The notes under the pieces: model-generated | Database searches by the model: none | What the model saw: only the letters and a program-made list of their open reading frames with translations | What the model was told of the DNA's origin: nothing | Part shown: piece by piece, positions 1 to 64,000 of the stretch | Position numbering within the stretch: the stretch's first letter is position 1 | Layout of the letters: each line of letters starts with the position of its first letter | Assembly: GCF_017592395.1 (NCBI RefSeq) | Contig: NZ_JAGFOU010000001.1 | Span: 1-64,000 of the forward strand | Source of the DNA: Actinomyces bowdenii | GTDB taxonomy: Bacteria > Actinomycetota > Actinomycetes > Actinomycetales > Actinomycetaceae | DNA: 64,000 nucleotides | Direction: 5' to 3' | Made by a program: the position numbers and the translations under genes

Positions 1-33
1 CTGGGGCGTCAAAGGTGCGTTAGCGTGAGTCAT
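1..33 (-). CDS. Start of an unidentified CDS running off the left edge
   Basis: On the minus strand an ATG at 33 begins MTHANAPLTPQ and continues beyond the window. A GGAGG Shine-Dalgarno sequence lies 5 nt upstream of this ATG, which makes it a credible translation start. The gene lies downstream of purQ in the same direction, after a 360-bp gap. By analogy with actinobacterial purS-purQ-purL order it could be purL, but eleven residues cannot establish that, so no symbol is given. Confidence 0.4.
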   Translation of the reverse strand, partial: MTHANAPLTPQ

Positions 34-396
34 GGAGGCCTCCGGTACAGATGTGAACGTGCACACCCACATCATGCCGGAGGCCTCCTCCTCACCCCCG
101 ACGTTCACAACCTCCCGAGGAAGTACAGCTAGGGCCGCCCCGATGGGTCATGGGCCGCAGGCGGGCGCCCCGGAGCGCTGTGGCCCTTCGCGAGCCTCGG
201 GCGGGCCGCTGCCATGAGCGATGGCCCCGCCCGGGGCCGGGGGCCGGGGGCCGGGGGCCGGGGGCCGGGGGCCGGGGGCCGGGGGCCGGGGGCCGGGGAG
301 GACCATGTCACGCCCGGGCGGAGCAGTCTCCTCGGCGCTCATGGGCCCGCTCAGCGCCGCGCGGCCAGGACCCCCACAGGGCTCCCCCAGCCGGCC
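34..396. other. Intergenic region with GC-rich tandem repeat
   Basis: No credible gene lies between purQ and the gene at the left edge; the long reading frames here only reflect the repeat. The stretch holds two copies of the 10-bp palindrome GGAGGCCTCC and an 8-bp inverted pair GTGAACGT/ACGTTCAC between about 53 and 108, which could be an operator for the left-edge gene. It also carries the heptamer repeat annotated separately. Confidence 0.5.
231..298. repeat. Nine-copy GGGCCGG heptamer tandem repeat
   Basis: CCGG recurs at exact 7-nt steps from 237 to 293, giving about nine uninterrupted copies of GGGCCGG. The plus strand therefore has many evenly spaced runs of five G, which could form G-quadruplexes. 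Copy number of such a perfect short repeat is expected to vary between strains. It lies just downstream of the purQ stop, in the transcribed direction of the purine genes. Confidence 0.85.
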
Positions 397-1131
397 TCAG
401 GCCGACAGCAGCGAGTGGATGGCGGAGCGGAAGAGGGCCAGCCCGTCGGTGCCCGTCCGGGGCCCCGCGGGGGAGGCCGGGCCGAAGCCCGGCTCGACCG
501 CGTGCTCGGGGTGGGGCATGAGGCCCACGACGTTGCCCCGCTCGTTGCACACCCCGGCGATGCCGCGGGCCGAGCCGTTGGGGTTGGTGCCCAGGTAGCG
601 GAAGACGACGAGCCCCTCACCCTCCAGCCGGTCGAGCTCCTCGGGCGAGGCGATGAAGTTGCCCTCGGCGTTCTTCATCGGGATGGTGATCTCCTGGCCC
701 TCGGCGTACTGGTTGGTCCAGGCGGTGCGGGAGCTGTCCACTCGCAGGCGCTGCTCGACGCAGATGAAGCGCTGGTGGTCATTGCGGATGAGCGCCCCGG
801 GCAGCAGGTGGGCCTCGGCCAGGATCTGGAAGCCGTTGCAGATCCCCAGCACGGGCATGCCCGCCCGGGCGGCGGCGATGACCTCGTCCATGACCGGGGC
901 GAAGCGGGCGATGGCCCCGCAGCGCAGGTAGTCGCCGTAGGAGAAGCCGCCGGGGACCACGAGGGCGTCCACGCCCCGCAGATCGGCGTCCTTGTGCCAC
1001 AGGGCGACGGGCTCCGCGCCCGCCAGGCGCACGGCGCGGGCGGCGTCGACATCGTCGAGGGTCCCGGGGAAGGTGATGACGCCGATGCGGGCGGCAGTGG
1101 AGTCGGCAGTGGAGTCGCAGGGTGCGGTCAC
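397..1131 (-). CDS. purQ: Phosphoribosylformylglycinamidine synthase subunit PurQ (glutaminase)
   Basis: This is the class I glutamine amidotransferase subunit of FGAM synthase, which supplies ammonia to PurL in the fourth step of de novo purine synthesis. The 244-aa product has the family's usual size plus a short N-terminal extension. The nucleophile cysteine sits in GICNGFQ and the His/Glu pair in MPHPEHAVE near the C-terminus; [13 protein letters not shown] is the conserved N-terminal region. The start is a GTG that lies 3 nt after the purS stop, so purS and purQ are very probably cotranscribed and translationally coupled. The separate PurS/PurQ/PurL arrangement is typical of Gram-positive bacteria. 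Confidence 0.97.
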
Positions 1132-1134
1132 GGC

Positions 1135-1386
1135 TCAGGCCTCCTGCGCGGTGATGGACACGACATCCTCGATGATCGGGTTGGACAGCAGGGTGTCGGC
1201 GGCCTCGCGGGCGGCGGCGAGGTGCTCCTCGGTCACCGGGCCCTCCACCGTCAACTCGAAGCGGCGCCCCTGGCGCACGCCGGTGAACTGGTCGAAGCCG
1301 AGCCGGGGAAGACTGGCTACCACCGCCTTGCCCTGGGGGTCGAGGATCTCGGGCTTGGGCATGACCTCGACGACGATGCGTCCCAT
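1135..1386 (-). CDS. purS: Phosphoribosylformylglycinamidine synthase subunit PurS
   Basis: PurS is the small structural subunit that bridges PurQ and PurL in the FGAM synthase complex. The 83-aa length is normal and the opening segment GRIVVEVMPKPEILDPQGKA contains the family's conserved KPEILDPQG stretch. An AAGGAG ribosome-binding site lies 5 nt before the ATG. It is followed directly by purQ and preceded by a 99-bp gap after the membrane-protein gene, so it may belong to a longer purC-to-purQ transcript. Confidence 0.96.
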   Translation of the reverse strand: MGRIVVEVMPKPEILDPQGKAVVASLPRLGFDQFTGVRQGRRFELTVEGPVTEEHLAAAREAADTLLSNPIIEDVVSITAQEA

Positions 1387-1485
1387 CGGTGCTCCTTGGG
1401 AGAGTGCGGGATGACTGCGCCGCCCACCCTACCCGCTCACCCGCTGCTCCCGCCCGCCGCGGCGCGCGTTGGCGCCGGGGAGCGC

Positions 1486-2472
1486 TCAGATGGCGCCCAG
1501 CCAGTCCTTGGCCAGGTAGATCGAGACGATCCCGCCCAGGGCGAGCCCGCCGGTGGCGATGAGCCAGGCGGGCCCCAGGACCAGGGCGATGACGGCGCAG
1601 ACCACGGCTCCGGCGAGCAGGAAGCCGCCCACGGCCCCGGCCACGCCGGCAGGGGCGTGCATGGACTGGTCCACCGTGGAGGTGCCCATGATCGGCCGGG
1701 GCCCCGAGTCCATGGTGGCGTGGATGGTGGCGTGGATGGTGGCGTGGACGGAGGCCTCGGAGCCACCGGTGCGGGCCGAGGGAGCCGCCTCGGGCGCCCC
1801 GGCAGGATCCCGGCCCGTCGGGGGCGCCTGCCCCGGGAGCCCGGGCCCACCCGGGTGCGCCCGGTCCCCGGCCAGGAGCCGCTGGGGGTCGTGGACCTCG
1901 ACGGTCCCGGTGGTCAGGCCCGCCGCGGCGTCGAGGACCGTGGGCCTCCACCGGCCGGCCTCCTGGCGCACGGGCGTCCCACCGGCCCAGGCGAGGTATC
2001 CGGCGGCGGCCACGAGACCGGCGCCGCCGAGCACGGCCACGAGCCACGGCGGCACCCACAGGTGGCCGGCCTCGGCGTTGCGGGCCAGGTTCATGGCGGA
2101 GACCGTGGCCAGCACCAGTCCCACGAGGGCGAAGGCCACCCCCGCCCAGCGCTGCCCGCCGGCGGCGGCCGGCCAGGGGCTGGCACCGCCGCGGCCCCGG
2201 GGGGAGCGCACGGGCCGGGAGCGGCCCCGGCCCACGCCCCAGTCGGGCCCGCCGGAGGAGGCGGGAGGCCGGTGGGCCTCGCCGCGCCCCACTCCCCAGT
2301 CGGGGCCGTCCGGGGCCGAGGTGGGCGCCCCGTCGTCGAGCAGCTCGGGCGGGTCGACCGGGGAGCGGTCGGGGCCGGATGCCCCGCCCCGGGGGCGCCC
2401 CTGGGCGGGGCGGGAGGTCCCCCAGTCCACGGGTCCGCGCTCGTCCCGGGGCCGCCGGTCGCGCGGGGTCAT
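1486..2472 (-). CDS. Proline-rich multispanning membrane protein, function unknown
   Basis: A 328-aa protein with a charged, Pro/Gly-rich cytoplasmic-type N-terminus (about residues 1-105), then two hydrophobic segments (near AGVAFALVGLVLATVSAM and WLVAVLGGAGLVAAAGYLAW), a long low-complexity loop, and two more hydrophobic segments at the C-terminus. The N-terminal part repeats the short motif PDWGVGRG twice. The loop contains three exact copies of a HATI tetrapeptide encoded by a 12-bp tandem repeat at 1712-1747. Its start overlaps the stop of the upstream membrane protein by 4 nt, so both are coupled and sit inside the purine gene group. I recognise no family. Confidence 0.75.
   Translation of the reverse strand: MTPRDRRPRDERGPVDWGTSRPAQGRPRGGASGPDRSPVDPPELLDDGAPTSAPDGPDWGVGRGEAHRPPASSGGPDWGVGRGRSRPVRSPRGRGGASPWPAAAGGQRWAGVAFALVGLVLATVSAMNLARNAEAGHLWVPPWLVAVLGGAGLVAAAGYLAWAGGTPVRQEAGRWRPTVLDAAAGLTTGTVEVHDPQRLLAGDRAHPGGPGLPGQAPPTGRDPAGAPEAAPSARTGGSEASVHATIHATIHATMDSGPRPIMGTSTVDQSMHAPAGVAGAVGGFLLAGAVVCAVIALVLGPAWLIATGGLALGGIVSIYLAKDWLGAI
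1712..1747. repeat. Three copies of a 12-bp in-frame repeat
   Basis: ATGGTGGCGTGG occurs three times in tandem inside the membrane-protein gene. Because the unit is a multiple of three, copy-number change would keep the reading frame and only lengthen or shorten a HATI tract in a loop of the protein. Confidence 0.85.
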
Positions 2473-3218
2473 GCGATCACCTGCCCCAGGACGGACGCGA
2501 GTCCGAGTGCGATGAGGACGAAGCCGAGGGCGCCCAGGAGCAGCTGGCCCACGCGCACGAGGGACTCCCCCGCGGTGGTGCCCGCCAGGCGCTCATCGGC
2601 GGCCCGACCGATCCGGGTGGTGGCCAAGGCGGTGGTCAGCGGCCCGGAGACGACGTCGAGGGTGGTCAGCTCGCGCCGGCCGGTCGACTCGGGGATGACC
2701 AGGGAGGTGCCCGGCACGGTGAGCGGGGCCAGGCCGGTGCCGCCTCCGCTCGCGCCGCGAGGTCCGGAGGGACCGCCAGTGCCGCTGCCGCCCGCCGGCG
2801 CCGGGGCGCCGGGCCGCACGCCTCGGCGCCGGGCCCACCAGCGGCCCACGACCCGGGCCTCCTGCTCGCGGCGGGCCCGTGCGGCCCGGGCCCGGTTGCG
2901 CTCCAGGCGCAGCCTGGGGGCGTTGACCACCAGGGAGCGGGCCGGCACGCGCAGGACGGCCAGCAGGCCCAGCCCGACGATGATGAGCGCCATGCCGCCG
3001 AGGATGCTGGAGACGCCGCGTGCTCCCAGGGCGGTGCTGATCGCCGCGGACAGGGCGAGCAGGATGACGAGCGCGCCCAGGGCCAGGACGATGATGAAAC
3101 CGGGTCCCGGCCTGAAGGCGCGCATGGGCGCCGACCCCGGCCGGCCGGGGTCGGCGCCCTGCCCCTGGGCGGGCGGGGTTGGATGCGGCGGGGTGGGCCC
3201 GCGGTGGTCCTGGCTCAT
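2469..3218 (-). CDS. Membrane protein of unknown function in the purine gene group
   Basis: A 249-aa protein with two adjacent hydrophobic segments at about residues 38-85, a strongly basic arginine-rich linker (about 90-125), a Gly/Pro-rich low-complexity stretch, and a final hydrophobic segment at the C-terminus. It begins 10 nt after the purC stop and ends in a 4-nt overlap with the next membrane-protein gene, so it is clearly part of the purC-purS-purQ transcript. No catalytic motif is visible. The position suggests cotranscription rather than a role in purine synthesis. Confidence 0.75.
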   Translation of the reverse strand: MSQDHRGPTPPHPTPPAQGQGADPGRPGSAPMRAFRPGPGFIIVLALGALVILLALSAAISTALGARGVSSILGGMALIIVGLGLLAVLRVPARSLVVNAPRLRLERNRARAARARREQEARVVGRWWARRRGVRPGAPAPAGGSGTGGPSGPRGASGGGTGLAPLTVPGTSLVIPESTGRRELTTLDVVSGPLTTALATTRIGRAADERLAGTTAGESLVRVGQLLLGALGFVLIALGLASVLGQVIA

Positions 3219-3228
3219 GGCGCCCGGC

Positions 3229-4200
3229 TCACAGCTCCAGGGCGGAGCCGGTCAGGAGGCGGTAGGCCTCGAGGTAGCGCTCCCGGGTGCGCTCGACGAC
3301 GTCGTCGGGCAGGGGCGGTGGCGCCTGGTCGCCGGTGCGGTCCCAGCCGGAGGCGGGCGAGGCGAGCCAGTCGCGCACGTACTGCTTGTCGAAGGAGGGG
3401 GTGGGCCGGCCCGGCTGCCAGGCCGGGGCGGGCCAGAAGCGGGAGGAGTCGGGGGTCAGGACCTCGTCTCCCAGGGTCAGGCGGCCCTCGGGGTCGGTGC
3501 CGAGCTCGAACTTGGTGTCGGCCAGGATGATGCCGCGCCGGGAGGCGATCCGGGCGGCGCGGGAGTAGAGCTCCAGGGTGATCCCGCGCAGCTGGGCCGC
3601 GATGGCGGGGCCCACCATGTCCTCCACGCGCCGGTAGGTGATGTTCTCGTCGTGCTCGCCCAGCTCGGCCTTGGCAGCGGGGGTGAAGAGCGGCTCGGGC
3701 AGGCGGGAGGCCTCGTCCAGGCCCTCGGGCAGGGGCAGGCCGCAGACGGTGCGGTGCTCGCGGTACTCGGCCAGGCCCGAGCCGGTGAGGTAGCCGCGGG
3801 CCACGCACTCCACGGGGTGCATGTCCAGGCGGGTGCAGATCATGGCGCGGCCGGCCACGGGGGCGGGGACGTCGAGGGAGACCAGGTGGTGGGGGACGAT
3901 GCCGGCGAGCCGGTCGAGCCACCAGGCGCTCAGGGCGGTCAGGACGCGGCCCTTGTCCGGGATGGGCGTGGGCAGGACGTGATCGTAGGCGCTGATGCGG
4001 TCGGAGGCGACGACGAGCAGGACGTCGCGGCCCGCCCAGGGACCGCCGGCCGCGGGGGCGTAGATGTCGCGGACCTTGCCGCTGGAGAGGTGCTCCCACC
4101 CGGGCAGGGCCGGGGGCTCGGGCAGGCCGGGGGTCGTGGAGCCTGGAGCGGTGTGCGGGTGGGGGGGCGTGGGGGAAGTGGAGCTGGCTGGCTGGCTCAT
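3229..4200 (-). CDS. purC: SAICAR synthetase (PurC)
   Basis: Phosphoribosylaminoimidazole-succinocarboxamide synthase joins aspartate to CAIR with ATP. SSGKVRDIY near residue 25 is the phosphate-binding signature; DVPAPVAGRAMICTRLDMHP and VECVARGYLTGSG are the conserved core, and LADTKFELG is the C-terminal signature. I place the start at the ATG at 4200 (323 aa), reading MSQPASS. A CAGGAT box lies 7 nt before it, matching the leaderless pattern of this genome, and the ten upstream residues from an alternative ATG at 4230 are not family-like. The length is typical for the longer actinobacterial form. It heads a run ending with purQ. Confidence 0.96.
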   Translation of the reverse strand: MSQPASSTSPTPPHPHTAPGSTTPGLPEPPALPGWEHLSSGKVRDIYAPAAGGPWAGRDVLLVVASDRISAYDHVLPTPIPDKGRVLTALSAWWLDRLAGIVPHHLVSLDVPAPVAGRAMICTRLDMHPVECVARGYLTGSGLAEYREHRTVCGLPLPEGLDEASRLPEPLFTPAAKAELGEHDENITYRRVEDMVGPAIAAQLRGITLELYSRAARIASRRGIILADTKFELGTDPEGRLTLGDEVLTPDSSRFWPAPAWQPGRPTPSFDKQYVRDWLASPASGWDRTGDQAPPPLPDDVVERTRERYLEAYRLLTGSALEL

Positions 4201-4213
4201 ACCCCCAATCCTG
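4201..4213 (-). promoter_or_regulatory. Putative leaderless -10 box of purC
   Basis: Read on the minus strand, CAGGAT is followed by seven nucleotides and then the purC ATG. It is a weak form of the TANNNT box seen before many genes here and would start the transcript at or next to the A of the ATG. Confidence 0.45.
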
Positions 4214-4256
4214 CCACCGGCCCACGACACCTTCGAGGAGCCGTGCCCACCGTCCG

Positions 4257-5813
4257 CTACCGATCAGGCTCAACGGCGCCCCGGACATGCGCGGTCCTCT
4301 CGCGTGTCCGAGAATGACGACGAAGGCGGCGCAACGCCTGGGTGAGGCGATTGGCTACCAGCGCTTTTTCTCGCGACGCACCGCCCTGCTCGGGAGTCGA
4401 GCCTGGCAGCGGCTTTTCAAGAACGTTATTGATCAGCGCCCTCAGCTCCTGGACGCGCGCCCGTTGAGAGTCATCGACGGATCGCTGGCGACGCCTGGCC
4501 TCCCCAGTCCTCACACCGTCCCCACTTCGCCCACCTGGATGCACCATATCCTCCAGCACCAGCTCCACGATCGTAGCAGAGTACTCCTGCTCCTGCAGGC
4601 CCAGAATATAGGAATCGAACGAGTCGGCACACTCATCGCGCTCCTTGATGATCAGCCTATAATAGTACTCACCAAAAGCCCACACCCTCGGCCTCCTGCC
4701 TCCCACCAGAGCAATAGTACTAAGCATCACGGTCGCCACAATAAAAGGAGTCAGCCAAAGAACCACTTCAGCGAGGGAGACCTCGGGGTTGAATTGCACC
4801 AGAGCAGCCAAGAACGGAGTCACGCCAGCCAATAGCATGATAAACGACTGGGGAAGGAGTGTGGCGACCCCACTCAAAGGCCTTAAACGCCCATTATTCT
4901 TAAGGACTGCAATAAAGGAGGCGAAAACAGACCGGCGAACAAAACCCCCATACCCCAGCGCCACCACCAGTGCAGTCCAGGCAAGCAGGACCACCGCACC
5001 CCACAGCCCCATACTGCCAACGACCGCCAGAACGACTACCGGAGTCGAGTACAGGAGGGCCGTAAGAAGGGAGAGCAGCGAGCTGGACCTTGAGCTGAAG
5101 CCCAGAAACCACAGCGACCTGCGCCAGCGATTCTCCGGACCAAGAACCGGAAACCCGGGAATCGACTGCACATACATCTCCATTCTTCCGACCTGCTGAA
5201 GCGCGATCACGTAACCCTTCACTCCAACACTACTCCCACGCTTGACCACGACCGGGATCATCGCCACGATCAAGTACATCATGACCGAGAGAAGAAGAAC
5301 CACCATCCTACCGTCATTGACCTCACCCCCGACCATGTAGAACACGTCTGCGATCACAATGACGCCACACGAAGTGACAAGGATGATGGACACCCCCATG
5401 GCCACCTCCTCGCGGTGAGCATCATCGATCACCCCCTGCAGCCACAAGTACTGCCGATGTGGATCCGAGGGCACCTCCCGCCGTGACCACGAGAGTGTGA
5501 TCAGAGTGAACAGCAACGCGCCGATGCAGGACACGAATGCGAGCATGTAACCCATGAAATCAAAATCAGCCCCACCGAAGTCCCCTTCGTTGAGCCGATC
5601 AACCACCGTCCAGAAATCCACAGTCTCACGACCATCCGGACCTCTCCAGAATTTTGACCAGATCACAACCCTCATGTACACATAGAGAAATGCGATAAGA
5701 AAGGCCAGGAAGGAGGAGATCCCCACTGCGCGCCAAGCCCGCACCTCACGCGAAGGCCTGAACCCCTGGCCGCCCCCAGAGAACCAGCCCTGACCGCCAT
5801 GCAGCTCGTTCAT
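4257..5813 (-). CDS. Multispanning membrane protein in an A+T-richer island
   Basis: A 518-aa protein with about eight hydrophobic segments, for example near SSFLAFLIAFLYVYMRVVI, MLAFVSCIGALLFTLITL, VSIILVTSCGVIVIADVF and VVLLLSVMMYLIVAMIPVVV, followed by a charged cytoplasmic C-terminal tail of about 120 residues rich in Arg and Glu. I recognise no family. The sequence is visibly lower in G+C (about 50% in the part I counted) than its neighbours, and codon use follows, so it was probably acquired by transfer. It sits between purC and purD on the same strand and ends 56 nt before the purC start. The start is uncertain: an in-frame ATG at 5975 would add 54 residues without obvious similarity. 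Confidence 0.7.
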   Translation of the reverse strand: MNELHGGQGWFSGGGQGFRPSREVRAWRAVGISSFLAFLIAFLYVYMRVVIWSKFWRGPDGRETVDFWTVVDRLNEGDFGGADFDFMGYMLAFVSCIGALLFTLITLSWSRREVPSDPHRQYLWLQGVIDDAHREEVAMGVSIILVTSCGVIVIADVFYMVGGEVNDGRMVVLLLSVMMYLIVAMIPVVVKRGSSVGVKGYVIALQQVGRMEMYVQSIPGFPVLGPENRWRRSLWFLGFSSRSSSLLSLLTALLYSTPVVVLAVVGSMGLWGAVVLLAWTALVVALGYGGFVRRSVFASFIAVLKNNGRLRPLSGVATLLPQSFIMLLAGVTPFLAALVQFNPEVSLAEVVLWLTPFIVATVMLSTIALVGGRRPRVWAFGEYYYRLIIKERDECADSFDSYILGLQEQEYSATIVELVLEDMVHPGGRSGDGVRTGEARRRQRSVDDSQRARVQELRALINNVLEKPLPGSTPEQGGASREKALVANRLTQALRRLRRHSRTRERTAHVRGAVEPDR

Positions 5814-6612
5814 CAAGGAACCCAGCACATCCTCTTGCCCGCAATCACCTCGTGGCCCACAAGAGGTGCCGACCACCTCCGCCTCCCCTCTCTTCCCCGA
5901 AAAGTGATGCGGCACCCATTTCTGAGGCAGACCGGATCTTACAGAAACTAGTTCCCGCACTCGCAACGATCCCATGCCTCACCATGCAAGCATGGACAAC
6001 GGCTCTTCCGCATGCGACCCAAGTCCCACCATGCCCAGCTCCACTGGCACCGCTTGCAAAGATGATCCTCAGACCCAAGAGAGGACGATCCTCCACAAGG
6101 GTAAACTCAAGCAACAGCCTTGAAGCTCTCAGTCACCTCCCAGCAGCTTCCCCGAAGAGACCCGAAAAATGATAAGATAGCCGCAGTCCCGGCACCATGA
6201 GATCGACTGCAGATTGAATCATGTCATTGCCCGCACCGTGCCAGTAGTGCACCTTCGACAGGCAACCTCGAGGAGCTCGCTCACCACTCTCCATCGGTCA
6301 GCGAGTGCCGGATGAGTGCGCTGGCCAGCACCCAACTCGATAACACAGCAATGAGGGGACAAGGATGCGCTGGGAGCCGCGGGCGCAGAGCCCAATCATG
6401 CCCCCGTCCACCATGGCACCCGATGTCGAGCCGTGCTTTGAGGAGTCTTTGAGCGATTCGATGATCCGGTACGGGGCCAGCAGAAGAGCACCATGCCAGG
6501 GGCCCTCCCCGGCACAGTTCACGGTGGAACCGCACTGGTGAGACCGACGGGCAGCCGCCGCCCATGGGGGCCGCGGCGGCGAGCCCCTCAGCGAACCGGG
6601 CCGCCCCGCCCC
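5814..6612. other. A+T-richer intergenic stretch without a convincing gene
   Basis: About 800 bp upstream of the membrane-protein gene and downstream of purD. Short reading frames of 60-94 codons exist on both strands but overlap each other and show no recognisable domain or good ribosome-binding site. On the minus strand TATCTTATCATTTTT near 6165-6180 is the most promoter-like part and could serve the membrane protein, leaving a leader of about 350 nt. No integrase, transposase or terminal repeat is visible that would explain how the island arrived. Confidence 0.5.
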
Positions 6613-7866
6613 TCAGCGCCCGGCGGCGATATCCGTGCGGTACTGGGCGCCGTCGAGGTGGATGCGGGCCACGGCCTCATAGGCGCGGGCCCGGGCCGCT
6701 GCGACGTCCTCGCCCAGGGCGACCACCGACAGGACCCGCCCGCCAGTGGCCTCCAGGGCGCCGTCCTCGCCCAGGCCGGTGCCGGCGTGCAGGACGTGCA
6801 CGCCCTCGACCTCCTCGGCAGCCTCGATGCCGGTGATCCGCCCCCCGGTGGACACCGTTCCGGGGTAGCCGGGGGCAGCGATGACAACATCGACCGCCGC
6901 CTGCTCGCTCCAGGTCGGCGCAGGGGCCTGGGTCAGGGAGCCGGTGGCGGCGGCGAGCAGCAGCTCGGGCAGGGAGGAGGTCAGGCGGGCCAGGACCGCC
7001 TGGGTCTCGGGGTCGCCGAAGCGGACGTTGAACTCCACCACGCGCAGGCCCTCGGCGGTCAGGGCCAGGCCGCAGTAGAGCAGGCCGATGAAGCTGGTGC
7101 CGCGCCGGGCCATCTCGTCGACCACGGGCTGGGCGACCTCGCGCACCACCTGCTCGGCCAGGTCGGCGGGCGCCCAGGTCAGGGGCGTGTAGGCGCCCAT
7201 GCCTCCGGTGTTGGGGCCGGCGTCGCCGTCTCCCAGGCGCTTGAAGTCCTGGGCGGGGGCCAGGGGGCGGACGGTGGCGCCGTCGCAGACGCAGAAGACG
7301 GAGGCCTCGGGGCCATCGAGGTAGTCCTCCACGACGACGCGCCCACCCTCCCGGGCCAGGCAGGCGCGCCCGTGGGCCAGGGCCGCCTGGCGGTCCTCGG
7401 TGACCACGACGCCCTTGCCCGCGGCCAGGCCGTCCTCCTTGACCACATACGGGGCGCCGAAGCGCTCCAGGGCCAGGGCCAGCTCCTCCTCGGTGGTGCA
7501 CACGGCGGCCTCGGCCGTGGGGATGCCGGCGGCGGCCATCACCTCCTTGGCGAAGGCCTTGGAGCCCTCCAACCGGGCGGCCTCCGCACCGGGCCCGAAG
7601 CAGGGGATGCCGGCGTCGCGCACGGCGTCAGCCACGCCCGCCACCAGGGGCGCCTCCGGGCCGACCACCACCAGGTCCGCCCCCATCTGGACGGCCAGCT
7701 CCACGACCTCCTCGGGCACGGTGGGATCGATGAGGAGGTTCGTGGCGATCGCGGCGGTACCCGGGTTGCCGGGGGCGACGACGAGCTCGGTGGTGGCGGA
7801 GTCGGATGCGAGGGCGCGGGCCAGGGCGTGCTCGCGCGCGCCGGACCCCAGAAGCAGGATCTTCAC
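6613..7866 (-). CDS. purD: Phosphoribosylamine-glycine ligase (GARS, PurD)
   Basis: GAR synthetase performs the second step of purine synthesis, joining glycine to phosphoribosylamine with ATP. The 417-aa length is typical. The N-terminus MKILLLGSGAREHALARAL is the conserved GxGxREH start; DLVVVGPEAPLVAGV and the ATP-grasp core KEDGLAAGKGVVV follow, with GFLYCGL-type and FNVRFGDPETQ metal/ATP-binding segments near residues 265-290. The start is a GTG preceded at 6 nt by TAGGCT, so the mRNA is probably leaderless. It stands apart from purC because of the membrane-protein island between them. Confidence 0.97.
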   Translation of the reverse strand: MKILLLGSGAREHALARALASDSATTELVVAPGNPGTAAIATNLLIDPTVPEEVVELAVQMGADLVVVGPEAPLVAGVADAVRDAGIPCFGPGAEAARLEGSKAFAKEVMAAAGIPTAEAAVCTTEEELALALERFGAPYVVKEDGLAAGKGVVVTEDRQAALAHGRACLAREGGRVVVEDYLDGPEASVFCVCDGATVRPLAPAQDFKRLGDGDAGPNTGGMGAYTPLTWAPADLAEQVVREVAQPVVDEMARRGTSFIGLLYCGLALTAEGLRVVEFNVRFGDPETQAVLARLTSSLPELLLAAATGSLTQAPAPTWSEQAAVDVVIAAPGYPGTVSTGGRITGIEAAEEVEGVHVLHAGTGLGEDGALEATGGRVLSVVALGEDVAAARARAYEAVARIHLDGAQYRTDIAAGR

Positions 7867-7878
7867 AGGCTCAGCCTA
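7867..7878 (-). promoter_or_regulatory. Leaderless -10 box of purD
   Basis: TAGGCT (minus strand, 7878-7873) is followed by six nucleotides and the GTG start of purD. There is no room for a Shine-Dalgarno sequence between a start site 6-7 nt after this box and the start codon. Confidence 0.65.
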
Positions 7879-8086
7879 GCCGGACACGGCCTACCGGGAG
7901 CCGCCCGCCACATGGTGGATCCGCGCGCCTTGGTCGGCCGGCCCGTCGGAGGCCGGCGCTCGACCGGCCCCGGCTCGCACCTCCGCTGGCCAGGATTCCA
8001 ACGGCGATCGGGATCCACAGACGCCCCCACCGACACAGGGATCCACAAGGCCGGGCATCCACTCGGCCTCCCCGCGCAGGCGCGCC

Positions 8087-8098
8087 GATGATGCCTCC
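8087..8098 (+). promoter_or_regulatory. Possible leaderless -10 box (GATGAT) of the DUF559 gene
   Basis: GATGAT lies six nucleotides before the ATG at 8099. The same GATGAT-N6-ATG arrangement precedes the TM2-protein gene at 37172, which supports reading it as a -10 variant. Confidence 0.4.
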
Positions 8099-9073
8099 AT
8101 GGACGAGGACATGCTCTCGCGGATCCGCGGCTGCTATGGGGCAGTGCGGGTGCGTGATCTCAGCCCGGACCGCACCGAGCGCCGGCGCCTCGCCGGGCTC
8201 ATCGAGGAGGGGCTGCTCGACGCCCACCTCCACGGAGTCGTCTCCATCCCCGGCACCGAGACCGCAATCATCCTGGCCCGTATCCACGGGGGTGTCATGA
8301 CCTGCCAGAGCGCTGCGGAGTACTACGGGCTGCCGCTCCCGTCAGGGACGCACCACATCCACCTGTCAGTGCCGCCGGGCTGGCGCATGCCCATCATCGG
8401 GAACGAGGTCGTCCATATTGAGCGCTCCTTGCCGCCGCCCTCCCCCACAGAGTTCCCGGTGGCTCCCCTGGCCCGCGCGCTCTCTCGATACCTCAGGTGC
8501 TCCTCGGATGCGGCGGCGCCCATCATGGCCTGCGATGCGGCACTGCACGCCGAGCAGGTGTCCCTGCAGCAGGTAGCGGATCTGCTCCATGGTCCAGGAT
8601 CCGTCGAGGCCCGGCGCCGCCTGCGCCGCACCAGCAGCCGCTGCCGCTCACCGCTGGAGAGCCTGGCGCGCCTCCAGCTCGAGGACGCGGGCATGGCAGT
8701 GGAGGTCGGTGTGGACATGAGCGATATCGGAGAGGTCGACCTGGTCGTGGACGGGTCCCTGGTCATCGAGCTCGACGGGTACCAGTTCCACTCCGACCGC
8801 AGGCAGTTCGCCAGGGACAGGTGGCGCGACCGGGAGCTGATGAAGCGCGGGATACCGGTAGCGCGCTTCACCAGGGCGGATGTGCTCGCCGGGCGGGTCG
8901 CACGGGAGGTCCCGGCGCTGCTGCGCGGCTCCGCAGTGTCCGGATCCCTTACAAACACCCCCAGCATGCCACCGCAACCGCATGAGAGGCCCGCCATTCC
9001 AACGCTCATGAAGAGCCGATCGGGCAACGATCCGCCCTTTGTGAGGAATCCGGACACCACAGGGCCCAGATGA
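8099..9073 (+). CDS. AbiEi-like N-terminus with DUF559 (Vsr-type) nuclease-fold C-terminus
   Basis: A 324-aa protein. The N-terminal 170 residues have the look of the actinobacterial AbiEi/type IV antitoxin-like proteins: a small DNA-binding region, then GVMTCQSAAEYYGLPLP and a HHIHLSVP segment. From about residue 195 the DUF559 domain follows, with EVDLVVDGSLVIELDGYQFH, an RDRWRDRELMKRGIPVARF segment and a final beta strand; this is the PD-(D/E)XK very-short-patch-repair fold, with Asp and Glu in EVDLVV/IELDG as probable metal ligands. Such single genes are common in Actinomyces. Whether the protein cuts DNA or has only a regulatory role is not known. It converges on pckG, with a shared terminator between them. 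Confidence 0.75.
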   Translation: MDEDMLSRIRGCYGAVRVRDLSPDRTERRRLAGLIEEGLLDAHLHGVVSIPGTETAIILARIHGGVMTCQSAAEYYGLPLPSGTHHIHLSVPPGWRMPIIGNEVVHIERSLPPPSPTEFPVAPLARALSRYLRCSSDAAAPIMACDAALHAEQVSLQQVADLLHGPGSVEARRRLRRTSSRCRSPLESLARLQLEDAGMAVEVGVDMSDIGEVDLVVDGSLVIELDGYQFHSDRRQFARDRWRDRELMKRGIPVARFTRADVLAGRVAREVPALLRGSAVSGSLTNTPSMPPQPHERPAIPTLMKSRSGNDPPFVRNPDTTGPR

Positions 9074-9078
9074 TCCGC

Positions 9079-9110
9079 GGGGTCCCGACCGGCGAGCCGG
9101 TCGGGACCCC
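9079..9110. terminator. Bidirectional terminator hairpin between DUF559 gene and pckG
   Basis: A perfect 15-bp stem (9079-9093 with 9096-9110) and a 2-nt loop lie between two convergent genes. There is no long U tract, as is usual in very G+C-rich actinobacteria. Confidence 0.8.
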
Positions 9111-9146
9111 AGGATGCTCCGATGAGGAGCGCTCAGCCTCGGCTGC

Positions 9147-10991
9147 TCAGGCCTTGGCCGCGGCGATGCGCTCGCGGAACTTGGCCAGCTGCTCGGCGAT
9201 GGCGGCGGGCACCTTGTCGCCGAACTGCTTGAAGTACTCCTCGGTGTCCTCCATCTCGGCGGCCCAGGCCTCGGGGTCGATGTCGTACATCTTGGCCCAC
9301 TCGTCCTCGCCCAGCTCCAGGCCCTCCAGGTTGAAGTCCTCGAACTTGGGGTACAGGCCGGTCACGCCCTCGACGGCCTCGACCTCGCCGCCGGCGCGGC
9401 GCACGATCCAGTCCAGAACGCGGGAGTTGTCACCGAATCCGGGCCAGATGAACTTGCCGTCCTCGTCCTTGCGGAACCAGTTGACCTGGTAGACCTTGGG
9501 GAAGCTCTCGCCCAGCTCCTCCTGGAGCTTGAGCCAGTGGCCCCAGTAGTCGGCCATGTTGTAGCCGCAGAAGGGGAGCATGGCGAAGGGGTCGTGACGC
9601 AGCGCACCGACCTTGGCGTCCAGGGCGGCGGCGGTGACCTCGGAGGCCACGGAGGCGCCGATGAACACGCCGTGGGCGGGCTCGTACTGCTCGGCCACCA
9701 GCGGCACGTTGGTGGCGCGGCGGCCGCCGAAGAGGATCGCGTCGATCGGCACGCCCTCGGGGGCCTCCCAGTCCGGGCAGATGATCGGGCACTGCGAGGC
9801 CGGGGTGGTGAAGCGGGAGTTGGGGTGGGCCGCCTTCTTGCCCTCGGCGGCGTCAGCCGGGGTGTAGTCGTTGCCCTGCCAGTCGATGAGGTGCTCGGGC
9901 AGCTCGGCGTCGATGCCCTCCCACCACACGTCACCGTCGTCGGTCAGGGCGACGTTGGTGAAGATGGTGTTGGCCTTCATGGTCTCCATGGCCATGGGGT
10001 TGGTCTTGTAGGAGGTGCCGGGGGCCACGCCGAAGAAGCCGGCCTCGGGGTTGATGGCGCGCAGGCGCCCGTCCTCGCCCTGGCGCATCCAGGCGATGTC
10101 GTCGCCGACGGTCTCGACCTTGTAGCCGGGGATCGTGGGCTGGAGCATGGCCAGGTTGGTCTTGCCGCAGGCGCTGGGGAAGGCGGCGGTGACGTGGTAC
10201 TGCTTGCCGGACTTCTCGTCGGTCAGGCGCAGGATGAGCATGTGCTCGGCCATCCAGTCGTCGCGGCGCGCCATGGTCGAGGCGATGCGCAGGGCGTAGC
10301 ACTTCTTGCCCAGCAGGGCGTTGCCGCCGTAGCCCGAGCCGTAGGACCAGATCTCGTTGGTCTCGGGGAAGTGGGTGATGTACTTCTCGTCGTTGCAGGG
10401 CCAGGTGGTGTCCTCCTGGCCGGGGGCCAGGGGCGCGCCCACGGAGTGGACGGCCGGCACCCAGGGGCGGCCCTCGTTGATGAGGTCCATGGCGGGGGTG
10501 CCGATGCGGGCCATGATGCGCATGTTGACCACGACGTAGGGGGAGTCGGTGATCTCGATGCCGAGCTGGGAGATGGGGCCGCCCAGGGGGCCCATGGAGA
10601 AGGGGATGACGTACATCGTGCGCCCGGCGTAGGTGCCGTCGAACTTCTCGTGGAGGATCTTCTTCATCTCCGCCGGGTCGTACCAGTTGTTGGTCGGGCC
10701 GGCGTCCTCCTCCTTCTCCGAGCAGATGTAGGTGCGGGACTCCACACGGGCCACGTCACTGGGCAGGGAGCGGGCAAGGAAGGAGTTGGGGCGCTTGTCG
10801 GGGTTGAGGCGGGTGAACATGCCGGACTCGACCATCTCGGTGGTCAGGCGGTCCCACTCCTCCTGGGAACCGTCGCAGAAGTACACATCCTCGGGCTTGC
10901 CCAGCTCGGCGATGCGGGTGACGAAATCGATCACGTCCTGCGGCACGTTGGCTGGCGCGGCGGCGCGGATGTCCTGCTCAGACACAGTCAT
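9147..10991 (-). CDS. pckG: Phosphoenolpyruvate carboxykinase (GTP)
   Basis: The GTP-dependent enzyme interconverts oxaloacetate and PEP; in fermenting actinomycetes it often runs toward oxaloacetate and succinate. The 614-aa length fits the family. Recognisable segments are [13 protein letters not shown] (the P-loop with the reactive hyperactive cysteine), the metal-binding [23 protein letters not shown]-like [22 protein letters not shown], and [21 protein letters not shown] ribosome-binding site precedes the ATG. It stands alone, divergent from the first LppM-like gene with 249 bp between them, and ends at the hairpin shared with the DUF559 gene. Confidence 0.97.
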
Positions 10992-11227
10992 GAGTGTCCC
11001 TTCCTTGGGTTGGTATCGACATCATGGGGTCAGGTCCCATCCTTGCGCACGGGGCGGAAAAGGTCACATCCCCGAAGGTCCCAACCCAGCTGCCGAGACC
11101 GCCCGGAGCGCCGTGCTTTCGCCCACACCCACGGGCTGGCGGGGAGTTGGGCGGCGTTGAGCCGGCCCTGTCCGCCCTGAGAGAAGGCCCGCGGGCGCCG
11201 CTCCGGGCGGCCCGAGCGGCCTGCGTG

Positions 11228-11240
11228 TAGCGTGCTGGGC
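11228..11240 (+). promoter_or_regulatory. Leaderless -10 box of LppM-like gene 1
   Basis: TAGCGT is followed by seven nucleotides and the ATG at 11241. The box decides the start in favour of 11241 over the GTG three codons upstream, which would lie inside the start region. Confidence 0.6.
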
Positions 11241-11954
11241 ATGCTCCGCAGCGCCCGCCTGACTCGCCTGCCCCGCCTCGGCCTGCGCGCAGGGCTGGTG
11301 GCCCCGGCCTGCCTGGCGCTGGCCGGGTGCACGGCGACGATGGACATGACCATCTCGGCCCAGGGCACCTACGACGTCATCCTGGAGATGCGGGACACCA
11401 CGGGCTCCACCTTCGGGCCCTCCCCCGACTGCTCGGCCTACGAGGACCCCACCGCCATGAGCATCCCCGAGGGCACCTCGGTGACCACCGAGGTCCTCAC
11501 CGGCGAGGAGGGCAACGGCTGCCTGGTGACCATCACCGGTGTCGAGATCCCCGAGACCTCGCAGGCCGCCGAGGGCACCATGGTGGTGCGCGACGGCGAC
11601 CTCTACACCGTCACGATCCCCGCCTTCGGGCCGGACGCCTCCCAGGGCGCCGCCCAGGGCCAGGACGGCTCCTTCAACTCCGTGGTCAGGGCCCGTGCCT
11701 CGATAGCATTCCCCGGTGCCGTCACCCGGGCCGACGACGGCGGCCGGATCAATGGCAGGACCGTGACCTGGGAGGACGCCGACGTCCTGGTCGAGGGGGT
11801 GAGCGCCTCGGGCTACGCCCAGGACGCGCGCGGCGTGCCGTGGTGGAAGCGCGCCGGCGGCTGGCTGACGGCCGCCCTGGTCATGGCGGGCGCCGGCGCG
11901 GGGGTGGCGGCGGTGCGCCGGCGGCGCGCCCCTGGGCGCCGCCGGCGCCGGTGA
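11241..11954 (+). CDS. LppM-like lipoprotein 1
   Basis: A 237-aa predicted lipoprotein: basic N-terminus, hydrophobic segment and lipobox LALAGC around residue 30, an extracellular domain of about 150 residues, and a C-terminal membrane anchor (WLTAALVMAGAGAGVAAV) ended by an arginine-rich tail. The domain matches the LppM type: an opening TMDMTISAQGTYDVILEM strand, two conserved cysteines (PDCSAY and NGCLVT) that may form a disulfide, and an IAFPGAVTRADDGG segment corresponding to the VTFPGEV motif of the next three genes. LppM of Mycobacterium affects phagosome maturation; a role at the surface is inferred only. It is the shortest and most divergent of four tandem paralogues. Confidence 0.8.
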   Translation: MLRSARLTRLPRLGLRAGLVAPACLALAGCTATMDMTISAQGTYDVILEMRDTTGSTFGPSPDCSAYEDPTAMSIPEGTSVTTEVLTGEEGNGCLVTITGVEIPETSQAAEGTMVVRDGDLYTVTIPAFGPDASQGAAQGQDGSFNSVVRARASIAFPGAVTRADDGGRINGRTVTWEDADVLVEGVSASGYAQDARGVPWWKRAGGWLTAALVMAGAGAGVAAVRRRRAPGRRRRR

Positions 11955-12040
11955 TGCCCCGGCCCCGCATCCGTCCCAGTGCCGGGGGCACCCCCGGGGC
12001 CACGGCGATCCGCCGTCCTGGACCTGTGATCCACTCGCTT

Positions 12041-12052
12041 TAGACTCGTGGT
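12041..12052 (+). promoter_or_regulatory. Leaderless -10 box of LppM-like gene 2
   Basis: TAGACT followed by six nucleotides and the ATG at 12053. No Shine-Dalgarno sequence is present. Confidence 0.65.
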
Positions 12053-13075
12053 ATGAGGATCCACCGCTCGGCTCAGCGCATGCACGACCGGCCCGCATGG
12101 AGGCGCCCACTGACCTGGGCGGCAGCGGTGCTCGCACTCGTCCTGCTGCCCGCCTGCGGGGCGGAGTACGACGTCGTCATCCACGACGACGACACGGTGG
12201 ACCTGACCTACACGCTCTGGGACTCCTCCGGCCTGGAGATCATCACGGAGGAGACCTGCACCCAGGAGGCGATGTCCTCCTACTCCACGCCCCTGCCCCC
12301 GGGCGCCCGGGCCACCTACACCTACACCACCCACGGCGAGGATCCCGCCTGTCAGATCAGCGGCTCGGCCATCCCCCTGTCCGAGCTGGATGGCCAGAGC
12401 GGGGCCTGGAGCGTGACCCATGAGGAGCGCGAGTACGTGTTCTCCCTGTCCCCCTCGGCACTGTCCCAGGCGGGGGGCGTCGAGGCGGCCGCGGGCATGA
12501 CGGCGACCGTCTCCGTGACCTTCCCCGGCGAGGTGAGCTCCGCCAACGGGGAGATCGACGGCAGCACCGTGACCTGGCGGGAGGTGACCAGCTCCTCGGA
12601 GAGGCTTGAGGCCCGGGGGAACGACGGCTCCGGCTTCCCCGTCGTTCCGACCCTCGTCGTCATCCTCCTCGTGATCGCCATGATCGTGCTCACGGCGGTC
12701 AGCGTCATGGCCAGCCGTCGTCGCAAGCGGGCCGAGCGCGCCGCTCTCCAGGGCTTCCTGCAGGATCCTCCGACCGCACCGGGGCCCGCCCCGGCCCTCC
12801 CGCAGGGCCAGCACCAGCCGGCGCAGTCCCCGCCCGCCGTCCCCGGGCACAGCCCCGCCCCGCCGGGCCAGGCCGGGGCCACGATCGGCCCCGCGCAGGC
12901 CGCGCTCGACGAGCCCTACCCCCAGTCCCCCACTCCCGGGTACATGCTCCCGACCGCCCCCTACCAGGAGTCCCCGCCCGGGCAGGCGGGCACCTCGCCG
13001 CAGCCCCCGCACCCCTACAACGACCCCCGCAACGCGACATACCGCCCGCCAGACATCCCCACCGTGGATCGATAG
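12053..13075 (+). CDS. LppM-like lipoprotein 2 with proline-rich tail
   Basis: A 340-aa protein with a signal peptide ending in a lipobox (LLPACG near residue 37), an LppM-type domain to about residue 190, a transmembrane segment (VVPTLVVILLVIAMIVLTAVSV) and a cytoplasmic Pro/Gln/Ala-rich tail of about 115 residues ending NATYRPPDIPTVDR. The domain shows EYDVVIHDDDTVDLTYTLWD, the cysteine pair in EETCTQE and DPACQIS, and VTFPGEVSSANGEIDG. The arrangement domain, membrane anchor, disordered inner tail is shared with the next two genes. The tail suggests a protein-protein contact inside the cell, for example with cell-wall or signalling proteins, but nothing in the sequence identifies a partner. 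Confidence 0.8.
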   Translation: MRIHRSAQRMHDRPAWRRPLTWAAAVLALVLLPACGAEYDVVIHDDDTVDLTYTLWDSSGLEIITEETCTQEAMSSYSTPLPPGARATYTYTTHGEDPACQISGSAIPLSELDGQSGAWSVTHEEREYVFSLSPSALSQAGGVEAAAGMTATVSVTFPGEVSSANGEIDGSTVTWREVTSSSERLEARGNDGSGFPVVPTLVVILLVIAMIVLTAVSVMASRRRKRAERAALQGFLQDPPTAPGPAPALPQGQHQPAQSPPAVPGHSPAPPGQAGATIGPAQAALDEPYPQSPTPGYMLPTAPYQESPPGQAGTSPQPPHPYNDPRNATYRPPDIPTVDR

Positions 13076-13173
13076 CGCATCAGAGGGCATCGAGGGGCCT
13101 GAGCAGGGTCGGGCGCGGGGCCCGGGGAGCACGCACCATAGGCAGGACCTTCCCAGCGAGCGCTCCCTGCCGT

Positions 13174-13185
13174 TACGGTGAGGGC
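13174..13185 (+). promoter_or_regulatory. Leaderless -10 box of LppM-like gene 3
   Basis: TACGGT followed by six nucleotides and the ATG at 13186. The identical box precedes LppM-like gene 4. Confidence 0.65.
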
Positions 13186-13938
13186 ATGACTCTCATCTCC
13201 CCGATGCGCGGTATCCGGCCCCTCATCGCCGCGCTCCTGCTCCTGATCGCCTCCACCCTGGCCGCCGCGCCGGCCCATGCAGACTCGGATCTTGGCATTG
13301 ATTACGAGGTCTCCGTCGATGTCACCATCAGATCGGACGACACCTATCACACCAAGCTCACTATTATCGACCGTTCCGAGACGGCGATCTTCACCGAGGA
13401 GAACTGCACGACCGCCCAGGAGTCCTCCGGAAGCATCGGGATCGTGCCCGATAACGCCACGGCCACCTTCACCGAGGAGGATGGCAAGCGCACCTGCGTC
13501 ATCGAGGGCAGCGAGCCGGTCTCGGACAGCGAGGGAACGATCACCCACGAGGGCGACGAGTACGTCGTGGACATGAGCTCCGCCTCGGGCGACACCGGCA
13601 GTATTGAGATCGCCTACTCGGTGACCTTCCCCGGCGAGGTCACCGAGGCCGCCGGCGGCGAGGTGGAGGGCAACACCGTGTCCTTCGACAAGCTCCAGCA
13701 GCAGGTGGTGCGTGGCAAGGACTCCGCCGGCCTGCCATGGATGTGGATCCTCATCGGCCTGCTCATCGTGGCCGCGGTGGTCGGCGCAATCGTGGCCATC
13801 GTGCTCAAGGGCAAGAAGAAGCAGACTCAGCAGGCCCAGCTCGCCCAGCCCTACGCGGCGCCCGGCCAGCCCGGTGAGCAGTACCCCCAGCAGCCCGGTG
13901 GGCAGTACCCGCCCCAGGGCCAGTACCCCCAGCAGTGA
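13186..13938 (+). CDS. LppM-like membrane-anchored protein 3
   Basis: A 250-aa protein with a signal peptide (LLLIASTLAAAPAHA) that lacks a lipobox cysteine, so it is probably cleaved by signal peptidase I. The domain has DVTIRSDDTYHTKLTIIDRS, the cysteine pair ENCTTA and KRTCVIEGSE, a THEGDEYVVDMSS stretch and VTFPGEVTEAAGGEVEG. A transmembrane segment (MWILIGLLIVAAVVGAIVAIVL) and a short tail of QYPQQPGGQYPPQ-type repeats follow. It is closely similar to gene 4 (shared SEPVS/SEPIS, ITHE, VVRGKDS/VVRGQDS), so these two are the most recent duplicates. It ends at a strong hairpin terminator. Confidence 0.8.
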   Translation: MTLISPMRGIRPLIAALLLLIASTLAAAPAHADSDLGIDYEVSVDVTIRSDDTYHTKLTIIDRSETAIFTEENCTTAQESSGSIGIVPDNATATFTEEDGKRTCVIEGSEPVSDSEGTITHEGDEYVVDMSSASGDTGSIEIAYSVTFPGEVTEAAGGEVEGNTVSFDKLQQQVVRGKDSAGLPWMWILIGLLIVAAVVGAIVAIVLKGKKKQTQQAQLAQPYAAPGQPGEQYPQQPGGQYPPQGQYPQQ

Positions 13939-13964
13939 GCTGATCCCGCCATCGGCCCCGTCAT

Positions 13965-14004
13965 CCTCGGGCCCCGACCAGTGCCGGCTGGTCGGGGCCC
14001 GAGG
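13965..14004 (+). terminator. Hairpin terminator after LppM-like gene 3
   Basis: A perfect 17-bp stem (13965-13981 with 13988-14004) and a 6-nt loop. It separates gene 3 from gene 4 and shows that the paralogues are independent transcription units. Confidence 0.8.
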
Positions 14005-14054
14005 CCTTCCCCCCCCCTCGGAGGCGGTCCGGAGTGCGGCTGGACCCCGCTGAG

Positions 14055-14090
14055 TTCACAGGGAGATCACGCTGCGACTACGGTGGCCCC
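14055..14090 (+). promoter_or_regulatory. Promoter of LppM-like gene 4 with -35 and leaderless -10
   Basis: TTCACA at 14055-14060 and TACGGT at 14079-14084 are separated by 18 bp, and six nucleotides then lead to the ATG at 14091. This is the clearest full sigma-A-type promoter of the four and fixes the start at 14091. Confidence 0.65.
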
Positions 14091-15104
14091 ATGAATCCCG
14101 CCTCCTCCGCGCGCCGCACCCACCGTGCGCTGCGCGCACTCGCGCTGTCCCTTCCCCTGGGCCTGTCCCTCGTGCTGGCGCTGGCCCTGCCCTCGCCCGT
14201 CGGGCACGCACTGGCCGCCAGCGGCAGCGCCCAGGACGACTACGACATCTCCTTCGATATCACGATCAGCCCCGACGACACCTACTCCCTGAAGATGGTG
14301 CTCGTCGACCGTTCGACCACGCCTCGGATCACGCAGGAGCAGTGCACCATCGAGTCCTTCTCATCGGGCGGCACGGGGCTCAGTGACGGCACGGCCGAGT
14401 TCATCGAGAAGGACGGCGTGCGCACCTGCACTGTCACGGGCTCGGAGCCGATCTCCCAGACCAAGGGCCTCATCACCCACGAGGATGACGAGTACGTCGT
14501 GGACACCGGGGACTTCGCCGGCTCCGATGAGGTGAGGATGAGCCTGACCGTCACCTTCCCCGGGGAGGTCACCGAGTCCGATGGCGGGACGGTCAGGGGC
14601 ACCTCGGTCTCCTTCGACTCCATCGGCGGCCATGTCGTGCGCGGCCAGGACTCCCCCTCGGGCCTTCCCTGGCTGTGGATCATCCTCGGGGTGGTCGGCG
14701 TGCTGGCGACCGTCGGCGTCGTCCTGGCCGTCATCCTGCTCGGCCGGAGGAGGTCGGGCGCCACTGCCGGGGCCTCGCCGAGCGCCGCCCACCAGTCCGG
14801 GCCGGAGGCATTGCCCGCCCCGGGTGCCCCGCAGGCCGCTGGACCGTTCCCAGCCGATCCCCAGGCCCCCCAGACCCAGGCCGCCGGAGCAGTGCCGCCC
14901 GCCGGCCCGCCCCAGGCCGGGCTCGCCCCACAGCCCCAGCAGCCGCCCGAGGCCTGGCAGCAGCCCCCCGGCCAGGCGCCGGTGGCGCAGGTGCCCCAGC
15001 AGCCATGGCCAGCCGCCCCCCAGGCTCCCGGCAGTGCCGCGGCGCCCCAGCCCCAGCCCCAGCCCTGGCAGCAGCCGGAGGATCCCTCCCGCTTCCAGCA
15101 GTAG
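14091..15104 (+). CDS. LppM-like membrane-anchored protein 4 with long Pro/Gln tail
   Basis: A 337-aa protein: signal peptide (ALSLPLGLSLVLALALPSPVGHALA), LppM-type domain (DISFDITISPDDTYSLKMVL, cysteines in EQCTIE and VRTCTV, VTFPGEVTESDGG), a transmembrane segment (LWIILGVVGVLATVGVVLAVIL) and an inner tail of about 130 residues made almost only of Pro, Gln and Ala. No lipobox is present. The start is set by the -10 box six nucleotides before the ATG. It is followed by a nested palindrome and then by purA in the opposite direction. Function is unknown; the four genes together look like a locally expanded surface-protein family. Confidence 0.8.
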   Translation: MNPASSARRTHRALRALALSLPLGLSLVLALALPSPVGHALAASGSAQDDYDISFDITISPDDTYSLKMVLVDRSTTPRITQEQCTIESFSSGGTGLSDGTAEFIEKDGVRTCTVTGSEPISQTKGLITHEDDEYVVDTGDFAGSDEVRMSLTVTFPGEVTESDGGTVRGTSVSFDSIGGHVVRGQDSPSGLPWLWIILGVVGVLATVGVVLAVILLGRRRSGATAGASPSAAHQSGPEALPAPGAPQAAGPFPADPQAPQTQAAGAVPPAGPPQAGLAPQPQQPPEAWQQPPGQAPVAQVPQQPWPAAPQAPGSAAAPQPQPQPWQQPEDPSRFQQ

Positions 15105-15138
15105 GGTCGGCGCCCGAGGGCCTGGCAGCGCCGTCGCA

Positions 15139-15204
15139 GAATGCGAGTGCGGGGTGCAGAATGCGAGTACCCCGCACTCGCTTTCTGCACCCCGCACTCG
15201 CATA
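15139..15204. repeat. Nested intergenic palindrome, 21-bp perfect arms
   Basis: Positions 15141-15161 and 15183-15203 are perfect reverse complements around a 21-nt centre that itself contains a shorter palindrome (GCGAGT...ACTCGC). AGAATGCGAGT occurs twice as a direct repeat on the left and ACCCCGCACTCGC twice on the right. It lies between convergent genes and may serve as a bidirectional terminator, but it is much more elaborate than the simple hairpins elsewhere. Confidence 0.85.
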
Positions 15205-15265
15205 TCGGGCCCGGCGCCCGCTGCGCCCCAGCAGGGGAGAGGCCCCCGGCCGGGGCGCCCCGGAT

Positions 15266-16549
15266 CTAGATGAGCCGGTGGCGCGAGATCGTGGCCTCGC
15301 GGCCCGGCCCCACACCGATGGCGGAGATGCGGCAGCGGGCAAGCTCCTCGATGCGCAGCACGTAGTCCTGGGCGGCCTGGGGCAGGTCGGAGAAGTCGCG
15401 CACCTCGGTGATGTCCTGGCTCCAGCCGGGCAGCTCCTCGTAGACCGGAACCGCGTGGTGGAAGTCGGACTGGGTCAGGGGCATCTCCTCCATGCGCTCG
15501 CCCTCGACGTCGTAGGCGACGCACACGGGGATCGTCTCGTGCCCGGTGAGGACGTCCAGCTTGGTCATCACCAGGTCGGTCAGGCCGTTGACCCGAGTGG
15601 CGTAGCGGGTGACGACGGCGTCATGCCAGCCGCAGCGCCGGGGGCGGCCCGTGGTGACCCCGAACTCCCCGCCCTCGGTGCGCAGGCGCTCACCGACGTC
15701 GTCGTGCAACTCGGTGGGGAAGGGGCCCTCGCCCACGCGTGTGGTGTAGGCCTTGACCACGCCCACCACGGAGTCGATGCGGGTGGGGCCCACTCCGGTG
15801 CCGGTGCAGGCGCCGCCGGCGGTAGGGCTGGAGGAGGTGACGAAGGGGTAGGTGCCGTGGTCGATGTCGAGCATGGTGGCCTGGCCGGCCTCGAAGAGCA
15901 CGGTCCTGCCGGCGTCGAGGGCGTCGTTGAGGACCACGGAGCAGTCGATGACCATGGGCCGCACGCGCTCGGCGTAGGACAGCAGCTCATCGGCCACGGA
16001 GTCGGGATCGATGGAGGGGCGGTTGAAGACCTTGAGGAAGAGGCTGTTCTTCTGGTCCAGGGCGGAGTGGACCTTCTGGCGCAGGATGGACTCGTCGAAC
16101 AGGTCCTGGATGCGCAGGCCCACGCGGTTCATCTTGTCCGCGTAGGTGGGGCCGATGCCGCGCCCGGTGGTGCCCAGCTGGCGGGCGCCCAGGAAGCGCT
16201 CGATGGTGCGGTCCAGGACGCGGTTGTAGGAGGGGATGATATGGGCATTGGCGCTGATGAGCAGGCCGGAGGCGTCCTTGCCGCGCGACTCGATCTCGGC
16301 GATCTCACTGAAGAGGACCTCCAGGTCCACCACCACGCCGTTGCCGATGACGGGGGTGACCCCGGGGGTCAGGACGCCTGCGGGCAGGAGGTGGAAGGCG
16401 AAGCTCTCCCCGTCGATGACAACGGTGTGGCCGGCGTTGTTGCCACCGTTGAACTTCACGACGTAGTCCACGTCCTGGCCGAGCTGGTCGGTGGCCTTGC
16501 CCTTCCCCTCATCCCCCCACTGGGTGCCGACGACGACAACAGCTGGCAT
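15266..16549 (-). CDS. purA: Adenylosuccinate synthetase
   Basis: PurA converts IMP, aspartate and GTP to adenylosuccinate, the first committed step to AMP. The 427-aa product is of normal length. The N-terminal [19 protein letters not shown] is the GDEGKGK GTP-binding loop; [16 protein letters not shown], and [11 protein letters not shown] follow, and the C-terminal [10 protein letters not shown] closes the protein. The ATG at 16549 is preceded by a GGGGAGAG ribosome-binding site, and a 40-codon upstream extension in the same frame has no family similarity. It converges on the LppM-like gene 4 with the nested palindrome between them. Confidence 0.97.
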
Positions 16550-16721
16550 GGGTCTCTCCCCTGTTTTCTGGTGGCGGCGTGGCGGAGCGCACGCCACGGG
16601 CCAGCCTACCGCGGACGAGCCCGGCCCCGGGACTGGGAGAGCCCGGGGCCGGGGCCGCGCGAGCACCAACAGCCCGGCACGCTGTGGGCTCCGCAGGTGA
16701 TGGCCCCCTCCCGCAACGCCA

Positions 16722-16753
16722 CTGGTCCCGGCACCACGGGGTGCCGGGACCAG
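16722..16753 (-). terminator. Hairpin terminator after fba
   Basis: A perfect 14-bp stem (16722-16735 with 16740-16753) with a 4-nt loop, about 95 nt downstream of the fba stop in the fba transcript direction. The remaining bases between purA and fba show no gene. Confidence 0.75.
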
Positions 16754-16847
16754 CAGGCAGGATCCGGGACCCGAGCGTCGGCGGCAGGCGGGGACGGCAC
16801 GGCGGCCGCGCCCCGCCGTCGTCGACCGCGGTCTCGGGCCGGCGGGA

Positions 16848-17897
16848 TCAGCGCTTGGCCGAGCCCACGGAGCCCAGGCGCTCGCAGGCCTCGACCACGC
16901 GGGCGGCCATGCCCTCCTCGGCGGCCTTGCCCCAGGCGCGGGGGTCGTACTTCTTCTTGTTGCCGACCTCGCCGTCGATCTTCAGCACACCCTCGTAGTT
17001 GGTGAGCATCCAGTCCACGACGGGGCGGGTGTAGGCGTACTGGGTGTCGGTGTCCACGTTCATCTTGATGACGCCGTTGCGCACCGCGGTGGCGATCTCC
17101 TCGTCGGTGGAGCCCGAGCCGCCGTGCATGACCAGGTCGAAGGGCGAGGCCTTGTCCCCGACCTTGGTGGACAGGCGGTCGCCCAGGCGCTTGGCGCACT
17201 CGTCCTGGATCTCGCCCAGGATCTCGGGGCGCAGCTTGACGTGGCCGGGCTTGTAGGAGCCGTGCACGTTGCCGAAGGTCAGGGCCGTGATGTAGCGGCC
17301 GTTCTCGCCCAGGCCCAGGGCCTCGATGGCGCGCCAGGCGTCGTCGGCGGTGGTGTAGAGGTTGGCGTTCTCGTCACCGGTGATGCCGTCCTCCTCACCG
17401 CCCACGGCGCCGATCTCGATCTCAAGGATGACGTTGGCGGCCTTGGCGCGGGCCAGCATGTCCACGGCGATCTCGATGTTGTCGTCCAGGGACTCGGCCG
17501 AGCCGTCCCACATGTGGGAGTTGAACATCGGCTGCTCACCGCGCTTGACCTGCTCGGCCTCGATCTCCAGCAGGGGGAGGATCCAGGGCTCCAGCATGGC
17601 CTTGGGGCAGTGGTCGGTGTGCAGGGCGATGGTGCCGGGGTAGAGGTCGCCCACGGCGCGGGCGTAGGCGGCGAAGGCGATGGAGCCCTTGACCTTGTCG
17701 GCGCGCGAGGAGCCGGACCAGTAGGCCGCACCACCGTTGGAGATCTGGACGATGCCGTCAGACTCGGCGTCGGCGAAGCCCTTGAGGGCGGCGGACAGTG
17801 TCTGGGAGGAGGTGACGTTGATCGCGGGGATGGCGTACTTGCCAGCCTTGGCGCGGTCAAGCATGTCGGCGTAGGACTCCGGGGTTGCAATGGCCAC
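16848..17897 (-). CDS. fba: Class II fructose-bisphosphate aldolase
   Basis: The zinc-dependent aldolase cleaves fructose 1,6-bisphosphate in glycolysis. At 349 aa it is close to the E. coli FbaA type. Zinc-binding histidines are in [10 protein letters not shown] and in VHGSYKPG; the catalytic and phosphate-binding segments [14 protein letters not shown] and [13 protein letters not shown] are clear. The start is a GTG preceded by a perfect AGGAGG at six nucleotides, one of the best ribosome-binding sites in the window and consistent with high expression. It is transcribed alone and terminates in a hairpin; array 1 of the GAAGATGTGCA motif lies upstream. Confidence 0.97.
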
Positions 17898-18019
17898 TGG
17901 GTGCCTCCTGGTATTCGTGATGGTTCAGTGGTGCGGTGCTGATTGTTCCATGATTCTGGAGCGAGGTGTACCGGCTGATGGTCCCGGGTCGCCCACCCCG
18001 CCCCGGCCCTCTCCCCCGT

Positions 18020-18205
18020 TGCACATCTTCAGCCCGCCCGCGGACGTGTCAGTGGCGAGATGACGCGGTTCCACCGGCCCTCCCAGCCTGCCGGCGCCCT
18101 GAAGATGTGCAGCGGGGGGCGCGTTGCACATCTTCAGGCCGCCGGCGGGCTGATGACCCCGGCTTCTCCGCATGATCACGTCAGCTCCCCACCCGAAGAT
18201 GTGCA
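18020..18205. repeat. GAAGATGTGCA motif array 1
   Basis: Four perfect 11-bp motifs in alternating orientation: TGCACATCTTC at 18020-18030, GAAGATGTGCA at 18101-18111, TGCACATCTTC at 18125-18135, GAAGATGTGCA at 18195-18205. Spacers are 70, 13 and 59 nt and differ in sequence from those of the other two arrays. The middle pair forms a hairpin. The array fills the gap between the methyltransferase gene and fba, about 120 nt upstream of the fba start. Confidence 0.9.
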
Positions 18206-18218
18206 GCCCGGGGCGGCC

Positions 18219-18932
18219 TCAGTCCGGGGCGGGGCCCGCATGCTGGAGGACCCAGGCGTGCATGGCCACGGCTGCCGCGGCGGCCACGTTGATCGAGCGG
18301 GTCGAGCCGTACTGGCCGATGCGCAGCATCCGCGCGCATCCGGCGGCCAGCCCCGGGCTGATCCCCTCCCCCTCCGAGCCGAAGACCATCAGGGACCTGA
18401 GCGGCAGCACGGCGCTCTCCAGCTGGCCGGCGCCCGGCCCGTTGTCGATCCCGATCACCTCGTAGCCCTCGGCGCCGGCCCAGGACAGCAGCTCGCCGGG
18501 CTCGGCGTGATGGCGCACGTCGAGGTAGCGGTTGGTGACCATGGCGCCGCGCTTGTTCCAGCGGCGCCGGCCGATGATGTGGACGCGCCCCACGTTGAAG
18601 GCGTTGGCGCTGCGCACGATCGAGCCGATATTGAGGTCCTGGCTCACGTTCTCGATGGCGATGTGCAAGGGGTGGGCCCTGGAGGCCAGATCGGCGCGGA
18701 TCGCCTCCACCGTCCAGTACCGGTAGCGGTCCACGACATTGCGCCGGTCGCCCCCGGCGAGCAGGACGGGATCGTATCGGGGGTCGGTGGGCCAGGCCTC
18801 GGGCCCCCCTGGCCACGGCCCCGCCCCGACCTCTCGCCGATCAGCGGGGGCGTCGTCGTCCAGCGCGCCGGGCCGGGCGCATGGCTCCCCCTCGGGCAGC
18901 AGCGGCGCGCCCCCATGGGAGTCTGCGCTCAT
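18219..18932 (-). CDS. SpoU-family RNA 2'-O-ribose methyltransferase (SPOUT fold)
   Basis: A SAM-dependent RNA methyltransferase of the TrmH/SpoU family. The three family motifs are present: motif 1 NIGSIVRSANAFNV, motif 2 LMVFGSEGEGIS and motif 3 SINVAAAAAVAMHAW, which together build the knotted SAM-binding site. The start used here (MSADSHGG) gives 237 aa with about 80 extra N-terminal residues before the conserved core; a further upstream ATG would overlap the end of pyrE. The substrate, rRNA or tRNA, cannot be told from sequence. It lies 67 nt downstream of pyrE on the same strand and may be cotranscribed with it. Confidence 0.85.
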   Translation of the reverse strand: MSADSHGGAPLLPEGEPCARPGALDDDAPADRREVGAGPWPGGPEAWPTDPRYDPVLLAGGDRRNVVDRYRYWTVEAIRADLASRAHPLHIAIENVSQDLNIGSIVRSANAFNVGRVHIIGRRRWNKRGAMVTNRYLDVRHHAEPGELLSWAGAEGYEVIGIDNGPGAGQLESAVLPLRSLMVFGSEGEGISPGLAAGCARMLRIGQYGSTRSINVAAAAAVAMHAWVLQHAGPAPD

Positions 18933-18999
18933 CCGGGCATCAGCCCCTTCACCGGGGCTCCCGGGGCGGGAGAGAGGAGGCGGGCAGGACGGCCCACGC

Positions 19000-19569
19000 T
19001 CAGGCGAGCCCGAGATCGGCCAGGCCCAGGGCCGCGTGGTAGGGCAGGCCGGCGGCCTCGATGCGCTCGCGGGCACCGGTGTCGCGGTCCACGACGACGG
19101 CCACGGCCCGCACCGTCGCCCCGGCCTCGCGCAGGGCCTCGACCGCCTCCAGGGGTGAGCCCCCGGTGGTGGAGGTGTCCTCCAGGACCACGACCTCGCG
19201 CCCGGCCACCTCCGGCCCCTCGATGCGGCGCTTCATCCCGTGGTCCTTGGCGGCCTTGCGCACCACGAAGGCGTCGAGGTCCAGGCCGCGGGAGGCGGCG
19301 GCGTGGAGCATGGCGGTGGCCACCGGGTCGGCCCCCATGGTCAGCCCGCCCACGGCGTCGATCTCGTCGGTTCCCAGGCCCGCCTCCTCCAGCATGTCGA
19401 GCATGACGTGCCCGATGAGGGGGGCGGCCTCGTGGTGGAGGGTGGCGCGGCGCATGTCGACGTAGAAGTCGGACTCCAGCCCGGAGGCGAGGGTGACGGC
19501 GCCGCGCACGACGGCGAGCTCGCTGACAAGGCCGGCCAGGCGGGCGCGGTGGGAATCGTTGGTGCTCAC
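19000..19569 (-). CDS. pyrE: Orotate phosphoribosyltransferase
   Basis: PyrE makes OMP from orotate and PRPP in pyrimidine synthesis. The 189-aa protein has the PRPP-binding signature VVLEDTSTTGGSPLEAVEAL, the YVDMRRATL-type substrate segment (FYVDMRRATLHHEAAPLIG) and AVGGLTMGADPVA. The start is a GTG (reading MSTNDSHR) with TAGGAT seven nucleotides upstream, so the transcript is probably leaderless; an in-frame ATG 13 codons upstream falls inside the promoter and the long palindrome and is rejected. The palindrome sits directly upstream of the -10 box. Confidence 0.93.
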   Translation of the reverse strand: MSTNDSHRARLAGLVSELAVVRGAVTLASGLESDFYVDMRRATLHHEAAPLIGHVMLDMLEEAGLGTDEIDAVGGLTMGADPVATAMLHAAASRGLDLDAFVVRKAAKDHGMKRRIEGPEVAGREVVVLEDTSTTGGSPLEAVEALREAGATVRAVAVVVDRDTGARERIEAAGLPYHAALGLADLGLA

Positions 19570-19582
19570 GCACCCGATCCTA
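19570..19582 (-). promoter_or_regulatory. Leaderless -10 box of pyrE
   Basis: TAGGAT on the minus strand (19582-19577), seven nucleotides before the GTG. The region where a -35 box would sit falls within the left arm of the adjacent palindrome. Confidence 0.65.
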
Positions 19583-19590
19583 CCCCCACC

Positions 19591-19664
19591 ACTTTCGACA
19601 ATTTGCATGAGATCGGCCTTCTCCAGCGCTGGAAAAGGCCGATCTCATGCAAATTGTCGAAAGT
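19591..19664. repeat. 74-nt nearly perfect palindrome between tpx and pyrE
   Basis: Positions 19591-19620 and 19635-19664 are exact reverse complements (30 bp). The 14-nt centre contains the 12-bp palindrome TCCAGCGCTGGA at 19622-19633, so the whole element is a palindrome broken by a single mismatched pair (19621/19634). It begins 8 bp upstream of the pyrE -10 box and ends 6 bp before the tpx stop codon. The arms are A+T-richer than the surroundings. Confidence 0.95.
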
Positions 19665-19670
19665 CGGGAG

Positions 19671-20168
19671 TCAGGACAGGGCGGCCACGGCGGCGTCGTA
19701 GTCGGGCTCCTGGCCGATCTCGGGGACCTGCTCGGTATGCAGGACCGTGCCCTCGGCGTCGAGCACGACGATGGCGCGGGACATCAGCCCGGCCAGGGGG
19801 GAGTCGGCCATGGCGACCCCGTAGTCGGCTCCGAAGGTGGAGCGGAAGGTGGAGGCGGTGATGACGTTGTCCAGCCCCTCGGCCCCGCAGAAGCGGGCGG
19901 CCGCGAAGGGCAGGTCGGCCGAGACGCAGACGACCGTGGTGTTCTCCAGCTCAGCGGCGAGCTTGTTGAACTGGCGCACCGAGGAGGCGCACACGCCGGT
20001 GTCCACGGAGGGGAAGATGTTGAGCACCACTCGGCGCCCCCGCAGGGAGTCACTGGTGACGGCGTCAAGCTCGGCGCCAACGAGGTCGAAGGAGGGGGCA
20101 GTGCTGCCCACGGCGGGGAGCTCGCCGACGGTGCTCGCCGGGGTTCCGCGGAAAGTGATTGAAGCCAT
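19671..20168 (-). CDS. tpx: Thiol peroxidase (atypical 2-Cys peroxiredoxin)
   Basis: Tpx reduces peroxides with electrons from thioredoxin. The 165-aa length is typical. The peroxidatic cysteine is in FPSVDTGVCASSVR (about residue 60) and the resolving cysteine in ARFCGAEG (about residue 93), the two-cysteine layout that defines Tpx. The start ATG reads MASITFRG, matching the usual MAxITFKG start. A weak GACGAT box lies six nucleotides upstream. It is monocistronic or read into the palindrome upstream of pyrE. Confidence 0.95.
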   Translation of the reverse strand: MASITFRGTPASTVGELPAVGSTAPSFDLVGAELDAVTSDSLRGRRVVLNIFPSVDTGVCASSVRQFNKLAAELENTTVVCVSADLPFAAARFCGAEGLDNVITASTFRSTFGADYGVAMADSPLAGLMSRAIVVLDAEGTVLHTEQVPEIGQEPDYDAAVAALS

Positions 20169-20315
20169 GGGCCGATCGTCCCAGGTCCGCGGCCCCCGCG
20201 CCAGGGCCGGGCACCTGGTTTCCGCTGGCCGCTGAGAGGCTGGCAGGAGACCGGCGCGGGCAGCCCTCCCGCGGCGTCGCCCGCCGGCCGCGGTCCTGCG
20301 CCCGGCCCCGCCCGC

Positions 20316-21089
20316 CTACCCCCGGGGCCGGCCGGCCGCTCCGGTCCCCGCCACGCGCCGCACCAGCCAGCGCGGGGCGGTGCGCAGCAGCGCGCTGGCC
20401 CCCCGGTAGCGCAGGCTGGGGGTGCAGATGACCTGGCCGCGCCGCACTGCCGCCAGCCCCTCCTCGGCCACGCGCTCGGCATCGAGCCACACCGGGCCCC
20501 TCCAGGCCCCCTCGTCGACGCCGGCGGCGCTGTGGAAGCCGGTGTGCACCAGCCCGGGGCACAGGGCGGTGGCACTCACCCCGGTCCCCTCCAGGTCGGA
20601 GGCCAGGCCCTCGGTGAAGCTGAGCACCCAGGCCTTGTGGGCGGCGTAGGTGCCCATGGCGGTGCGCGCCGTCATGGAGGAGACGTTGAGGATCGCCCCG
20701 CGGCCGCGCTCGACCATCCCCTCGGCGGCGGCATGGGACAGGACCAGGACCGCCCGGACCATGACGTCCAGGGCGCGCTCCTCGCGCGCGAGGTCGCCTC
20801 CCACGAAGCCCTGGCCCAGGCCGAAGCCCGCATTGTTGACCAGCAGGCCCACGGGGAGGCCGGGGTCGCGCAGGCGCTGGGCCACCCGCTCCAGGTCGGC
20901 GCGATCGGCCAGATCGGCGGGCAGGACCTCGGCCTGGACGCCGGCGAACTGCCGCAGCTCCTCGGCCACCGCCCGCAGCCGCTCATCAGTGCGCGCCACC
21001 AGGACGAGGTCGTGGTGGGCCTGGGCGAGCTGCCAGGCGAACTCCAGCCCGAGCCCGCTGGTGGCCCCGGTGACAAGTGCGGTTCCCAT
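20316..21089 (-). CDS. Short-chain dehydrogenase/reductase
   Basis: A 257-aa classical SDR with a Rossmann fold. The cofactor motif is TGATSGLG at the N-terminus, with ARTDERL after the second strand suggesting NADP(H) preference; NNAGFGLG, the catalytic Ser in NVSSMTA, and Tyr-Lys in TYAAHKAW are all present. The C-terminal 30 residues are basic (LRTAPRWLVRRVAG). The DltE/YqjQ-like subtype is plausible, but the substrate is unknown. It is divergent from exonuclease III and both have leaderless-type boxes within 154 bp. Confidence 0.88.
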   Translation of the reverse strand: MGTALVTGATSGLGLEFAWQLAQAHHDLVLVARTDERLRAVAEELRQFAGVQAEVLPADLADRADLERVAQRLRDPGLPVGLLVNNAGFGLGQGFVGGDLAREERALDVMVRAVLVLSHAAAEGMVERGRGAILNVSSMTARTAMGTYAAHKAWVLSFTEGLASDLEGTGVSATALCPGLVHTGFHSAAGVDEGAWRGPVWLDAERVAEEGLAAVRRGQVICTPSLRYRGASALLRTAPRWLVRRVAGTGAAGRPRG

Positions 21090-21101
21090 GGCGTCAGGCT
21101 A
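21090..21101 (-). promoter_or_regulatory. Leaderless -10 box of the SDR gene
   Basis: TAGCCT on the minus strand (21101-21096), six nucleotides before the ATG. Confidence 0.6.
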
Positions 21102-21230
21102 CTCGGGCCCGCACCGCCCCAGGCGCCCAGCACCTGGCCGACGCCGACGGCGAACGGGGCGGTGCCGGCACCGGCCGGCGGCCATGAGCCAGCGCCGGGC
21201 ACCACCACCGGGGGAACGGGCGCGGCGGGC

Positions 21231-21242
21231 TACCCTGCCCTC
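21231..21242 (+). promoter_or_regulatory. Leaderless -10 box of exonuclease III
   Basis: TACCCT at 21231-21236, six nucleotides before the ATG at 21243. It separates the true start from a long in-frame upstream extension that is antisense to the SDR gene. Confidence 0.65.
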
Positions 21243-22055
21243 ATGCGCCTTGCCACCTGGAACGTCAACTCCATCCGCACCCGCGCCGATCGCGTCCTGG
21301 CCTTCCTGGAGCGCCAGGACGTCGACGTCCTGGCGATGCAGGAGATCAAGTGCCGCCCCGAGCAGTTCCCCCGCGAGTCCTTCGAGGCCGCCGGCTACGA
21401 GCTCGCCGTCCACGGCCTGGACCAGTGGAATGGGGTGGCGATCGCCTCGCGGGTGGGGCTCGACGACGTCGCCACCTCCTTCCCCCACCAGCCCGCCTGG
21501 GCGGCCAGGGAGGGGGCCGAGCCGGTGGTGGAGGCGCGCGCACTGGGGGCGAGCGTGGGCGCGTCCGCCGACTCCGGGGCCCCGGTGCGGCTGTGGAGCC
21601 TGTACGTGCCCAATGGCCGCGAGCTCACCCACCCGCACTACGCCTACAAGCTCCAGTGGCTCCAGCGCCTGCGCGAGGCGGCGGGCTCCTGGCTGGAGGA
21701 GGCACCGGATCTTCCCCTGGCGCTGGTCGGCGACTGGAATGTGGCGCCCCGGGATGAGGACGTGTGGGACATGGCGGCCTTCGAGGGGGCCACGCATGTC
21801 TCGGCCCCCGAGCGCGAGGCCTTCGCCGCCTTCGAGTCGGCGGGCATGGAGGAGGTGACCCGGGATCGGGTGACGAACTACACCTACTGGGACTACCAGA
21901 AGCTGCGCTTCCCCAGGAACGAGGGGATGCGCATCGACTTCGTCTTCGCCTCCCCTGCCCTGGCCGCTCGGGTGCGGGCAGCCGCCATCGACCGCGATGA
22001 GCGCAAGGGCAAAGGCGCCTCGGACCACGTGCCGGTCATTGTCGAGGTGGACTGA
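21243..22055 (+). CDS. xth: Exodeoxyribonuclease III / AP endonuclease
   Basis: A 270-aa member of the EEP nuclease family for repair of abasic sites and 3' ends. MRLATWNVNSIRTR is the family's standard start; the metal ligand Glu is in MQEIKC, the catalytic Tyr in SLYVPNG, Asp/Asn in LVGDWNVAP, and the Asp-His pair in IDFVFAS and GASDHVPVIVEVD. The loop near residues 85-115 (APREGAEP to SGAPV) is slightly longer than in E. coli. It is monocistronic and converges on the serine hydrolase, with array 2 between them. Confidence 0.95.
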   Translation: MRLATWNVNSIRTRADRVLAFLERQDVDVLAMQEIKCRPEQFPRESFEAAGYELAVHGLDQWNGVAIASRVGLDDVATSFPHQPAWAAREGAEPVVEARALGASVGASADSGAPVRLWSLYVPNGRELTHPHYAYKLQWLQRLREAAGSWLEEAPDLPLALVGDWNVAPRDEDVWDMAAFEGATHVSAPEREAFAAFESAGMEEVTRDRVTNYTYWDYQKLRFPRNEGMRIDFVFASPALAARVRAAAIDRDERKGKGASDHVPVIVEVD

Positions 22056-22224
22056 GCACTCCGACAGCCCCGGCCGCACTACCCCCTGCTCCCAGGCCCC
22101 GGTGCGTCAAGCGATGCCCAGCCTCTCGACTGCGCCCCGGAACGGGTTCACTGGCACGCCCTGATGCGCCGATCCCCCGCCGGCCGGGGGCGCGTCGGCC
22201 CACGCGGTCCCACGGTCCCCTCAT

Positions 22225-22423
22225 CGCACATCATCGAGGAGGGGCCGAAGGGTGGATCCGCATGATCCTGCGGTTCATCAGGCCTGGATTCCACCCCTGG
22301 CCGATTGAAGATGTGCAACGAGGGCGGCGCCGCACATCTTCAGCCCAGCCCGGAGGAGCGATCCGACGGCATCATGCCGAAAAGTCAGGGCCGGCGGCTG
22401 ACCGGAGCGCCGAAGATGTGCAG
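22225..22423. repeat. GAAGATGTGCA motif array 2
   Basis: Motifs in alternating orientation: CGCACATCATC (degenerate, two changes) at 22225-22235, GAAGATGTGCA at 22307-22317, CGCACATCTTC (one change) at 22331-22341, GAAGATGTGCA at 22413-22423. Spacers are 71, 13 and 71 nt. The long spacers contain small hairpins of their own such as CCGCA...TGCGG and CGGCAT...ATGCCG. The array fills most of the 498-bp gap between convergent xth and the serine hydrolase gene, where I see no gene. Confidence 0.88.
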
Positions 22424-22553
22424 CTCGCGAGGGGAGGGCGGCCGCAGTCCGGATCGGTGTCCTCTCCAGGGCTGGGACCCGGGCCTCCGGGCGCAACCGC
22501 ACGGAGCGGCCCGGTGCGCTCAGGCCCCTGCGACCGGGACGGCGCTCCTGTGC

Positions 22554-23474
22554 TCAGGCCCGGTCGGGCCCACCGCCCAGGGCCAGCACCTGGTCGCTCA
22601 GCTCCGGCCAGACCCGCTTGTGCACGGCGCTGAAGGGCTCGGCCCCCAGGAAGACCGCCTGGCGCCCCGCCACGGGATCGACCCACAGGAAGGAGCCGGA
22701 CTGCCCGAAGTGCCCGAAGGTCCGCTCGCTGTTGGCCCCGCCCGTCCAGTGCGGCCGCTTGGCCCCGCGCACCTCCACCCCCAGGCCGAAGTCGTTGGGC
22801 GACTGGCGCCCGTACCCGGGAAGGACGCCGTCGAGCCCCGGCAGGACCGGGGCGCAGGCCCGGGCCGCGAGCGCCGGTGAGATCAGGCGGGGCTCGGCCA
22901 GCTCGCGGGCGAAGGCCGCCAGGTCGCGGGCACTGCCCTCACCGGAGTGGGCGGGCGAGCCGGGGATCATGACGCTGGCCATCCCCAGGGGCTCCAGGAC
23001 GGCCGTCTCGATCCACGCCTCCAGGGGCGTGGCCGTGGCCTCCTCCAGCCGCTGCCCCAGGATCTCGATGCCCCGGTTGGAGTAGATGCGGCGCGTGCCC
23101 GGCTCGGCCAGGTGGGCATCGGAGTCGAAGGCGATCCCGGAGGCGTGGGCCAGCAGGTGCCGGATCGTGGCGCCCTCGGGGGCGGGCTTCCCGGCGGCAT
23201 CGTCCAGGTCCAGCATCCCCCGCTCGACGGCGACCAGCGCCGCCCAGGCGACGATCGGCTTGGTCACCGAGGCCAGGGGGAAGACCTCATCGACCGCCCC
23301 GGCCTCGATGAGCGTGCGCCCACCGCCGGTGGCCACCAGGGCGCAGGGGAAGGCGAGGGCCTCCAGAGCGGGCAGGGCCCGAACGACCTCGGGCCCGCTC
23401 AGTGATGTCGACGATGCCGGCGATGCCAGCGATGCCAGCGATGCCGGCGATGTCGGTGATGTGCGGGGGCTCAT
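22554..23474 (-). CDS. Serine hydrolase, class C beta-lactamase/DD-peptidase family
   Basis: A 306-aa member of the beta-lactamase family PF00144. The active-site SxxK is FPLASVTKPI near residue 70, the YxN motif is RIYSNRGIEI, and the third element is probably in GQSGSFLWVD/FGHFGQSG near residue 255. There is no signal peptide, so it is likely cytoplasmic, and a true beta-lactamase role is unlikely; esterase or peptidase activity fits better. The N-terminal 25 residues are a low-complexity SPASLASLASPAS tract encoded by a 9-bp minisatellite, and the real start could lie further in. It faces the nitroreductase gene upstream on the same strand. Confidence 0.82.
   Translation of the reverse strand: MSPRTSPTSPASLASLASPASSTSLSGPEVVRALPALEALAFPCALVATGGGRTLIEAGAVDEVFPLASVTKPIVAWAALVAVERGMLDLDDAAGKPAPEGATIRHLLAHASGIAFDSDAHLAEPGTRRIYSNRGIEILGQRLEEATATPLEAWIETAVLEPLGMASVMIPGSPAHSGEGSARDLAAFARELAEPRLISPALAARACAPVLPGLDGVLPGYGRQSPNDFGLGVEVRGAKRPHWTGGANSERTFGHFGQSGSFLWVDPVAGRQAVFLGAEPFSAVHKRVWPELSDQVLALGGGPDRA
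23404..23457. repeat. Six-unit 9-bp minisatellite in the serine hydrolase N-terminus
   Basis: Tandem units of GATGCCRGC type (GATGTCGAC, GATGCCGGC, GATGCCAGC twice, GATGCCGGC, GATGTCGGT). The 9-bp unit preserves the frame and encodes a Ser/Ala/Pro/Leu tract. Confidence 0.85.
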
Positions 23475-23602
23475 GGCGGTGCTGCAGCTCCTGTCGTGGG
23501 GTCGTACGAGTCTCGCTGGGACATCCGCATCCCGCTGGCTGACATTTCGCCTGCTGAGCCGGCGGAGTGCGGGTGAGCCGGCACAACGCGGCCGGCCCGG
23601 CC

Positions 23603-24415
23603 TCAGTGCAGGGCCAGGCGCTGGGCGTGGAGGATCTCCAGGGTGGGGGCGGTCGCGGCGGCGCCCACCCCGAGCTTGGTGGCGATGATGCGGGTGAAGG
23701 AGTCCAGGCGGGCGCCCGCGTCCCGCAGGTCGTAGTAGTCCTGGACGAGCCGGTCGTAGTCGGCCAGGGCCTGCTCGTGGGCCTCGAGCCGCGGGTAGGT
23801 GTTGAGGCCGGTGGTGATCCCGCGGGGCAGTCGGGGCTTGTACTGGGGGTCCTGGTCGGGGTGGCCCACGATGAGCCCCAGCAGGGGGAAGGTCCGCTCG
23901 GGCAGGTCCAGGGCGCGGATGACGGCGGGCGCATCGCCCTGGATGGAGCCCAGGTAGACGGTGCCCAGCCCCAGGGACTCGGCGGCCACCACCATGGACT
24001 GGGCGGCGATGAGGGTGTCCTCCACGGCCTGGAGGAACACGCTCATGCGCTCCAGGGGCTCCAGGTCGGCACCGGCGCGCTGGCGGATGACGGCGTTGCG
24101 GTGCAGGTCGACGACGCAGAGGAGCAGCTCCCCGCGGGTGCCTCCCACGTAGGGCTGGCCGGAGGCGCCGTGGACCGCCTCGCGCACGGCGGGGTCGGTG
24201 ACGCGGATGATGGTGGTCTGCTGCAGGAAGGAGGAGGTGGCGGCGTGGCGGGCCGCATCCAGCACGGTGGTCATGGTCGCCTCGTCCAGGGGCTCGTCGG
24301 TGAAGGCCCGGATGGTGCGGTGCGCCATGAGGGTGGCGATGGTCTCGTTGGTCAGGGGCGTGGTCTGCGGGGCGCGCAGCGGCCCGGGGGCGGCGTCGGT
24401 CGCGGCATCGGTCAT
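23603..24415 (-). CDS. Nitroreductase-family NAD(P)H-FMN oxidoreductase
   Basis: A 270-aa NfsA/Frp-type flavin oxidoreductase. The N-terminal LMAHRTIRAFTDEPLD is the FMN-binding motif with the conserved RS/T-IR pattern; SSFLQQTTIIRVTD, AAESLGLGTVYLGSIQGD and LLGLIVGHPDQDP are further family segments. A perfect AGGAGG lies four nucleotides before the ATG. It begins 68 nt after the last sugar ABC permease gene on the same strand and could be read from that operon, although its function is not obviously linked. Confidence 0.9.
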   Translation of the reverse strand: MTDAATDAAPGPLRAPQTTPLTNETIATLMAHRTIRAFTDEPLDEATMTTVLDAARHAATSSFLQQTTIIRVTDPAVREAVHGASGQPYVGGTRGELLLCVVDLHRNAVIRQRAGADLEPLERMSVFLQAVEDTLIAAQSMVVAAESLGLGTVYLGSIQGDAPAVIRALDLPERTFPLLGLIVGHPDQDPQYKPRLPRGITTGLNTYPRLEAHEQALADYDRLVQDYYDLRDAGARLDSFTRIIATKLGVGAAATAPTLEILHAQRLALH

Positions 24416-24483
24416 GGATCCTCCTGTGCTCGTTCCCCGATCCTACGGCCCCCGTCCGGGCTCGGCCCTGGAGCGCCCCTGGC

Positions 24484-25401
24484 TCAGCCCTTGACGCCCC
24501 CGGCCTCCACGCCGCGGAAGAACTGCTTCTGGGCGGCGACGAACAGGATGATGACGGGGGTCAGGGCGATGATCGTCCCCGCCGCCACGACGCGGGGGTT
24601 GGAGCCGAAGGTCGAGTTGAGGTACTGCATGCCCACGGTCAGGGTGTACTTGGCGGGGTCGGACAGGACCACCAGGGGCCACAGGAAGTCGTCCCAGGCC
24701 TGGATGAAGGACATGAGCGCCACCACCGAGGCCATCCCGCGCACATTGGGCCACACGATGTGCCGGAGGCGCTGGAGGGTGGAGGCGCCGTCGATGGCGG
24801 CCGCATCGAGGATGGCCGTGGGGATGGCGCGGGCGGCGGTGGCCATGAGCAGGACGTTGATGGAGGTGATGGCCGTGGGCAGGAAGACGCCCGCCAGGGT
24901 GTTGGCCAGTCCCAGGGACTTCACGGTCAGGTACTGGGAGGTCAGGGTGACCTCCCCGGGCAGCAGCAGCGTGGACAGGATGAGGGCCATGAGCAGTCCC
25001 TTGCCGCGGAAGCGCATGGCCACCAGGGCGTAGCCCGCCATGGTGGCGAAGACGACGTTGGTGATGACCGTGGCCACGGACACCAGCAGGGAGTGCCAGG
25101 CGTAGGAGATGACGGGGATGGTCCGCATGACCTCCCCGTAGTTGGCCAGGGTGGGGTCCTTGGGCACCAGGTCGGGCGGGAAGGAGTAGATGTCCTCCAT
25201 GGGGCCCTTGAGGGAGGTGGACAGCTGCCACAGGAAGGGGCCGACGGTCAGCACCATGATGAGGGCCATGAGGGCGTAGCGGGCCAGGACCCCCGCGAGG
25301 CTGGGCTTGTTGAAGCCGGTCTCGCCACGGCGCCTCCAGGGGCGCTCGATGCCGGCGGGCCGACGGCGCCGGGAGGCGGCGCTCGATGCGGGCGCCATCA
25401 C
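24484..25401 (-). CDS. Sugar ABC transporter permease, MalG type
   Basis: A 305-aa inner-membrane permease with six predicted hydrophobic segments. The EAA loop that contacts the ATPase is LDAAAIDGASTLQRLRHIVWPNVRG around residue 200. The Arg-rich N-terminus precedes the first helix (YALMALIMVLTVGPFLWQL). It overlaps the upstream permease by 4 nt and is therefore coupled. No ATP-binding subunit is encoded next to it; such CUT1 importers commonly share one MsiK-type ATPase encoded elsewhere. The substrate is inferred from the flanking mannoside hydrolases. Confidence 0.92.
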   Translation of the reverse strand: MMAPASSAASRRRRPAGIERPWRRRGETGFNKPSLAGVLARYALMALIMVLTVGPFLWQLSTSLKGPMEDIYSFPPDLVPKDPTLANYGEVMRTIPVISYAWHSLLVSVATVITNVVFATMAGYALVAMRFRGKGLLMALILSTLLLPGEVTLTSQYLTVKSLGLANTLAGVFLPTAITSINVLLMATAARAIPTAILDAAAIDGASTLQRLRHIVWPNVRGMASVVALMSFIQAWDDFLWPLVVLSDPAKYTLTVGMQYLNSTFGSNPRVVAAGTIIALTPVIILFVAAQKQFFRGVEAGGVKG

Positions 25402-26375
25402 TGCTCCCCCGCCTCGACGCGGCCGGCGGCCCCGGCGCCCCGCTGGGCCGCGGGGGTCCTCCGGGCGGCGCGGGCGCGCCGGCGCTGGGTCAGGGCCTCG
25501 CGGATCTCACCGCCCTGGTTGATCCAGCCCACCAGCGCCAGGGGGCCGATGGTCAGCAGGAAGAGGACCACGGAGATGGCCGAGGCGTAGCCCAGGTTGC
25601 CGTTGAGGCCCTTGCCGGTGAGCTGGATGAGCATGACCAGGGACTGGGCCTGGCCGCCCGGCCCTCCCGAGCCGTTGGTCAGCACGTAGATCTCGGAGAA
25701 GATCCGCATGGCGGCCACGGTGATGAGCGCGGAGATGAGGAGCATGGCGGGCCGCACCGCGGGCACCGTCACCGTCCAGAAGCGGCGCCACGCCCCGGCC
25801 CCGTCCAGGGCGGCGGCCTCGTGGAGCTCGCGGTCCACCGCGGTCAGGGCGGCGAGGTAGACCACCATGTAGTAGCCCAGCCCCTTCCACACGGTCAGGG
25901 AGATGGCCGAGAGCAGGATGAGCCAGCGGTCGATGAGGAACTCGATGGGCTCATCGGTCAGCCCGGTGAAGGCCAGGGACTCGTTGATGATGCCCCTGGT
26001 GTCGAAGACCCAGGCCCAGATGATGCCCACGACCACCACCGAGGCGATGACGGGGAAGTAGTAGGTGGTGCGGAAGACCGCGATTCCCGGCAGCCGCCGC
26101 TGCACCAGCAGCGCCAGCCCCAATGGCAGGAAGGTCAGCAGGGGCACGCAGACCAGGACGTAGACCAGGCTGGTGACCATGGCGTAGCCGAAGCGCTCGT
26201 CGGCCAGGAGCCGGGCGAAGTTCTCCATGCCGACGAACTGCGGGGTGCGCAGCGGGCGCGCATCGGTGAAGGACAGCACGACCGTGTTGAGGAACGGCCA
26301 GATCGAGAACACCACGACCCACAGGATCGCCGGTGCCAGCAGCAGGTAGGGCACGAACCAGCGGTGCGTTCTCAT
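25398..26375 (-). CDS. Sugar ABC transporter permease, MalF type
   Basis: A 325-aa permease with six hydrophobic segments and the EAA loop ELHEAAALDGAGAWRRFWTVTVP near residue 205. The start MRTHRWFVPYLLLAPAILWVVVFSIWPFL is typical for CUT1 permeases. It follows the solute-binding protein by 56 nt and overlaps the MalG-type gene by 4 nt. The pair and the binding protein form a complete importer apart from the ATPase. Confidence 0.92.
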   Translation of the reverse strand: MRTHRWFVPYLLLAPAILWVVVFSIWPFLNTVVLSFTDARPLRTPQFVGMENFARLLADERFGYAMVTSLVYVLVCVPLLTFLPLGLALLVQRRLPGIAVFRTTYYFPVIASVVVVGIIWAWVFDTRGIINESLAFTGLTDEPIEFLIDRWLILLSAISLTVWKGLGYYMVVYLAALTAVDRELHEAAALDGAGAWRRFWTVTVPAVRPAMLLISALITVAAMRIFSEIYVLTNGSGGPGGQAQSLVMLIQLTGKGLNGNLGYASAISVVLFLLTIGPLALVGWINQGGEIREALTQRRRARAARRTPAAQRGAGAAGRVEAGEQ

Positions 26376-26431
26376 CGCGTGTCATTCTCCTGACGTCATG
26401 GGTGGGGCTGGGGAATCGCGGTCCGCCCGGC

Positions 26432-27754
26432 TCAGCCGGCCTGGTTGGCGTTGGCGTACTCCACGGACTTGTCCAGCGCCTCCTGGATGCCGATCTCGCC
26501 CTTGACGGCCAGGGCCATCTGCTGCTTGAGGTAGGTGTCCATGTCGTAGGTGAACTGGATGGGGTACTCCGGTCGCGCCTCGTCGATGACGGCGGAGGCC
26601 TCCGTGATGGCGGTCCTCTGCAGCTCGTTGTCGACGGCGTCGGTGAAGGCCTCGGGGGACTCGTTGCCCTCCCTGGTGCCGGGGAAGAAGCCCTGGGCGA
26701 TCTTGAGGAAGGCGACCTGGTTCTCAGTGCTGGTGACGAACTGGGCGAAGGCCAGCGCCGCCTGCGGGGCCTTGGAGGCCTGGGAGACGCAGATGCCCTG
26801 GATGAACAGCGGCGGGTGGCCGATGCGCGGGGTGACCACCGACTTCTCCAGGACGGTGGGGGCGTCCTTGGCCATGTCCGAGGCGAAGCCGGCGGCCCCG
26901 GTGGTCCAGGCGGCCTTGCCCTGCATGTAGAGGTCCTTGTTGCCCAGGTAGTCGGCGTTGAGGGCCTCGGCTGGCATGGCGCCCTCCTCATAGGCCTTCT
27001 TGTAGCGCTCGACGACCTTGACGGCCTCGGCGGTGTTGAACACGAAGGCGCCGTCCTTGTAGATCTCCACCCCGGCGGCCGACAGGGTTCCGGTGCGCGG
27101 GACGTCGGAGATCATCTTGACCTCGCCGTTGGTGGCCTTGGCCACCGTCGAGGCCATCTCGAAGAGCTCGTCGAGCGTGGTGGGCAGCTTGGCGGTGTCC
27201 ACGCCCGCCGAGGACAGCAGCTCGGTGTTGTACCAGTTGAGGTCGGTGCCCAGGTACCAGGGGTAACCGTAGTGCCCCTCGATCCCGGGGAAGGCGTAGG
27301 CCTCGGCGGCGGCCTCGACGTACCCGTCCAGGAGCGCCGCGTCGGCGGCCCCCAGGTCGGTGAGCTGGTCGACCTGGGCGAGCTTGTAGGCGAACTCGGG
27401 GGGAAGGTTGATGACATCGGGCAGCTCCCCGGAGTTGGCCTGCTGGAGGATCTTGTCCTCGTAGCCGTCCCCAGGCTGGTCGATCCACTTGACGCTCACG
27501 CCCGGGTGGGCGTCCTGGAAGGCCTTGACCAGGTCCTCGAAGTAGGGGGTGAAGCGGTCGTTCTTCAGCGACCAGGTCTGGAAGGTGATCTCGCCGGAGA
27601 CGCTGCCGCCGGTGGATCCCGAGCCGCCGGCGGAGGACCCGGTCGATCCGGTGGATCCGGTGCAGGCGGCCAGGCCGGCGACGGCGCCCGCGGACAGGCC
27701 GAGCAGGACCCCGCGGCGGGAGACATGGCGGGAGACGTGGTGGGGGAGGTTCAT
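26432..27754 (-). CDS. Sugar-binding lipoprotein of the ABC importer
   Basis: A 440-aa extracellular solute-binding protein (family 1). I start it at the ATG at 27754 (MNLPHHVS), with a GAAGGGA ribosome-binding site about 9 nt upstream; a longer reading adds 14 residues without merit. The signal has a twin-arginine-like SRRGVLLGLS and a lipobox LAAC, so it may be exported folded by Tat and then lipidated. After the cysteine comes a flexible Ser/Gly/Thr linker of about 30 residues. EITFQTWSLKNDRFTPYFEDLVKAF is the usual start of the mature fold. It is the first gene of the importer operon, with an operator-like site upstream. Confidence 0.92.
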   Translation of the reverse strand: MNLPHHVSRHVSRRGVLLGLSAGAVAGLAACTGSTGSTGSSAGGSGSTGGSVSGEITFQTWSLKNDRFTPYFEDLVKAFQDAHPGVSVKWIDQPGDGYEDKILQQANSGELPDVINLPPEFAYKLAQVDQLTDLGAADAALLDGYVEAAAEAYAFPGIEGHYGYPWYLGTDLNWYNTELLSSAGVDTAKLPTTLDELFEMASTVAKATNGEVKMISDVPRTGTLSAAGVEIYKDGAFVFNTAEAVKVVERYKKAYEEGAMPAEALNADYLGNKDLYMQGKAAWTTGAAGFASDMAKDAPTVLEKSVVTPRIGHPPLFIQGICVSQASKAPQAALAFAQFVTSTENQVAFLKIAQGFFPGTREGNESPEAFTDAVDNELQRTAITEASAVIDEARPEYPIQFTYDMDTYLKQQMALAVKGEIGIQEALDKSVEYANANQAG

Positions 27755-27813
27755 CGGAGGGTTTCCCTTCGTCGTTGGAGGAAACTGCGGCGTCATTGCC
27801 TGGCTGGAGAATA

Positions 27814-27827
27814 CTACATCGGTTTAG
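27814..27827. promoter_or_regulatory. LacI-type operator half-site upstream of the importer operon
   Basis: CTACATCGGTTTAG is an imperfect palindrome with a central CG. Its right half, read on the minus strand, is CTAAACCG, the same octamer found upstream of the GH38 gene. It overlaps a TAGTAT box on the minus strand (just downstream of the site) that would serve as -10 for the binding-protein gene, so a bound repressor would block the promoter. Confidence 0.6.
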
Positions 27828-27881
27828 CAGTGCTGCAGAGGCCCTCCTTCCCATCCCTCCCCATTGCGATTCCCGCGCCCT

Positions 27882-29087
27882 TCACCCTGCGGTGGCCGGC
27901 TTCGCGCCGGGCGGCAGGGCCAGGGCCGGGGCGGGGCCCCGGGACGCCTCCCCGACCCACCGGTCGAAGAACTCCCCCGTCGGGGCGCTCAGGGAGCGGC
28001 GCGAGGGGCTGGCGCTGGGCAGGGTCATGGTGCTGGCGGCGGGCAGGCCGGGCCCCGCCCCGGGCAGGGCCCGGACGCGCTCGGCGGTCCGCCGGAAGGC
28101 CTCGCCCGCGGGCTTGATGCGGCCCGCGGAGTCGATGAGGCCCAGGGTGTGCTCCAGCTCGGGGAAGTCGGCCAGATCGCGGCTGACGTCGTGGGAGCAC
28201 CACCAGGTGATGGCCTCCAGGCCCGGCGCGGGCGGGTGGCCGTCCAGGCCGGTGAGGCGGGCGATGGTCTGCTCGACGAAGCCGGGCGCCTCCTCAGGGG
28301 CGACGTGGGTGCTGGGCGCGCCGACCTCCTGGAGCCAGATGGGGCGGTCCGGCCCGCCCCAGGCCCGGGCCAGCTCCACCAGGTAGCGGGCGAAGAGCAT
28401 CAGTGCCGGGTGCCCGGGCCCGTAGCGGGGGCCCACGGCCATGAACACCCAGGAGTGCACCGTGGTCATGTCGCCCAGGCCCACGGCGTGGGCGGGCTGG
28501 AAGGGGTGGGTGTCGTCGAACCACAGGTCGTCGTCGAAGCTGTGGGTCAGGCGGGCCTCGGGCCAGGCCTGCCGCGCCGCGCCCATGAGGGCGCGCGCCC
28601 AGTCCTGCGCCTGCTGGGGGGTCAGCTCGCTCCGGGCGGGGTGGCGGTGGGCGGCGAACTGGATGAACTCGTTGCCCAGGCTCAGCCCCTCGGCATGCGG
28701 GCGCCCGCGCAGCTCGGTGGCCAGCGCCCCCACCAGGGCGCTCTGGGCGCCCACCACCTCGGGGTCGGTGAACAGGTTGCGCCCGTGCCAGGTGGTCACC
28801 CATGAGGGCAGGAAGTCGAAGGAGGACAGGTGCCCCTGGAGGGCGTCCACGGTCACGCGCAGACCGGCGCGGCCGGCGGCATCGACCACGCTCAGGACGT
28901 CGTCGATGGCGCGGGGGCGGATGAGGCCGCGGTTGGGCTGCAGGAGGGGCCACAGCGGGAAGATCCGCACGTGGTCCGCCCCCAGGGCGGCGATGGCCTC
29001 CATGTCCTCGGCCACCAGGCCCGCATCGAGGTCCAGCCAGGAGTGGAACCAGCCCACGCGCGGGGTGTAGTTGACTCCGAAGCGCAT
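27882..29087 (-). CDS. GH5-like (clan A) glycoside hydrolase, probably mannoside-active
   Basis: A 401-aa cytoplasmic TIM-barrel hydrolase. The acid/base Glu is residue 140 in LSLGNEFIQF (the Asn-Glu pair of clan A) and the nucleophile Glu is residue 254 in IWLQEVGAPST. MRFGVNYTPRVGWFHSW is the start; I choose the ATG at 29087, whose codon shares one base with the GH38 stop (TGATG), over the GTG one codon earlier. No signal peptide is present, so the substrate is imported first. Translational coupling to the alpha-mannosidase suggests joint breakdown of a mannose-containing oligosaccharide; beta-mannosidase activity is inferred, not shown. Confidence 0.78.
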   Translation of the reverse strand: MRFGVNYTPRVGWFHSWLDLDAGLVAEDMEAIAALGADHVRIFPLWPLLQPNRGLIRPRAIDDVLSVVDAAGRAGLRVTVDALQGHLSSFDFLPSWVTTWHGRNLFTDPEVVGAQSALVGALATELRGRPHAEGLSLGNEFIQFAAHRHPARSELTPQQAQDWARALMGAARQAWPEARLTHSFDDDLWFDDTHPFQPAHAVGLGDMTTVHSWVFMAVGPRYGPGHPALMLFARYLVELARAWGGPDRPIWLQEVGAPSTHVAPEEAPGFVEQTIARLTGLDGHPPAPGLEAITWWCSHDVSRDLADFPELEHTLGLIDSAGRIKPAGEAFRRTAERVRALPGAGPGLPAASTMTLPSASPSRRSLSAPTGEFFDRWVGEASRGPAPALALPPGAKPATAG

Positions 29088-32000
29088 CACCGCTCACCCT
29101 CTCCACTCACCGGCCGCCTGGGGCTCAGGCGGATCGTGGCCACGCCGAAGGGGTGCAGCTCGAAGGACCAGGCGCCCTGGTCCCCACCATCCCCACCGCT
29201 CTGCCGCCCCTGCGGGCCCTGCGGCCCCGCGGGCTCGACCCGCACGCCGAGCTCCGAGGGCGCCCCGTGCAGGTCGGCGCCGACCGCCCCGCCCATCTCG
29301 GGGGCGAGCAGGGTGACCCGGCTGCGGGCGCCGCGGGCCTCGTAGAGGCGCACCAGGACATCCCCACTGCCCTCCTCGGCGGCGTGGAGGGACTCCACGA
29401 CCGCGCCGGTGGCCCGCACCAGGGGCGCCACCCGCTCCTCCAGGCCCGCCGGCCCGGCCCCGGCGGGCAGGGCGAGCTCGCGCACGGGCAGGTCCAGGCG
29501 GTAGGCCTCCTCGCGCACGGCGTCGGGGGCGGGGCAGGCCAGGAGGCGGAAGCCGAAGCGGTGCACGCCGCGGTCGGCCCGCGGGTCGGGGAAGCGCGGG
29601 GCGCGCAGGAGGGTGGCGCGCACCAGGGACCAGGTGCCCGCCCCCTGCCGGCTGTGGCGGGTGATGTCCCAGCCGTAGGTGGAGTCGTTGGCCACGCCCA
29701 GACCGCGGCCCGGCTCGCCCACGTGCAGCCACTTGTGGGCGCAGACCTCGAAGCGGTAGGCCTCCCAGGAGGTGTTCTCGTGGGTGGGGCGCGCCAGGTG
29801 GCCGAACTGGGAGCCGTAGACGGCGTGATCGGTGTGGACATCCACCGGCAGGGCGAGCTTGAGGACCTTCTCGCTCTCGCGCCAGTCCACCTCCGCATCC
29901 AGGCCCAGGACGCCGCTGCCCGCCCCCAGGCTCCACCGCAGCCAGGCGCGGGAGCGGCCGAAGGCGACCTCGACGACGACGCGCACCACGCCGTCGTGCT
30001 CCTCGACCGACTCCAGGCTCCCGCCCAGCTCGCGCAGGGATCCGCGGTAGAAGGGGTCGAGGTCCCAGGCGTCCCACTCATTGGGCAGGTCCTGGGCGAT
30101 CTGGAGGACCCCGAGGCGCTGGCCGGGCGGGACGATCTCCTGCGCCGGGGTGCCGTCGTGGCGGGCCAGCAGGGAGTCCACGGCGCCATCGGGGGTGAAG
30201 CGGGCGCGCAGGAGGCCGTTGTCGATGATCACGCCCCCCTCGGTGCGCTCGATGGTGGGCGCGGCGCCCTCGGCGCCCCGGGAGGCCCGCGCCGGCAGGA
30301 GGGCCGCGCCCATGGGGGCGAGCCGCGCCCCGCCGTGGCGCCGCTCCACCGGTGCGGTGTTGAAGGCCACGATGGGGCCCGCCGCGCCGGCCCGGTGCGG
30401 ACCATCGGGCTCGGCGGACTGCGCCGGCCCGGATGACCCGGCGGGCCCCCGAAGGGGGTCAGGGGCCTGGGCCGGGGCGCCGTCCTGCACGGGGATCCCC
30501 GTGGCCAGGGCGCGGCGCGCGGTCTGGGACAGGGACAGGGCGGTGGCGATGACGCTGTCCTGGGCTGCCCGCGCATCCTCATGGACCCAGGCGATGGAGG
30601 ATCCCGGCAGGATGTCGTGGAACTGGCACAGCAGCGCGGTGCGCCACAGGTCGCGCAGGAGGGCGTGGGGGTAGCCCGTGGGAAGCAGGCCCCGCACCCA
30701 GGCGGTGGTGCACCAGGTCTCGGCCTCGCGCAGGGCGGCCTCGGCCCGGCGGTTGCCGCGCTTGGTGGCGGCCTGGGTGGTCAGGGTGCCGCGGTGCTTC
30801 TCCAGGTAGAGCTCCCCCACCCACACCGGGGCGTCGGGGTACTGGGCGCGGGCCCGGTCGAAGAACTCCCGGGGGCTCATGTGCTCCACGCGCGGTGAGC
30901 CCGCCAGGCTGGCGGTGCGCTCGATCCGCTGGAGCATCTCGCGGGTGGGCCCTCCCCCGCCGTCGCCGTAGCCGTAGAGGAGGAGCTCGACGTCGGCGCG
31001 CCCCTTGTCCTTGAAGCCGCTCTGGGCGCGCTCGAGCTCCTCGGCGCTGACCTCGGCGCCGTAGGTGTCGGCGGGCGGGAAGTGGGTGAAGACCCGGGTG
31101 CCGTCGATGCCCTCCCACCACAGCGTGTGGTGGGGGAAGTCATCGACCTGGTTCCAGCTGAGCTTCTGGGTCAGGAAGCTGTCGTAGCCGGCCAGGTGGG
31201 CCAGCTGGGGCAGGCTGCCGCTGTAGCCGAAGGAGTCGGGCAGCCAGATCTCGTGGCACTGGGCCCCCAGCTCCTGGCGGAAGAAGGCGGTGCCCTCGGT
31301 CAGCTGGCGGGCCAGGGACTCCCCCGAGGGCAGGACGGCGTCGGGCTCCACCCACATGCCGCCCACCGGCACGATGCGCCCCGCCGCGACATGCCGGCGC
31401 ACCCGCTCGAACAGGGCGGGCTCATCGAGCTGGAGCCAGGCCAGGTGCTGGGCCGCCGGGAGGGCGAAGACCATGGGGGCGCCGTCGTCGAGCAGCCGCA
31501 GCGCATTGGCCAGGGTGCGGGCGACCTTGCGGCGGGTCTCGCGCACGGGCCACAGCCAGGCCGAGTCGATGTGGGCGTGGCCCACCGCCCCCAGGGTGAT
31601 GGCATCGCCGTGGGCGGGGGCCTCCAGCAGCGGGGCGAGCATCGCCCGCACCTGGGCGGCGGTGCCCGGCACATCGGCCAGGTCCAGGTGGTCCAGGGCG
31701 CGCGCGAGGCCGGTGAGGAGCCGCCAGGCCCGGGGGGAGGACTCCGGCAGCACGCGGGCCAGGCCCTCCAGCACCTCGACGTCGGCCGCCAGGTCGCGCA
31801 CCTCGTGGCGGACCTCCACCAGGGCGGCTCGGCGGAAGGTGTAGAGGGGCTCATGGGACTGGGTGGACCGGGATCCCTCCTCGGTGGGCAGGAAGGGGTG
31901 GACATCGAGCAGGAGGGGGTTGGAGGCGGCCTCCAGGTAGATCAGCGCGACGCCCTGCTCATCGATCATCCCCGGGCGCAGCGGCACCCAGCGGTTGCGG

Positions 32001-32416
32001 GGGTTGACCGCCTTGAGGATCTCCCCCGAGGCGCTGCGCACCAGGGCCTCGCACTGGAATCCCGGGGAGTGGTCGGCCCAGCCGAGGTCCAGGTCGAGCT
32101 CGAGGCGCTCCGGGTCCGGGCCGCCGTCCCGGAGGTGGGCCGGCAGGGCCACCCGCAGGCGGAACCAGGTGGTGCCCCAGGCCGGTCCCCAGGCCGCGGG
32201 CAGGCTCACGGGCCGGTAGGGGGCCTGGGGCGCCATGGCCCGCTGCGGGGCGATGGGCTCGCCCGCCCCGGGGACCCCGGCCACGGGGCCCTCGCGGTCC
32301 ACCAGCTCCCAGGCCTCCACCTCCACCGGGGCGAGGTCGCGCAGGATCGCCGGGCGGATGCGCTCATCGAGGATGCGATCGATGTGCTTGAGGAGCATGG
32401 GACGGTTGTCGTGCAC
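29087..32416 (-). CDS. Alpha-mannosidase, glycoside hydrolase family 38
   Basis: An 1109-aa cytoplasmic GH38 enzyme that releases alpha-linked mannose. The zinc-binding H-x-D is in GHAHIDSAWLWPVRET (about residue 281) and the catalytic nucleophile Asp in WLPDSFGYSGSLPQ (about residue 395); GGMWVEPD and HFPPADTYG are further family segments. The start is decided by a GGAGG site five nucleotides before the GTG at 32416, which gives the family-like N-terminus VHDNRPMLLKHIDRIL; upstream in-frame ATGs at 32428 and 32494 lack such support. The C-terminal third is the usual beta-sandwich. It is divergent from the LacI regulator and coupled to the GH5-like gene. Confidence 0.93.
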   Translation of the reverse strand: MHDNRPMLLKHIDRILDERIRPAILRDLAPVEVEAWELVDREGPVAGVPGAGEPIAPQRAMAPQAPYRPVSLPAAWGPAWGTTWFRLRVALPAHLRDGGPDPERLELDLDLGWADHSPGFQCEALVRSASGEILKAVNPRNRWVPLRPGMIDEQGVALIYLEAASNPLLLDVHPFLPTEEGSRSTQSHEPLYTFRRAALVEVRHEVRDLAADVEVLEGLARVLPESSPRAWRLLTGLARALDHLDLADVPGTAAQVRAMLAPLLEAPAHGDAITLGAVGHAHIDSAWLWPVRETRRKVARTLANALRLLDDGAPMVFALPAAQHLAWLQLDEPALFERVRRHVAAGRIVPVGGMWVEPDAVLPSGESLARQLTEGTAFFRQELGAQCHEIWLPDSFGYSGSLPQLAHLAGYDSFLTQKLSWNQVDDFPHHTLWWEGIDGTRVFTHFPPADTYGAEVSAEELERAQSGFKDKGRADVELLLYGYGDGGGGPTREMLQRIERTASLAGSPRVEHMSPREFFDRARAQYPDAPVWVGELYLEKHRGTLTTQAATKRGNRRAEAALREAETWCTTAWVRGLLPTGYPHALLRDLWRTALLCQFHDILPGSSIAWVHEDARAAQDSVIATALSLSQTARRALATGIPVQDGAPAQAPDPLRGPAGSSGPAQSAEPDGPHRAGAAGPIVAFNTAPVERRHGGARLAPMGAALLPARASRGAEGAAPTIERTEGGVIIDNGLLRARFTPDGAVDSLLARHDGTPAQEIVPPGQRLGVLQIAQDLPNEWDAWDLDPFYRGSLRELGGSLESVEEHDGVVRVVVEVAFGRSRAWLRWSLGAGSGVLGLDAEVDWRESEKVLKLALPVDVHTDHAVYGSQFGHLARPTHENTSWEAYRFEVCAHKWLHVGEPGRGLGVANDSTYGWDITRHSRQGAGTWSLVRATLLRAPRFPDPRADRGVHRFGFRLLACPAPDAVREEAYRLDLPVRELALPAGAGPAGLEERVAPLVRATGAVVESLHAAEEGSGDVLVRLYEARGARSRVTLLAPEMGGAVGADLHGAPSELGVRVEPAGPQGPQGRQSGGDGGDQGAWSFELHPFGVATIRLSPRRPVSGEGER

Positions 32417-32481
32417 AGCGGCCTCCATTGGCAGACGATGAGCGGGAGCCGCGGGGAGGGGCTCGGTCTCAACCGCACCTA

Positions 32482-32499
32482 GACTAAACCGCATTAGTC
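32482..32499. promoter_or_regulatory. LacI-type operator upstream of the alpha-mannosidase
   Basis: GACTAAACCGCATTAGTC is palindromic in its outer six bases and has a central CG, as LacI-family operators do. It contains CTAAACCG at 32484-32491, identical to the half-site upstream of the importer. On the minus strand it overlaps TAGTCT (32486-32481), a candidate -10 box for the GH38 gene, and it lies about 85 bp upstream of the divergent regulator gene. Confidence 0.65.
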
Positions 32500-32569
32500 A
32501 TTCGGGCAAGAAGCCCTCCCTCCCGGGGCCGGCGATGACCACCGGCCCCCGCAATGGCCGCCCCAGTGG

Positions 32570-32581
32570 AATACTCCCACC
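32570..32581 (+). promoter_or_regulatory. Leaderless -10 box of the LacI regulator
   Basis: AATACT is followed by six nucleotides and the ATG at 32582. The spacing is the same as for the other leaderless genes here. Confidence 0.5.
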
Positions 32582-33604
32582 ATGGAACGCCCCACGATCC
32601 GAGACATCGCCACCGTCGCCGGTGTCTCCCCCTCGGCCGTCTCCTTCGCCCTCAACGGCCGCAGCGGGGTATCGCAGACCACCCGCCGCCGCATCCTGGC
32701 CGTGGCCAACGAGATGGGCTGGACCCCCAATGCCGCCGCCCGGGCGCTGTCGGCCTCCCGCGCCGGCGCCCTCGGCCTGGTCATCGCCCGCCCCAGCCAG
32801 TCCGTGGCCGCCGAGCGGTTCTTCTTCGAGTTCATCCTGGGCATGCAGGCGGCCCTGACCTCCGCCGGCGTGGCGCTGCTGCTGCAGATCGTCACCGATC
32901 CCGCCCAGGAGATCGCGATCTACCGCGCCTGGTGGTCCCAGCAGCGGGTCGACGGGGTGGTGGTGGTCGACCCGCGCCGCGACGACCCCCGCCTGGCCTC
33001 CCTGTCCGAGCTGGGCCTGCCCTACGTCCTGGTGGGCGAGCGCGACGAGGCCGGCATGCCCTCGGTCATCGGGGATGAGGAGGGGATGATCGAGATCGTC
33101 GTCGACCACCTCCTGGAGCGGGGACGACGGCGCATCGCCTACATGTCGGGCATGTCCACCCTCCTGCACACCGAGCGGCGCAGCGCCGCCATCGCCTCGC
33201 TGGGGCGCAGCCGGGGAGTGGAGATCATGGTCTCCACCGCCCCGGACTACACCGAGCGCTCCGGGGCCCAGGCCACGACCGAGCTCATCGCCGGGCCCCG
33301 CACCCCCGACGCCATCGTCTACGACAACGAGGTCCTCGCCGTCGGCGGGCTGGCCGCGCTGCGCCAGGAGGGGCGGCGGCCCGGGGCCGATATCGCCCTG
33401 GTCTCCCTGGAGGACTCCCCGCTGTGCCGGGCACTGAGCCCAGCGCTGACCTCCGTGCACCGCGAGCCCGCGATCATGGGCGACACCGCCACCCGCCTGC
33501 TGCTGGAGCACCTGTCCCAGGAGGGGGGCCGGGCCGTCCAGTGCGCCGCCCCGAGCCTGGTGGTCCGCGACTCCTCACCACCGGCGGAGAACCGGGCGTC
33601 CTAG
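32582..33604 (+). CDS. LacI-family transcriptional regulator of the mannoside locus
   Basis: A 340-aa regulator with an N-terminal LacI helix-turn-helix (TIRDIATVAGVSPSAVSFAL, residues 4-23) and hinge region, followed by the periplasmic-binding-protein-like effector domain (GALGLVIARPSQ onward). The divergent position next to the alpha-mannosidase and the shared CTAAACCG sites indicate that it represses the hydrolase and importer operons until a sugar ligand is present. The ligand is unknown, probably a mannose-containing sugar. Confidence 0.93.
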   Translation: MERPTIRDIATVAGVSPSAVSFALNGRSGVSQTTRRRILAVANEMGWTPNAAARALSASRAGALGLVIARPSQSVAAERFFFEFILGMQAALTSAGVALLLQIVTDPAQEIAIYRAWWSQQRVDGVVVVDPRRDDPRLASLSELGLPYVLVGERDEAGMPSVIGDEEGMIEIVVDHLLERGRRRIAYMSGMSTLLHTERRSAAIASLGRSRGVEIMVSTAPDYTERSGAQATTELIAGPRTPDAIVYDNEVLAVGGLAALRQEGRRPGADIALVSLEDSPLCRALSPALTSVHREPAIMGDTATRLLLEHLSQEGGRAVQCAAPSLVVRDSSPPAENRAS

Positions 33605-33687
33605 GTGCGCCCTGCCGGCAGGCTGCGCACGGCCGGCGGGGCCCGGCCCCGGCCAGGGGCTCACAGCACCGGTCCGCCCGATGCGGC

Positions 33688-33700
33688 TAGGCTCGCCGGG
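33688..33700 (+). promoter_or_regulatory. Leaderless -10 box of the DEDDh exonuclease
   Basis: TAGGCT at 33688-33693, seven nucleotides before the ATG at 33701. It favours this start over an in-frame ATG-like codon at 33605 that overlaps the regulator stop region. Confidence 0.6.
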
Positions 33701-34540
33701 ATGCCCTTCTACCACCGCGCCCCCGCCGACCGCGGACCCCTGCGGCCCCTGGCCGACCAGACCGGAGCCCCCGTGACCCCGCTCCCGGGCACCCGCGGCC
33801 CCGGCGCCACCCGCCCCTCACCCGCCACCGCAGCCGCGGGCGCCCCCGGAGGCGGGGTGGGCGCCGGGGGCTACGCCGTCGTCGACCTGGAGACCACGGG
33901 CCTGTCCCCCACCACGGACGCCATCATCGAGATCGGCCTGGTCCTCACCGATGCGCAGGGCCGGGCCGAGCACAGCTGGTCCACCCTCATCGATCCCGGG
34001 GCGGGCACGGCGGTGGGCCCCACCCGCATCCACGGGCTGGTGGCCGAGGACCTCATCGGCGCCCCGGCCCTGGCGCAGGTCGCCGACCTGCTCGTCAGGG
34101 ACCTGGCGGGCCGCGTCGTGGTGGCCCACAACGCCCGCTTCGACCTGGGCTTCCTCACCCAGGCGCTGGGCGGCCTGGGGCTGCTGCGGCGCGGGGCCCG
34201 CGTGCCGCGCGTGTGCACGATGGAGTGGTCGCGCCGCTTCATGGACACCCCCTCGCGCCGCCTGACCGCCTGCTGCCGGGCTGCCGGGGTGGCCATCGAC
34301 CAGCACCACTCGGCCCTCGACGACGCCATGGCCGCCGCCGGGCTGCTGCGGCACTACCTGGCGGTCGGGGCCCGGCGCGGCGAGCCCCCCGCCTGGGGCC
34401 GGGCCCTGGAGGACGCCCGGGTATTCACCGGCTGGACCTGGGATGCGGACCGGGCCGATCGTGCCCGCGCCCTCCTGGTCGAGCGCCGTCGTCCGGGAGC
34501 CCTGCGCGACCCCCGGGCCCCCGGCTCCCAGCCCGGCTGA
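33701..34540 (+). CDS. DEDDh 3'-5' exonuclease (DnaQ-like)
   Basis: A 279-aa protein with a 55-residue Pro/Ala-rich N-terminus and an exonuclease domain from about residue 60. ExoI is YAVVDLETTGLSP (Asp, Glu), ExoII is VVAHNARFDLGFL, and ExoIII is HSALDDAMAA (His, Asp), so all DEDDh residues are present. TRIHGLVAEDL lies between them, as in DNA polymerase III epsilon. A role in DNA repair or proofreading-like trimming is likely, but a specific partner is not identifiable. It converges on the unknown gene coupled to dcd, with a hairpin between them. Confidence 0.88.
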   Translation: MPFYHRAPADRGPLRPLADQTGAPVTPLPGTRGPGATRPSPATAAAGAPGGGVGAGGYAVVDLETTGLSPTTDAIIEIGLVLTDAQGRAEHSWSTLIDPGAGTAVGPTRIHGLVAEDLIGAPALAQVADLLVRDLAGRVVVAHNARFDLGFLTQALGGLGLLRRGARVPRVCTMEWSRRFMDTPSRRLTACCRAAGVAIDQHHSALDDAMAAAGLLRHYLAVGARRGEPPAWGRALEDARVFTGWTWDADRADRARALLVERRRPGALRDPRAPGSQPG

Positions 34541-34568
34541 CCCCGCCCCTGCAGCGCACCCCCACCTG

Positions 34569-34590
34569 CGCTCCCGCCGCGGCGGGAGCG
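34569..34590. terminator. Bidirectional terminator hairpin
   Basis: A perfect 10-bp stem (34569-34578 with 34581-34590) and a 2-nt loop between two convergent genes. Confidence 0.65.
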
Positions 34591-34655
34591 GCCTCACGCG
34601 CATCGGCCCCGGCGAGCCGCCCCTGGCGCCCGCCGAGGATGCGCGCGCCGGCGGG

Positions 34656-35807
34656 CTACTGGCCCGATGAGGCGCTCCGGGGCTCCTCAGGCTCATCGCC
34701 CAGGGAGACCAGGAAGCCGTCGTCGTCCACCGCCACCCCGGACACGGCCCTGACCAGGACCGTGGCCAGCTCCTCGACCAGGTCGCGGGCGGCCTGGCGC
34801 TCGCGGCGCCTGGCGCGCGAGACGGTCTCCTCATAGGCGTCCGCCTGCTCCAGCGGCTTCCACCTGAGGTCGTAGGACAGCACGGCGCCGCGCGCCCAGC
34901 TCTCGCCGCGCACCGCCAGGGGGAGCCCATCGGTGGCCCCCACCTGGACCTCGATGCTCCCCCAGCCCTCGCGCTGGGCGTCGACCGGGGCCACCACGGC
35001 GTAGCCGTCGCGCTCCTCCTCGATGACCTCCCCGGAGGCCGCCGCCCGGGCCTCCTCGGCCTCAGTCCGGGCGCGCACCTTCTGGGAGGTGCGCCAGGCC
35101 TCCTCGAAGACATCCGCCCCGATGCGCTCCACGAGCCGCTCCAGCTTGTCCGGGTCCACGGCGTCCAGGCCGATGACCCGTGCCGGCTGGACGGCATGGA
35201 GGGCGGGGCTCATCCCGGGGGCGGCCTCTCCCAGGAGCCCGGCCAGATCCTCCGGGCCCATCCACACCGGGGCGTAGACGGTCAGGGAGACCGAGACCTC
35301 CGGGCTGGGCTCGATGAGGACCGGGGCGGCGCCCTCGGGCAGGCCCGGCACGACGCGCAGGGCGCCGGCCAGGCGGCGGGCGATCGCCCGCAGGCGGGTG
35401 AGGGCCACCAGCTCGACGCCGGTGGGCTGCGCCAGCGGGAAGGCGTCGGCCAGGGGGTCCTTGCCGGCCAGCTCGGGGGGCATCGCCCCGGCCCGCACGC
35501 GCGGGCAGTCCAGGACCATGAGCTGGGTGGTCCACTCCGGGGCCCCCAGCAGGGCTCGCATCTCCGCATCGACGTCCCAGGGGCCCTGGAGGGAGGCGCC
35601 CGGGAAGAGCTGGAGGTTGGAGACCCCCACCCAGCCGGCCTGGACGTCCTGAGACAGGGCCAGGGCCTCGACCTCGTCGGGGGTGACGTCGTCGGCCAGC
35701 AGGAGGAGGTGGTGGGTGTCCAGGCGCCCCACGGGCAGCATGGAGCCGGCGGAGAAGGTGCCGGTGTCGGTGGGCAGGGAGACTGCCAGGTCGGTCGATT
35801 CGCTCAT
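34656..35807 (-). CDS. Unknown acidic soluble protein coupled to dcd
   Basis: A 383-aa protein without signal peptide or membrane segments. The N-terminal 180 residues ([40 protein letters not shown]) and the central region look like folded alpha/beta sequence; a coiled-coil-prone, charged stretch ([19 protein letters not shown]) and a second charged helix ([18 protein letters not shown]) follow. I recognise no family. The ATG at 35807 overlaps the dcd stop by 4 nt (ATGA), so the two are translated together, which is why I reject a 64-residue upstream extension that would be antisense-like dcd sequence in another frame. Confidence 0.8.
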
Positions 35808-36418
35808 GCGCTCTCCTCGGAGTCGGTGCGGTGCCCGGCGTCGGTGATCCGCAGCCGGTGGAAGGACAGGTGGGAGCGCGAGGCGGTGGGGCCGCGCTGC
35901 CCCTGGTAGCGCGAGCCCGCAGCACCCGAGCCGTAGGGGGCCTGGGCGGGGCTCGAGAGGCGGAAGAAGCACAGCTGGCCCACCTTCATGCCCGGCCACA
36001 GCATGATCGGCATGGTCGCGGTGTTGGACAGCTCCAGGGTCACGTGCCCGGTGAAGCCGGGGTCGATGAAGCCGGCGGTGGAGTGGGTCAGCAGGCCCAG
36101 GCGCCCCAGACTGGATTTGCCCTCCAGGCGGGCGGCCACGTCATCGGGCAGGGTGATGCGCTCATAGGTGGCCCCCAGGACGAACTCGCCGGGGTGCAGG
36201 ACGAAGGGCTCATCGGGGCCCACATCCACCAGGTGGGTGAGGCCCTCCTGCTCGGCGGAGGGGTCGATGACCGGATAGCGGTGGTTGTCGAACAGGCGGA
36301 ACCATCGGTCCAGCCGCACATCGATGGATGCGGGCTGGATCATCTGCGGATCGTAGGGCGCCAGGGCGATGCGGCCCGCGTCGAGCTCGGCACGGATGTC
36401 ACGGTCGGAGAGCAGCAC
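35804..36418 (-). CDS. dcd: dCTP deaminase (dUMP-forming type)
   Basis: A 204-aa trimeric nucleotide deaminase that channels dCTP toward dUMP for thymidylate synthesis. [17 protein letters not shown] is the standard start; the catalytic segment with Glu is [34 protein letters not shown], and the C-terminal [11 protein letters not shown] lid is complete. Actinobacterial enzymes of this length commonly also hydrolyse dUTP, so a bifunctional role is likely. It is followed without a gap by the unknown acidic protein. Confidence 0.96.
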
Positions 36419-36479
36419 GGGGCGATTGTGCCAGGTGCGGCCACGGCCCGGCGAGCAGGGGCCGGGCCGCGGCCGGCGC

Positions 36480-37172
36480 TCAGACCACAGGAGTGCCGTA
36501 GGCGTCCACGCCCCAGGGGTGGGAGCCGGACTGCGCCGAGCACGCGCAGATCCCCTCGATGACGGCCCAGATCCACACCAGCGCGGCGAGGGAGCCGAGG
36601 GACAGCAGGCTGATGAGCAGCTGGGCCACGCCCTTGCCGGTGTGCCCCAGGTAGAAGTTGTGGATGCCCAGGGTCCCCAGGAAGAGCGCCAGCAGGAGGA
36701 CGATCACCTTGGACTTGGGCTGGGCATAGGGGATGTAGGGGACGGCAGCCGCATAGGGTGCGGCGCCGGCGTAGGGGGCGGCGTACGGGGCACCGGGCAC
36801 CGGGCCGTGGGCACCGGCATAGGGGCCGCCATGAGCAGGGGCATAGGCGGTCTGGGGCGGGCCGTAGGCCCCGGCGTGGGCAGCGCCCTGGGGCGGGAGG
36901 CCGGCACCACCGCTGTGCGCCGCACCGTAGGGATCGCCCTGCGCCTCCACGCGCGGCTCGTGGACGGCGGCGGGCTCGAAGGGCGCCAGTGCCGTGGAGG
37001 GCGCGTACTCCGGCCGGCCCGGCGCCGCAGCGCGGGCCTGGCCCTGCAGCACGCCGCCGACTCCCTGGCCCGGGTAGGCACTGGTGGCCTGCGGGACCGG
37101 GAGGACGTCGGTCGGGAAGTCCCCCTGGGGGCTGCTCACGTGATGGGGATCGCTGCTACTGGGATCGGACAT
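36480..37172 (-). CDS. TM2-domain membrane protein with Pro/Tyr/Gly-rich N-terminus
   Basis: A 230-aa protein. The first 150 residues are a low-complexity Ala/Gly/Pro/Tyr-rich cytoplasmic region (repeats of YAGAHGP and APYAA type); the TM2 domain follows from [25 protein letters not shown] to [13 protein letters not shown], with the characteristic FLGxxGIHxFYLG loop between two helices. The start at 37172 has a GATGAT box six nucleotides upstream; the extended reading to 37406 runs through the tRNA gene and is wrong. Function is unknown. Confidence 0.88.
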
Positions 37173-37184
37173 GGGGTCATCATC
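37173..37184 (-). promoter_or_regulatory. Possible leaderless -10 box (GATGAT) of the TM2 gene
   Basis: GATGAT on the minus strand (37184-37179), six nucleotides before the ATG, the same arrangement as before the DUF559 gene. Confidence 0.45.
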
Positions 37185-37328
37185 GCAGGTGACGCAGCCG
37201 CTCCATGCCGCGATCCGCCTGCCGGGCCCCGTGGCGCAGCACCGGGCCCGCCCGCGCCGCGCATCGATTTGCCGCACCGGCCCCCCGATGGGGTATGCTT
37301 CACCAGCACCTCCCAGGAGGAGCAGCAC

Positions 37329-37402
37329 GCGGGTGTAGTTCAATGGTAGAACTTCAGCTTCCCAAGCTGACAGCGCGGGTTCGATTCCCGTCACCCGCTC
37401 CA
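37329..37402 (+). tRNA. tRNA-Gly (anticodon CCC)
   Basis: The sequence folds as a complete cloverleaf: acceptor GCGGGTG (37329-37335) pairs with CACCCGC (37392-37398), the anticodon stem TCAGC/GCTGA frames the loop TTCCCAA with CCC at 37361-37363, and GGTTCGATTCC is the T arm. The CCA end is encoded (37400-37402). It reads GGG glycine codons. Confidence 0.97.
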
Positions 37403-37404
37403 CC

Positions 37405-37438
37405 ACGATTGGCCGGCCCCCAGGGGCCGGCCAATCGT
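37405..37438 (+). terminator. Hairpin terminator after tRNA-Gly
   Basis: A perfect 16-bp stem (37405-37420 with 37423-37438) and a 2-nt loop immediately after the tRNA. It may also serve the solute-binding gene that ends at 37488 on the other strand. Confidence 0.85.
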
Positions 37439-37487
37439 CATGTCGGCCCTCGTCCCGCCCCGTCGCAGTCCGGGGCGCCCCGCAGCC

Positions 37488-38711
37488 TCAGGAGGTCACC
37501 GCCTCCAGGTTGACCTGGGCGGAGTCCAGGATGGCCCGGGGGTCGGCACCGGCCAGACCGGCGAGCTGGGCATCCAGGTCGGCCAGCGCATCGCCGGCTC
37601 CCGCCAGTGCCGGCATGCCCGCCGCGTAGGGCAGGGCGGCGGCGAAGGCGGCCAGCCCCGGGTTCTCCTGGCTCCAGGCGGTGGCCGCGGACATCGATGA
37701 GGGCACGGCCCCGGCGGCGGCCGCCAGGGGCGCCTGCTGCTCGGCCGAGGTCAGGAACTCCACCAGGGACAGTGCCTCCTCCTTGCGGGGAGAGGCCGCG
37801 GCGATCCCGTAGACGCGCGAGAACTGCAAGGATCCCTGACCGGCCGGCCCGGCGGGCAGCTCGACAACGGCATAGCCCAGCTCGGGGTGCTGGGAGGCCA
37901 GCACCCCGACGAAGGCGGTGCTCTCGATGGTCATGGCCGCCTGCCCCGCGCCGAAGGCCTCCCCGCCCGAGGAGGCCTCCAGCTCGGGCGCCAGGGTGGC
38001 GGCTCCGGCGTCCAGCAGGCTCTTGACCTGCGAGAGCCCCGCCACCGATCCCTCGGAGTTGGCGGTGATCGCGCCCTCGGCATCGGTCAGCCCGCCGCCG
38101 GCCTGAACCATGAAGGCGCCCAGGCGGGAGTACTGCGGCCCCAGGACCAGGCCCGCTCCCTGCCCCCCGGCGAGGGCGGTGCCGACCTGCTCCAGCTCCT
38201 CCCAGGTGGTGGGGTAGTCGGCCTCGGAGAGTCCTGCTGAGGCCCACAGATCGGTGTTGATGAACAGGGCCAGGGTGGCTGCGGGTGTCGGCGCCCCGTA
38301 GAAGACGCCCCCGTAGGTGGCCGCGGCGACCAGGGCGGGCGCGAGGTCGTCCTTGACGGCCAGCTGGTCCCCGTAGGGGTGCAGCGAGCCGGCCTGCGCA
38401 TGGGCCGCCAGAAGCCCCGGCGTGAGATGGAAGACATCCACGGGGCTGTCCCCCGCCAGGCCCCGGCTGAGCTCCTGCTCCAGCTCAGTGGTCACCTGGA
38501 GCACCACCGCGACACCGGTCTTGTCGGTGAAGGCCTCCACCGCATCGCGCAGCGCCGCGGTCTCGGCCTGGCCCGAGGACTCCACGAGCAGGACCAGGGA
38601 GGACTCCTCCGCAGAGGACTCCTCATCGCTGCTGAACAGGCTGCAGCCGGACAGGGCTGCGGCCGCGACGGCTGTGGCGGACAGGCCCAGCGCCCTGCGG
38701 GTGATGATCAT
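37488..38711 (-). CDS. Orphan sugar-type solute-binding lipoprotein
   Basis: A 407-aa family 1 extracellular solute-binding protein. The signal is MIITRRALGLSATAVAAAALSGC, with two arginines and a lipobox cysteine near residue 23, so Tat export is possible. The mature part follows the family pattern (FINTDLWASAGL, PTTWEELEQVG, FLTSAEQQAPLAAAAGAVPS). A perfect AAGGAG ribosome-binding site lies six nucleotides before the ATG. No permease or ATPase gene is adjacent, so it must work with a transporter encoded elsewhere or act as a sensor; the ligand is unknown. Confidence 0.9.
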   Translation of the reverse strand: MIITRRALGLSATAVAAAALSGCSLFSSDEESSAEESSLVLLVESSGQAETAALRDAVEAFTDKTGVAVVLQVTTELEQELSRGLAGDSPVDVFHLTPGLLAAHAQAGSLHPYGDQLAVKDDLAPALVAAATYGGVFYGAPTPAATLALFINTDLWASAGLSEADYPTTWEELEQVGTALAGGQGAGLVLGPQYSRLGAFMVQAGGGLTDAEGAITANSEGSVAGLSQVKSLLDAGAATLAPELEASSGGEAFGAGQAAMTIESTAFVGVLASQHPELGYAVVELPAGPAGQGSLQFSRVYGIAAASPRKEEALSLVEFLTSAEQQAPLAAAAGAVPSSMSAATAWSQENPGLAAFAAALPYAAGMPALAGAGDALADLDAQLAGLAGADPRAILDSAQVNLEAVTS

Positions 38712-38891
38712 GGGTTCTCCTTGAGATGCTCGGGTAGGGAGGGGGCAGCAGGATGCAGGTTAGAGCACCAGCCGACCCTCACCGACCCCCAGGCCCGATC
38801 CAGGGCCTCATCCAAGGTCACAATCCAGACCCGCCCCGGCATCGGGACCGCGACGAGGCCGGATCACAGCACCGGTCGCGGGGGCAGCGGG

Positions 38892-39605
38892 TCATGGGGC
38901 CAGCGGCCCCAGGATCGGGCGCAGCGCGAGCAGGACAGCGGCAGTGGCTGCCGCATCGGCGAGGAACCAGGTCGCCAGCCACAGGCCCGCCGGCACGGGG
39001 GTGAGCTGGGCCAGGGTGCGGTGGTCCTGACCGCCGTCACGGGAACGTGCGACATCGCGCAGGGAGTCCCAGGCCCCCACCAGCAGGATCAGGCCAGTGC
39101 CGGCCACCAGCCCGTCGCGCCAGGGGCCGCCCCACCACCACAGCAGGCCCGCGGCGATCCCCACCAGGATCACCAGGAAGGCGGTGCGCGGGGAGCGGGA
39201 CATCACCAGCAGCACCGCCAGGAGCAGCAGGCAGAGCACGAGGATGAGGCCGGCCCAGCCCCGCATGGCGCCGAGCGCCACCAGGGCTCCCAGCACCGCG
39301 GGCGCCGGGTAGCCCGCCCAGGTGGTCAGCACCCTGCCCGCTCCACGGGTCCTGCCACTGGTGACGGCGTGCCCGGACAGGTCCCTGCCCACGACGAAGC
39401 CGTGGAAGCGCCTGCCCACCAGGATGCCGACGGCGGCGTGCCCCGCCTCGTGGACGATGGTCACCAGGGTCCGCCCCCAGCGCCGCGCCTGCGGCCAGAC
39501 CAGGACGATGGCCAGGAGAGCCAGGGCCGGCCACAGGGCCCAGGGCTCCGGCACCTCCCCGGGCCGGGTGCGGGCGACGATCTCATTCCATGCCTCAGGA
39601 CTCAC
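38892..39605 (-). CDS. M50-like membrane metalloprotease
   Basis: A 237-aa membrane protein with the zinc-binding VHEAGHAAVGILVGRRF (HExxH) in a helix near residue 52, followed by several hydrophobic segments (LTTWAGYPAPAVLGALVALGAM, LILVLCLLLLAVLLVM, LLWWWGGPW). The WAGYPAPAVLGAL region resembles the second conserved block of M50B-like peptidases. The GTG at 39605 is used because CAGACT lies seven nucleotides upstream; the longer in-frame extension overlaps the divergent Nudix gene. The substrate is unknown. Confidence 0.8.
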   Translation of the reverse strand: MSPEAWNEIVARTRPGEVPEPWALWPALALLAIVLVWPQARRWGRTLVTIVHEAGHAAVGILVGRRFHGFVVGRDLSGHAVTSGRTRGAGRVLTTWAGYPAPAVLGALVALGAMRGWAGLILVLCLLLLAVLLVMSRSPRTAFLVILVGIAAGLLWWWGGPWRDGLVAGTGLILLVGAWDSLRDVARSRDGGQDHRTLAQLTPVPAGLWLATWFLADAAATAAVLLALRPILGPLAP

Positions 39606-39678
39606 GACCCGCAGTCTGCCAGGTCGGCCTGTGGGCTCCTGCCCCCTGGCTGAGGGGCCCGCCTGTAGGGTCGGGCGC
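39606..39678. promoter_or_regulatory. Divergent leaderless promoters, M50 protease and Nudix genes
   Basis: In a 73-bp gap, CAGACT on the minus strand (39618-39613) stands seven nucleotides from the GTG at 39605, and TAGGGT on the plus strand (39666-39671) stands seven nucleotides from the ATG at 39679. Confidence 0.6.
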
Positions 39679-40263
39679 ATGCAGGACACCCCACACCCGC
39701 CGGCGCGCTCGCGGCTGGTCGTGGCGGCGGCGGTGGTGGACCGCCTCAGCCGCCCCACCAGCCTGCTGTGCGCCGCCCGCGCCTACCCCGCCGAGCTCGC
39801 GGGCCGATTCGAGCTGCCGGGCGGCAAGGTGGAGCCCGGGGAGTCCCCGCTCCAGGGGCTGATCCGCGAGCTGGCCGAGGAGATCGGCCTGCGGGTGCGG
39901 CTGGGGGACGAGCTGCGCCCGCCTGCCGACCTGGCGGTCCCCGCCCCCGCCGACCCGCCCGGGCCCTCGACGGCGGGGCTGAGCGGACGGCACTCGCCCG
40001 CCCCGCAGGCACCGCACGGTACCGATGATGCCCCCGCCTGGCCGGCGATGAATGGCCACCGCATCCGGGTGTGGCTGGCGGAGCCCGCCGATCCCCACGA
40101 CCGGGGCACTGCCGGGGATGATCATCTGCTCCTGCGGTGGACGCCCATCGACCGGCTCGGCGAGCTGGACTGGCTGGAGGCGGATATCCCCATCGTGCAG
40201 GCCATTGGGGCCCTGGTGCGCCCCGGTCCTCCAGGACCACGCACCGACCCCGTCGTTTCATGA
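39679..40263 (+). CDS. Nudix hydrolase (MutT/CTP pyrophosphohydrolase type)
   Basis: A 194-aa Nudix protein with a perfect box G-x5-E-x7-REL-x-EE-x-GL (GKVEPGESPLQGLIRELAEEIGL, residues about 54-76). RFELPGGKVE before the box is typical of the MutT-like group that cleans oxidised nucleotides. An insertion rich in Pro and Ala (about residues 93-125) separates the core from the last strands; HLLLRWTPIDRLGELDWLEADIP is the usual MutT ending. The start is fixed by the -10 box seven nucleotides upstream. It is followed 42 nt later by the TetR gene, which has its own promoter box. Confidence 0.9.
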   Translation: MQDTPHPPARSRLVVAAAVVDRLSRPTSLLCAARAYPAELAGRFELPGGKVEPGESPLQGLIRELAEEIGLRVRLGDELRPPADLAVPAPADPPGPSTAGLSGRHSPAPQAPHGTDDAPAWPAMNGHRIRVWLAEPADPHDRGTAGDDHLLLRWTPIDRLGELDWLEADIPIVQAIGALVRPGPPGPRTDPVVS

Positions 40264-40293
40264 CGTTTCTGGCGCACCCGTCACCTCAGCGGT

Positions 40294-40305
40294 TAGGGTA
40301 GCCGC
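40294..40305 (+). promoter_or_regulatory. Leaderless -10 box of the TetR-family gene
   Basis: TAGGGT at 40294-40299, six nucleotides before the ATG at 40306. Confidence 0.6.
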
Positions 40306-41007
40306 ATGCCGAAGATCATGGGCTCCTCACTGGCCGAGCATCGTGAGCGCACCCGTGCAGCGCTCTTCAGCGCGCTGTCCGAGCTCATGAGCCGGCGCAG
40401 CTTCGAGCGGATCACCCTGTCCGACGTGGCCACCCATGCGGGCGTGGGCCGCACCGCCGTCTACAACCACTTCGCGGACAAGGAGGACCTCCTCCTGGCC
40501 TTCATGGAGCATGAGGCGGGCCGCTACGCCGAGGAGCTGTCCCGGGCGCTGGCCGGGACCGAGGACCCCATCGACCGCCTGCGCATCTACGTGCGCCAGC
40601 AGGCCCTCATCAAGCGCCACTACCACTTCCCCTCCACCGGGCCCCTGGCCGACGCGGTCTCCCGGGGCACCGCGGGGCGCCTGCGGGCCCATGGCGCCCT
40701 CCTGGCCCAGATGCTCTCCTCGATCCTCACCGAGGCCATGGACCAGGGGCTCATCCCGCCCCAGGACCCGGCACAGGTCATCCCCCTGCTCAACGCCACC
40801 ATCATGGGAGGGCGTCCCACCCCCGAGGAGCCGGAGGCCCGCAAGGCCTATCTGAAGAGCCTGGACTCCTTCGTGCTGCGGGCCGTGGGAGCCGCGCCGC
40901 CCAGCCATGGGGTGCCCGAGATCCCCCACCACTACGCCACCGAGCCGGTGGAGGGGCGGGATCGCGGGGAGCCCGCGCAACGCGCCCACCACGGCGCCGC
41001 GGGCTGA
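40306..41007 (+). CDS. TetR-family transcriptional regulator
   Basis: A 233-aa regulator. The N-terminal HTH covers about residues 8-60 (TRAALFSALSELMSRRSFERITLSDVATHAGVGRTAVYNHFADKEDLLLAF), a textbook TetR DNA-binding domain. The ligand domain is alpha-helical with no recognisable subtype. The last 40 residues are Pro/Gly/Arg-rich. No obvious target gene is adjacent: the Nudix gene upstream has its own promoter and the downstream TPR gene converges. Confidence 0.9.
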   Translation: MPKIMGSSLAEHRERTRAALFSALSELMSRRSFERITLSDVATHAGVGRTAVYNHFADKEDLLLAFMEHEAGRYAEELSRALAGTEDPIDRLRIYVRQQALIKRHYHFPSTGPLADAVSRGTAGRLRAHGALLAQMLSSILTEAMDQGLIPPQDPAQVIPLLNATIMGGRPTPEEPEARKAYLKSLDSFVLRAVGAAPPSHGVPEIPHHYATEPVEGRDRGEPAQRAHHGAAG

Positions 41008-41012
41008 CCGCG

Positions 41013-41038
41013 CGGGCGCCAGCCGCCGCCGGCGCCCG
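41013..41038. terminator. Probable hairpin between TetR and the VWA operon end
   Basis: Eight-base arms (41013-41020 with 41031-41038) around a 10-nt loop between convergent genes; weaker than the other hairpins. Confidence 0.45.
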
Positions 41039-41056
41039 GGATGCCCGGGGCGCCCG

Positions 41057-42055
41057 CTACCAGGGCTTGGTCCCGTCCTGGGGCTGCTGGCTCTCGCCCT
41101 TGCGGGTCGCCCCGTTCTCCGACTCGTCGTTATTGCGCCGCCGCAGGCGCTCCGCCCGGTCATCCGGGCTGGAGGAGGCGCTGGCCGAGGGGCTGGAGGA
41201 GCTGGACGAGCTGGCGGAGGGGCTGGACGAGGGGTCCTGGGACGGCGGAGCCGAGGGCTCCTGCGAGGGCTGGGCGGAGGGGTCCTGCGAGGGCTCCGGG
41301 GACGGCGAGGCGGACGGATCCTGCGAGGAGCCCTGGGACGGGGTCTGCGACGGCTGCGGGGAGGGGTCAGGCGAAGGGCTCTGGGAGGGATCCGGGGAAG
41401 GCGGGGGCGGGCACTGCCCCAGGGCCTCCTGGGCCGCTGCGGCGGACTCATCGGCCTGGGCCGTGTCGCCGCTCTCCTGCGCCTGCGCGGCCCTCGCCGC
41501 ATGGGTGAGGGACAGGTTGTGGCGCACCCGGCACTCCGGTGAGCCCTCGGGCTTCAGCCCGGTGCCGGGATCGACCTCATCAGCGATGGGGACCTCGCCC
41601 AGGGCGGTCTCCAGGGCCGCCTGCGCACCGTCGAGATCGGCCGCCACGTACAGGGCGGTGCCCAGGTTGTAGTGGACGCGCCACTGCTCCAGCCACGGGT
41701 TGATGGCGGCCACGGTGCGGTACCGGGAGACCGCGGTCTCGTGGTCGCCCCGGGTCAGGGCATGGCTGGCGGCCATGCTCAGACCGAAGACCGCTCCGCA
41801 CCACAGGGCCGCGGCGGTGGCCAGGAGCGCCGGAGCCGCGCCGAGGAGCAGGAGCCGGCGACGACGGCGCATCCGGGCCGCGCGCAGCTGCGGGTCCTCA
41901 GTGCCGGCCCCGCCCCGAGAGGGCTGCTCGGCCCGCCCGCCCGGGGAGGGCGCCGAGGGGGCGGGCGGGGCCGCCTCCCCCGGCGCGCTCTGCCCGGGCC
42001 GGGGGCCGAAGCGCTCCTGGTCGCCGGGGTCCTGGCGGTTCTGGTTCTCGCTCAT
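41057..42055 (-). CDS. TPR-like membrane protein of the MoxR/VWA operon
   Basis: A 332-aa protein: a charged Pro-rich N-terminus, one membrane helix (LLLGAAPALLATAAALWCGAVF, about residues 64-85), then an external alpha-helical region with TPR-like repeats (AVSRYRTVAAINPWLEQWRVHYNLGTALYVAADLDGAQAAL), and a C-terminal 130-residue tail almost wholly Pro/Ser/Gln/Asp in repeats of SPDPSQ type. It corresponds by position and domain to the TPR member of Bat operons. The ATG at 42055 overlaps the preceding VWA stop by 4 nt. The Ser/Pro tail could span the cell wall. Confidence 0.82.
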   Translation of the reverse strand: MSENQNRQDPGDQERFGPRPGQSAPGEAAPPAPSAPSPGGRAEQPSRGGAGTEDPQLRAARMRRRRRLLLLGAAPALLATAAALWCGAVFGLSMAASHALTRGDHETAVSRYRTVAAINPWLEQWRVHYNLGTALYVAADLDGAQAALETALGEVPIADEVDPGTGLKPEGSPECRVRHNLSLTHAARAAQAQESGDTAQADESAAAAQEALGQCPPPPSPDPSQSPSPDPSPQPSQTPSQGSSQDPSASPSPEPSQDPSAQPSQEPSAPPSQDPSSSPSASSSSSSSPSASASSSPDDRAERLRRRNNDESENGATRKGESQQPQDGTKPW

Positions 42056-43134
42056 GCCTGCCTCCTGGGCCTCAGGATCAGCCGCAGGCGCCGGTCGGCC
42101 CGGGCCAGGTCGGCCAGCTCCCAGATGAGCAGGCCGCTGACCACGAGGGCCAGGGGCCACACCACGTAGTGCCTGGGGCCCTTGGCGACGCGCCCGTCAC
42201 TCAGGACGGCCTGGATATCGAGGTCGGTGAAGGACTCAGGAGGGTCGTCGTCGGGGCCGCCGGTGCGGTGAAGGTAGTCGACCCCCAGGTCCTGGGCCAC
42301 GGCCTCCAGGGCGGGCTCGTCGATGACCGACAGGCCGGGCTGGCCGTCGGGGCCGTCGGGGATGTAGTCGGCGTTCGTGTGCTCGCCGGTGGAGGGGCTG
42401 CCGTCGTAGGAGCGCATCTGCCCGCCCTCGGCGGTCCCGTAGCCCAGGACGGCGCCGCCGTCGACCACCGGGGCCATGGCCTGCCAGTCCCAGCCCTGGG
42501 ACTGGGCCTCCTGGGCGGCCCGGCCGCCGTCGGTGGCCTCGCCGTCGGAGAGGATGTAGACCAGCCTGATGTTCTGCGGATTGGCCTCGTGGGACTGGGC
42601 GAGCAGCTGGGAGAGCTGGGGCAGTGCGGTCTCCAGGGAGGAGCCGGTGGAGCGGTCGGTGACCTCCTGGGTCAGGGAGCCCACCCAGGAGTCCACCGCG
42701 TCGACGTCGGTGGTCAGGGGCAGCTCGACCGCCGCGGCCGAGTCCAGGGCGACGATGGAGTAGCGGGCGGAGGGGAAGGCCTGCCTGATGGAGGCCATAT
42801 CCGCCCTCACCCCGTCCAGGCGGGTGGCGGTGGGGTTCTCCACCCCCTCGGGGGGATCGCCGGCCCAGTCCTCGGCGGCCATGGAGCCGGTGCGGTCCAC
42901 CAGCATGTAGATCTCCACATTGGACACGGAGACGGCCTCCGAGGCGCGCACCGAGGGGCCCGCGAGGATGACGATCACCAGGGCGGCCGCTCCCGCCCGG
43001 CGCCACCAGGCGGCCCGGGCGCCGGGCTCGGCCTCCGAGGCGCGCATGCGCCATCGGGCCAGCCCCAGCAGGGCCGCCATGACCAGGGCCATGAGGACGA
43101 CGAGCGCCATGGGCAGCATCGGACGCAGCGTCAT
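42052..43134 (-). CDS. VWA-domain membrane protein (BatA/BatB-like) 2
   Basis: A 360-aa protein with two N-terminal membrane helices (MALVVLMALVMAALLGLARW and AGAAALVIVILAGPSV), a von Willebrand factor A domain from about residue 70 and a final helix (HYVVWPLALVVSGLLIWELA). The metal site is DRTGSM with Asp in YILSDGEATDGG, so the MIDAS is slightly unusual (Thr-Gly instead of Ser-x-Ser) but probably binds metal. The start at 43134 overlaps the previous stop (ATGA). VWA proteins of this operon type are thought to act with the MoxR ATPase in envelope protein maturation. Confidence 0.88.
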   Translation of the reverse strand: MTLRPMLPMALVVLMALVMAALLGLARWRMRASEAEPGARAAWWRRAGAAALVIVILAGPSVRASEAVSVSNVEIYMLVDRTGSMAAEDWAGDPPEGVENPTATRLDGVRADMASIRQAFPSARYSIVALDSAAAVELPLTTDVDAVDSWVGSLTQEVTDRSTGSSLETALPQLSQLLAQSHEANPQNIRLVYILSDGEATDGGRAAQEAQSQGWDWQAMAPVVDGGAVLGYGTAEGGQMRSYDGSPSTGEHTNADYIPDGPDGQPGLSVIDEPALEAVAQDLGVDYLHRTGGPDDDPPESFTDLDIQAVLSDGRVAKGPRHYVVWPLALVVSGLLIWELADLARADRRLRLILRPRRQA

Positions 43135-44195
43135 GCCCGCCTCCATGCGGCCAGCCCCAGCAGGGCCAGCACCGCGACGGCCAGCAGGATGCTCAGCCTC
43201 TCGGGCTCATCCGTGCGCCTGACCTCGGTGTTGCCGCCGAGCTCGGCGACCTGGGTGGACTCCAGGCGCGCGACGATATCGCCGCCGGCGCCGGAGTCCT
43301 CGACGTCGTAGAAGCGGCCATCGAGCCCCTCGGTGAGGGTCTTGAGCTCCTCGCGGCCCTCCTCCAGGGTCTTCTCCGCCTCCCAGTCGCCGCTGTACCG
43401 CTCATCGGCGCCGAAGATGGAGAACAGGCGGATCTGACGCTCCTTGAGCAGCTCGGTGGCATCGGGCAGGGGGTAGATCTGCTGGTCGTAGGGGTCGATG
43501 ACCTGGTTGTCGGTGGCGAGGATGATGGATCGGGAGCGGTCCAGCCCCTGGTTGTCGAAGGCCGTGGCGCAGGAGGCCAGGCCGTCGCCGGCCAGGGAGG
43601 AGGCGTCCAGGGAGGAGTCGATGGTCCCGCCCAGCTCCAGGGCGTAGCGCGTGGCCTGAAGGGTGGTCGGGTTCTCCGGGTCGATGTCCAGCACGTCGGC
43701 CAGATCCTCCATCTCGGTCTGGAGCAGCTCGTAGTCGTCGGTCAGGGGCACGATGGTCTGGGCCGAGGAGTTCCAGGCCACCAGTGCCACGCGCTCGCCG
43801 TCGAAGGACTCGATGAGGTCGGCGAAGGTCTCGAGCACGGAGGCGTCCACCTTCACCATGGAGGTGGACACGTCCAGGCACAGCACGATATCGCGGTTGG
43901 CCAGGCGGTCGGAGCGCTCACGCTCGCGGACCGGCCGGGCGGCGATCGCTGAGGCCGACACCAGGGCGAGGACGATGAGGACCGCCATCGCGGCGTGCAG
44001 CCAGCGGCGCTGGCGGATGCGGGCGCGGACCTGGGGCAGGTCGAACAGGCTCACGGAGTTGGCCAGGCGCCGCGGGCCGGGGCCCTGCGCCTCCCGGGAG
44101 GGGCGCTGCGGCCCGGCCCCGGGCCGCAGGAGCATGAGCAGGACGATGCCCACCGCCGCGAGGAGCAGCAGGGCGAGCAGCCATGGCATCACCAT
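43131..44195 (-). CDS. VWA-domain membrane protein (BatA-like) 1
   Basis: A 354-aa protein with a short N-terminal helix, a second helix at about residue 65-90, a VWA domain with the classical MIDAS DVSTSM (near residue 108) and a C-terminal helix (LSILLAVAVLALLGLAAW). The distal part ESTQVAELGGNTEVRRTDEPE precedes the last helix. Two starts are possible, ATG at 44195 or ATG at 44189, the latter sharing its A with the upstream stop codon. It is one of two VWA proteins in tandem, as in classic Bat operons. Confidence 0.88.
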   Translation of the reverse strand: MVMPWLLALLLLAAVGIVLLMLLRPGAGPQRPSREAQGPGPRRLANSVSLFDLPQVRARIRQRRWLHAAMAVLIVLALVSASAIAARPVRERERSDRLANRDIVLCLDVSTSMVKVDASVLETFADLIESFDGERVALVAWNSSAQTIVPLTDDYELLQTEMEDLADVLDIDPENPTTLQATRYALELGGTIDSSLDASSLAGDGLASCATAFDNQGLDRSRSIILATDNQVIDPYDQQIYPLPDATELLKERQIRLFSIFGADERYSGDWEAEKTLEEGREELKTLTEGLDGRFYDVEDSGAGGDIVARLESTQVAELGGNTEVRRTDEPERLSILLAVAVLALLGLAAWRRA

Positions 44196-44710
44196 CGGTG
44201 AACCACCTCCCCGGCATGGTCGAGGGCCTCCTGGGCGACGGCCTCGGACTCGCGGTCGAAGGAGGGCTGCTCCCAGATCGCCAGGAGCTCGCCCACGCGC
44301 CCCAGGGGGTTGGCATCCAGTGGCCGTCCGGCGCTGCGCACCTGGCGCAGCCGGGCCATCACCGAGCGCGGGCCGGTGGTGTCGGCCATGGCCAGGATCT
44401 CGGTGACGGTGGCGGTGGTGATCTCCTGGCCGCTGCGCGCCTCGGCGAAGCCGCGCACGAGGGCCGCCAGCTCCAGGTGGAGGCCCCGCAGATCCAGCTC
44501 CCCGGCCCGCCAGCGCCCGGTGACCTCATCGAGCCGCTCCACCCATTGGCGCCGCTCGCCCGGGGCCATGGGGATGTCCCCGACCTGGGCGGAGGTGTCG
44601 CGCCGGGTGGTCAGGAAGACGAAGAGGAGCCAGGCCACCACGATGATGAGGCAGATCGTGGCCACGATGACCAGCCAGGCCGGCATGAGCACGGGGGGAT
44701 GGGGCGACAT
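44189..44710 (-). CDS. Small membrane protein of the MoxR/VWA operon
   Basis: A 173-aa protein with one N-terminal membrane helix (MPAWLVIVATICLIIVVAWLLFVFL) and a cytoplasmic helical domain (ERRQWVERLDEVTGRWRAGELDLRGLHLELAALVRGFAE). It is comparable in place to the DUF4381-like small proteins of MoxR operons, though the family match is uncertain. The ATG at 44710 lies 2 nt after the DUF58 stop. A much longer reading in this frame overlaps DUF58 and is a shadow. Confidence 0.78.
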   Translation of the reverse strand: MSPHPPVLMPAWLVIVATICLIIVVAWLLFVFLTTRRDTSAQVGDIPMAPGERRQWVERLDEVTGRWRAGELDLRGLHLELAALVRGFAEARSGQEITTATVTEILAMADTTGPRSVMARLRQVRSAGRPLDANPLGRVGELLAIWEQPSFDRESEAVAQEALDHAGEVVHRW

Positions 44711-44712
44711 GC

Positions 44713-45831
44713 TCACCGCCTCCCCCGGGCCACGGCGGCCCGCTCGCGCTGGAGCAGATCGGCCAGGGAGTCGATGAGGCCCTCCTCGTCCTTGATGGTT
44801 CCGTGCTCCAGGTGGCGGGCGTCCAGCAGGTCCTCGGCGACGTCCCGCCGCCAGGCGGCGGCCAGCTCCAGCTGCGACCTGAGCAGGGGGTCGTGGCGCA
44901 GGAAGGCGGGCACCTCCACGGGGGCGTCGATGTCCCAGGCCCGGCCGCCGTCGGCGCGCAGCGGGTCGTCGTCGTCGACCTGGACGACGATGACCTCGTG
45001 GAGCATCGACAGGCGGCGCAGCCACAGGGCGCTCTCGGGGCCGGGGTGGGAGGTGTCGGTGATGAGGATGACCAGGCTGCGGCGGCGGTGCCACGTGACC
45101 ACGCGCTCCATGAGCCGGGGCAGGCTGGAGGCCGGGGCCTGGGGCAGCAGTCGCCCGTCGGGGCCGTCGAGGGCCTCGAAGGTGCGCGCCAGGAGCGCCA
45201 GGAGGGTCTCGGCGTGCTTGGCCCCGCTGCGGGCGGGCCGGGAGATGGTGCGGGCCGAGTCCCCCGCCACCAGCGCCACGGAGTCCCCGCGCATGCGGGC
45301 CAGGTAGGAGAAGACCTCGGCCACCCCCAGGGCCAGGTCGCGCTTGTCCTGGCCGCTGGGGGCCTGGGCGGCCATGGTCCGCCCGGTGTCCACCGCCAGG
45401 ATGAGGGGCACCATGGACTCGCGCTGATAGCGCTTGATGACGGGCTGGCCGACCCGGGCCGAGGACTTCCAGTCGATATCGGTGACATCGTCGCCGGGCC
45501 GGTAGAGGGACATGTCGTCGAAGTCCTGGCCGCGGCCCACGAAGATCGACTTGTGCCGCCCATCGAGCAGGCCGGTGGCGCGCCGCAGGGTGGGCAGGGT
45601 CAGCGCGGCGCGCAGGCGCTCCATGCGGCTGCCCCGGCGGCGCGACCAGCCCGTGGTCCGGGGCTCCTCGCCCGGTGCCTCCCCCGGCGCCCCGGGTGCG
45701 CCCGGCGCGCCAGCAGCGCCCGGGGCCTCCTGGCCGGGGCGGCCGCCCCGATCAGGATGGTCCTGACGGCTCTGCCGACTCGGCCGGCCGGGATCGCCAG
45801 TGGGGCCGCGCCGGGCCTTCCTGCTCATCAC
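44713..45831 (-). CDS. DUF58 protein
   Basis: A 372-aa protein. The first 70 residues are disordered, with a tandem GAPGAPGAPGEAPG tract; the DUF58 domain follows, marked by FVGRGQDFDDMSLYRPGDDVTDIDWKSSARVGQPVIKRYQRE and LILAVDTGRTM, a degenerate VWA-like fold. In all known MoxR operons a DUF58 gene follows the ATPase. It lies 19 nt downstream of the MoxR gene. The protein probably works as an adaptor between the ATPase and the membrane VWA proteins. Confidence 0.9.
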   Translation of the reverse strand: MMSRKARRGPTGDPGRPSRQSRQDHPDRGGRPGQEAPGAAGAPGAPGAPGEAPGEEPRTTGWSRRRGSRMERLRAALTLPTLRRATGLLDGRHKSIFVGRGQDFDDMSLYRPGDDVTDIDWKSSARVGQPVIKRYQRESMVPLILAVDTGRTMAAQAPSGQDKRDLALGVAEVFSYLARMRGDSVALVAGDSARTISRPARSGAKHAETLLALLARTFEALDGPDGRLLPQAPASSLPRLMERVVTWHRRRSLVILITDTSHPGPESALWLRRLSMLHEVIVVQVDDDDPLRADGGRAWDIDAPVEVPAFLRHDPLLRSQLELAAAWRRDVAEDLLDARHLEHGTIKDEEGLIDSLADLLQRERAAVARGRR

Positions 45832-45850
45832 GAGGCTTCCTCCGCGGGGC

Positions 45851-47302
45851 TCAGGGCGTGGGCACCGCGGCGAAGATCGCGTCGATGATCGCCTCTGGAG
45901 CCACCCCGTCGGCCAGGGCGTCGTAGGTCAGGACCAGGCGATGGCGCAGCACGCTGTGGCGCAGGAGGCGCACATCGTCGGGGATGACGTAGGTGCGGCC
46001 CTCCTGCAGGGCGATGGCCTGGGCCACCTTCATCAGGGCGATGCCGCCGCGGGGCGAGGCGCCCACGCGCACCTGGGCCTCCAGGCCCGCCACGGGCCGC
46101 GGGCCGCCGCCGCGGGAGGTGTTGATGAGCGCCACGATGTACTGCTTGATGACGGGGTCGACGTAGACGCGCTCGGCCGCGCCCTGGAGCCACTCGACGT
46201 CCTGAGTGGAGATGGCCTCGGTGGTGATGGGCTTGTCGAAGGAGCCCGAGGAGATGCGCTCGAGCACCGTGGCCTCCTCGCTGGGCCGGGGGTAGCTGAG
46301 CACCTCCTTGAGCAGGAAGCGGTCCATCTGGGCCTCGGGCAGGACGTAGGTGCCCTCCTCCTCGATGGGGTTCTGGGTGGCCAGCACCATGAAGGGGTGC
46401 GGCAGGGGGTAGACGACGCCGCCGATGGAGGTCTGGCGCTCCTGCATGGCCTCCAGCATCGCGGACTGGGTCTTGGCGCTGGAGCGGTTGATCTCATCGA
46501 GCAGGACGATGTTGGCGTGCACCGGCCCCAGCTGGGTGGTCATCTCACCGGTGGCGTAGTTGAGGATCTGGGTGCCCACGATGTCGTTGGGCATGAGGTC
46601 GGGGGTGCACTGGATGCGGCGGAAGGAGCCGGAGACGGCGGAGGCCAGGGTCTGGGCGGCCGTGGTCTTGGCCAGTCCGGGCACGGACTCCAGGAGGATG
46701 TGGCCCCCGGCCATGAGCGTGGTCACCAGGGCGATGCGCAGCTGCTCCTGGCCGACCACCCGCTGGGCGAAGATCTCGGCCACCGTGCCCAGCAGGGCGC
46801 CGGCCCTCTCGACGTCGGCCTCCGAGCCCCCCGAGGAGGTGGAGGCGGCCCGGGCCTCGCGCTTGAGGGCCTCGCGCGAGGGCAGCGGGCCGGTGGTGGC
46901 CGCCTCCTCCACGGGCGCGGCCGGCGGCACCCCGTAGCCCATGCCCGCATCCGCGGCCTGTGCGGGGCGCTGCGGCGCGGGGTTGTACTGCACCGGCTGC
47001 TGCCCGGGGGGCTGGAGCAGTCCCTGCGATGGGGGCGCGGGCACGGCGGGCCCAGCGGGCCCAGCGGCAGCGCCGGACGCCCCACCGGGGATGGGCGCGG
47101 GGACCGGCGCCGAGGGGCCCGCCTGGGAGGCCGGGCCCCGCACTCCGGAGCCCGGCGCTACGGCGCCGGGGGCGCCCGCCGCGGCCTGGGGCGCGCTCTC
47201 CCCGGGGGCGATGCTGGGGGGCCGGTGACCCCCCGGCTGCCCGCCGTGCGGCGCGGGCTGCCGTCCCGGGGTCCGGGCTCCGTGATCGGGCTGCGTGCTC
47301 AT
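45851..47302 (-). CDS. MoxR-type AAA+ ATPase
   Basis: A 483-aa protein with a 150-residue Pro/Gly/Ala-rich N-terminal extension, then the MoxR AAA+ domain: Walker A region ILLESVPGLAKTTAAQTLA, the pore loop GEMTTQLGPVHANIVLLDEINRSSAK with Walker B, the sensor LATQNPIEEEGTYVLPEAQMDRF and the C-terminal lid. Walker A lacks the usual GK-T/S spacing in the first position (GLAKT), as is normal for MoxR. The start at 47302 has AGGAG four nucleotides upstream; reading further upstream would run through low-quality sequence. It heads a six-gene operon. Confidence 0.92.
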   Translation of the reverse strand: MSTQPDHGARTPGRQPAPHGGQPGGHRPPSIAPGESAPQAAAGAPGAVAPGSGVRGPASQAGPSAPVPAPIPGGASGAAAGPAGPAVPAPPSQGLLQPPGQQPVQYNPAPQRPAQAADAGMGYGVPPAAPVEEAATTGPLPSREALKREARAASTSSGGSEADVERAGALLGTVAEIFAQRVVGQEQLRIALVTTLMAGGHILLESVPGLAKTTAAQTLASAVSGSFRRIQCTPDLMPNDIVGTQILNYATGEMTTQLGPVHANIVLLDEINRSSAKTQSAMLEAMQERQTSIGGVVYPLPHPFMVLATQNPIEEEGTYVLPEAQMDRFLLKEVLSYPRPSEEATVLERISSGSFDKPITTEAISTQDVEWLQGAAERVYVDPVIKQYIVALINTSRGGGPRPVAGLEAQVRVGASPRGGIALMKVAQAIALQEGRTYVIPDDVRLLRHSVLRHRLVLTYDALADGVAPEAIIDAIFAAVPTP

Positions 47303-47516
47303 GGTTCTCCTGGTCATCCTGCGTGGGCCCTGCGAGCGCGGTGCGCCGGCGGCGCCCTGGAAGGGTAATACGGGGCGCCGCCTCCGTGGGCCTCCAACGG
47401 GCCCCGCGGCGTGGATCGCAGTCCCCATGACCGCCCGGAGGCCTTCACCTGCCCGGGTTCTGGGCGCGAGCGCGCCGATCCGCAGCCGGATGTGAGTCCC
47501 GTCCCGGCAGGCCCTC
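47303..47516. other. Gap between RloB-like gene and MoxR, no gene seen
   Basis: A 214-bp intergenic stretch between two minus-strand genes. A TATTAC box on the minus strand at 47372-47367 is the best -10 candidate for the MoxR operon, giving a leader of about 60 nt that ends with a proper ribosome-binding site. Confidence 0.4.
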
Positions 47517-48119
47517 TCAGGACAGCTCATCCAGAAGGCCGAGACTGCGCAGGAGGTGCGGCATGGTGGTGGAGGGGCACGGCCCCTGGGTATCGAGCCC
47601 CGGCAATCCCTGGGAGGGCAGGTAGCAGCGCCGGGCCGCCTGCTCCATCGCATCCCAGGGGAAGGAACCCGGGATCTCCTTGTCCTGCCCTGACGGCAGG
47701 CCGGTGAGCTCACGGTAGTGGCGCTGGGCATCACGCTGATCCTGGTAACTGCGGATCGGTTCGTAGTGGGCGTTGAGCCAGACCTCGAAGCACGGCACGG
47801 ACACGGCGCCGTGCACAGTGGTTTGCCGACTGCTGAGGCTGCGGCACCCGGCCAGGAAGCCTTCACGATCGGTCCCGTCATGGTCGACGACGATCCACAC
47901 CTCGCGGTAGGCGCGGATATCGGATCTGGGCCCTTTCAACTCCTTGAGGATGGTCGATGGATCGCCCTCGATCAGGCGGGTGTTCACCGAGATGCCCCGG
48001 CCCACCCTTCTCTTGAGACTCTCGAGATAGGTCTTCTCAGTCTTCCTGCCGTTGGTGAGAAGCAGGACGGTGCGGCGCTCCGCACGCTTCTGGCGCCGCT
48101 GAGACCTCCTGGGCGCCAC
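47517..48119 (-). CDS. RloB-like protein, second component of an AbiL-type pair
   Basis: A 200-aa RloB-family protein (PF13707). The basic start MAPRRSQRRQKRAERR is followed by TVLLLTNGRKTEKTYLESLKRR, an Asp-rich segment WIVVDHDGTDREGF and the FEVWLNAHYEPIRSY motif, all typical. The Toprim-like fold suggests nuclease or RNA-targeting activity. I choose the GTG at 48119: it lies one nucleotide after the ATPase stop and has GGAGGG five nucleotides upstream, so translation is coupled; a longer in-frame reading overlaps the ATPase on the same strand. Together with the ATPase it matches the AbiLi/AbiLii arrangement of abortive-infection systems. Confidence 0.85.
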   Translation of the reverse strand: MAPRRSQRRQKRAERRTVLLLTNGRKTEKTYLESLKRRVGRGISVNTRLIEGDPSTILKELKGPRSDIRAYREVWIVVDHDGTDREGFLAGCRSLSSRQTTVHGAVSVPCFEVWLNAHYEPIRSYQDQRDAQRHYRELTGLPSGQDKEIPGSFPWDAMEQAARRCYLPSQGLPGLDTQGPCPSTTMPHLLRSLGLLDELS

Positions 48120-48120
48120 C

Positions 48121-49422
48121 TCAGCCCTCCGATCCCTCGGTGCGCAGAAGACGGCGAATACCGGAGGTATCGACCCGGGGAACCGCACCGAAGGCTCCCG
48201 CCAGGTAGCGCCGCTGCTTGTTGGTGCCCTTGCGGGTAGTGGAGAAGTCGGACAGGCTGAAGAGATCACTCGCGCCCTCATTGTTCTTCTCGCAGAGCCA
48301 CACCTCGCCCGCCTCGAGCAGCTGCGTGGGCGAGTTGTCGAGCAGGGAGGCGTCATGGGTGGTGAACACCAGCTGGGCCCCTGTGCGGTTGACCTCGGGG
48401 TCCTGGAACATCGAAACGAGCTCGGCGACCAGCACCGGGTGCAGGCTGGCATCGAGCTCATCGACGAGAAGGGTCTGCCCCAGCCGGAGAGCATCGACGG
48501 CGGGGCCCATGGTGGCGAGCCAGGTGAGGGTGCCCTGACTCTGAGCGCCGACGGGCAGACGGCGCTCCTTCCCATCAGCCCCCGCATGGAAGAAGACAAG
48601 GGAGCGCTGGAGCTGCTGCAGGATCGTCTCAGGGATATCCTCCTCGGCCTCATCGCCGGCAAGGAGGCGCCGCACCTCCTCGAGAACCTCATCGGGGACG
48701 TCCCGCTCCTCAAGGCCGACCCGCATCACGCCCAGGTCAGCGGTCACGGCGATCGCATCGCACAGCGCACTCCATCGCGCTGGCCCATCAGCAAGTCGCC
48801 CCATCAGCCATTGGAGTCGGGCAAGCCGCTCATCGTCGTCGCGGTGGATCATACGGATCCCCTGGAGGCCTCGAGCCACGGGGGCGAGCGTCGCATGCTC
48901 GTAGCGCAGGGCCATGGCCAGGAAGAGGTCCCTGGCCGTGGTGATACGCCGTACCTCCGTCGTCGCGCCCCTGAGCGAGGGTCCGGGCTCCATGGTCAGA
49001 TCCTGGTCCGCATCCTCCTGGGTGCGCACGAAGAGCTTCCTCCAGCGCGCGCCTGCCTGCCACAGCTCCTCCCTCCCGATGCCCCAGGAGTACGCCTCCA
49101 CGCTGTACCGGTAGCGCGCACCCTCGTGCACGAAGTCCACCGCATAGGACGTGGGCTCCAGACGGTGGCGGTCATCCAGGGCGTACGGGCGGTGCAGGAT
49201 GTCGCGGTGTCCCCGCACGGCGTAGCGGAGGCCATTAATGGCCTCCAGCAGGGTCGACTTGCCCGAGGCGTTGGCGCCGTAGACGGCCGCCACCTGCCTG
49301 ACCGCCTCGGACCAGGAGGAGCCGGGGCGGGGCGAGAGCGTGGTGAGGCTGTCCCGGATGAGGTCGAGGGTCACCTCATCTCGGAAGATCCGGTAGTTCC
49401 CAACGGAGAAGGTGAGCAGCAT
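48121..49422 (-). CDS. AAA ATPase (AbiLi/RloA-like), first component of a phage-defence pair
   Basis: A 433-aa ABC/SMC-like ATPase of the AAA_15/AAA_21 group. Walker A is AVYGANASGKSTLLEA (residues 47-60), the ABC signature-like QSQGTLTWLATMG comes late, Walker B is LLVDELDASLHPVL and the switch histidine is FTTHDASLLDN. MLLTFSVGNYRIFRDEVTLDL is the usual N-terminus of these proteins (the beta-sheet that packs on the P loop). TAGGCT six nucleotides before the ATG indicates leaderless expression. Proteins with this layout next to RloB occur in AbiL defence systems; the ATPase presumably senses infection and controls the RloB effector. Confidence 0.88.
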   Translation of the reverse strand: MLLTFSVGNYRIFRDEVTLDLIRDSLTTLSPRPGSSWSEAVRQVAAVYGANASGKSTLLEAINGLRYAVRGHRDILHRPYALDDRHRLEPTSYAVDFVHEGARYRYSVEAYSWGIGREELWQAGARWRKLFVRTQEDADQDLTMEPGPSLRGATTEVRRITTARDLFLAMALRYEHATLAPVARGLQGIRMIHRDDDERLARLQWLMGRLADGPARWSALCDAIAVTADLGVMRVGLEERDVPDEVLEEVRRLLAGDEAEEDIPETILQQLQRSLVFFHAGADGKERRLPVGAQSQGTLTWLATMGPAVDALRLGQTLLVDELDASLHPVLVAELVSMFQDPEVNRTGAQLVFTTHDASLLDNSPTQLLEAGEVWLCEKNNEGASDLFSLSDFSTTRKGTNKQRRYLAGAFGAVPRVDTSGIRRLLRTEGSEG

Positions 49423-49434
49423 AAGAACAGCCTA
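49423..49434 (-). promoter_or_regulatory. Leaderless -10 box of the AbiL-type ATPase
   Basis: TAGGCT on the minus strand (49434-49429) followed by six nucleotides and the ATG. The two-gene defence pair thus has its own promoter. Confidence 0.65.
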
Positions 49435-49528
49435 CATCGAGACCCTCGATCGGGGAAGGAATTTCCCAAAACGACCCACTCGCGAGGAGTCGCGATGTCT
49501 GGTGACCGCCGAGGCTCGAGCCGGCCGC

Positions 49529-50542
49529 TCACAGCCCGGAGAGGTTGACGTCCCGGCCCTCGAAGGTCAGGCGCAGTCCCTCGGGCGTGACCACGGCGCC
49601 GGACAGCTTCAGTCCCTTGGGCAGCAGGGTCATGGGCACCTCCGTCTCGGTGCTGTCCAGGCCCACGTAGCGCAGCCACTCGGCGGGGACGTCGGCCGAG
49701 GCCTGGGAGCCCACGCTCGCCGATTCCACCGTCAGCAGGAGGTTGCCCTCGGGGGTGACCGAGGGGGCTGCCTCCACCGAGGCGTTGACGCCGTAGCGGG
49801 AGGTGGCAATGGACACCGTCCCGGGCTCCTGGGCCGAGGTCCCCACCGCTCCGGCCGAGGCCGTGGCCCCCTCCAGCCCCTGGGAGCTGGCCCGGAGCAG
49901 GACCGAGGCGGTCTCCCAGTCCAGGGTCCCGCTCATGGTGATCGTCCTGGCGCGATGGGGGGAGGAGGTGCCCACCTGGGTCATGGAGGCGTCGAAGTCG
50001 TCGAAGGCCAGCTCCGCCTCCGGCCCGAGGCTCGGCTCGCCCGAGAGGATCCCCAGCACCGGCCCCAGGCTGAGGCGGGAGGCCTCCACATCCACACGGC
50101 GCAGGGATCCGCTGGCGAGCTGGGGCAGGATGATCCCCTCGGTGGTCACCCTCGCGTCCTGGCTCAGTCCCGACATGCCGTCCTGGACCGCAGCGCTGAT
50201 CCGCTCACGGGCGTGGTTCTCGGCCCACACCGCGCCACCGGCCAGGGCCGCCACCAGGACCAGGAGGATGACCAGGACCGCCGCCAGGGGCCTGGGGCGA
50301 CGGCGCCGCCCCACCACCCGGGGGGCAGTATCCCCTGCCCCGCCGGGCGGGTCGGCCACCAGGGCGTCGAGGTCGAGGCGGCCGTCCTCGGTCTCGTGCG
50401 AGCCGGGCTCGGCCCGATCAGGGGCCGCGGCCGCCCACGCGGCGGTGGACGGGATGGTCATGGTCTCGCGACCGCCCCCGGCGCCCCGCGCATCATCCGA
50501 CAGCTCCTCCGGCCTCACAGGCTCATCCTCTCGCAGTCCCAT
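49529..50542 (-). CDS. DUF2993 (LmeA-like) lipid-associated membrane protein
   Basis: A 337-aa protein with a disordered acidic N-terminus (about 85 residues), one membrane helix (PLAAVLVILLVLVAALAGGAVW), and an external DUF2993 domain rich in beta strands (ARERISAAVQDGMSGLSQDARVTTEGIILPQLASGSL to GLRLTFEGRDVNLSGL). LmeA of mycobacteria, in the same family, is an envelope lipid-binding protein involved in lipomannan elongation. The start at 50542 (MGLREDEP) is plausible; an internal ATG at 50461 would shorten the N-terminus. It stands between the FHA genes and the AbiL-type pair. Confidence 0.8.
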   Translation of the reverse strand: MGLREDEPVRPEELSDDARGAGGGRETMTIPSTAAWAAAAPDRAEPGSHETEDGRLDLDALVADPPGGAGDTAPRVVGRRRRPRPLAAVLVILLVLVAALAGGAVWAENHARERISAAVQDGMSGLSQDARVTTEGIILPQLASGSLRRVDVEASRLSLGPVLGILSGEPSLGPEAELAFDDFDASMTQVGTSSPHRARTITMSGTLDWETASVLLRASSQGLEGATASAGAVGTSAQEPGTVSIATSRYGVNASVEAAPSVTPEGNLLLTVESASVGSQASADVPAEWLRYVGLDSTETEVPMTLLPKGLKLSGAVVTPEGLRLTFEGRDVNLSGL

Positions 50543-50654
50543 CGTCCCTCTCGTCCATCGCGGCCTTCCTCCCCTGCGGCGCGTCCCCGTGACGGGCCAC
50601 TGAGCGGTGCAGCATACGCGCCCCCGGCCCGCTGCGGCAGCCGGTGGCGGCGGC

Positions 50655-51464
50655 TCATCCGCCCAGGCCGTCCTCCACCGAGGCGGTGGTGGCCTGAGTG
50701 CGGGAGGCCTCCTGGTTGGCGGCGTGCTCCTCATCGATGAGGTGGAGGTCCTCGGCGGTGACCATGAGGGTGGACACGGCGTGCTCCACCAGGGCGGTGC
50801 GCCGGTTGGAGGCAGCCCCCGCCACGCGGCCGCCGCGCAGCCCGCGCACGCCCACCCGGTCGAGCTTCTCGCAGACATTGTCGAGCTTGCGGTTGAACTT
50901 GGTCAGGGGCCAGCCCAGGCGCGCGGCCGCCGCCGCGGAGGAGGGGATCTCGGCGGCCCCGGTGCCCGCGCGCTTGAGGACGGGCTCGGACAGGGCCAGG
51001 ACCAGGAGCAGCTGGGAGCGGGTCATGGGGGTCACGCCGATCGTCGTCTGCCCGGTGGACTGGCGCGCGCCCTCGATGTGGTTGAAGTGGTCCTCGCCCG
51101 CGGTGATGAGGTCGATCTCGTAGGTGGTGGGGCCCGCCGAGAAGGTGAGGATGACCCGGGGGAAGACCAGGGGCATGCGGGCCCCGGGCGCCAGGCGCGA
51201 CTGGACCAGTCCCTCGCCGTCGGTCAGGGTGGCCGACAGGCGGGAGCCCTCGTTGGCGATCCACCACAGGCCCTCGGCGTGGGCGAAGACCAGGAAGCGG
51301 CGGTGCAGGTAGGGGTTGTCATCGATGTCCAGGTCACCGCCCCGGCCGATGACGAAGGTGGCATCCGTGGCGATGCGGTGCACCTCCCCCGAGAAGTCCA
51401 GCACGAGCTCATCGGGGCGGTCGGGGCTGACCTCGGGAAGCTCGGTCCAGGTCATGTCGCTCAT
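50655..51464 (-). CDS. FHA-like protein with C-terminal winged helix
   Basis: A 269-aa cytoplasmic protein. The N-terminal 110 residues form an FHA-like fold (TFVIGRGGDLDIDDNPYLHRRFLVFAHAEGLWWIANEG); it keeps a glycine-arginine start but lacks the usual SRxH, so phosphothreonine binding is uncertain. A helical winged-helix-like region follows from about residue 148 (MTRSQLLLVLALSEPVLKRAG, then AARLGWPLTKFNRKLDNVCEKL). This domain pair is common in Actinomyces and related genera. A perfect AAGGAG site lies five nucleotides before the ATG. It follows the zinc-ribbon FHA gene by 97 bp. Confidence 0.85.
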   Translation of the reverse strand: MSDMTWTELPEVSPDRPDELVLDFSGEVHRIATDATFVIGRGGDLDIDDNPYLHRRFLVFAHAEGLWWIANEGSRLSATLTDGEGLVQSRLAPGARMPLVFPRVILTFSAGPTTYEIDLITAGEDHFNHIEGARQSTGQTTIGVTPMTRSQLLLVLALSEPVLKRAGTGAAEIPSSAAAAARLGWPLTKFNRKLDNVCEKLDRVGVRGLRGGRVAGAASNRRTALVEHAVSTLMVTAEDLHLIDEEHAANQEASRTQATTASVEDGLGG

Positions 51465-51561
51465 GAGATCTCCTTCCGGTGCGGCGGCTGTTCAGCGGTG
51501 CACTCGCCGCGAGTGCGGTTGCGGTTGATCTGACAATGGCGGGCGCCCGTAGACGGGGCGG
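51465..51561. other. Leader with a small hairpin between two FHA genes
   Basis: Between the two FHA genes a GCACTCG/CGAGTGC hairpin near 51500-51516 lies in the leader of the downstream FHA gene and could be a weak terminator or attenuator. No gene is seen. Confidence 0.4.
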
Positions 51562-53172
51562 CTACCTGGGCGCCTCGACATGGATCGTCACGCCGTCCCC
51601 CACATCGAGTAAGTCTCCCACGAGCAGGGGCGTGGGCACATAGGGCGGGAGGAGGACCGCGGCATGCCCCGGCCTCGCCAGCACCGTGCCGTTGGAGGAG
51701 CCCAGGTCCTGGACGAACACGTTCCACTCGGCGGTGGTGAAGATGAGGTGGGAGCGGGAGACCAGGTGGGTGGCGCTCGGGACGCTCACCAGCGCCACCA
51801 GATGGGCATCGGCCCCCGCGGGCGGCTGCGGCGCCCGTCCGACGACGACGTCCCCCGCCACCGGCACCTGCTCGCCACTGGAGAGGGCCAGAGTGACCAG
51901 GACCGGCCGCGGCACCTGGCGGAGGTCGCCGAGGAGGGCGTGGCCGCAGCGCACGCACTGGCCCAGGTCCGGCGGGTTGGCGTGCCCGCGCGGGCACAGC
52001 GAGGCCAGGACGATGGGGGCGGCGCCCAGGGCCGCCAGGGCCGCGGGGATGACGGCGGTGCTCCTGCCCGCCTCGCCCTCGTCCCAGGCCGCGGCTCCCG
52101 AGGAGCCCGCACCGGGGCCCGCCTCCGTCCCGGCAGCGCTGGAGGTCTCAGCGCTGCGGGCACCGCCCTCCCCCGGTGGGCCGGGGGAGGGCTCATGGCG
52201 GGCCGGGGGCGGGGTCGCCGTCCCCGGGAGCGGCAGGCTGCCCGAGGCCGCCGATGCGGCACCCGCCACAGCCGAGGCGCTGGCGGCGGAGCGGGGGCTG
52301 CGGCGTCGGCGCCCCGACCCGGGCTCGGGCTCGGGGAAGCCGCTGAAGACCGGCAGGTCGATGGCGGGGCCCGGCGGCGGAGTGCCGGAGGATGCTGGGG
52401 GTCCGGCCGGGGGACCGGGGGTCCCGGATGCCTCAGCGCCCCCGGCAGCCCCCGCCTGCGCGGGGGCCTGCCCCCTCTCGCGGGCGGGGGCTGCTGCGGC
52501 CTGCGGGGCCCGCGACCATGCCGGGTCCGCCCGCTCCGGCGCCACTGCGGAGTCCGCCGCACGCCGGGAGGGCTCTGCGCCGCCGGTGCCCTCGGCGCCC
52601 TCGGCATCCGGGGCCTCCTCCACGGGCGGATCATCGGGGTCGATCCATACTCCCGTGGCCTGGGGGTCCTCCCCCTCGGGCCCCTCCGGATCCTGGGCCC
52701 CCTGGGAGGCGGGCGCACCCGGGGCTCCCGTCGCGCTCCCGCCGGCCTCAGAGTCATCCGCCTCGAGGACGTCGGCCCCAGGGGCCGGGGGCGGCTCCGC
52801 GGCCTCCTCCCCCACGGTCGAGGGGGCGGTGCTGAACAGGCGGGGCCCTCCCAGGGCCCCCAGGAGTCGTGCGGCCACCTCCAGGGCCTCAGGATCCACC
52901 GCCGCCTCCCCCACCGGGCTCCCCTCCTGCGGGGCTCCCGGCCGCGGCGCCCCGGGCTCAGTGGCCGCGGAGCCCACCGGCCCGCGGGCCCGCGCGACAG
53001 GCTCCAGGAGCAGCACCGCGCCGTCGAGGCCCTCGATGCGCAGAGCCCCCTCCCGCGTGAGGGTCACGCCCTCCGGAAGGCCGTCCCCGGCCTCATCGGC
53101 GCCTCCTGGCGCGGGTGGGCCCGCACCGGTCCCGCCCACGATCCGCGCCTCGCGCCCAAGAGCCCCCGTCAT
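51562..53172 (-). CDS. FHA-domain protein with zinc ribbon and disordered middle
   Basis: A 536-aa protein with a short folded N-terminus (VTLTREGALRIEGLDGAVLLLEPVARARG), a 300-residue disordered Pro/Ala/Glu/Gly stretch, a zinc ribbon (CPRGHANPPDLGQCVRCGHAL, four cysteines in CxxGx-CxxC style) near residue 400 and a C-terminal FHA domain with VVVGRAPQ, SRSHLIF and the classical LGSSNGT. The FHA motif is intact, so it probably binds phosphothreonine. Its ATG overlaps the PP2C stop by 4 nt, linking the two functionally. Confidence 0.88.
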   Translation of the reverse strand: MTGALGREARIVGGTGAGPPAPGGADEAGDGLPEGVTLTREGALRIEGLDGAVLLLEPVARARGPVGSAATEPGAPRPGAPQEGSPVGEAAVDPEALEVAARLLGALGGPRLFSTAPSTVGEEAAEPPPAPGADVLEADDSEAGGSATGAPGAPASQGAQDPEGPEGEDPQATGVWIDPDDPPVEEAPDAEGAEGTGGAEPSRRAADSAVAPERADPAWSRAPQAAAAPARERGQAPAQAGAAGGAEASGTPGPPAGPPASSGTPPPGPAIDLPVFSGFPEPEPGSGRRRRSPRSAASASAVAGAASAASGSLPLPGTATPPPARHEPSPGPPGEGGARSAETSSAAGTEAGPGAGSSGAAAWDEGEAGRSTAVIPAALAALGAAPIVLASLCPRGHANPPDLGQCVRCGHALLGDLRQVPRPVLVTLALSSGEQVPVAGDVVVGRAPQPPAGADAHLVALVSVPSATHLVSRSHLIFTTAEWNVFVQDLGSSNGTVLARPGHAAVLLPPYVPTPLLVGDLLDVGDGVTIHVEAPR

Positions 53173-54086
53173 GCGGGCACCTGGGCCGAGCCGTCCGCGG
53201 CCAGGGCGTCGACCACCACCGCCGTGGAGTTGTCATGCCCGCCCTCCTCCAGGGAGGCGGCCACGAGCAGCTCGGCGGTGCGCTGGGGCGGGAAGCCCGC
53301 AGCCAGGATCGTGGCCAGCGCGTCGTCGTCGAGCTCATCGCTCAGGCCGTCGGAGCACACGAGCATGCGATCCCCCGCCTGAACGGGCACGCTGTAGAGG
53401 TCGGGGATCGCTGAATCCGCGATCCCCCCGCCCAGGGCGCGGGTGACCACATTGCGGCGGGGGTCATGGCGGGCCTGCTCAGGGGTGAGCTGGCCGGTGT
53501 CGATGAGCACCTGGACCTGGGAGTGGTCGCGGGTGATCTGGGACATGATGTTGTCCCGCAGGAGGTAGACCCGGGCATCCCCGATATTGAACACCAGCCA
53601 GGTGGGCCGGGCCGGCGCCTCCTGAGCGGCCGGCTCCGAGCCCTGAGGGCCCAAGAGCGCCATGATCACCCCGGCGATGGTCGCCCCGGGCAGGAAGGCG
53701 GCATGGGAGGGGATGGCGATGATGGACTCCTGGGCGGCCGAGACCGCCCCCAGGATGGGATCGATGGAGGTGATGGTGGCTCCCGCCAGGGCGTAGAGCT
53801 CCTCCAGGGCCGCCTGGGCGGCCGCCTGCCCCGCCGCATGCCCGCCCATCCCATCGACGACGACGAAGGCCGGGTTGACCGCCAGGTATCCGTCCTCGTT
53901 GACGGTGCGCAGTCGCCCCACATCGGTGGCCGCCCCCGCGCTCATGGGCGGCAAGGAGGCGTCAGGAGCATGTGGCGGCCCCCACTCGGTGGCGCCGACA
54001 GCCTCATACTCAGCAGTCACTGCCGGGCCGTTCCCGGCCTCACCAGCGGTGTGGCCATCATTACCTGCCCAGATGGCCTCAGTCAT
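53169..54086 (-). CDS. PP2C-family serine/threonine phosphatase
   Basis: A 305-aa PPM phosphatase without membrane segments. The metal-binding motifs are TDVGRLRTVNEDGYL (Asp-Glu), FVVVDGMGGHAAGQ (DGMGGH), and LVCSDGLSDEL and GGHDNSTAVVV at the C-terminus. The first 45 residues are a poorly conserved lead. It is translated with the FHA zinc-ribbon gene. An AAAGGAA site precedes the ATG. In most actinobacteria PP2C, FHA and Ser/Thr kinases form one module; no kinase gene is visible here. Confidence 0.93.
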   Translation of the reverse strand: MTEAIWAGNDGHTAGEAGNGPAVTAEYEAVGATEWGPPHAPDASLPPMSAGAATDVGRLRTVNEDGYLAVNPAFVVVDGMGGHAAGQAAAQAALEELYALAGATITSIDPILGAVSAAQESIIAIPSHAAFLPGATIAGVIMALLGPQGSEPAAQEAPARPTWLVFNIGDARVYLLRDNIMSQITRDHSQVQVLIDTGQLTPEQARHDPRRNVVTRALGGGIADSAIPDLYSVPVQAGDRMLVCSDGLSDELDDDALATILAAGFPPQRTAELLVAASLEEGGHDNSTAVVVDALAADGSAQVPA

Positions 54087-54372
54087 CGGCTTCCTTTCTG
54101 TCCAGCCGGATCACGGCACGGCCTTGCCAGGAGCATGGGCCATGGGTCACCGTATAACGATCCGGGTGCGACGATACCGGTCTGCGGCCCCCTGCACACC
54201 CACATCCGCCAGGAGGCCGCGCCACCCACCTCGGGTACGCTCCTGCAGGAGGCCGGAGCCCCGGCCGCGCCGCCCCGGTGGGGCTGCGCTCCCATGGCAG
54301 CCCCTGCGTGGTGGCCCGGCATCCCGGGCGATCCATCAGGATGCAGACTCCCGACCCAGCGAAGGACCCAGC
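54087..54372. other. Divergent promoter region, PP2C and vLRR genes
   Basis: A 286-bp gap between divergent genes. No gene is seen. It must contain promoters for both operons, but no -10 box stands out as clearly as the leaderless ones. Confidence 0.4.
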
Positions 54373-55686
54373 ATGTCACAGGCCAATGATGAGCTTGTCG
54401 CCCGCGCGCAGGACCCCAATGCCCCTCTGGAGACCCTGCACCAGCTGGCGCAGAACTACCCCTCCCTGCGCCCGCACATCGCTGCGAATCCCCGCACCTA
54501 CCCCGCACTGCTGAAGTGGCTGGGAACACTGGGCGACCCCGATGTCGACCAGGCCCTGGCCTCGCGCGGCGCCAGCCCGACCATGTCAGCGGCCTCGGCC
54601 GTCTCGGCCGCCTCCGCGGCCTCCTCGGCCTCCGCTGCGACCGCCCGGACCGCCGGCTCCGCCGCCACGGCCGGCGCCGCAGGGCTCCAGGGCCAGGGGC
54701 ATGTCATGGGCCAGTCCTTCGGCGGCCCCGTGGGCACCCGGCCCGGCGCCGCCTCGGAGCAGGTGGCCGCGGGCAGCAGCGCACCGGTCAACAGCCCGGC
54801 CTCCCCCTACTCCTCCGCCTCCTCACCCGACCCCCGCTCCACCCAGGCGATGCCCGCGCCGTCGAGCTACCAGCCCCGGCCGGTCGGCCCCCGCGCGCAC
54901 TCCCCCTACCAGGCGGATGCGCCGGCCTCCGAGCAGCAGACCGCCTCCCAGACCGTCTACCGCCGCCCCGTCCAGGCCACCGCCAGCGCCGGCCAGGCGG
55001 CCTCCCCCTCCCCCGTCAGCCCCGGGCCCGCGGCCGCGGCCGGCGGGAGCGAGGCGACGGTCTTCGGCGTCGGCACCGACATCGGCACCGAGGAGCGCTC
55101 CGGCGGGGCGCCCTCGGGCCTCTTCCTGTGGATCCTCAGCGCGATGGTGCTGGCCCTCCTGGTCTTCGCCATGACCTGGTACCTGACCAGCAACAACAAC
55201 GACCCCACGGCCAGCCCGCAGGCCGACCGGACCACCGCCCCGGCCACCCCGGGCGCCGCGCAGGGCACACAGGCGCCCACACCCTCGGCCACTCCCTCGG
55301 CCACGCCCTCCCAGCAGGTCAAGGCGCCCGCCCCCGACGACGCAGTGGAGTTGAGCTCCTTCACCTCCCCCAGCGGCAACATCACCTGCGTGCTCGGCGA
55401 GTCCACCGTGTCCTGCACGATCAACAGCTACAACTTCGTCGGCAGGGACCCCTCCTGCACGGACGGATCCAAGCCCTTCACCGCCTCCGTGGGCACCGAG
55501 GGGCAGGCGACGGGCTCATGCGCCGAGGCCTTCCGGACCACGGGCGCCAGCCTCAACTACGGGGCCTCGGCCAAGAACAGCACCTTCGCCTGCACCTCCG
55601 CCGAGACCGGGATCGAGTGCTGGAACCAGTTCACCGGCCAGGGCTTCTCCCTGTCGCGTGACACCTCGGAGACCACCTCGCGCTAA
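54373..55686 (+). CDS. Variant leucine-rich-repeat membrane protein with external C-terminal domain
   Basis: A 437-aa protein. Residues about 7-66 are a variant leucine-rich repeat module (LVARAQDPNAPLETLHQLAQNYPSLRPHIAANPRTYPALLKWL). A 170-residue Ser/Ala/Pro/Gln-rich linker follows, then a membrane helix (LFLWILSAMVLALLVFAMTWYL) and an external domain with a repeated cysteine pattern (NITCVLG, VSCTIN, SCTDG, GSCAE, FACTS, IECWN), six cysteines likely in disulfides. The ATG at 54373 has GAAGGA six nucleotides upstream. It is divergent from the PP2C/FHA operon. A link to phosphosignalling is inferred from position only. Confidence 0.82.
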   Translation: MSQANDELVARAQDPNAPLETLHQLAQNYPSLRPHIAANPRTYPALLKWLGTLGDPDVDQALASRGASPTMSAASAVSAASAASSASAATARTAGSAATAGAAGLQGQGHVMGQSFGGPVGTRPGAASEQVAAGSSAPVNSPASPYSSASSPDPRSTQAMPAPSSYQPRPVGPRAHSPYQADAPASEQQTASQTVYRRPVQATASAGQAASPSPVSPGPAAAAGGSEATVFGVGTDIGTEERSGGAPSGLFLWILSAMVLALLVFAMTWYLTSNNNDPTASPQADRTTAPATPGAAQGTQAPTPSATPSATPSQQVKAPAPDDAVELSSFTSPSGNITCVLGESTVSCTINSYNFVGRDPSCTDGSKPFTASVGTEGQATGSCAEAFRTTGASLNYGASAKNSTFACTSAETGIECWNQFTGQGFSLSRDTSETTSR

Positions 55687-55694
55687 TATCTTCT
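55684..55694 (+). promoter_or_regulatory. -10 box of the MFS gene overlapping the upstream stop codon
   Basis: TAATAT at 55684-55689 is close to the -10 consensus, contains the TAA stop of the upstream gene and lies five nucleotides before the ATG at 55695. The MFS gene can thus be leaderless and separately promoted despite an 8-nt gap. Confidence 0.6.
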
Positions 55695-56981
55695 ATGGCC
55701 AGTCCCTACTCCCGGGTCCTCGCCCACCCCGGGGCGCGATCCTTCAGCGCCGCTGGACTCATCGCGCGCTTCCCCATGTCGATGGTGGGGATCTCCACCA
55801 TCCTGGCGGTGGAGTCCATCTACGAGGAGTACTTCGCGGCCGGGCTGGTCAGCGCCGTCAACATCGTGGCGGTGGCCATCGGCGCCCCCCTCCTGGCGCG
55901 CCTGGTCGATGCGCGCGGCCAGTCCCGGGTGATGATCCCGGCCACGCTCGTCTCAGGCGCGGCCCTGGCCGGACTCATCGCCGCGGCCACCATGCGCATG
56001 CCCCTGGTGGTCATCGTCGCCCTGTCCGCCCTCGCCGGTGGGCTGGCGGGCTCAATGGGCTCCCTGGTGCGCGCACGATGGACGGCCATCCTGCGCACCC
56101 CCGAGGACATCCACACGGCGTTCTCCCTGGAGGCGGCCCTCGATGAGGTGGCCTTCATCATCGGCCCGGTGCTGGCCACCGCACTGAGCACCTCCCCCCT
56201 CCTCCCCGTGACCTCCGGGTGGGCGGCGGCCCTGGTCATGCAGATCGTCGGCGGCCTGTGGTTCCTGTCCCAGCGCTCCACCGAGCCCGCGCCCCATCCG
56301 CACGGGCGCGCCGGCCAGGGGGGCGCAGCCGGGGCAGCGGCCGGCGGCGCGGGCGGGGCCTGCGGGGAGCCCCCGCCGGCCGGGCCCGCCCGGGTCCTGG
56401 CCCACAGCGCCGTGCTGGCGATCGTGCTGGTCTTCCTCGCCTCAGGGGCGATGTTCGGGGCCCTGGACATCACAGTGGTCTCCCGCACCGAGGAGATGGG
56501 GGTCCCCTCGGCCGCGGGGCTGCTGCTGGCGGCCTGGTCGGCGGGATCGCTGACCGCCGCCCTGGTCTACGGCTCGCGGTCCTGGGGGTGGCCGCTGTGG
56601 AAGCAGCTGCTCGCGGGGCTCGCGGTCTTCGCCGCCGGGACCTCGACCTTCCTGGCCGCCCCGGGCCTGGTGATCCTCGGCGTGCTCATGATGCTCACAG
56701 GCATGGCGATCGCCCCGACGATCACCACCGGCAACAACATCATCCAGGTGACGGTGGCGCCCTCCCAGCTCACCGAGGGCCTGGCCTGGGTGGGGACCTC
56801 GCTCAACATCGGGGTGTCCCTGGGCTCCCTGCTGGGCGGGCGCATCATCGACAGCGCGGGCTCGACGGGAGGGTTCCTCGTGGTGGCGGCCTTCGCCTGG
56901 CTGGCCCTCCTGGTGGGCCTGGGCAGGCTGCGCACCCTGCGGCAGGTGCGCACCAGCGGCTCCCATCTGGGAGCGCACTGA
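55695..56981 (+). CDS. MFS transporter
   Basis: A 428-aa major facilitator with about 12 hydrophobic segments in two halves and a Gly/Ala/Pro-rich central loop at about residues 195-235. GGLAGSMGSLVRARW and EDIHTAFSLEAALDEVAFIIGPVLATAL are typical of sugar-efflux/drug-type MFS proteins without a clear substrate. It ends 391 bp before the next gene, in the region with repeat copy A. Confidence 0.87.
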   Translation: MASPYSRVLAHPGARSFSAAGLIARFPMSMVGISTILAVESIYEEYFAAGLVSAVNIVAVAIGAPLLARLVDARGQSRVMIPATLVSGAALAGLIAAATMRMPLVVIVALSALAGGLAGSMGSLVRARWTAILRTPEDIHTAFSLEAALDEVAFIIGPVLATALSTSPLLPVTSGWAAALVMQIVGGLWFLSQRSTEPAPHPHGRAGQGGAAGAAAGGAGGACGEPPPAGPARVLAHSAVLAIVLVFLASGAMFGALDITVVSRTEEMGVPSAAGLLLAAWSAGSLTAALVYGSRSWGWPLWKQLLAGLAVFAAGTSTFLAAPGLVILGVLMMLTGMAIAPTITTGNNIIQVTVAPSQLTEGLAWVGTSLNIGVSLGSLLGGRIIDSAGSTGGFLVVAAFAWLALLVGLGRLRTLRQVRTSGSHLGAH

Positions 56982-57060
56982 GCCCCAGCCGTCGTGCGCT
57001 CCCGTGCTGGGCGGGAGCAGCGCCCTTATGAGGCATGGGCAGTTCCGCCGGTCGTGGCGC

Positions 57061-57240
57061 CGCGGCATGCCGGCGTCGTCCGCGAAGCGCCGTGCTCTCC
57101 GTAAAGCGCGGGGCTGTCCGCGGATTGCAGGGGAAGTCGGCAGATCGGAGCGGTCCCAGGGGTGCGAGGTGCTGACAATCCCTGCAATCTGCAGACAGCA
57201 CCGGCCTCCTGCACCGCCCGCCCCCCCCCGGGAACGAGGA
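57061..57240. repeat. 180-bp direct repeat, copy A
   Basis: About 96% identical to copy B at 63351-63529: I count six substitutions and a 2-nt difference in a cytosine run (nine versus seven). Internally GATTGCAGGG (57123-57132) and CCCTGCAATC (57180-57189) are inverted, extended by GCTGTC/GACAGC outside, so the repeat can form a long stem with a large loop. Its first bases (GCGGCATGCCGG) resemble the end of the permease remnant next to copy B. Confidence 0.9.
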
Positions 57241-57305
57241 CCGGGCCCACCCTGCGACCGGCCTGGCCCGGCGCCTCCTCCTTCCACGGTTCCACCCTTC
57301 TGGAC

Positions 57306-57358
57306 GCGGACTCGCCCCTTGCGACCCGGCGAATCCGCGCCCGGAAGGGCGAGACCGC
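57306..57358 (-). terminator. Hairpin downstream of the ABC permease gene
   Basis: Arms GCGGACTCGCCCCTT and AAGGGCGAGACCGC pair over about 13 bp with a bulge around a 24-nt loop. A related sequence follows the permease remnant near 63187-63229. Confidence 0.55.
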
Positions 57359-57372
57359 ATCCACGATCGCCG

Positions 57373-59820
57373 CTACTCCGAGAGCAGGCAGTAGGCCGTC
57401 AGCCTCCCGAGGGGGCGCGTGGCGAGGCGGACCGCCGCCATCGCCGTCACCAGGATGACGGCACCTGCGGCATAGGCCGGCCACGCCGGGATATCCGTGG
57501 TGATCTGCTTGATCCCCACGCCGCTGAGCATGGCTCCCAGAATCGGCCGCACCAGCGCCGGGCCCGCCAGGCACCCCAGGGCAGTGCCGGCCAGGAGCGG
57601 GGGCAGCACACTCCAGCGCAGGCGGGCCGAGGCCTGCCGCGCCGTCATCCCCAGCGCCTTGAGCAGCCCGGAGGACCGCCGCGACCGCGCCACCAGGGAG
57701 GCGGTCATGAGGCAGACCACCAGCACCACCACCAGGCCCGTGAAGACCATGAGCGTTCGGGACAGCAGCGGGATCATCCTCGTGTAGCTCTCCATCTGCA
57801 CTCCCAGGGAGCCACGGGTATTGAGCACCTGGGCGGAGGAGCCGAGCTCCTTCTGCAGGGAATCAGTGATCGCCCCGGTGTCCGCGCCCTCGGCGGCGAA
57901 CACCCCGACGGAGGACAGGGGCGCCCCAGGCGCGAGCTGCTCGAAGCCCTGCCGCGTGAGCATGGCGAAGGTGCCGAAGTTGGCCGCACCACTGGCCAGT
58001 CCCGTGACGAGGAACTCCGTGGCGACCCCCTCGCGGGTGGCCGTCCAGGTATCACCCACCTCCACTCCGGAGCTCTGGGCGAGCCCCGGCCCCAGGACGA
58101 TCTCATTGGGGTGGCGCGCCGGGCGCCCCTCATGGACCGGGCTGCGGGGCAGGTCCTCCGCATCATCGACGACGAGGAGGAGCGTGCTCACCCCGTTGAC
58201 GGTCTCGGGCATGGTGTCGAAGGGAATGGCCGCCTCGACACCCGCGGTCCCCTCAGCCCGGGACACCGCCTCCCGGACGCCGTCACTGCCCTGGGCCACC
58301 ACGGTGACATCCGGCAGGGAGTCCCCCAGGAGCAGGGACAGGGCGCTGTCCCGATCCGAGAGCATCCCCAGTCCCGAGGCGGAGAAGACCGAGGCCAGGG
58401 TGCAGGCCGCCGAGACCACGAGGATGAGCAGGGTGCGCCCCGGGGCCGCGAGCATCGCCTTGATCCCCAGCAGGAGGGCCAGCGGTCCGCGCGTGCGCTG
58501 CAGGGGCAGGCGGACGCGGGCGAAGGAGTGGTCGGCCTGGCCTCCGCGCAGGGCCTCGACCGTGGTGATCCTGCTGGCGCGCCGGGCGACGAGCGCCCCA
58601 CTGGCCAGCACCACGGCCCCCAGCGCCGCAGCGCAGCCCAGGAGCAGCATGGGATCGGCATGAGCCCGCCAGGTGATCCCGGTCTGGGCCCGCAGCATCC
58701 TCGACAGGAGCGGCAGGACGGCATGCCCCAGCCCCGCCCCGAGCCCCGCCCCCAGGGCGGCCACCACCGCGAGGCAGAGCACCATGGGGCGCATGACGCC
58801 ACCGGTGGTGAAGCCCATGGCGCGCAGCATGCCGATCGCCTCCAGGTCCTCCCGGATGGCACCGCGCAGCATGAAGACCAGCATGAGCACGGACATCGCC
58901 GTGATCATGGAGGAGAACAGCAGGACGACAACGGCCACCAGCCCCACTGACGTCCGGTTGGCCAGTGACACGAGCTCCCGGTCCATGTCCCAGGCCCCGG
59001 TGACGCCGTGCTCCGCGGCGCTCTCGGCGATGAGCTCGCGGCCGGCGCCGGAGCCCCCCTGGACCCGCGCCTTGATGACCGCGGAGGGCACCCATCCCGG
59101 GGGCGGGACGGCACTGCGGCCGGAGGCCCCCGGCTCGGCCCGCAGCCCGGCCACGTGCTCCCGGGCCTCGGCCTGCAGGTCATGGAAGTCCTGGCTCGGC
59201 AGTCCGAACCACAGGATCCCCATCGGCGGCATCCCGCCGTAGGTGGACTCCACGAAGCCCTGGATGTGGAAGGCGCGCCTGCCCATGGGGGAGGTGAGGA
59301 CCAGCTCATCGCCGAGCTCGTAGCCGCCCGACTCCTGGAGCGTGGAGGGCACCCAGACAGGATCATCCACGGGCTCGCGCGCCCGGGAGGACACGTCCCA
59401 GCGGCCCATCGAGGGCAGGTCGTCAATGTCGTGGAAGAGGAATCCGGAGGGCAGTGACGAGCCGGAGTAGGGGATGGAGCCCTGGATCATGACGCCGTCG
59501 GCGACCTCCAGGTCGGTGATGCGCCCATCGGAGCGCAGGTCCGCCTCCAGGGCCCCGGCCCGCTCGTCCTGGGGCAGGACGGCGACCACGTCCGGGGAGT
59601 CCCACTGGGCGGCCTTGGCCTCCAGGGAGGCGCTGTGCTGGGTCAGCATCACCAGCGCGATATTGCTGAGCAGGCCGGCGATGAGGGAGAGCACCAGGAT
59701 GGCGCCCACCAGGCCCGGGTGCTTGCGGATCGTGCGGCGGGCCAGCAGGCCGGAGCGGCGGACCTCCCCTCGCAGCGATCGCGGACCCGCCTGTCGCGCC
59801 TGTTGCGCCAGCACGGTCAC
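57373..59820 (-). CDS. FtsX/MacB-type ABC transporter permease
   Basis: An 815-aa permease with two FtsX halves: an N-terminal helix (GLVGAILVLSLIAGLLSNIALVML), a large external domain, three to four helices near residues 290-420, another helix with an external domain, and a final helical block (LMVFTGLVVVLVVCLMTASLV, LPPLLAGTALGCLAGPALV, YAAGAVILVTAMAAVRLA). The GTG at 59820 overlaps the ATPase stop by 4 nt (GTGA). Such permeases export lipids, peptides or antimicrobials or act in sensing. A degraded copy of its 3' end lies at about 63231-63350. Confidence 0.9.
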   Translation of the reverse strand: MTVLAQQARQAGPRSLRGEVRRSGLLARRTIRKHPGLVGAILVLSLIAGLLSNIALVMLTQHSASLEAKAAQWDSPDVVAVLPQDERAGALEADLRSDGRITDLEVADGVMIQGSIPYSGSSLPSGFLFHDIDDLPSMGRWDVSSRAREPVDDPVWVPSTLQESGGYELGDELVLTSPMGRRAFHIQGFVESTYGGMPPMGILWFGLPSQDFHDLQAEAREHVAGLRAEPGASGRSAVPPPGWVPSAVIKARVQGGSGAGRELIAESAAEHGVTGAWDMDRELVSLANRTSVGLVAVVVLLFSSMITAMSVLMLVFMLRGAIREDLEAIGMLRAMGFTTGGVMRPMVLCLAVVAALGAGLGAGLGHAVLPLLSRMLRAQTGITWRAHADPMLLLGCAAALGAVVLASGALVARRASRITTVEALRGGQADHSFARVRLPLQRTRGPLALLLGIKAMLAAPGRTLLILVVSAACTLASVFSASGLGMLSDRDSALSLLLGDSLPDVTVVAQGSDGVREAVSRAEGTAGVEAAIPFDTMPETVNGVSTLLLVVDDAEDLPRSPVHEGRPARHPNEIVLGPGLAQSSGVEVGDTWTATREGVATEFLVTGLASGAANFGTFAMLTRQGFEQLAPGAPLSSVGVFAAEGADTGAITDSLQKELGSSAQVLNTRGSLGVQMESYTRMIPLLSRTLMVFTGLVVVLVVCLMTASLVARSRRSSGLLKALGMTARQASARLRWSVLPPLLAGTALGCLAGPALVRPILGAMLSGVGIKQITTDIPAWPAYAAGAVILVTAMAAVRLATRPLGRLTAYCLLSE

Positions 59821-60659
59821 CACCCCATCCGGGTGAGGAAGCCGGTGAGCCCCTCGGTCCGCTCCTGCGTGGTCCCGGCCAGGGGCCGCTCATCGGCGAT
59901 CCGCCCGTCGCGCAGGTAGAGGACCCGCTGGGCCCGGGCGGCGGAGCGCACGTCGTGCGTGACCATGACGATGGCCTGGCCGTCGTCGTGCACCTCGCTG
60001 AGCAGATCCAGGACGGCGCTGGACTGCTCGGAGCCGAGCTGGCCGGTGGGCTCATCGGCGAAGACCACCGCGGGCCGGTTCATCAGCGCCCGGGCGATGG
60101 CCACGCGCTGCGCCTCGCCGCCCGAGAGCATCCCGGGCGCCTTGGCCCACTCCCGCTCAGGCAGACCCACCCGCTCCAGGAGCTCAGCGGCCCGGCAGAC
60201 GACGGCAGTGCGATCGGCGCCCGCCAGCAGGCCCACCGCCAGGAGGTTCTCCAGGACGGACAGGCCGTCCAGCAGGTGCGCCTGCTGGAAGACGAAGCCG
60301 CAGTGGCTGCGGCGGAAGCGGGCCAGGGCGTCCTCACCCATCCCGGTCAGCTCCTCGCCGTCCAGCACCACCGTCCCCAGCGTGGGCCGGTCCAGCCCGG
60401 ACAGGGCGTAGAGGAGCGTGGACTTCCCGGCGCCCGAGGGGCCCATGATGACGGTGAAGGACCCCGGGGCTATCTCCAGGTCCAGATTGCGCAGCACATG
60501 CTGCTGGGCGCCGCCCACCGAGAAGGCCTTGGAGAGCCTGCTCGTGGTGAGGATCGGCCTGGAGCGCCCCGAGGGCTCAGCGCCTGCCCCACCGGTCGCC
60601 CCCGAGGGCCTCCCCTCGGGCCCGTCTGCGGCCCTGTCCTGCTGCTCCCGGTACGGCAT
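59817..60659 (-). CDS. ABC transporter ATP-binding protein (MacB/LolD type)
   Basis: A 280-aa ATPase. Walker A is [16 protein letters not shown]-loop [12 protein letters not shown], signature [16 protein letters not shown], Walker [13 protein letters not shown]-loop [10 protein letters not shown]. The first 45 residues are a poorly conserved charged extension. The start at 60659 has GGGGAG six nucleotides upstream; an upstream in-frame start at 60677 is less supported. It forms an exporter with the coupled permease, and the two-component genes lie upstream after array 3. Confidence 0.94.
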
Positions 60660-60789
60660 CCTCAGCTCCCCTCTCATGGCGCACCACGACGGTAGAGCAG
60701 CGCTGGTGCGCAGATCCTGACAGAACTCCTACGATTCGCCAGCGATTGGGGGCCCGAGCGCAGCGGCCTGGCCGCCCCGTTCCTGGGGC

Positions 60790-60986
60790 TGCACATCTTC
60801 AGAGGCCCTCCCCTGAGCGGAACCGCAGAATCCTGCGGATCTGCTCCCAGCGCCGGGTGCATCGCGGGCCGAAGATGTGCAGCGGGGCCCTCGTTGCACA
60901 TCTTCGGGCGCCTCCAAGGCGGGGTCAGATCCCAGAGCCTTGAAATCCTGAGGATCTGCGGCCTAGCACTGGCGCGAAGATGTGCA
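60790..60986. repeat. GAAGATGTGCA motif array 3
   Basis: Four perfect motifs in alternating orientation: TGCACATCTTC at 60790-60800, GAAGATGTGCA at 60871-60881, TGCACATCTTC at 60895-60905, GAAGATGTGCA at 60976-60986. Spacers are 70, 13 and 70 nt, the same architecture as array 2. The first spacer contains a CCGCAG...CTGCGG hairpin. The array fills the gap between the histidine kinase and ABC genes, where there is no gene. Confidence 0.92.
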
Positions 60987-61000
60987 TCCGGGGGATGCTG

Positions 61001-62374
61001 TCAGGCCAGGGGGAGGGTCAGGGTGATGCACAGGCCGCCGGCCTCAGGCAGGCTCACCTCGATGCCCCCGCCCATCCGCTCCATGAGCTGGGCACAGGTG
61101 AACAGGCCCAGCCCCTGGCCATGCGTGCCCGCGGCATTCCGGCCGCGCCGCCCCCGGGCGAGGATGAGACTGGTCTCATCGGGGTCCACGCCCGGGCCGG
61201 AGTCCGTGAGGCTGAGCCGCAGCGCCCCCTGCTCAAGGCGGCCGGTGACGCGGATGGCGGTATCCGCGTACTTGTAGGAGTTCTGCACGATATTGTCCAC
61301 GACCTGGGCCAGGCGGCGCCGGTCCGCGCGCACGAGCGCAGCGGGCAGGGGGTCGAGCTCCACCAGGCGCCGGTGGTCGGCCTGGCGGACCAGATCGGCC
61401 ACCTCCGGGACGGCCAGGTCCGTGGGCGTCACGCTCAGGGCGGCGAGCTGGGAGGCATGGGCTCGGAACAGGTCGCTGATGAGGTCGTCGACCTGATGGC
61501 TCCTGGCCTGGATGATCCGCAGGCGCTCGCGGGCGGTGGGAGAGTCCTCGGCGAGCTCGAGGAGCTCGGCAGTGGCGGAGATCGTGGCCACGGGGGTGCG
61601 CAGGTCGTGGCCGATCTGGGCGATGAGGGCCTCCTTGGAGGCCTGCGCCTCCTCCTCCCGCCGCCGGGAGGAGGCCAGCTCGGTGCGCAGCAGGTCGAAG
61701 CTCTGGCTCCAGGCGCCGAAGGCGTTGGCCCGGTCCTGCTCCAGGGGCGCCGAGAGATCGCCGTCGGCCACGCGCGCGGCGAAGCGCTCCAGGCTCCGGA
61801 AGGGGGCCAGCACCCGCGCCTGGAGCCAGGCCAGCACGCAGGCCACCAGGATCAGCTCGACGGCGAGTGCAGTCGCGCCCGCCCAGGCCAGGGCCCGCTG
61901 GTGCGCCTCGACGCGGGCGGGGTAGTCGTCGTCGAGGAAGGCCCAGGCCACGACCTGCCCGTCCACGATGACGGGGCCGGCCAGTGGGCGCTGCTGGGCG
62001 CTCCAGGCCAGGGGCCGGAGCCCGCTGGGCTCAGGCGCCCCCGCGTCCTGGGCGGTGGCGGGCCGAGGGGCCGGGGCCGGCAACTCATGCGGTGCCGCAG
62101 GCGGGGCGGCGCCCCGGCCCTCCTGCCCGGCGCCGTCCCCGGGAGCGAGCGCCACCGGCCTGCCCGCGGAGTCCACCACCAGCAGCTCCTCGGACATGCC
62201 CTCCAGGCCCGCGTTCTCGGGGTGGGGCCAGGCGGTGGACAGCCGCTGGACCGCATCGTTGAGCCTGACCGTGTCCGAGGCTGGCTGGTCGCGCGTGGCG
62301 ATGAGGGCGAGCGCCATCGCCCCCGCGATGAAGCCGACGGCGAGCAGGACCACGATCCCGCGCAGCAGGCGCAT
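61001..62374 (-). CDS. Sensor histidine kinase
   Basis: A 457-aa kinase with an N-terminal helix (GIVVLLAVGFIAGAMALALI), an external sensor of about 130 residues, a second helix (ATALAVELILVACVLAWL), a HAMP-like linker, and the kinase core: H-box IGHDLRTPVATIS (His near residue 260), N-box VVDNIVQNSYKYA, G1 LTDSGPGVDPDE and G2 GTHGQGLGLF. The ATG shares its A with the response-regulator stop (TGATG). The cognate regulator precedes it. The external sensor has no family I recognise. Confidence 0.92.
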   Translation of the reverse strand: MRLLRGIVVLLAVGFIAGAMALALIATRDQPASDTVRLNDAVQRLSTAWPHPENAGLEGMSEELLVVDSAGRPVALAPGDGAGQEGRGAAPPAAPHELPAPAPRPATAQDAGAPEPSGLRPLAWSAQQRPLAGPVIVDGQVVAWAFLDDDYPARVEAHQRALAWAGATALAVELILVACVLAWLQARVLAPFRSLERFAARVADGDLSAPLEQDRANAFGAWSQSFDLLRTELASSRRREEEAQASKEALIAQIGHDLRTPVATISATAELLELAEDSPTARERLRIIQARSHQVDDLISDLFRAHASQLAALSVTPTDLAVPEVADLVRQADHRRLVELDPLPAALVRADRRRLAQVVDNIVQNSYKYADTAIRVTGRLEQGALRLSLTDSGPGVDPDETSLILARGRRGRNAAGTHGQGLGLFTCAQLMERMGGGIEVSLPEAGGLCITLTLPLA

Positions 62375-63108
62375 CAGGGGGCCTCGAAGAGGTAGCCGCG
62401 GCCCCACACCGTGCGGATGTAGGCCGGGGAGTCGGGATCGGGCTGGATGCGGGTGCGCAGGCGCCGCACGTGGACGGTGAGGGTGCCCTCACTGGTGAAC
62501 TCATCGCCCCACACCGAGCGGATGATGTCCTCCTTGGCGCATACCGCGCCCTGGTTGGCCACCAGGTGCCGCAGGATCCTGTCCTCCAGGGCGGTCAGGT
62601 GCACCTCGCGGCCCTCCAAGTAGGTGCGCCCGGTGCCGGGCTCGACGCGCAGGCGGCCGTCGTCGAAGCCGGGGCCGCCCGCTCGCGGCCCCGTTCTGGC
62701 ACCGGTGGCGGCTGGTCGCGGGTCGGTGGCGGCCGGGGCCTCGGCGCGGCGCTCCAGGGCGCGGCGGACTTTGGCCAGGAGCACGGCCAGGGAGAAGGGC
62801 TTGGTGATGAAGTCGTCGGCTCCTAGGGACAGCCCCTGGACCTGGTCGATGTCGGAACTGCGGGCCGAGACGAAGATGATGGATGTCGGTCCGGCCGCGC
62901 GCAGGTCGCGGCACAGCTCGAAGCCGCTCCTGCCCGGCAGGTTGACGTCGAGCAGCACCACGCCGGGCGGGCGGCGCGCGGCCTCCAGCGCCGACTCGGC
63001 ATCCGGGCAGTGGATGACGCGCAGGCCGAAGGCCTCCAGGTAGTCGCGGGTGGCCGCGGCCAGGTCCGCCTCGTCCTCGACCAGCAGGACATCCGCCTCA
63101 GGGCTCAT
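62374..63108 (-). CDS. OmpR-type response regulator
   Basis: A 244-aa regulator: receiver domain with the phosphoacceptor Asp in VVLLDVNLPGRSG, Thr/Ser in FVSARSS and Lys in ITKPFSLA; then a linker of about 35 residues rich in Ala/Arg/Pro, and an OmpR winged helix (EVHLTALEDRILRHLVANQGAVCAKEDIIRSVWG, GTLTVHVRRLRTRIQ, YIRTVWGRGYLFE). The start MSPEADVLLVEDE at 63108 is preferred over an upstream ATG. It is expressed with the kinase and probably controls the ABC exporter downstream. Confidence 0.94.
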   Translation of the reverse strand: MSPEADVLLVEDEADLAAATRDYLEAFGLRVIHCPDAESALEAARRPPGVVLLDVNLPGRSGFELCRDLRAAGPTSIIFVSARSSDIDQVQGLSLGADDFITKPFSLAVLLAKVRRALERRAEAPAATDPRPAATGARTGPRAGGPGFDDGRLRVEPGTGRTYLEGREVHLTALEDRILRHLVANQGAVCAKEDIIRSVWGDEFTSEGTLTVHVRRLRTRIQPDPDSPAYIRTVWGRGYLFEAP

Positions 63109-63186
63109 GGCCCCAGCAAAGCACAGTCCCCTCATGCGCGGCATGCGGGCGGACCGGGCGCGCCTCCTCCCGCACTCCGGCCCTGT

Positions 63187-63229
63187 CAGACGCGGATCCG
63201 CCCCTCGCAGCCCGGTGAATCCGCGTCTG
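63187..63229. terminator. Hairpin next to the permease remnant
   Basis: An 11-bp perfect stem (63187-63197 with 63219-63229) with a 21-nt loop. It resembles the hairpin that follows the intact permease, which supports a shared origin of the two flanks. Confidence 0.55.
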
Positions 63230-63230
63230 G

Positions 63231-63364
63231 AGGGGCGAAAGCGCCTCCATGATCGCCTCTGCTCCGAGAGCGGGCAGGTAGGCCGTCAGCCTCCCGAGGG
63301 GGCGCACCGAAGCGGGCCGCCGCCACCGCCGTCGCCAGGATGACCGCCACCGCGGCATGCCGGC
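63231..63364 (-). pseudogene. Remnant of an FtsX/MacB permease 3' end
   Basis: On the minus strand the sequence matches the last 30 codons of the intact permease (VAVILATAVAAAR then PREADGLPAR in a shifted frame, against AVILVTAMAAVRLATRPLGRLTAY). A single-base change shifts the frame and the stop codon is lost. It joins directly to repeat copy B. It is evidence of an earlier second copy of the exporter genes or of a duplicated end. Confidence 0.75.
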
Positions 63365-63529
63365 GTCGTCCGCGAAGCGCGGGGCTGTCCGTAAAGCGCG
63401 GGGCTGTCCGCGGATTGCAGGGGAAGCCGGCAGATCGGAGGGGTCCCAGGGGTGCGAGGTGCTGACAATCCCTGCAATCTGCAGACAGCACCGGCCTCCT
63501 GCACCGCCCGCCCCCCCGGGAATGAGGAT
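63351..63529. repeat. 180-bp direct repeat, copy B
   Basis: Copy B of the repeat at 57061-57240. It contains a 17-bp unit CGAAGCGCGGGGCTGTCCG duplicated in tandem form (at about 63371 and 63392), which copy A lacks because of three substitutions. Together with copy A it brackets the two-component and ABC genes. Confidence 0.9.
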
Positions 63530-63820
63530 CAGATCCCTCACCGGAGCCAGGGCCGTGCACGCCGACGAGCGCCCAGCACCCCGGGGCCACGCAGGGGGCG
63601 CCCAGCGCTCCCGCCCACATCGAGGGGCGGAAGCCTCGGAGCCGGCGGCGCACCGCGCCCCCGTCAGGCACCGTGCCTCATCTCAACGACGTCGCGCTCG
63701 CCATCGTTCGCCGCCTGCACGACACTCCTCACCACGCGGAACCCGCTCCTTTGACGCACCTTGATCCCCCGCTGATCGAACAAGGCGGCCGACAGGCGGA
63801 TCCCCACGCCGGGGCAGGCA
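63530..63820. other. No gene or repeat recognised near the right edge
   Basis: About 290 bp between repeat copy B and the fragment at the right edge. It is less G+C-rich than the operons before it and holds no supported reading frame. Confidence 0.4.
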
Positions 63821-64000
63821 TCAGGCATCCTGGAGCCGATCCAGGCCGCGCCGCCTTACCCGGACAAACGGCCCGGGCCGCCGCTCGGGAGTCGCGAACT
63901 GCTCGTCATCCTCCGGATCCGCCGTCTTGCCATAAGGATCATAGGGCGCCGGATACCTCCACTCATCCGCGATCTCTCGGGCGGCAGAGAGGCCCATGCG
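63821..64000 (-). CDS. Fragment resembling the N-terminal part of a GNAT acetyltransferase
   Basis: On the minus strand a reading frame enters from the right edge and ends at a TGA at 63821. From the ATG at 63997 it reads 58 residues, including ADEWRYPAPYDPYGKTADPED and ATPERRPGPFVRVRR. The YPAPYDxYxxTADPED motif occurs near the N-terminus of a group of GNAT acetyltransferases. The early stop, only about 30 residues after it, suggests a broken gene or a frameshift, unless the match is to another family. Its upstream part lies outside the window. Confidence 0.45.
   Translation of the reverse strand, partial: RMGLSAAREIADEWRYPAPYDPYGKTADPEDDEQFATPERRPGPFVRVRRRGLDRLQDA

What the first reader, a model, noticed from the sequence alone, without database searches (positions are those of the whole stretch)
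18020..18205. Array of alternating GAAGATGTGCA motifs with fixed spacing (array 1 of 3)
Seen: four perfect 11-bp motifs in alternating orientation separated by 70, 13 and 59 nt, upstream of fba. The same motif and layout recur at 22.2-22.4 and 60.8-61.0 kb with different spacer sequences. Conserved motif and spacing but variable spacers argue for a selected architecture, not a recent copy. The alternation of short and long linkers is reminiscent of the bacterial BIMEs (REP sequences), but I know of no element with this motif, and no RAYT-like transposase is seen here. Inference: a mobile or protein-bound palindromic element of this genus.
Basis: partly seen in the sequence, partly recalled or inferred. 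Interest (0 to 1): 0.75.

Follow-up and report, generated by a model that had tools for sequence, protein, structure and literature searches.

The report
Nuclease-linked DNA repeat arrays in Actinomyces
Short mirrored DNA signals scattered between genes of an Actinomyces bacterium are spaced by whole turns of the DNA helix and also bracket a gene for a predicted DNA-cutting protein; related proteins carry their own matching signals, which points to an unrecognised repeat-and-enzyme partnership.

Summary
GAAGATGTGCA occurs 245 times in this genome (reversed control 0), typically in four-site arrays with a 13-bp core gap. Outer distances step by about one helical turn: mostly 70/81 bp here; 81, 92, 103, 114, 124 and 145 in relative G048 (37 distances, R 0.95 at 10.8 bp). 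The fba array sits at the same site in G048. At three such shared arrays all 12 arms match (6 cores were selected for that) while spacers look shuffled.

No Y1/RAYT transposase was found. The likely partner is an AbiEi-like/Vsr-like nuclease gene bracketed by these arrays in G000 and G048; G003 lacks it, keeps one unit at its site and has fewer arrays. In the genus, 36 of 91 homologous loci tested carry one inverted-arm unit on both sides (random windows 3 of 743), with about twenty arm types; many loci are close relatives.

It works like REPIN/RAYT with a different enzyme, probably bridging phased sites. Binding, cutting and mobility are inferred; no structure could be computed.

The parts
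18020..18111 (.). Array 1, unit 1 (92 bp): arms 18020-18030 (-) and 18101-18111 (+)
18112..18124 (.). Array 1, 13-bp core linker
18125..18205 (.). Array 1, unit 2 (81 bp): arms 18125-18135 (-) and 18195-18205 (+); this unit alone remains at the G003 site
22225..22422 (.). Array 2: arms 22225-22235 (-, 2 mismatches), 22307-22317 (+), 22331-22341 (-, 1 mismatch), 22412-22422 (+)
60790..60986 (.). Array 3: two 92-bp units, arms 60790-60800 (-), 60871-60881 (+), 60895-60905 (-), 60976-60986 (+); retained in G003
8099..9073 (+). Paralog of the partner nuclease family (AbiEi-like plus Vsr-like); 52% identical to the GTGTCC-type nuclease of another species; not the cognate of arrays 1-3 in my reading
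8936..9057 (.). Decayed GTGTCC-type inverted-arm unit (122 bp) overlapping the 3' end of the paralog

Best explanation
The array is a set of binding sites for the product of a nuclease-like gene elsewhere in the genome (P0001, G000:C1:276279-277226). Relatives of that protein show an AbiEi-like winged-helix N-terminal half, expected to bind inverted repeats, and the family has a Vsr-like PD-(D/E)XK C-terminal nuclease domain. Two protomers bind the inverted arms of a unit and bridge them over the intervening loop, so loop length changes by whole helical turns; two units meet across the 13-bp core gap. Units multiply by tandem duplication of unit plus linker, and units or the whole gene cassette are lost by unit-by-unit recombination, possibly started by nicks made by the nuclease. 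Shown: the arrays, the phasing, arm constraint at orthologous sites, bracketing of the gene in two species, precise presence/absence differences, and pairing of arm type with nuclease subfamily in the genus. Inferred: that this protein binds the arms (about 0.75), that it bridges them (about 0.6), and that its cutting drives duplication and spread (about 0.4).
For: Arrays bracket the gene in G000 and G048. In the genus 36 of 91 loci tested carry the same inverted-arm unit on both sides; mismatched flank pairs give a mean of 1.4, maximum 9; random windows 3 of 743. Outside the genus 15 of 32 (part of 22 of 42; control mean 0.78, maximum 5). Proteins above 80% identity have mean arm similarity 0.92, below 60% 0.39-0.45; Mantel r 0.73, 0 of 2000 permutations. 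Phasing R 0.95 for 37 distances; for the 27 other than 81 R 0.93 against a null maximum of 0.675. Arms diverge 3/324, spacers 209/1261 between G000 and G003. Three arrays at shared G000-G048 sites with all 12 arms kept and spacers near the shuffled level. G003 has no homolog at E<=0.001 and one unit at the gene's site. E206, D233, E243, D245, H250, D259, R262 invariant in 91 of 91. Profile A3 matches endonuclease-like 3hrl at 5.5e-9 and mobile intron protein 3r3p at 0.0051. AbiEi models match a relative, L251, at 4.2e-7; AbiEi binds inverted repeats and bends DNA (PMC7319586 passages).
Against: No binding or cutting data and no structure. P0001 matches Pfam only below the curated cut-off (MTES_1575 E 0.0017) and no PADLOC AbiEi model; the more diverse profile A1 finds 3hrl only at 0.085. 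55 of 91 loci showed no both-sided unit, and one of the 36 (L139) is low-complexity. Many of the 35 others are close relatives with syntenic flanks, so they are not 35 independent cases. Arms stay conserved in G003, which has no detected nuclease; G008 has 25 GTGTCC arm hits and no homolog at the threshold. The gene's locus shares its upstream neighbour in G000 and G048, so the G003 difference looks like loss; mobility of the gene is not demonstrated. Eight of eight units fold better than most shuffles as single strands, so recognition of a hairpin is not excluded.
Confidence: 0.6

Rival explanations
1. The arms are sites of an unrelated host architectural or regulatory DNA-binding protein that loops DNA; the nuclease gene merely lies between two of its arrays and is regulated by it.
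For: Phasing, retention at orthologous sites, arms still conserved in G003, which lacks a detected nuclease, no tie to gene orientation.
Against: About twenty different arm types bracket different members of the same nuclease family; one unrelated host protein would not change its motif with the nuclease.
Confidence: 0.2
2. A selfish REPIN-like repeat moved by the nuclease through a single-stranded hairpin, with no host role.
For: Inverted arms and stable predicted folds; unit copies whose similarity ends at the arms; tandem growth in direct orientation; dispersal of several arm types.
Against: Arms at orthologous sites are kept while spacers change; whole-turn loop lengths point to double-stranded sites.
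Confidence: 0.15
3. A MITE family of an ordinary insertion sequence with TGCACATCTTC ends.
For: Terminal inverted repeats and discrete units.
Against: Only 11-bp ends are shared; no larger element with these ends was recognised in the loci read; no Y1 transposase. DDE transposases were not searched genome-wide.
Confidence: 0.04
4. An RNA element such as a terminator or riboregulator.
For: Eight of eight units fold with z from -2.4 to -5.0.
Against: Convergent, divergent and tandem placement; loop length quantised at the DNA helical repeat; no Rfam match in the window except a tRNA.
Confidence: 0.03

Closest known systems
REPIN/RAYT systems (Bertels and Rainey 2011, PMC3116915; abstract and author summary read)
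   Same: Inverted doublets of a short motif in extragenic space, paired by family with a nearby enzyme gene
   Different: Partner is a Vsr-like nuclease, not a Y1 tyrosine transposase; arm pairs at helically phased distances, 13-bp linkers between units, arrays kept at orthologous sites with only the arms conserved
AbiEi / Rv2827c antitoxin operators (PMC7319586; abstract and passages read)
   Same: Proteins of the AbiEi family bind pairs of inverted repeats; AbiEi bends its promoter DNA; repeats within Rv2827c pairs are 13 bp apart
   Different: Those are promoter operators of a toxin-antitoxin operon; here there are dozens of intergenic arrays and the protein carries a nuclease domain
Vsr-type homing endonucleases (I-Bth0305I and the name EDxHD are recalled; structure 3r3p, 'mobile intron protein', matched)
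   Same: Nuclease domain similarity; a nuclease gene in a repeat context
   Different: The gene is bracketed by multi-copy units rather than inserted in its own target; no intron was looked for at its locus
BIMEs, Correia/NEMIS and other MITE-like repeats (recalled)
   Same: About 100-bp intergenic units with inverted ends and length classes
   Different: Here little beyond the arms is conserved, and the partner enzyme differs

Membership tests
REPIN/RAYT | Y1-family (RAYT) transposase in the genome | tested here: not met
   PF01797, 0 matches in G000; the same search found it in 5 of 14 control genomes
REPIN/RAYT | Inverted doublets over-represented in extragenic space | tested here: met
   placement by a home-made gene finder
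REPIN/RAYT | Partner gene flanked by its own repeat type | tested here: met
   but the gene is nuclease-like
MITE of an insertion sequence | Full-length relative with the same ends and a transposase | tested here: inconclusive
   none recognised in the loci read; Y1 absent; DDE families not searched
MITE of an insertion sequence | Target-site duplication at empty sites | tested here: inconclusive
   (L036 site in G003 diverged); searches show a direct repeat of one unit, more likely a deletion product in G003
AbiE type IV toxin-antitoxin | Antitoxin gene beside a DUF1814/AbiEii toxin gene | not tested
   neighbours of P0001 were not annotated
Vsr-like nucleases (MTES_1575/DUF559) | Profile match and conserved active-site residues | tested here: met
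   MTES_1575 at E<=0.01 in 12 of 12 members of A1, DUF559 in 8 of 12; P0001 below the curated cut-off, DUF559 above it for L249 and L255; residues invariant in 91 of 91; 3hrl 5.5e-9
Vsr-like nucleases (MTES_1575/DUF559) | DNA cleavage | not testable with these tools
   needs biochemistry
CRISPR | Direct repeats with near-constant spacers and cas genes | tested here: not met
   arms alternate in orientation and loops vary; cas genes were not searched

The most novel reading that the evidence does not exclude
A previously unrecognised class of bacterial repeat system: an AbiEi-Vsr-type nuclease with cognate inverted-arm units that has become a chromosome-wide network of phased DNA-bridging sites. 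Selection holds sites at fixed intergenic positions while the rest of each array turns over, and arm and enzyme specificity have diversified together into about twenty types in one genus.
Probability: 0.4. Interest if true: 0.92.

Novelty: categorically new. Interest (0 to 1): 0.85.

Why it matters
The best-known enzyme partner of bacterial extragenic palindromic repeats is the RAYT transposase. This would be a second, independent class, built on a nuclease fold related to mismatch-repair and homing enzymes. Because arm motifs differ between subfamilies, it offers a natural series of enzyme-target pairs in one genus. The helically quantised spacing makes the bridging model directly testable, and arrays kept at orthologous sites with scrambled spacers are a clear sign that selection acts on these repeats where they stand.

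Tried and rejected
RAYT partner: none. RNA element: 8 units folded, z -2.4 to -5.0; inverted arms by themselves give a stem, so this does not decide between DNA and RNA or single-strand models. Arm doublet elsewhere in the order: own genome only, 1 of 396 at <=2 mismatches (the draw had six other genus genomes but not G003 or G048). Motif in print: 22 papers hold one of the two 11-mers; 20 were listed, and by title none concerns repeats of Actinomyces (listing only). Paper searches with no paper. Searches whose listings showed nothing on this system: 6 papers; 3; 10 listed of 31; 4. The idea that 13-bp linkers are composed from the two outer flanks (L075, L046, L039) has only modest support over 65 arrays and is not claimed. 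The first thought that the nuclease cassette had inserted into a unit in G000 was dropped, since its upstream neighbour is shared with G048. Second palindrome family: the stretches between two pairs of its copies in G003 were read as ORFs; no nuclease of this family was noticed by eye.

Structure prediction of A3 was asked for nine times; each time the machine was busy and no job was accepted, so no fold search was made.

Limits: G000 arrays come from contigs C1-C26 only, because one search lists the first 100 of 245 places and the first doublets: 46 arrays with at least two arms, in 43 fetched stretches plus the window. G003: 26 stretches of 20 kb and ten of about 4 kb. G048: 18 stretches around its exact doublets, so its core arms are exact by choice. 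Gene calls come from my own codon-usage script. The random windows overlap and come from the window and G003 only.

Full report
1. The observation. Four exact copies of GAAGATGTGCA lie at 18020-18205 in alternating orientation with gaps of 70, 13 and 59 nt. The window holds 11 matches at <=1 mismatch against 0.40 expected. The whole genome (G000, 3.10 Mb, 54 contigs) holds 245 exact copies; the pattern read backwards 0. The doublet GAAGATGTGCA-N13-TGCACATCTTC occurs 53 times exactly and 60 times at <=3 mismatches, reversed control 0. Array 2 is partly decayed, with two of its four arms imperfect.

2. Anatomy. The unit is TGCACATCTTC-loop-GAAGATGTGCA. Typical arrays have two units joined by a 13-bp linker; single units and triple arrays also occur. 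Arm start-to-start distances in the loci read: G000 70 (23 units), 80 (1), 81 (58), 82 (3), 103 (1); G003 70 (6), 75 (1), 81 (10), 82 (1); G048 81 (10), 91-93 (11), 102-104 (10), 114 (1), 124-126 (4), 145 (1) (any distance 60-149 allowed, at most one mismatch in the two arms together). For the 37 G048 distances the circular concentration is R 0.947 at 10.8 bp. The 27 distances other than 81 give 0.929, against at most 0.675 in 2000 random sets of 27. This is the signature of two protein-bound sites that must face each other on the double helix. One G003 array has a 12-bp core gap.

3. Inside the loops. Weaker motifs occur: CGACGGGATCATGCGGGAAAGTCGGGG in 70-type units and GAACCGCGGAATCATGCGGATC in 81-type units. 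The core CCGCATGATTCCGCGG (<=1 mismatch) is found in 43 of 49 genus genomes, reversed control 0 or 1 per strand; G048 has none. In many of the 30 core loci fetched it sits between other inverted arms.

4. Placement. By a home-made gene finder, 46 G000 arrays lie between tandem genes (21), divergent (14) and convergent (7); 2 overlap a predicted gene and 2 could not be placed. There is no tie to promoters or terminators. The gene beside array 1 is fba.

5. History against G003. Array flanks matched G003 at 78-98% identity (aside from short repeats). Of the 46 arrays, 31 could not be tested in the stretches fetched. Of 15 tested, 8 keep four sites, 4 have one unit, 1 is decayed, 1 is absent and 1 (L038, a single unit in G000) is unclear. 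In the eight, 29 of 32 arms are exact in G003. Six of the eight were in the exact-doublet list, so their cores are exact by choice. Over aligned columns divergence is 3 of 324 in arms, 209 of 1261 in spacers, 20 of 103 in linkers and 122 of 1268 in flanks (columns in poorly alignable surroundings were left out, which removes decayed arrays). At L043 the two genomes differ by 105 bp, one 92-bp unit plus linker. In L044 two units 1.27 kb apart are 98% identical inside and unrelated outside the arms. Where the two units of an array resemble each other they are in direct orientation, so arrays seem to grow by tandem duplication.

6. Shared sites with G048. Four of 19 G048 arrays share a site with one of the 46 G000 arrays: the fba array of this finding, L053/L101, L036/L102 and the nuclease locus below. 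At the first three all 12 arms are identical (132 bp), of which the 6 core arms were selected as exact and the 6 outer arms were not. Spacers and linkers align at 0.38-0.54 identity against 0.32-0.49 when shuffled (8 shuffles each). Loops changed from 70 to 81, 70 to 102, 70 to 92 and 81 to 145 bp, near-whole turns. L036 is the array that G003 lacks. Selection on the arms at a given place, with the rest free, is the simplest reading.

7. The partner gene. Pairs of arrays about 1 kb apart in G000 and in G048 bracket homologous genes. P0001 (316 aa) and P0002 are 69% identical. The other long genus hits reach at most 46%; a few fragments under 70 residues reach 46-47%. 40 of 49 genomes have some hit; G003 has none at E<=0.001. 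G003 has 10 exact doublets against 53 in G000 and 18 in G048. At the nuclease site G003 keeps one unit, with both outer flanks aligned, where G000 has unit-linker-unit-gene-unit-linker-unit. Because G048 shares the upstream neighbour, I read this as loss in G003 by recombination between the outer units; no downstream match was found between G000 and G048.

8. The protein. All 12 members of alignment A1 match the Vsr-type MTES_1575 model at E<=0.01 and 8 match DUF559, but P0001 alone is below the curated cut-off. MTES_1575_REase is described as a Vsr-REase fold in PMC3710099 (passages). Profile A3 finds 3hrl (endonuclease-like) at 5.5e-9 and 3r3p (mobile intron protein) at 0.0051; the more diverse A1 finds them at 0.085 and 0.13; P0001 alone finds nothing. 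E206, D233, E243, D245, H250, D259 and R262 are invariant in 91 of 91 homologs. The N-terminal half matches AbiEi models in relatives (PADLOC 4.2e-7 for L251; Pfam AbiEi_4 above cut-off for L255) but not in P0001. AbiEi binds two 23-bp inverted repeats and bends DNA; Rv2827c binds four, with 13 bp between the repeats of each pair (PMC7319586, passages).

9. A genus-wide pairing. I tested 91 loci from the hit list; the weakest and fragment rows were left out. In 36, one inverted-arm unit occurs on both sides of the gene (exact shared 9-mer). Flanks of different loci give a mean of 1.4 (maximum 9), and 3 of 743 overlapping random windows pass, two of these through the second palindrome family. 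One of the 36 (L139) is low-complexity and was dropped, leaving 35; L130, the G048 gene, is missed by this test and found by an 8-mer test. About twenty arm types occur, among them AGGTTTGAGGATT, GGGAGGATCGTTCG, TGTCCACAGAAATGACATT, GTGTCCAAATCNG, TGTCACGATCC and AAAAGGTGG. In 13 of 35 loci the core lies at the centre of both units with <=3 mismatches (20 of 35 with <=5; shuffled units average 6.1-7.0, lowest 3-5); the AGGTTTGAGGATT type lacks it. Arm similarity follows protein identity (Mantel r 0.73; 0.92 above 80% identity, 0.39-0.45 below 60%); shared descent contributes, and most loci above 80% identity have syntenic flanks. GTGTCC arms are dispersed in 31 of 49 genomes, up to 253 hits at <=2 mismatches, reversed control 0. 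Against strict pairing, G008 has 25 such hits without a homolog at the threshold. In a wider set, 22 of 42 loci pass (control mean 0.78, maximum 5); 10 of the 42 are genus loci (7 of the 22), leaving 15 of 32 outside the genus. Protein searches found no match in the phage collection and one A. oris plasmid, annotated hypothetical (E<=1e-5).

10. How it most likely works. Two nuclease protomers hold the inverted arms of a unit, the loop being set by helical phase; paired units form a four-site complex across the 13-bp gap. The conserved residues suggest an active nuclease, so nicking or cutting is expected, and unit duplication, unit loss and cassette loss would follow. What selection keeps at each site is unknown. 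Shown and inferred steps are separated in the explanation section.

11. Against this reading. No binding or structure data (nine structure requests met a busy machine); arms remain conserved in G003 without the gene; 55 of 91 loci lack a detected both-sided unit; mobility of the gene is not demonstrated; 8 of 8 units also fold well as single strands; an unrelated architectural protein remains possible (0.2).

12. Relation to known systems. It works like REPIN/RAYT (PMC3116915, abstract) but fails the membership test, since no Y1 transposase was found. I found no description of repeats paired with an AbiEi/Vsr-type nuclease, seen as listings; preprints and most subscription journals are not in that library.

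Noticed in passing
window 19592-19663: A second repeat family: a 72-bp near-perfect palindrome (TTCGACAATTTGCATGAGATCG..CGATCTCATGCAAATTGTCGAA) with compensatory changes inside; 80 arm hits in G000, 79 in G003, 0 in G048. Two family relatives (L286, L287) have nuclease homologs bracketed by similar near-perfect palindromes.
   Followed up: partly
window 8099-9073 and 8936-9057: A paralog of the nuclease family in the window whose 3' end overlaps a decayed GTGTCC-type unit; the genome has 12 further arm hits of GTGTCC type at 2 mismatches, several reading TGTCCAGATCCCTGACAAAG.
   Followed up: partly
L201 and L221: Nuclease loci 69% identical whose outer flanks match in crossed order, as if the cassette were inverted at one site.
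   Followed up: no
L036:2018-2030 and 2228-2240: The two outer 13-bp flanks of this array are perfect inverted copies of each other.
   Followed up: no
L261, L262: Upstream of the gene lies a second short match to its own C-terminal coding end (74% and 70% over about 30 residues), as if gene-plus-unit cassettes had followed one another.
   Followed up: no
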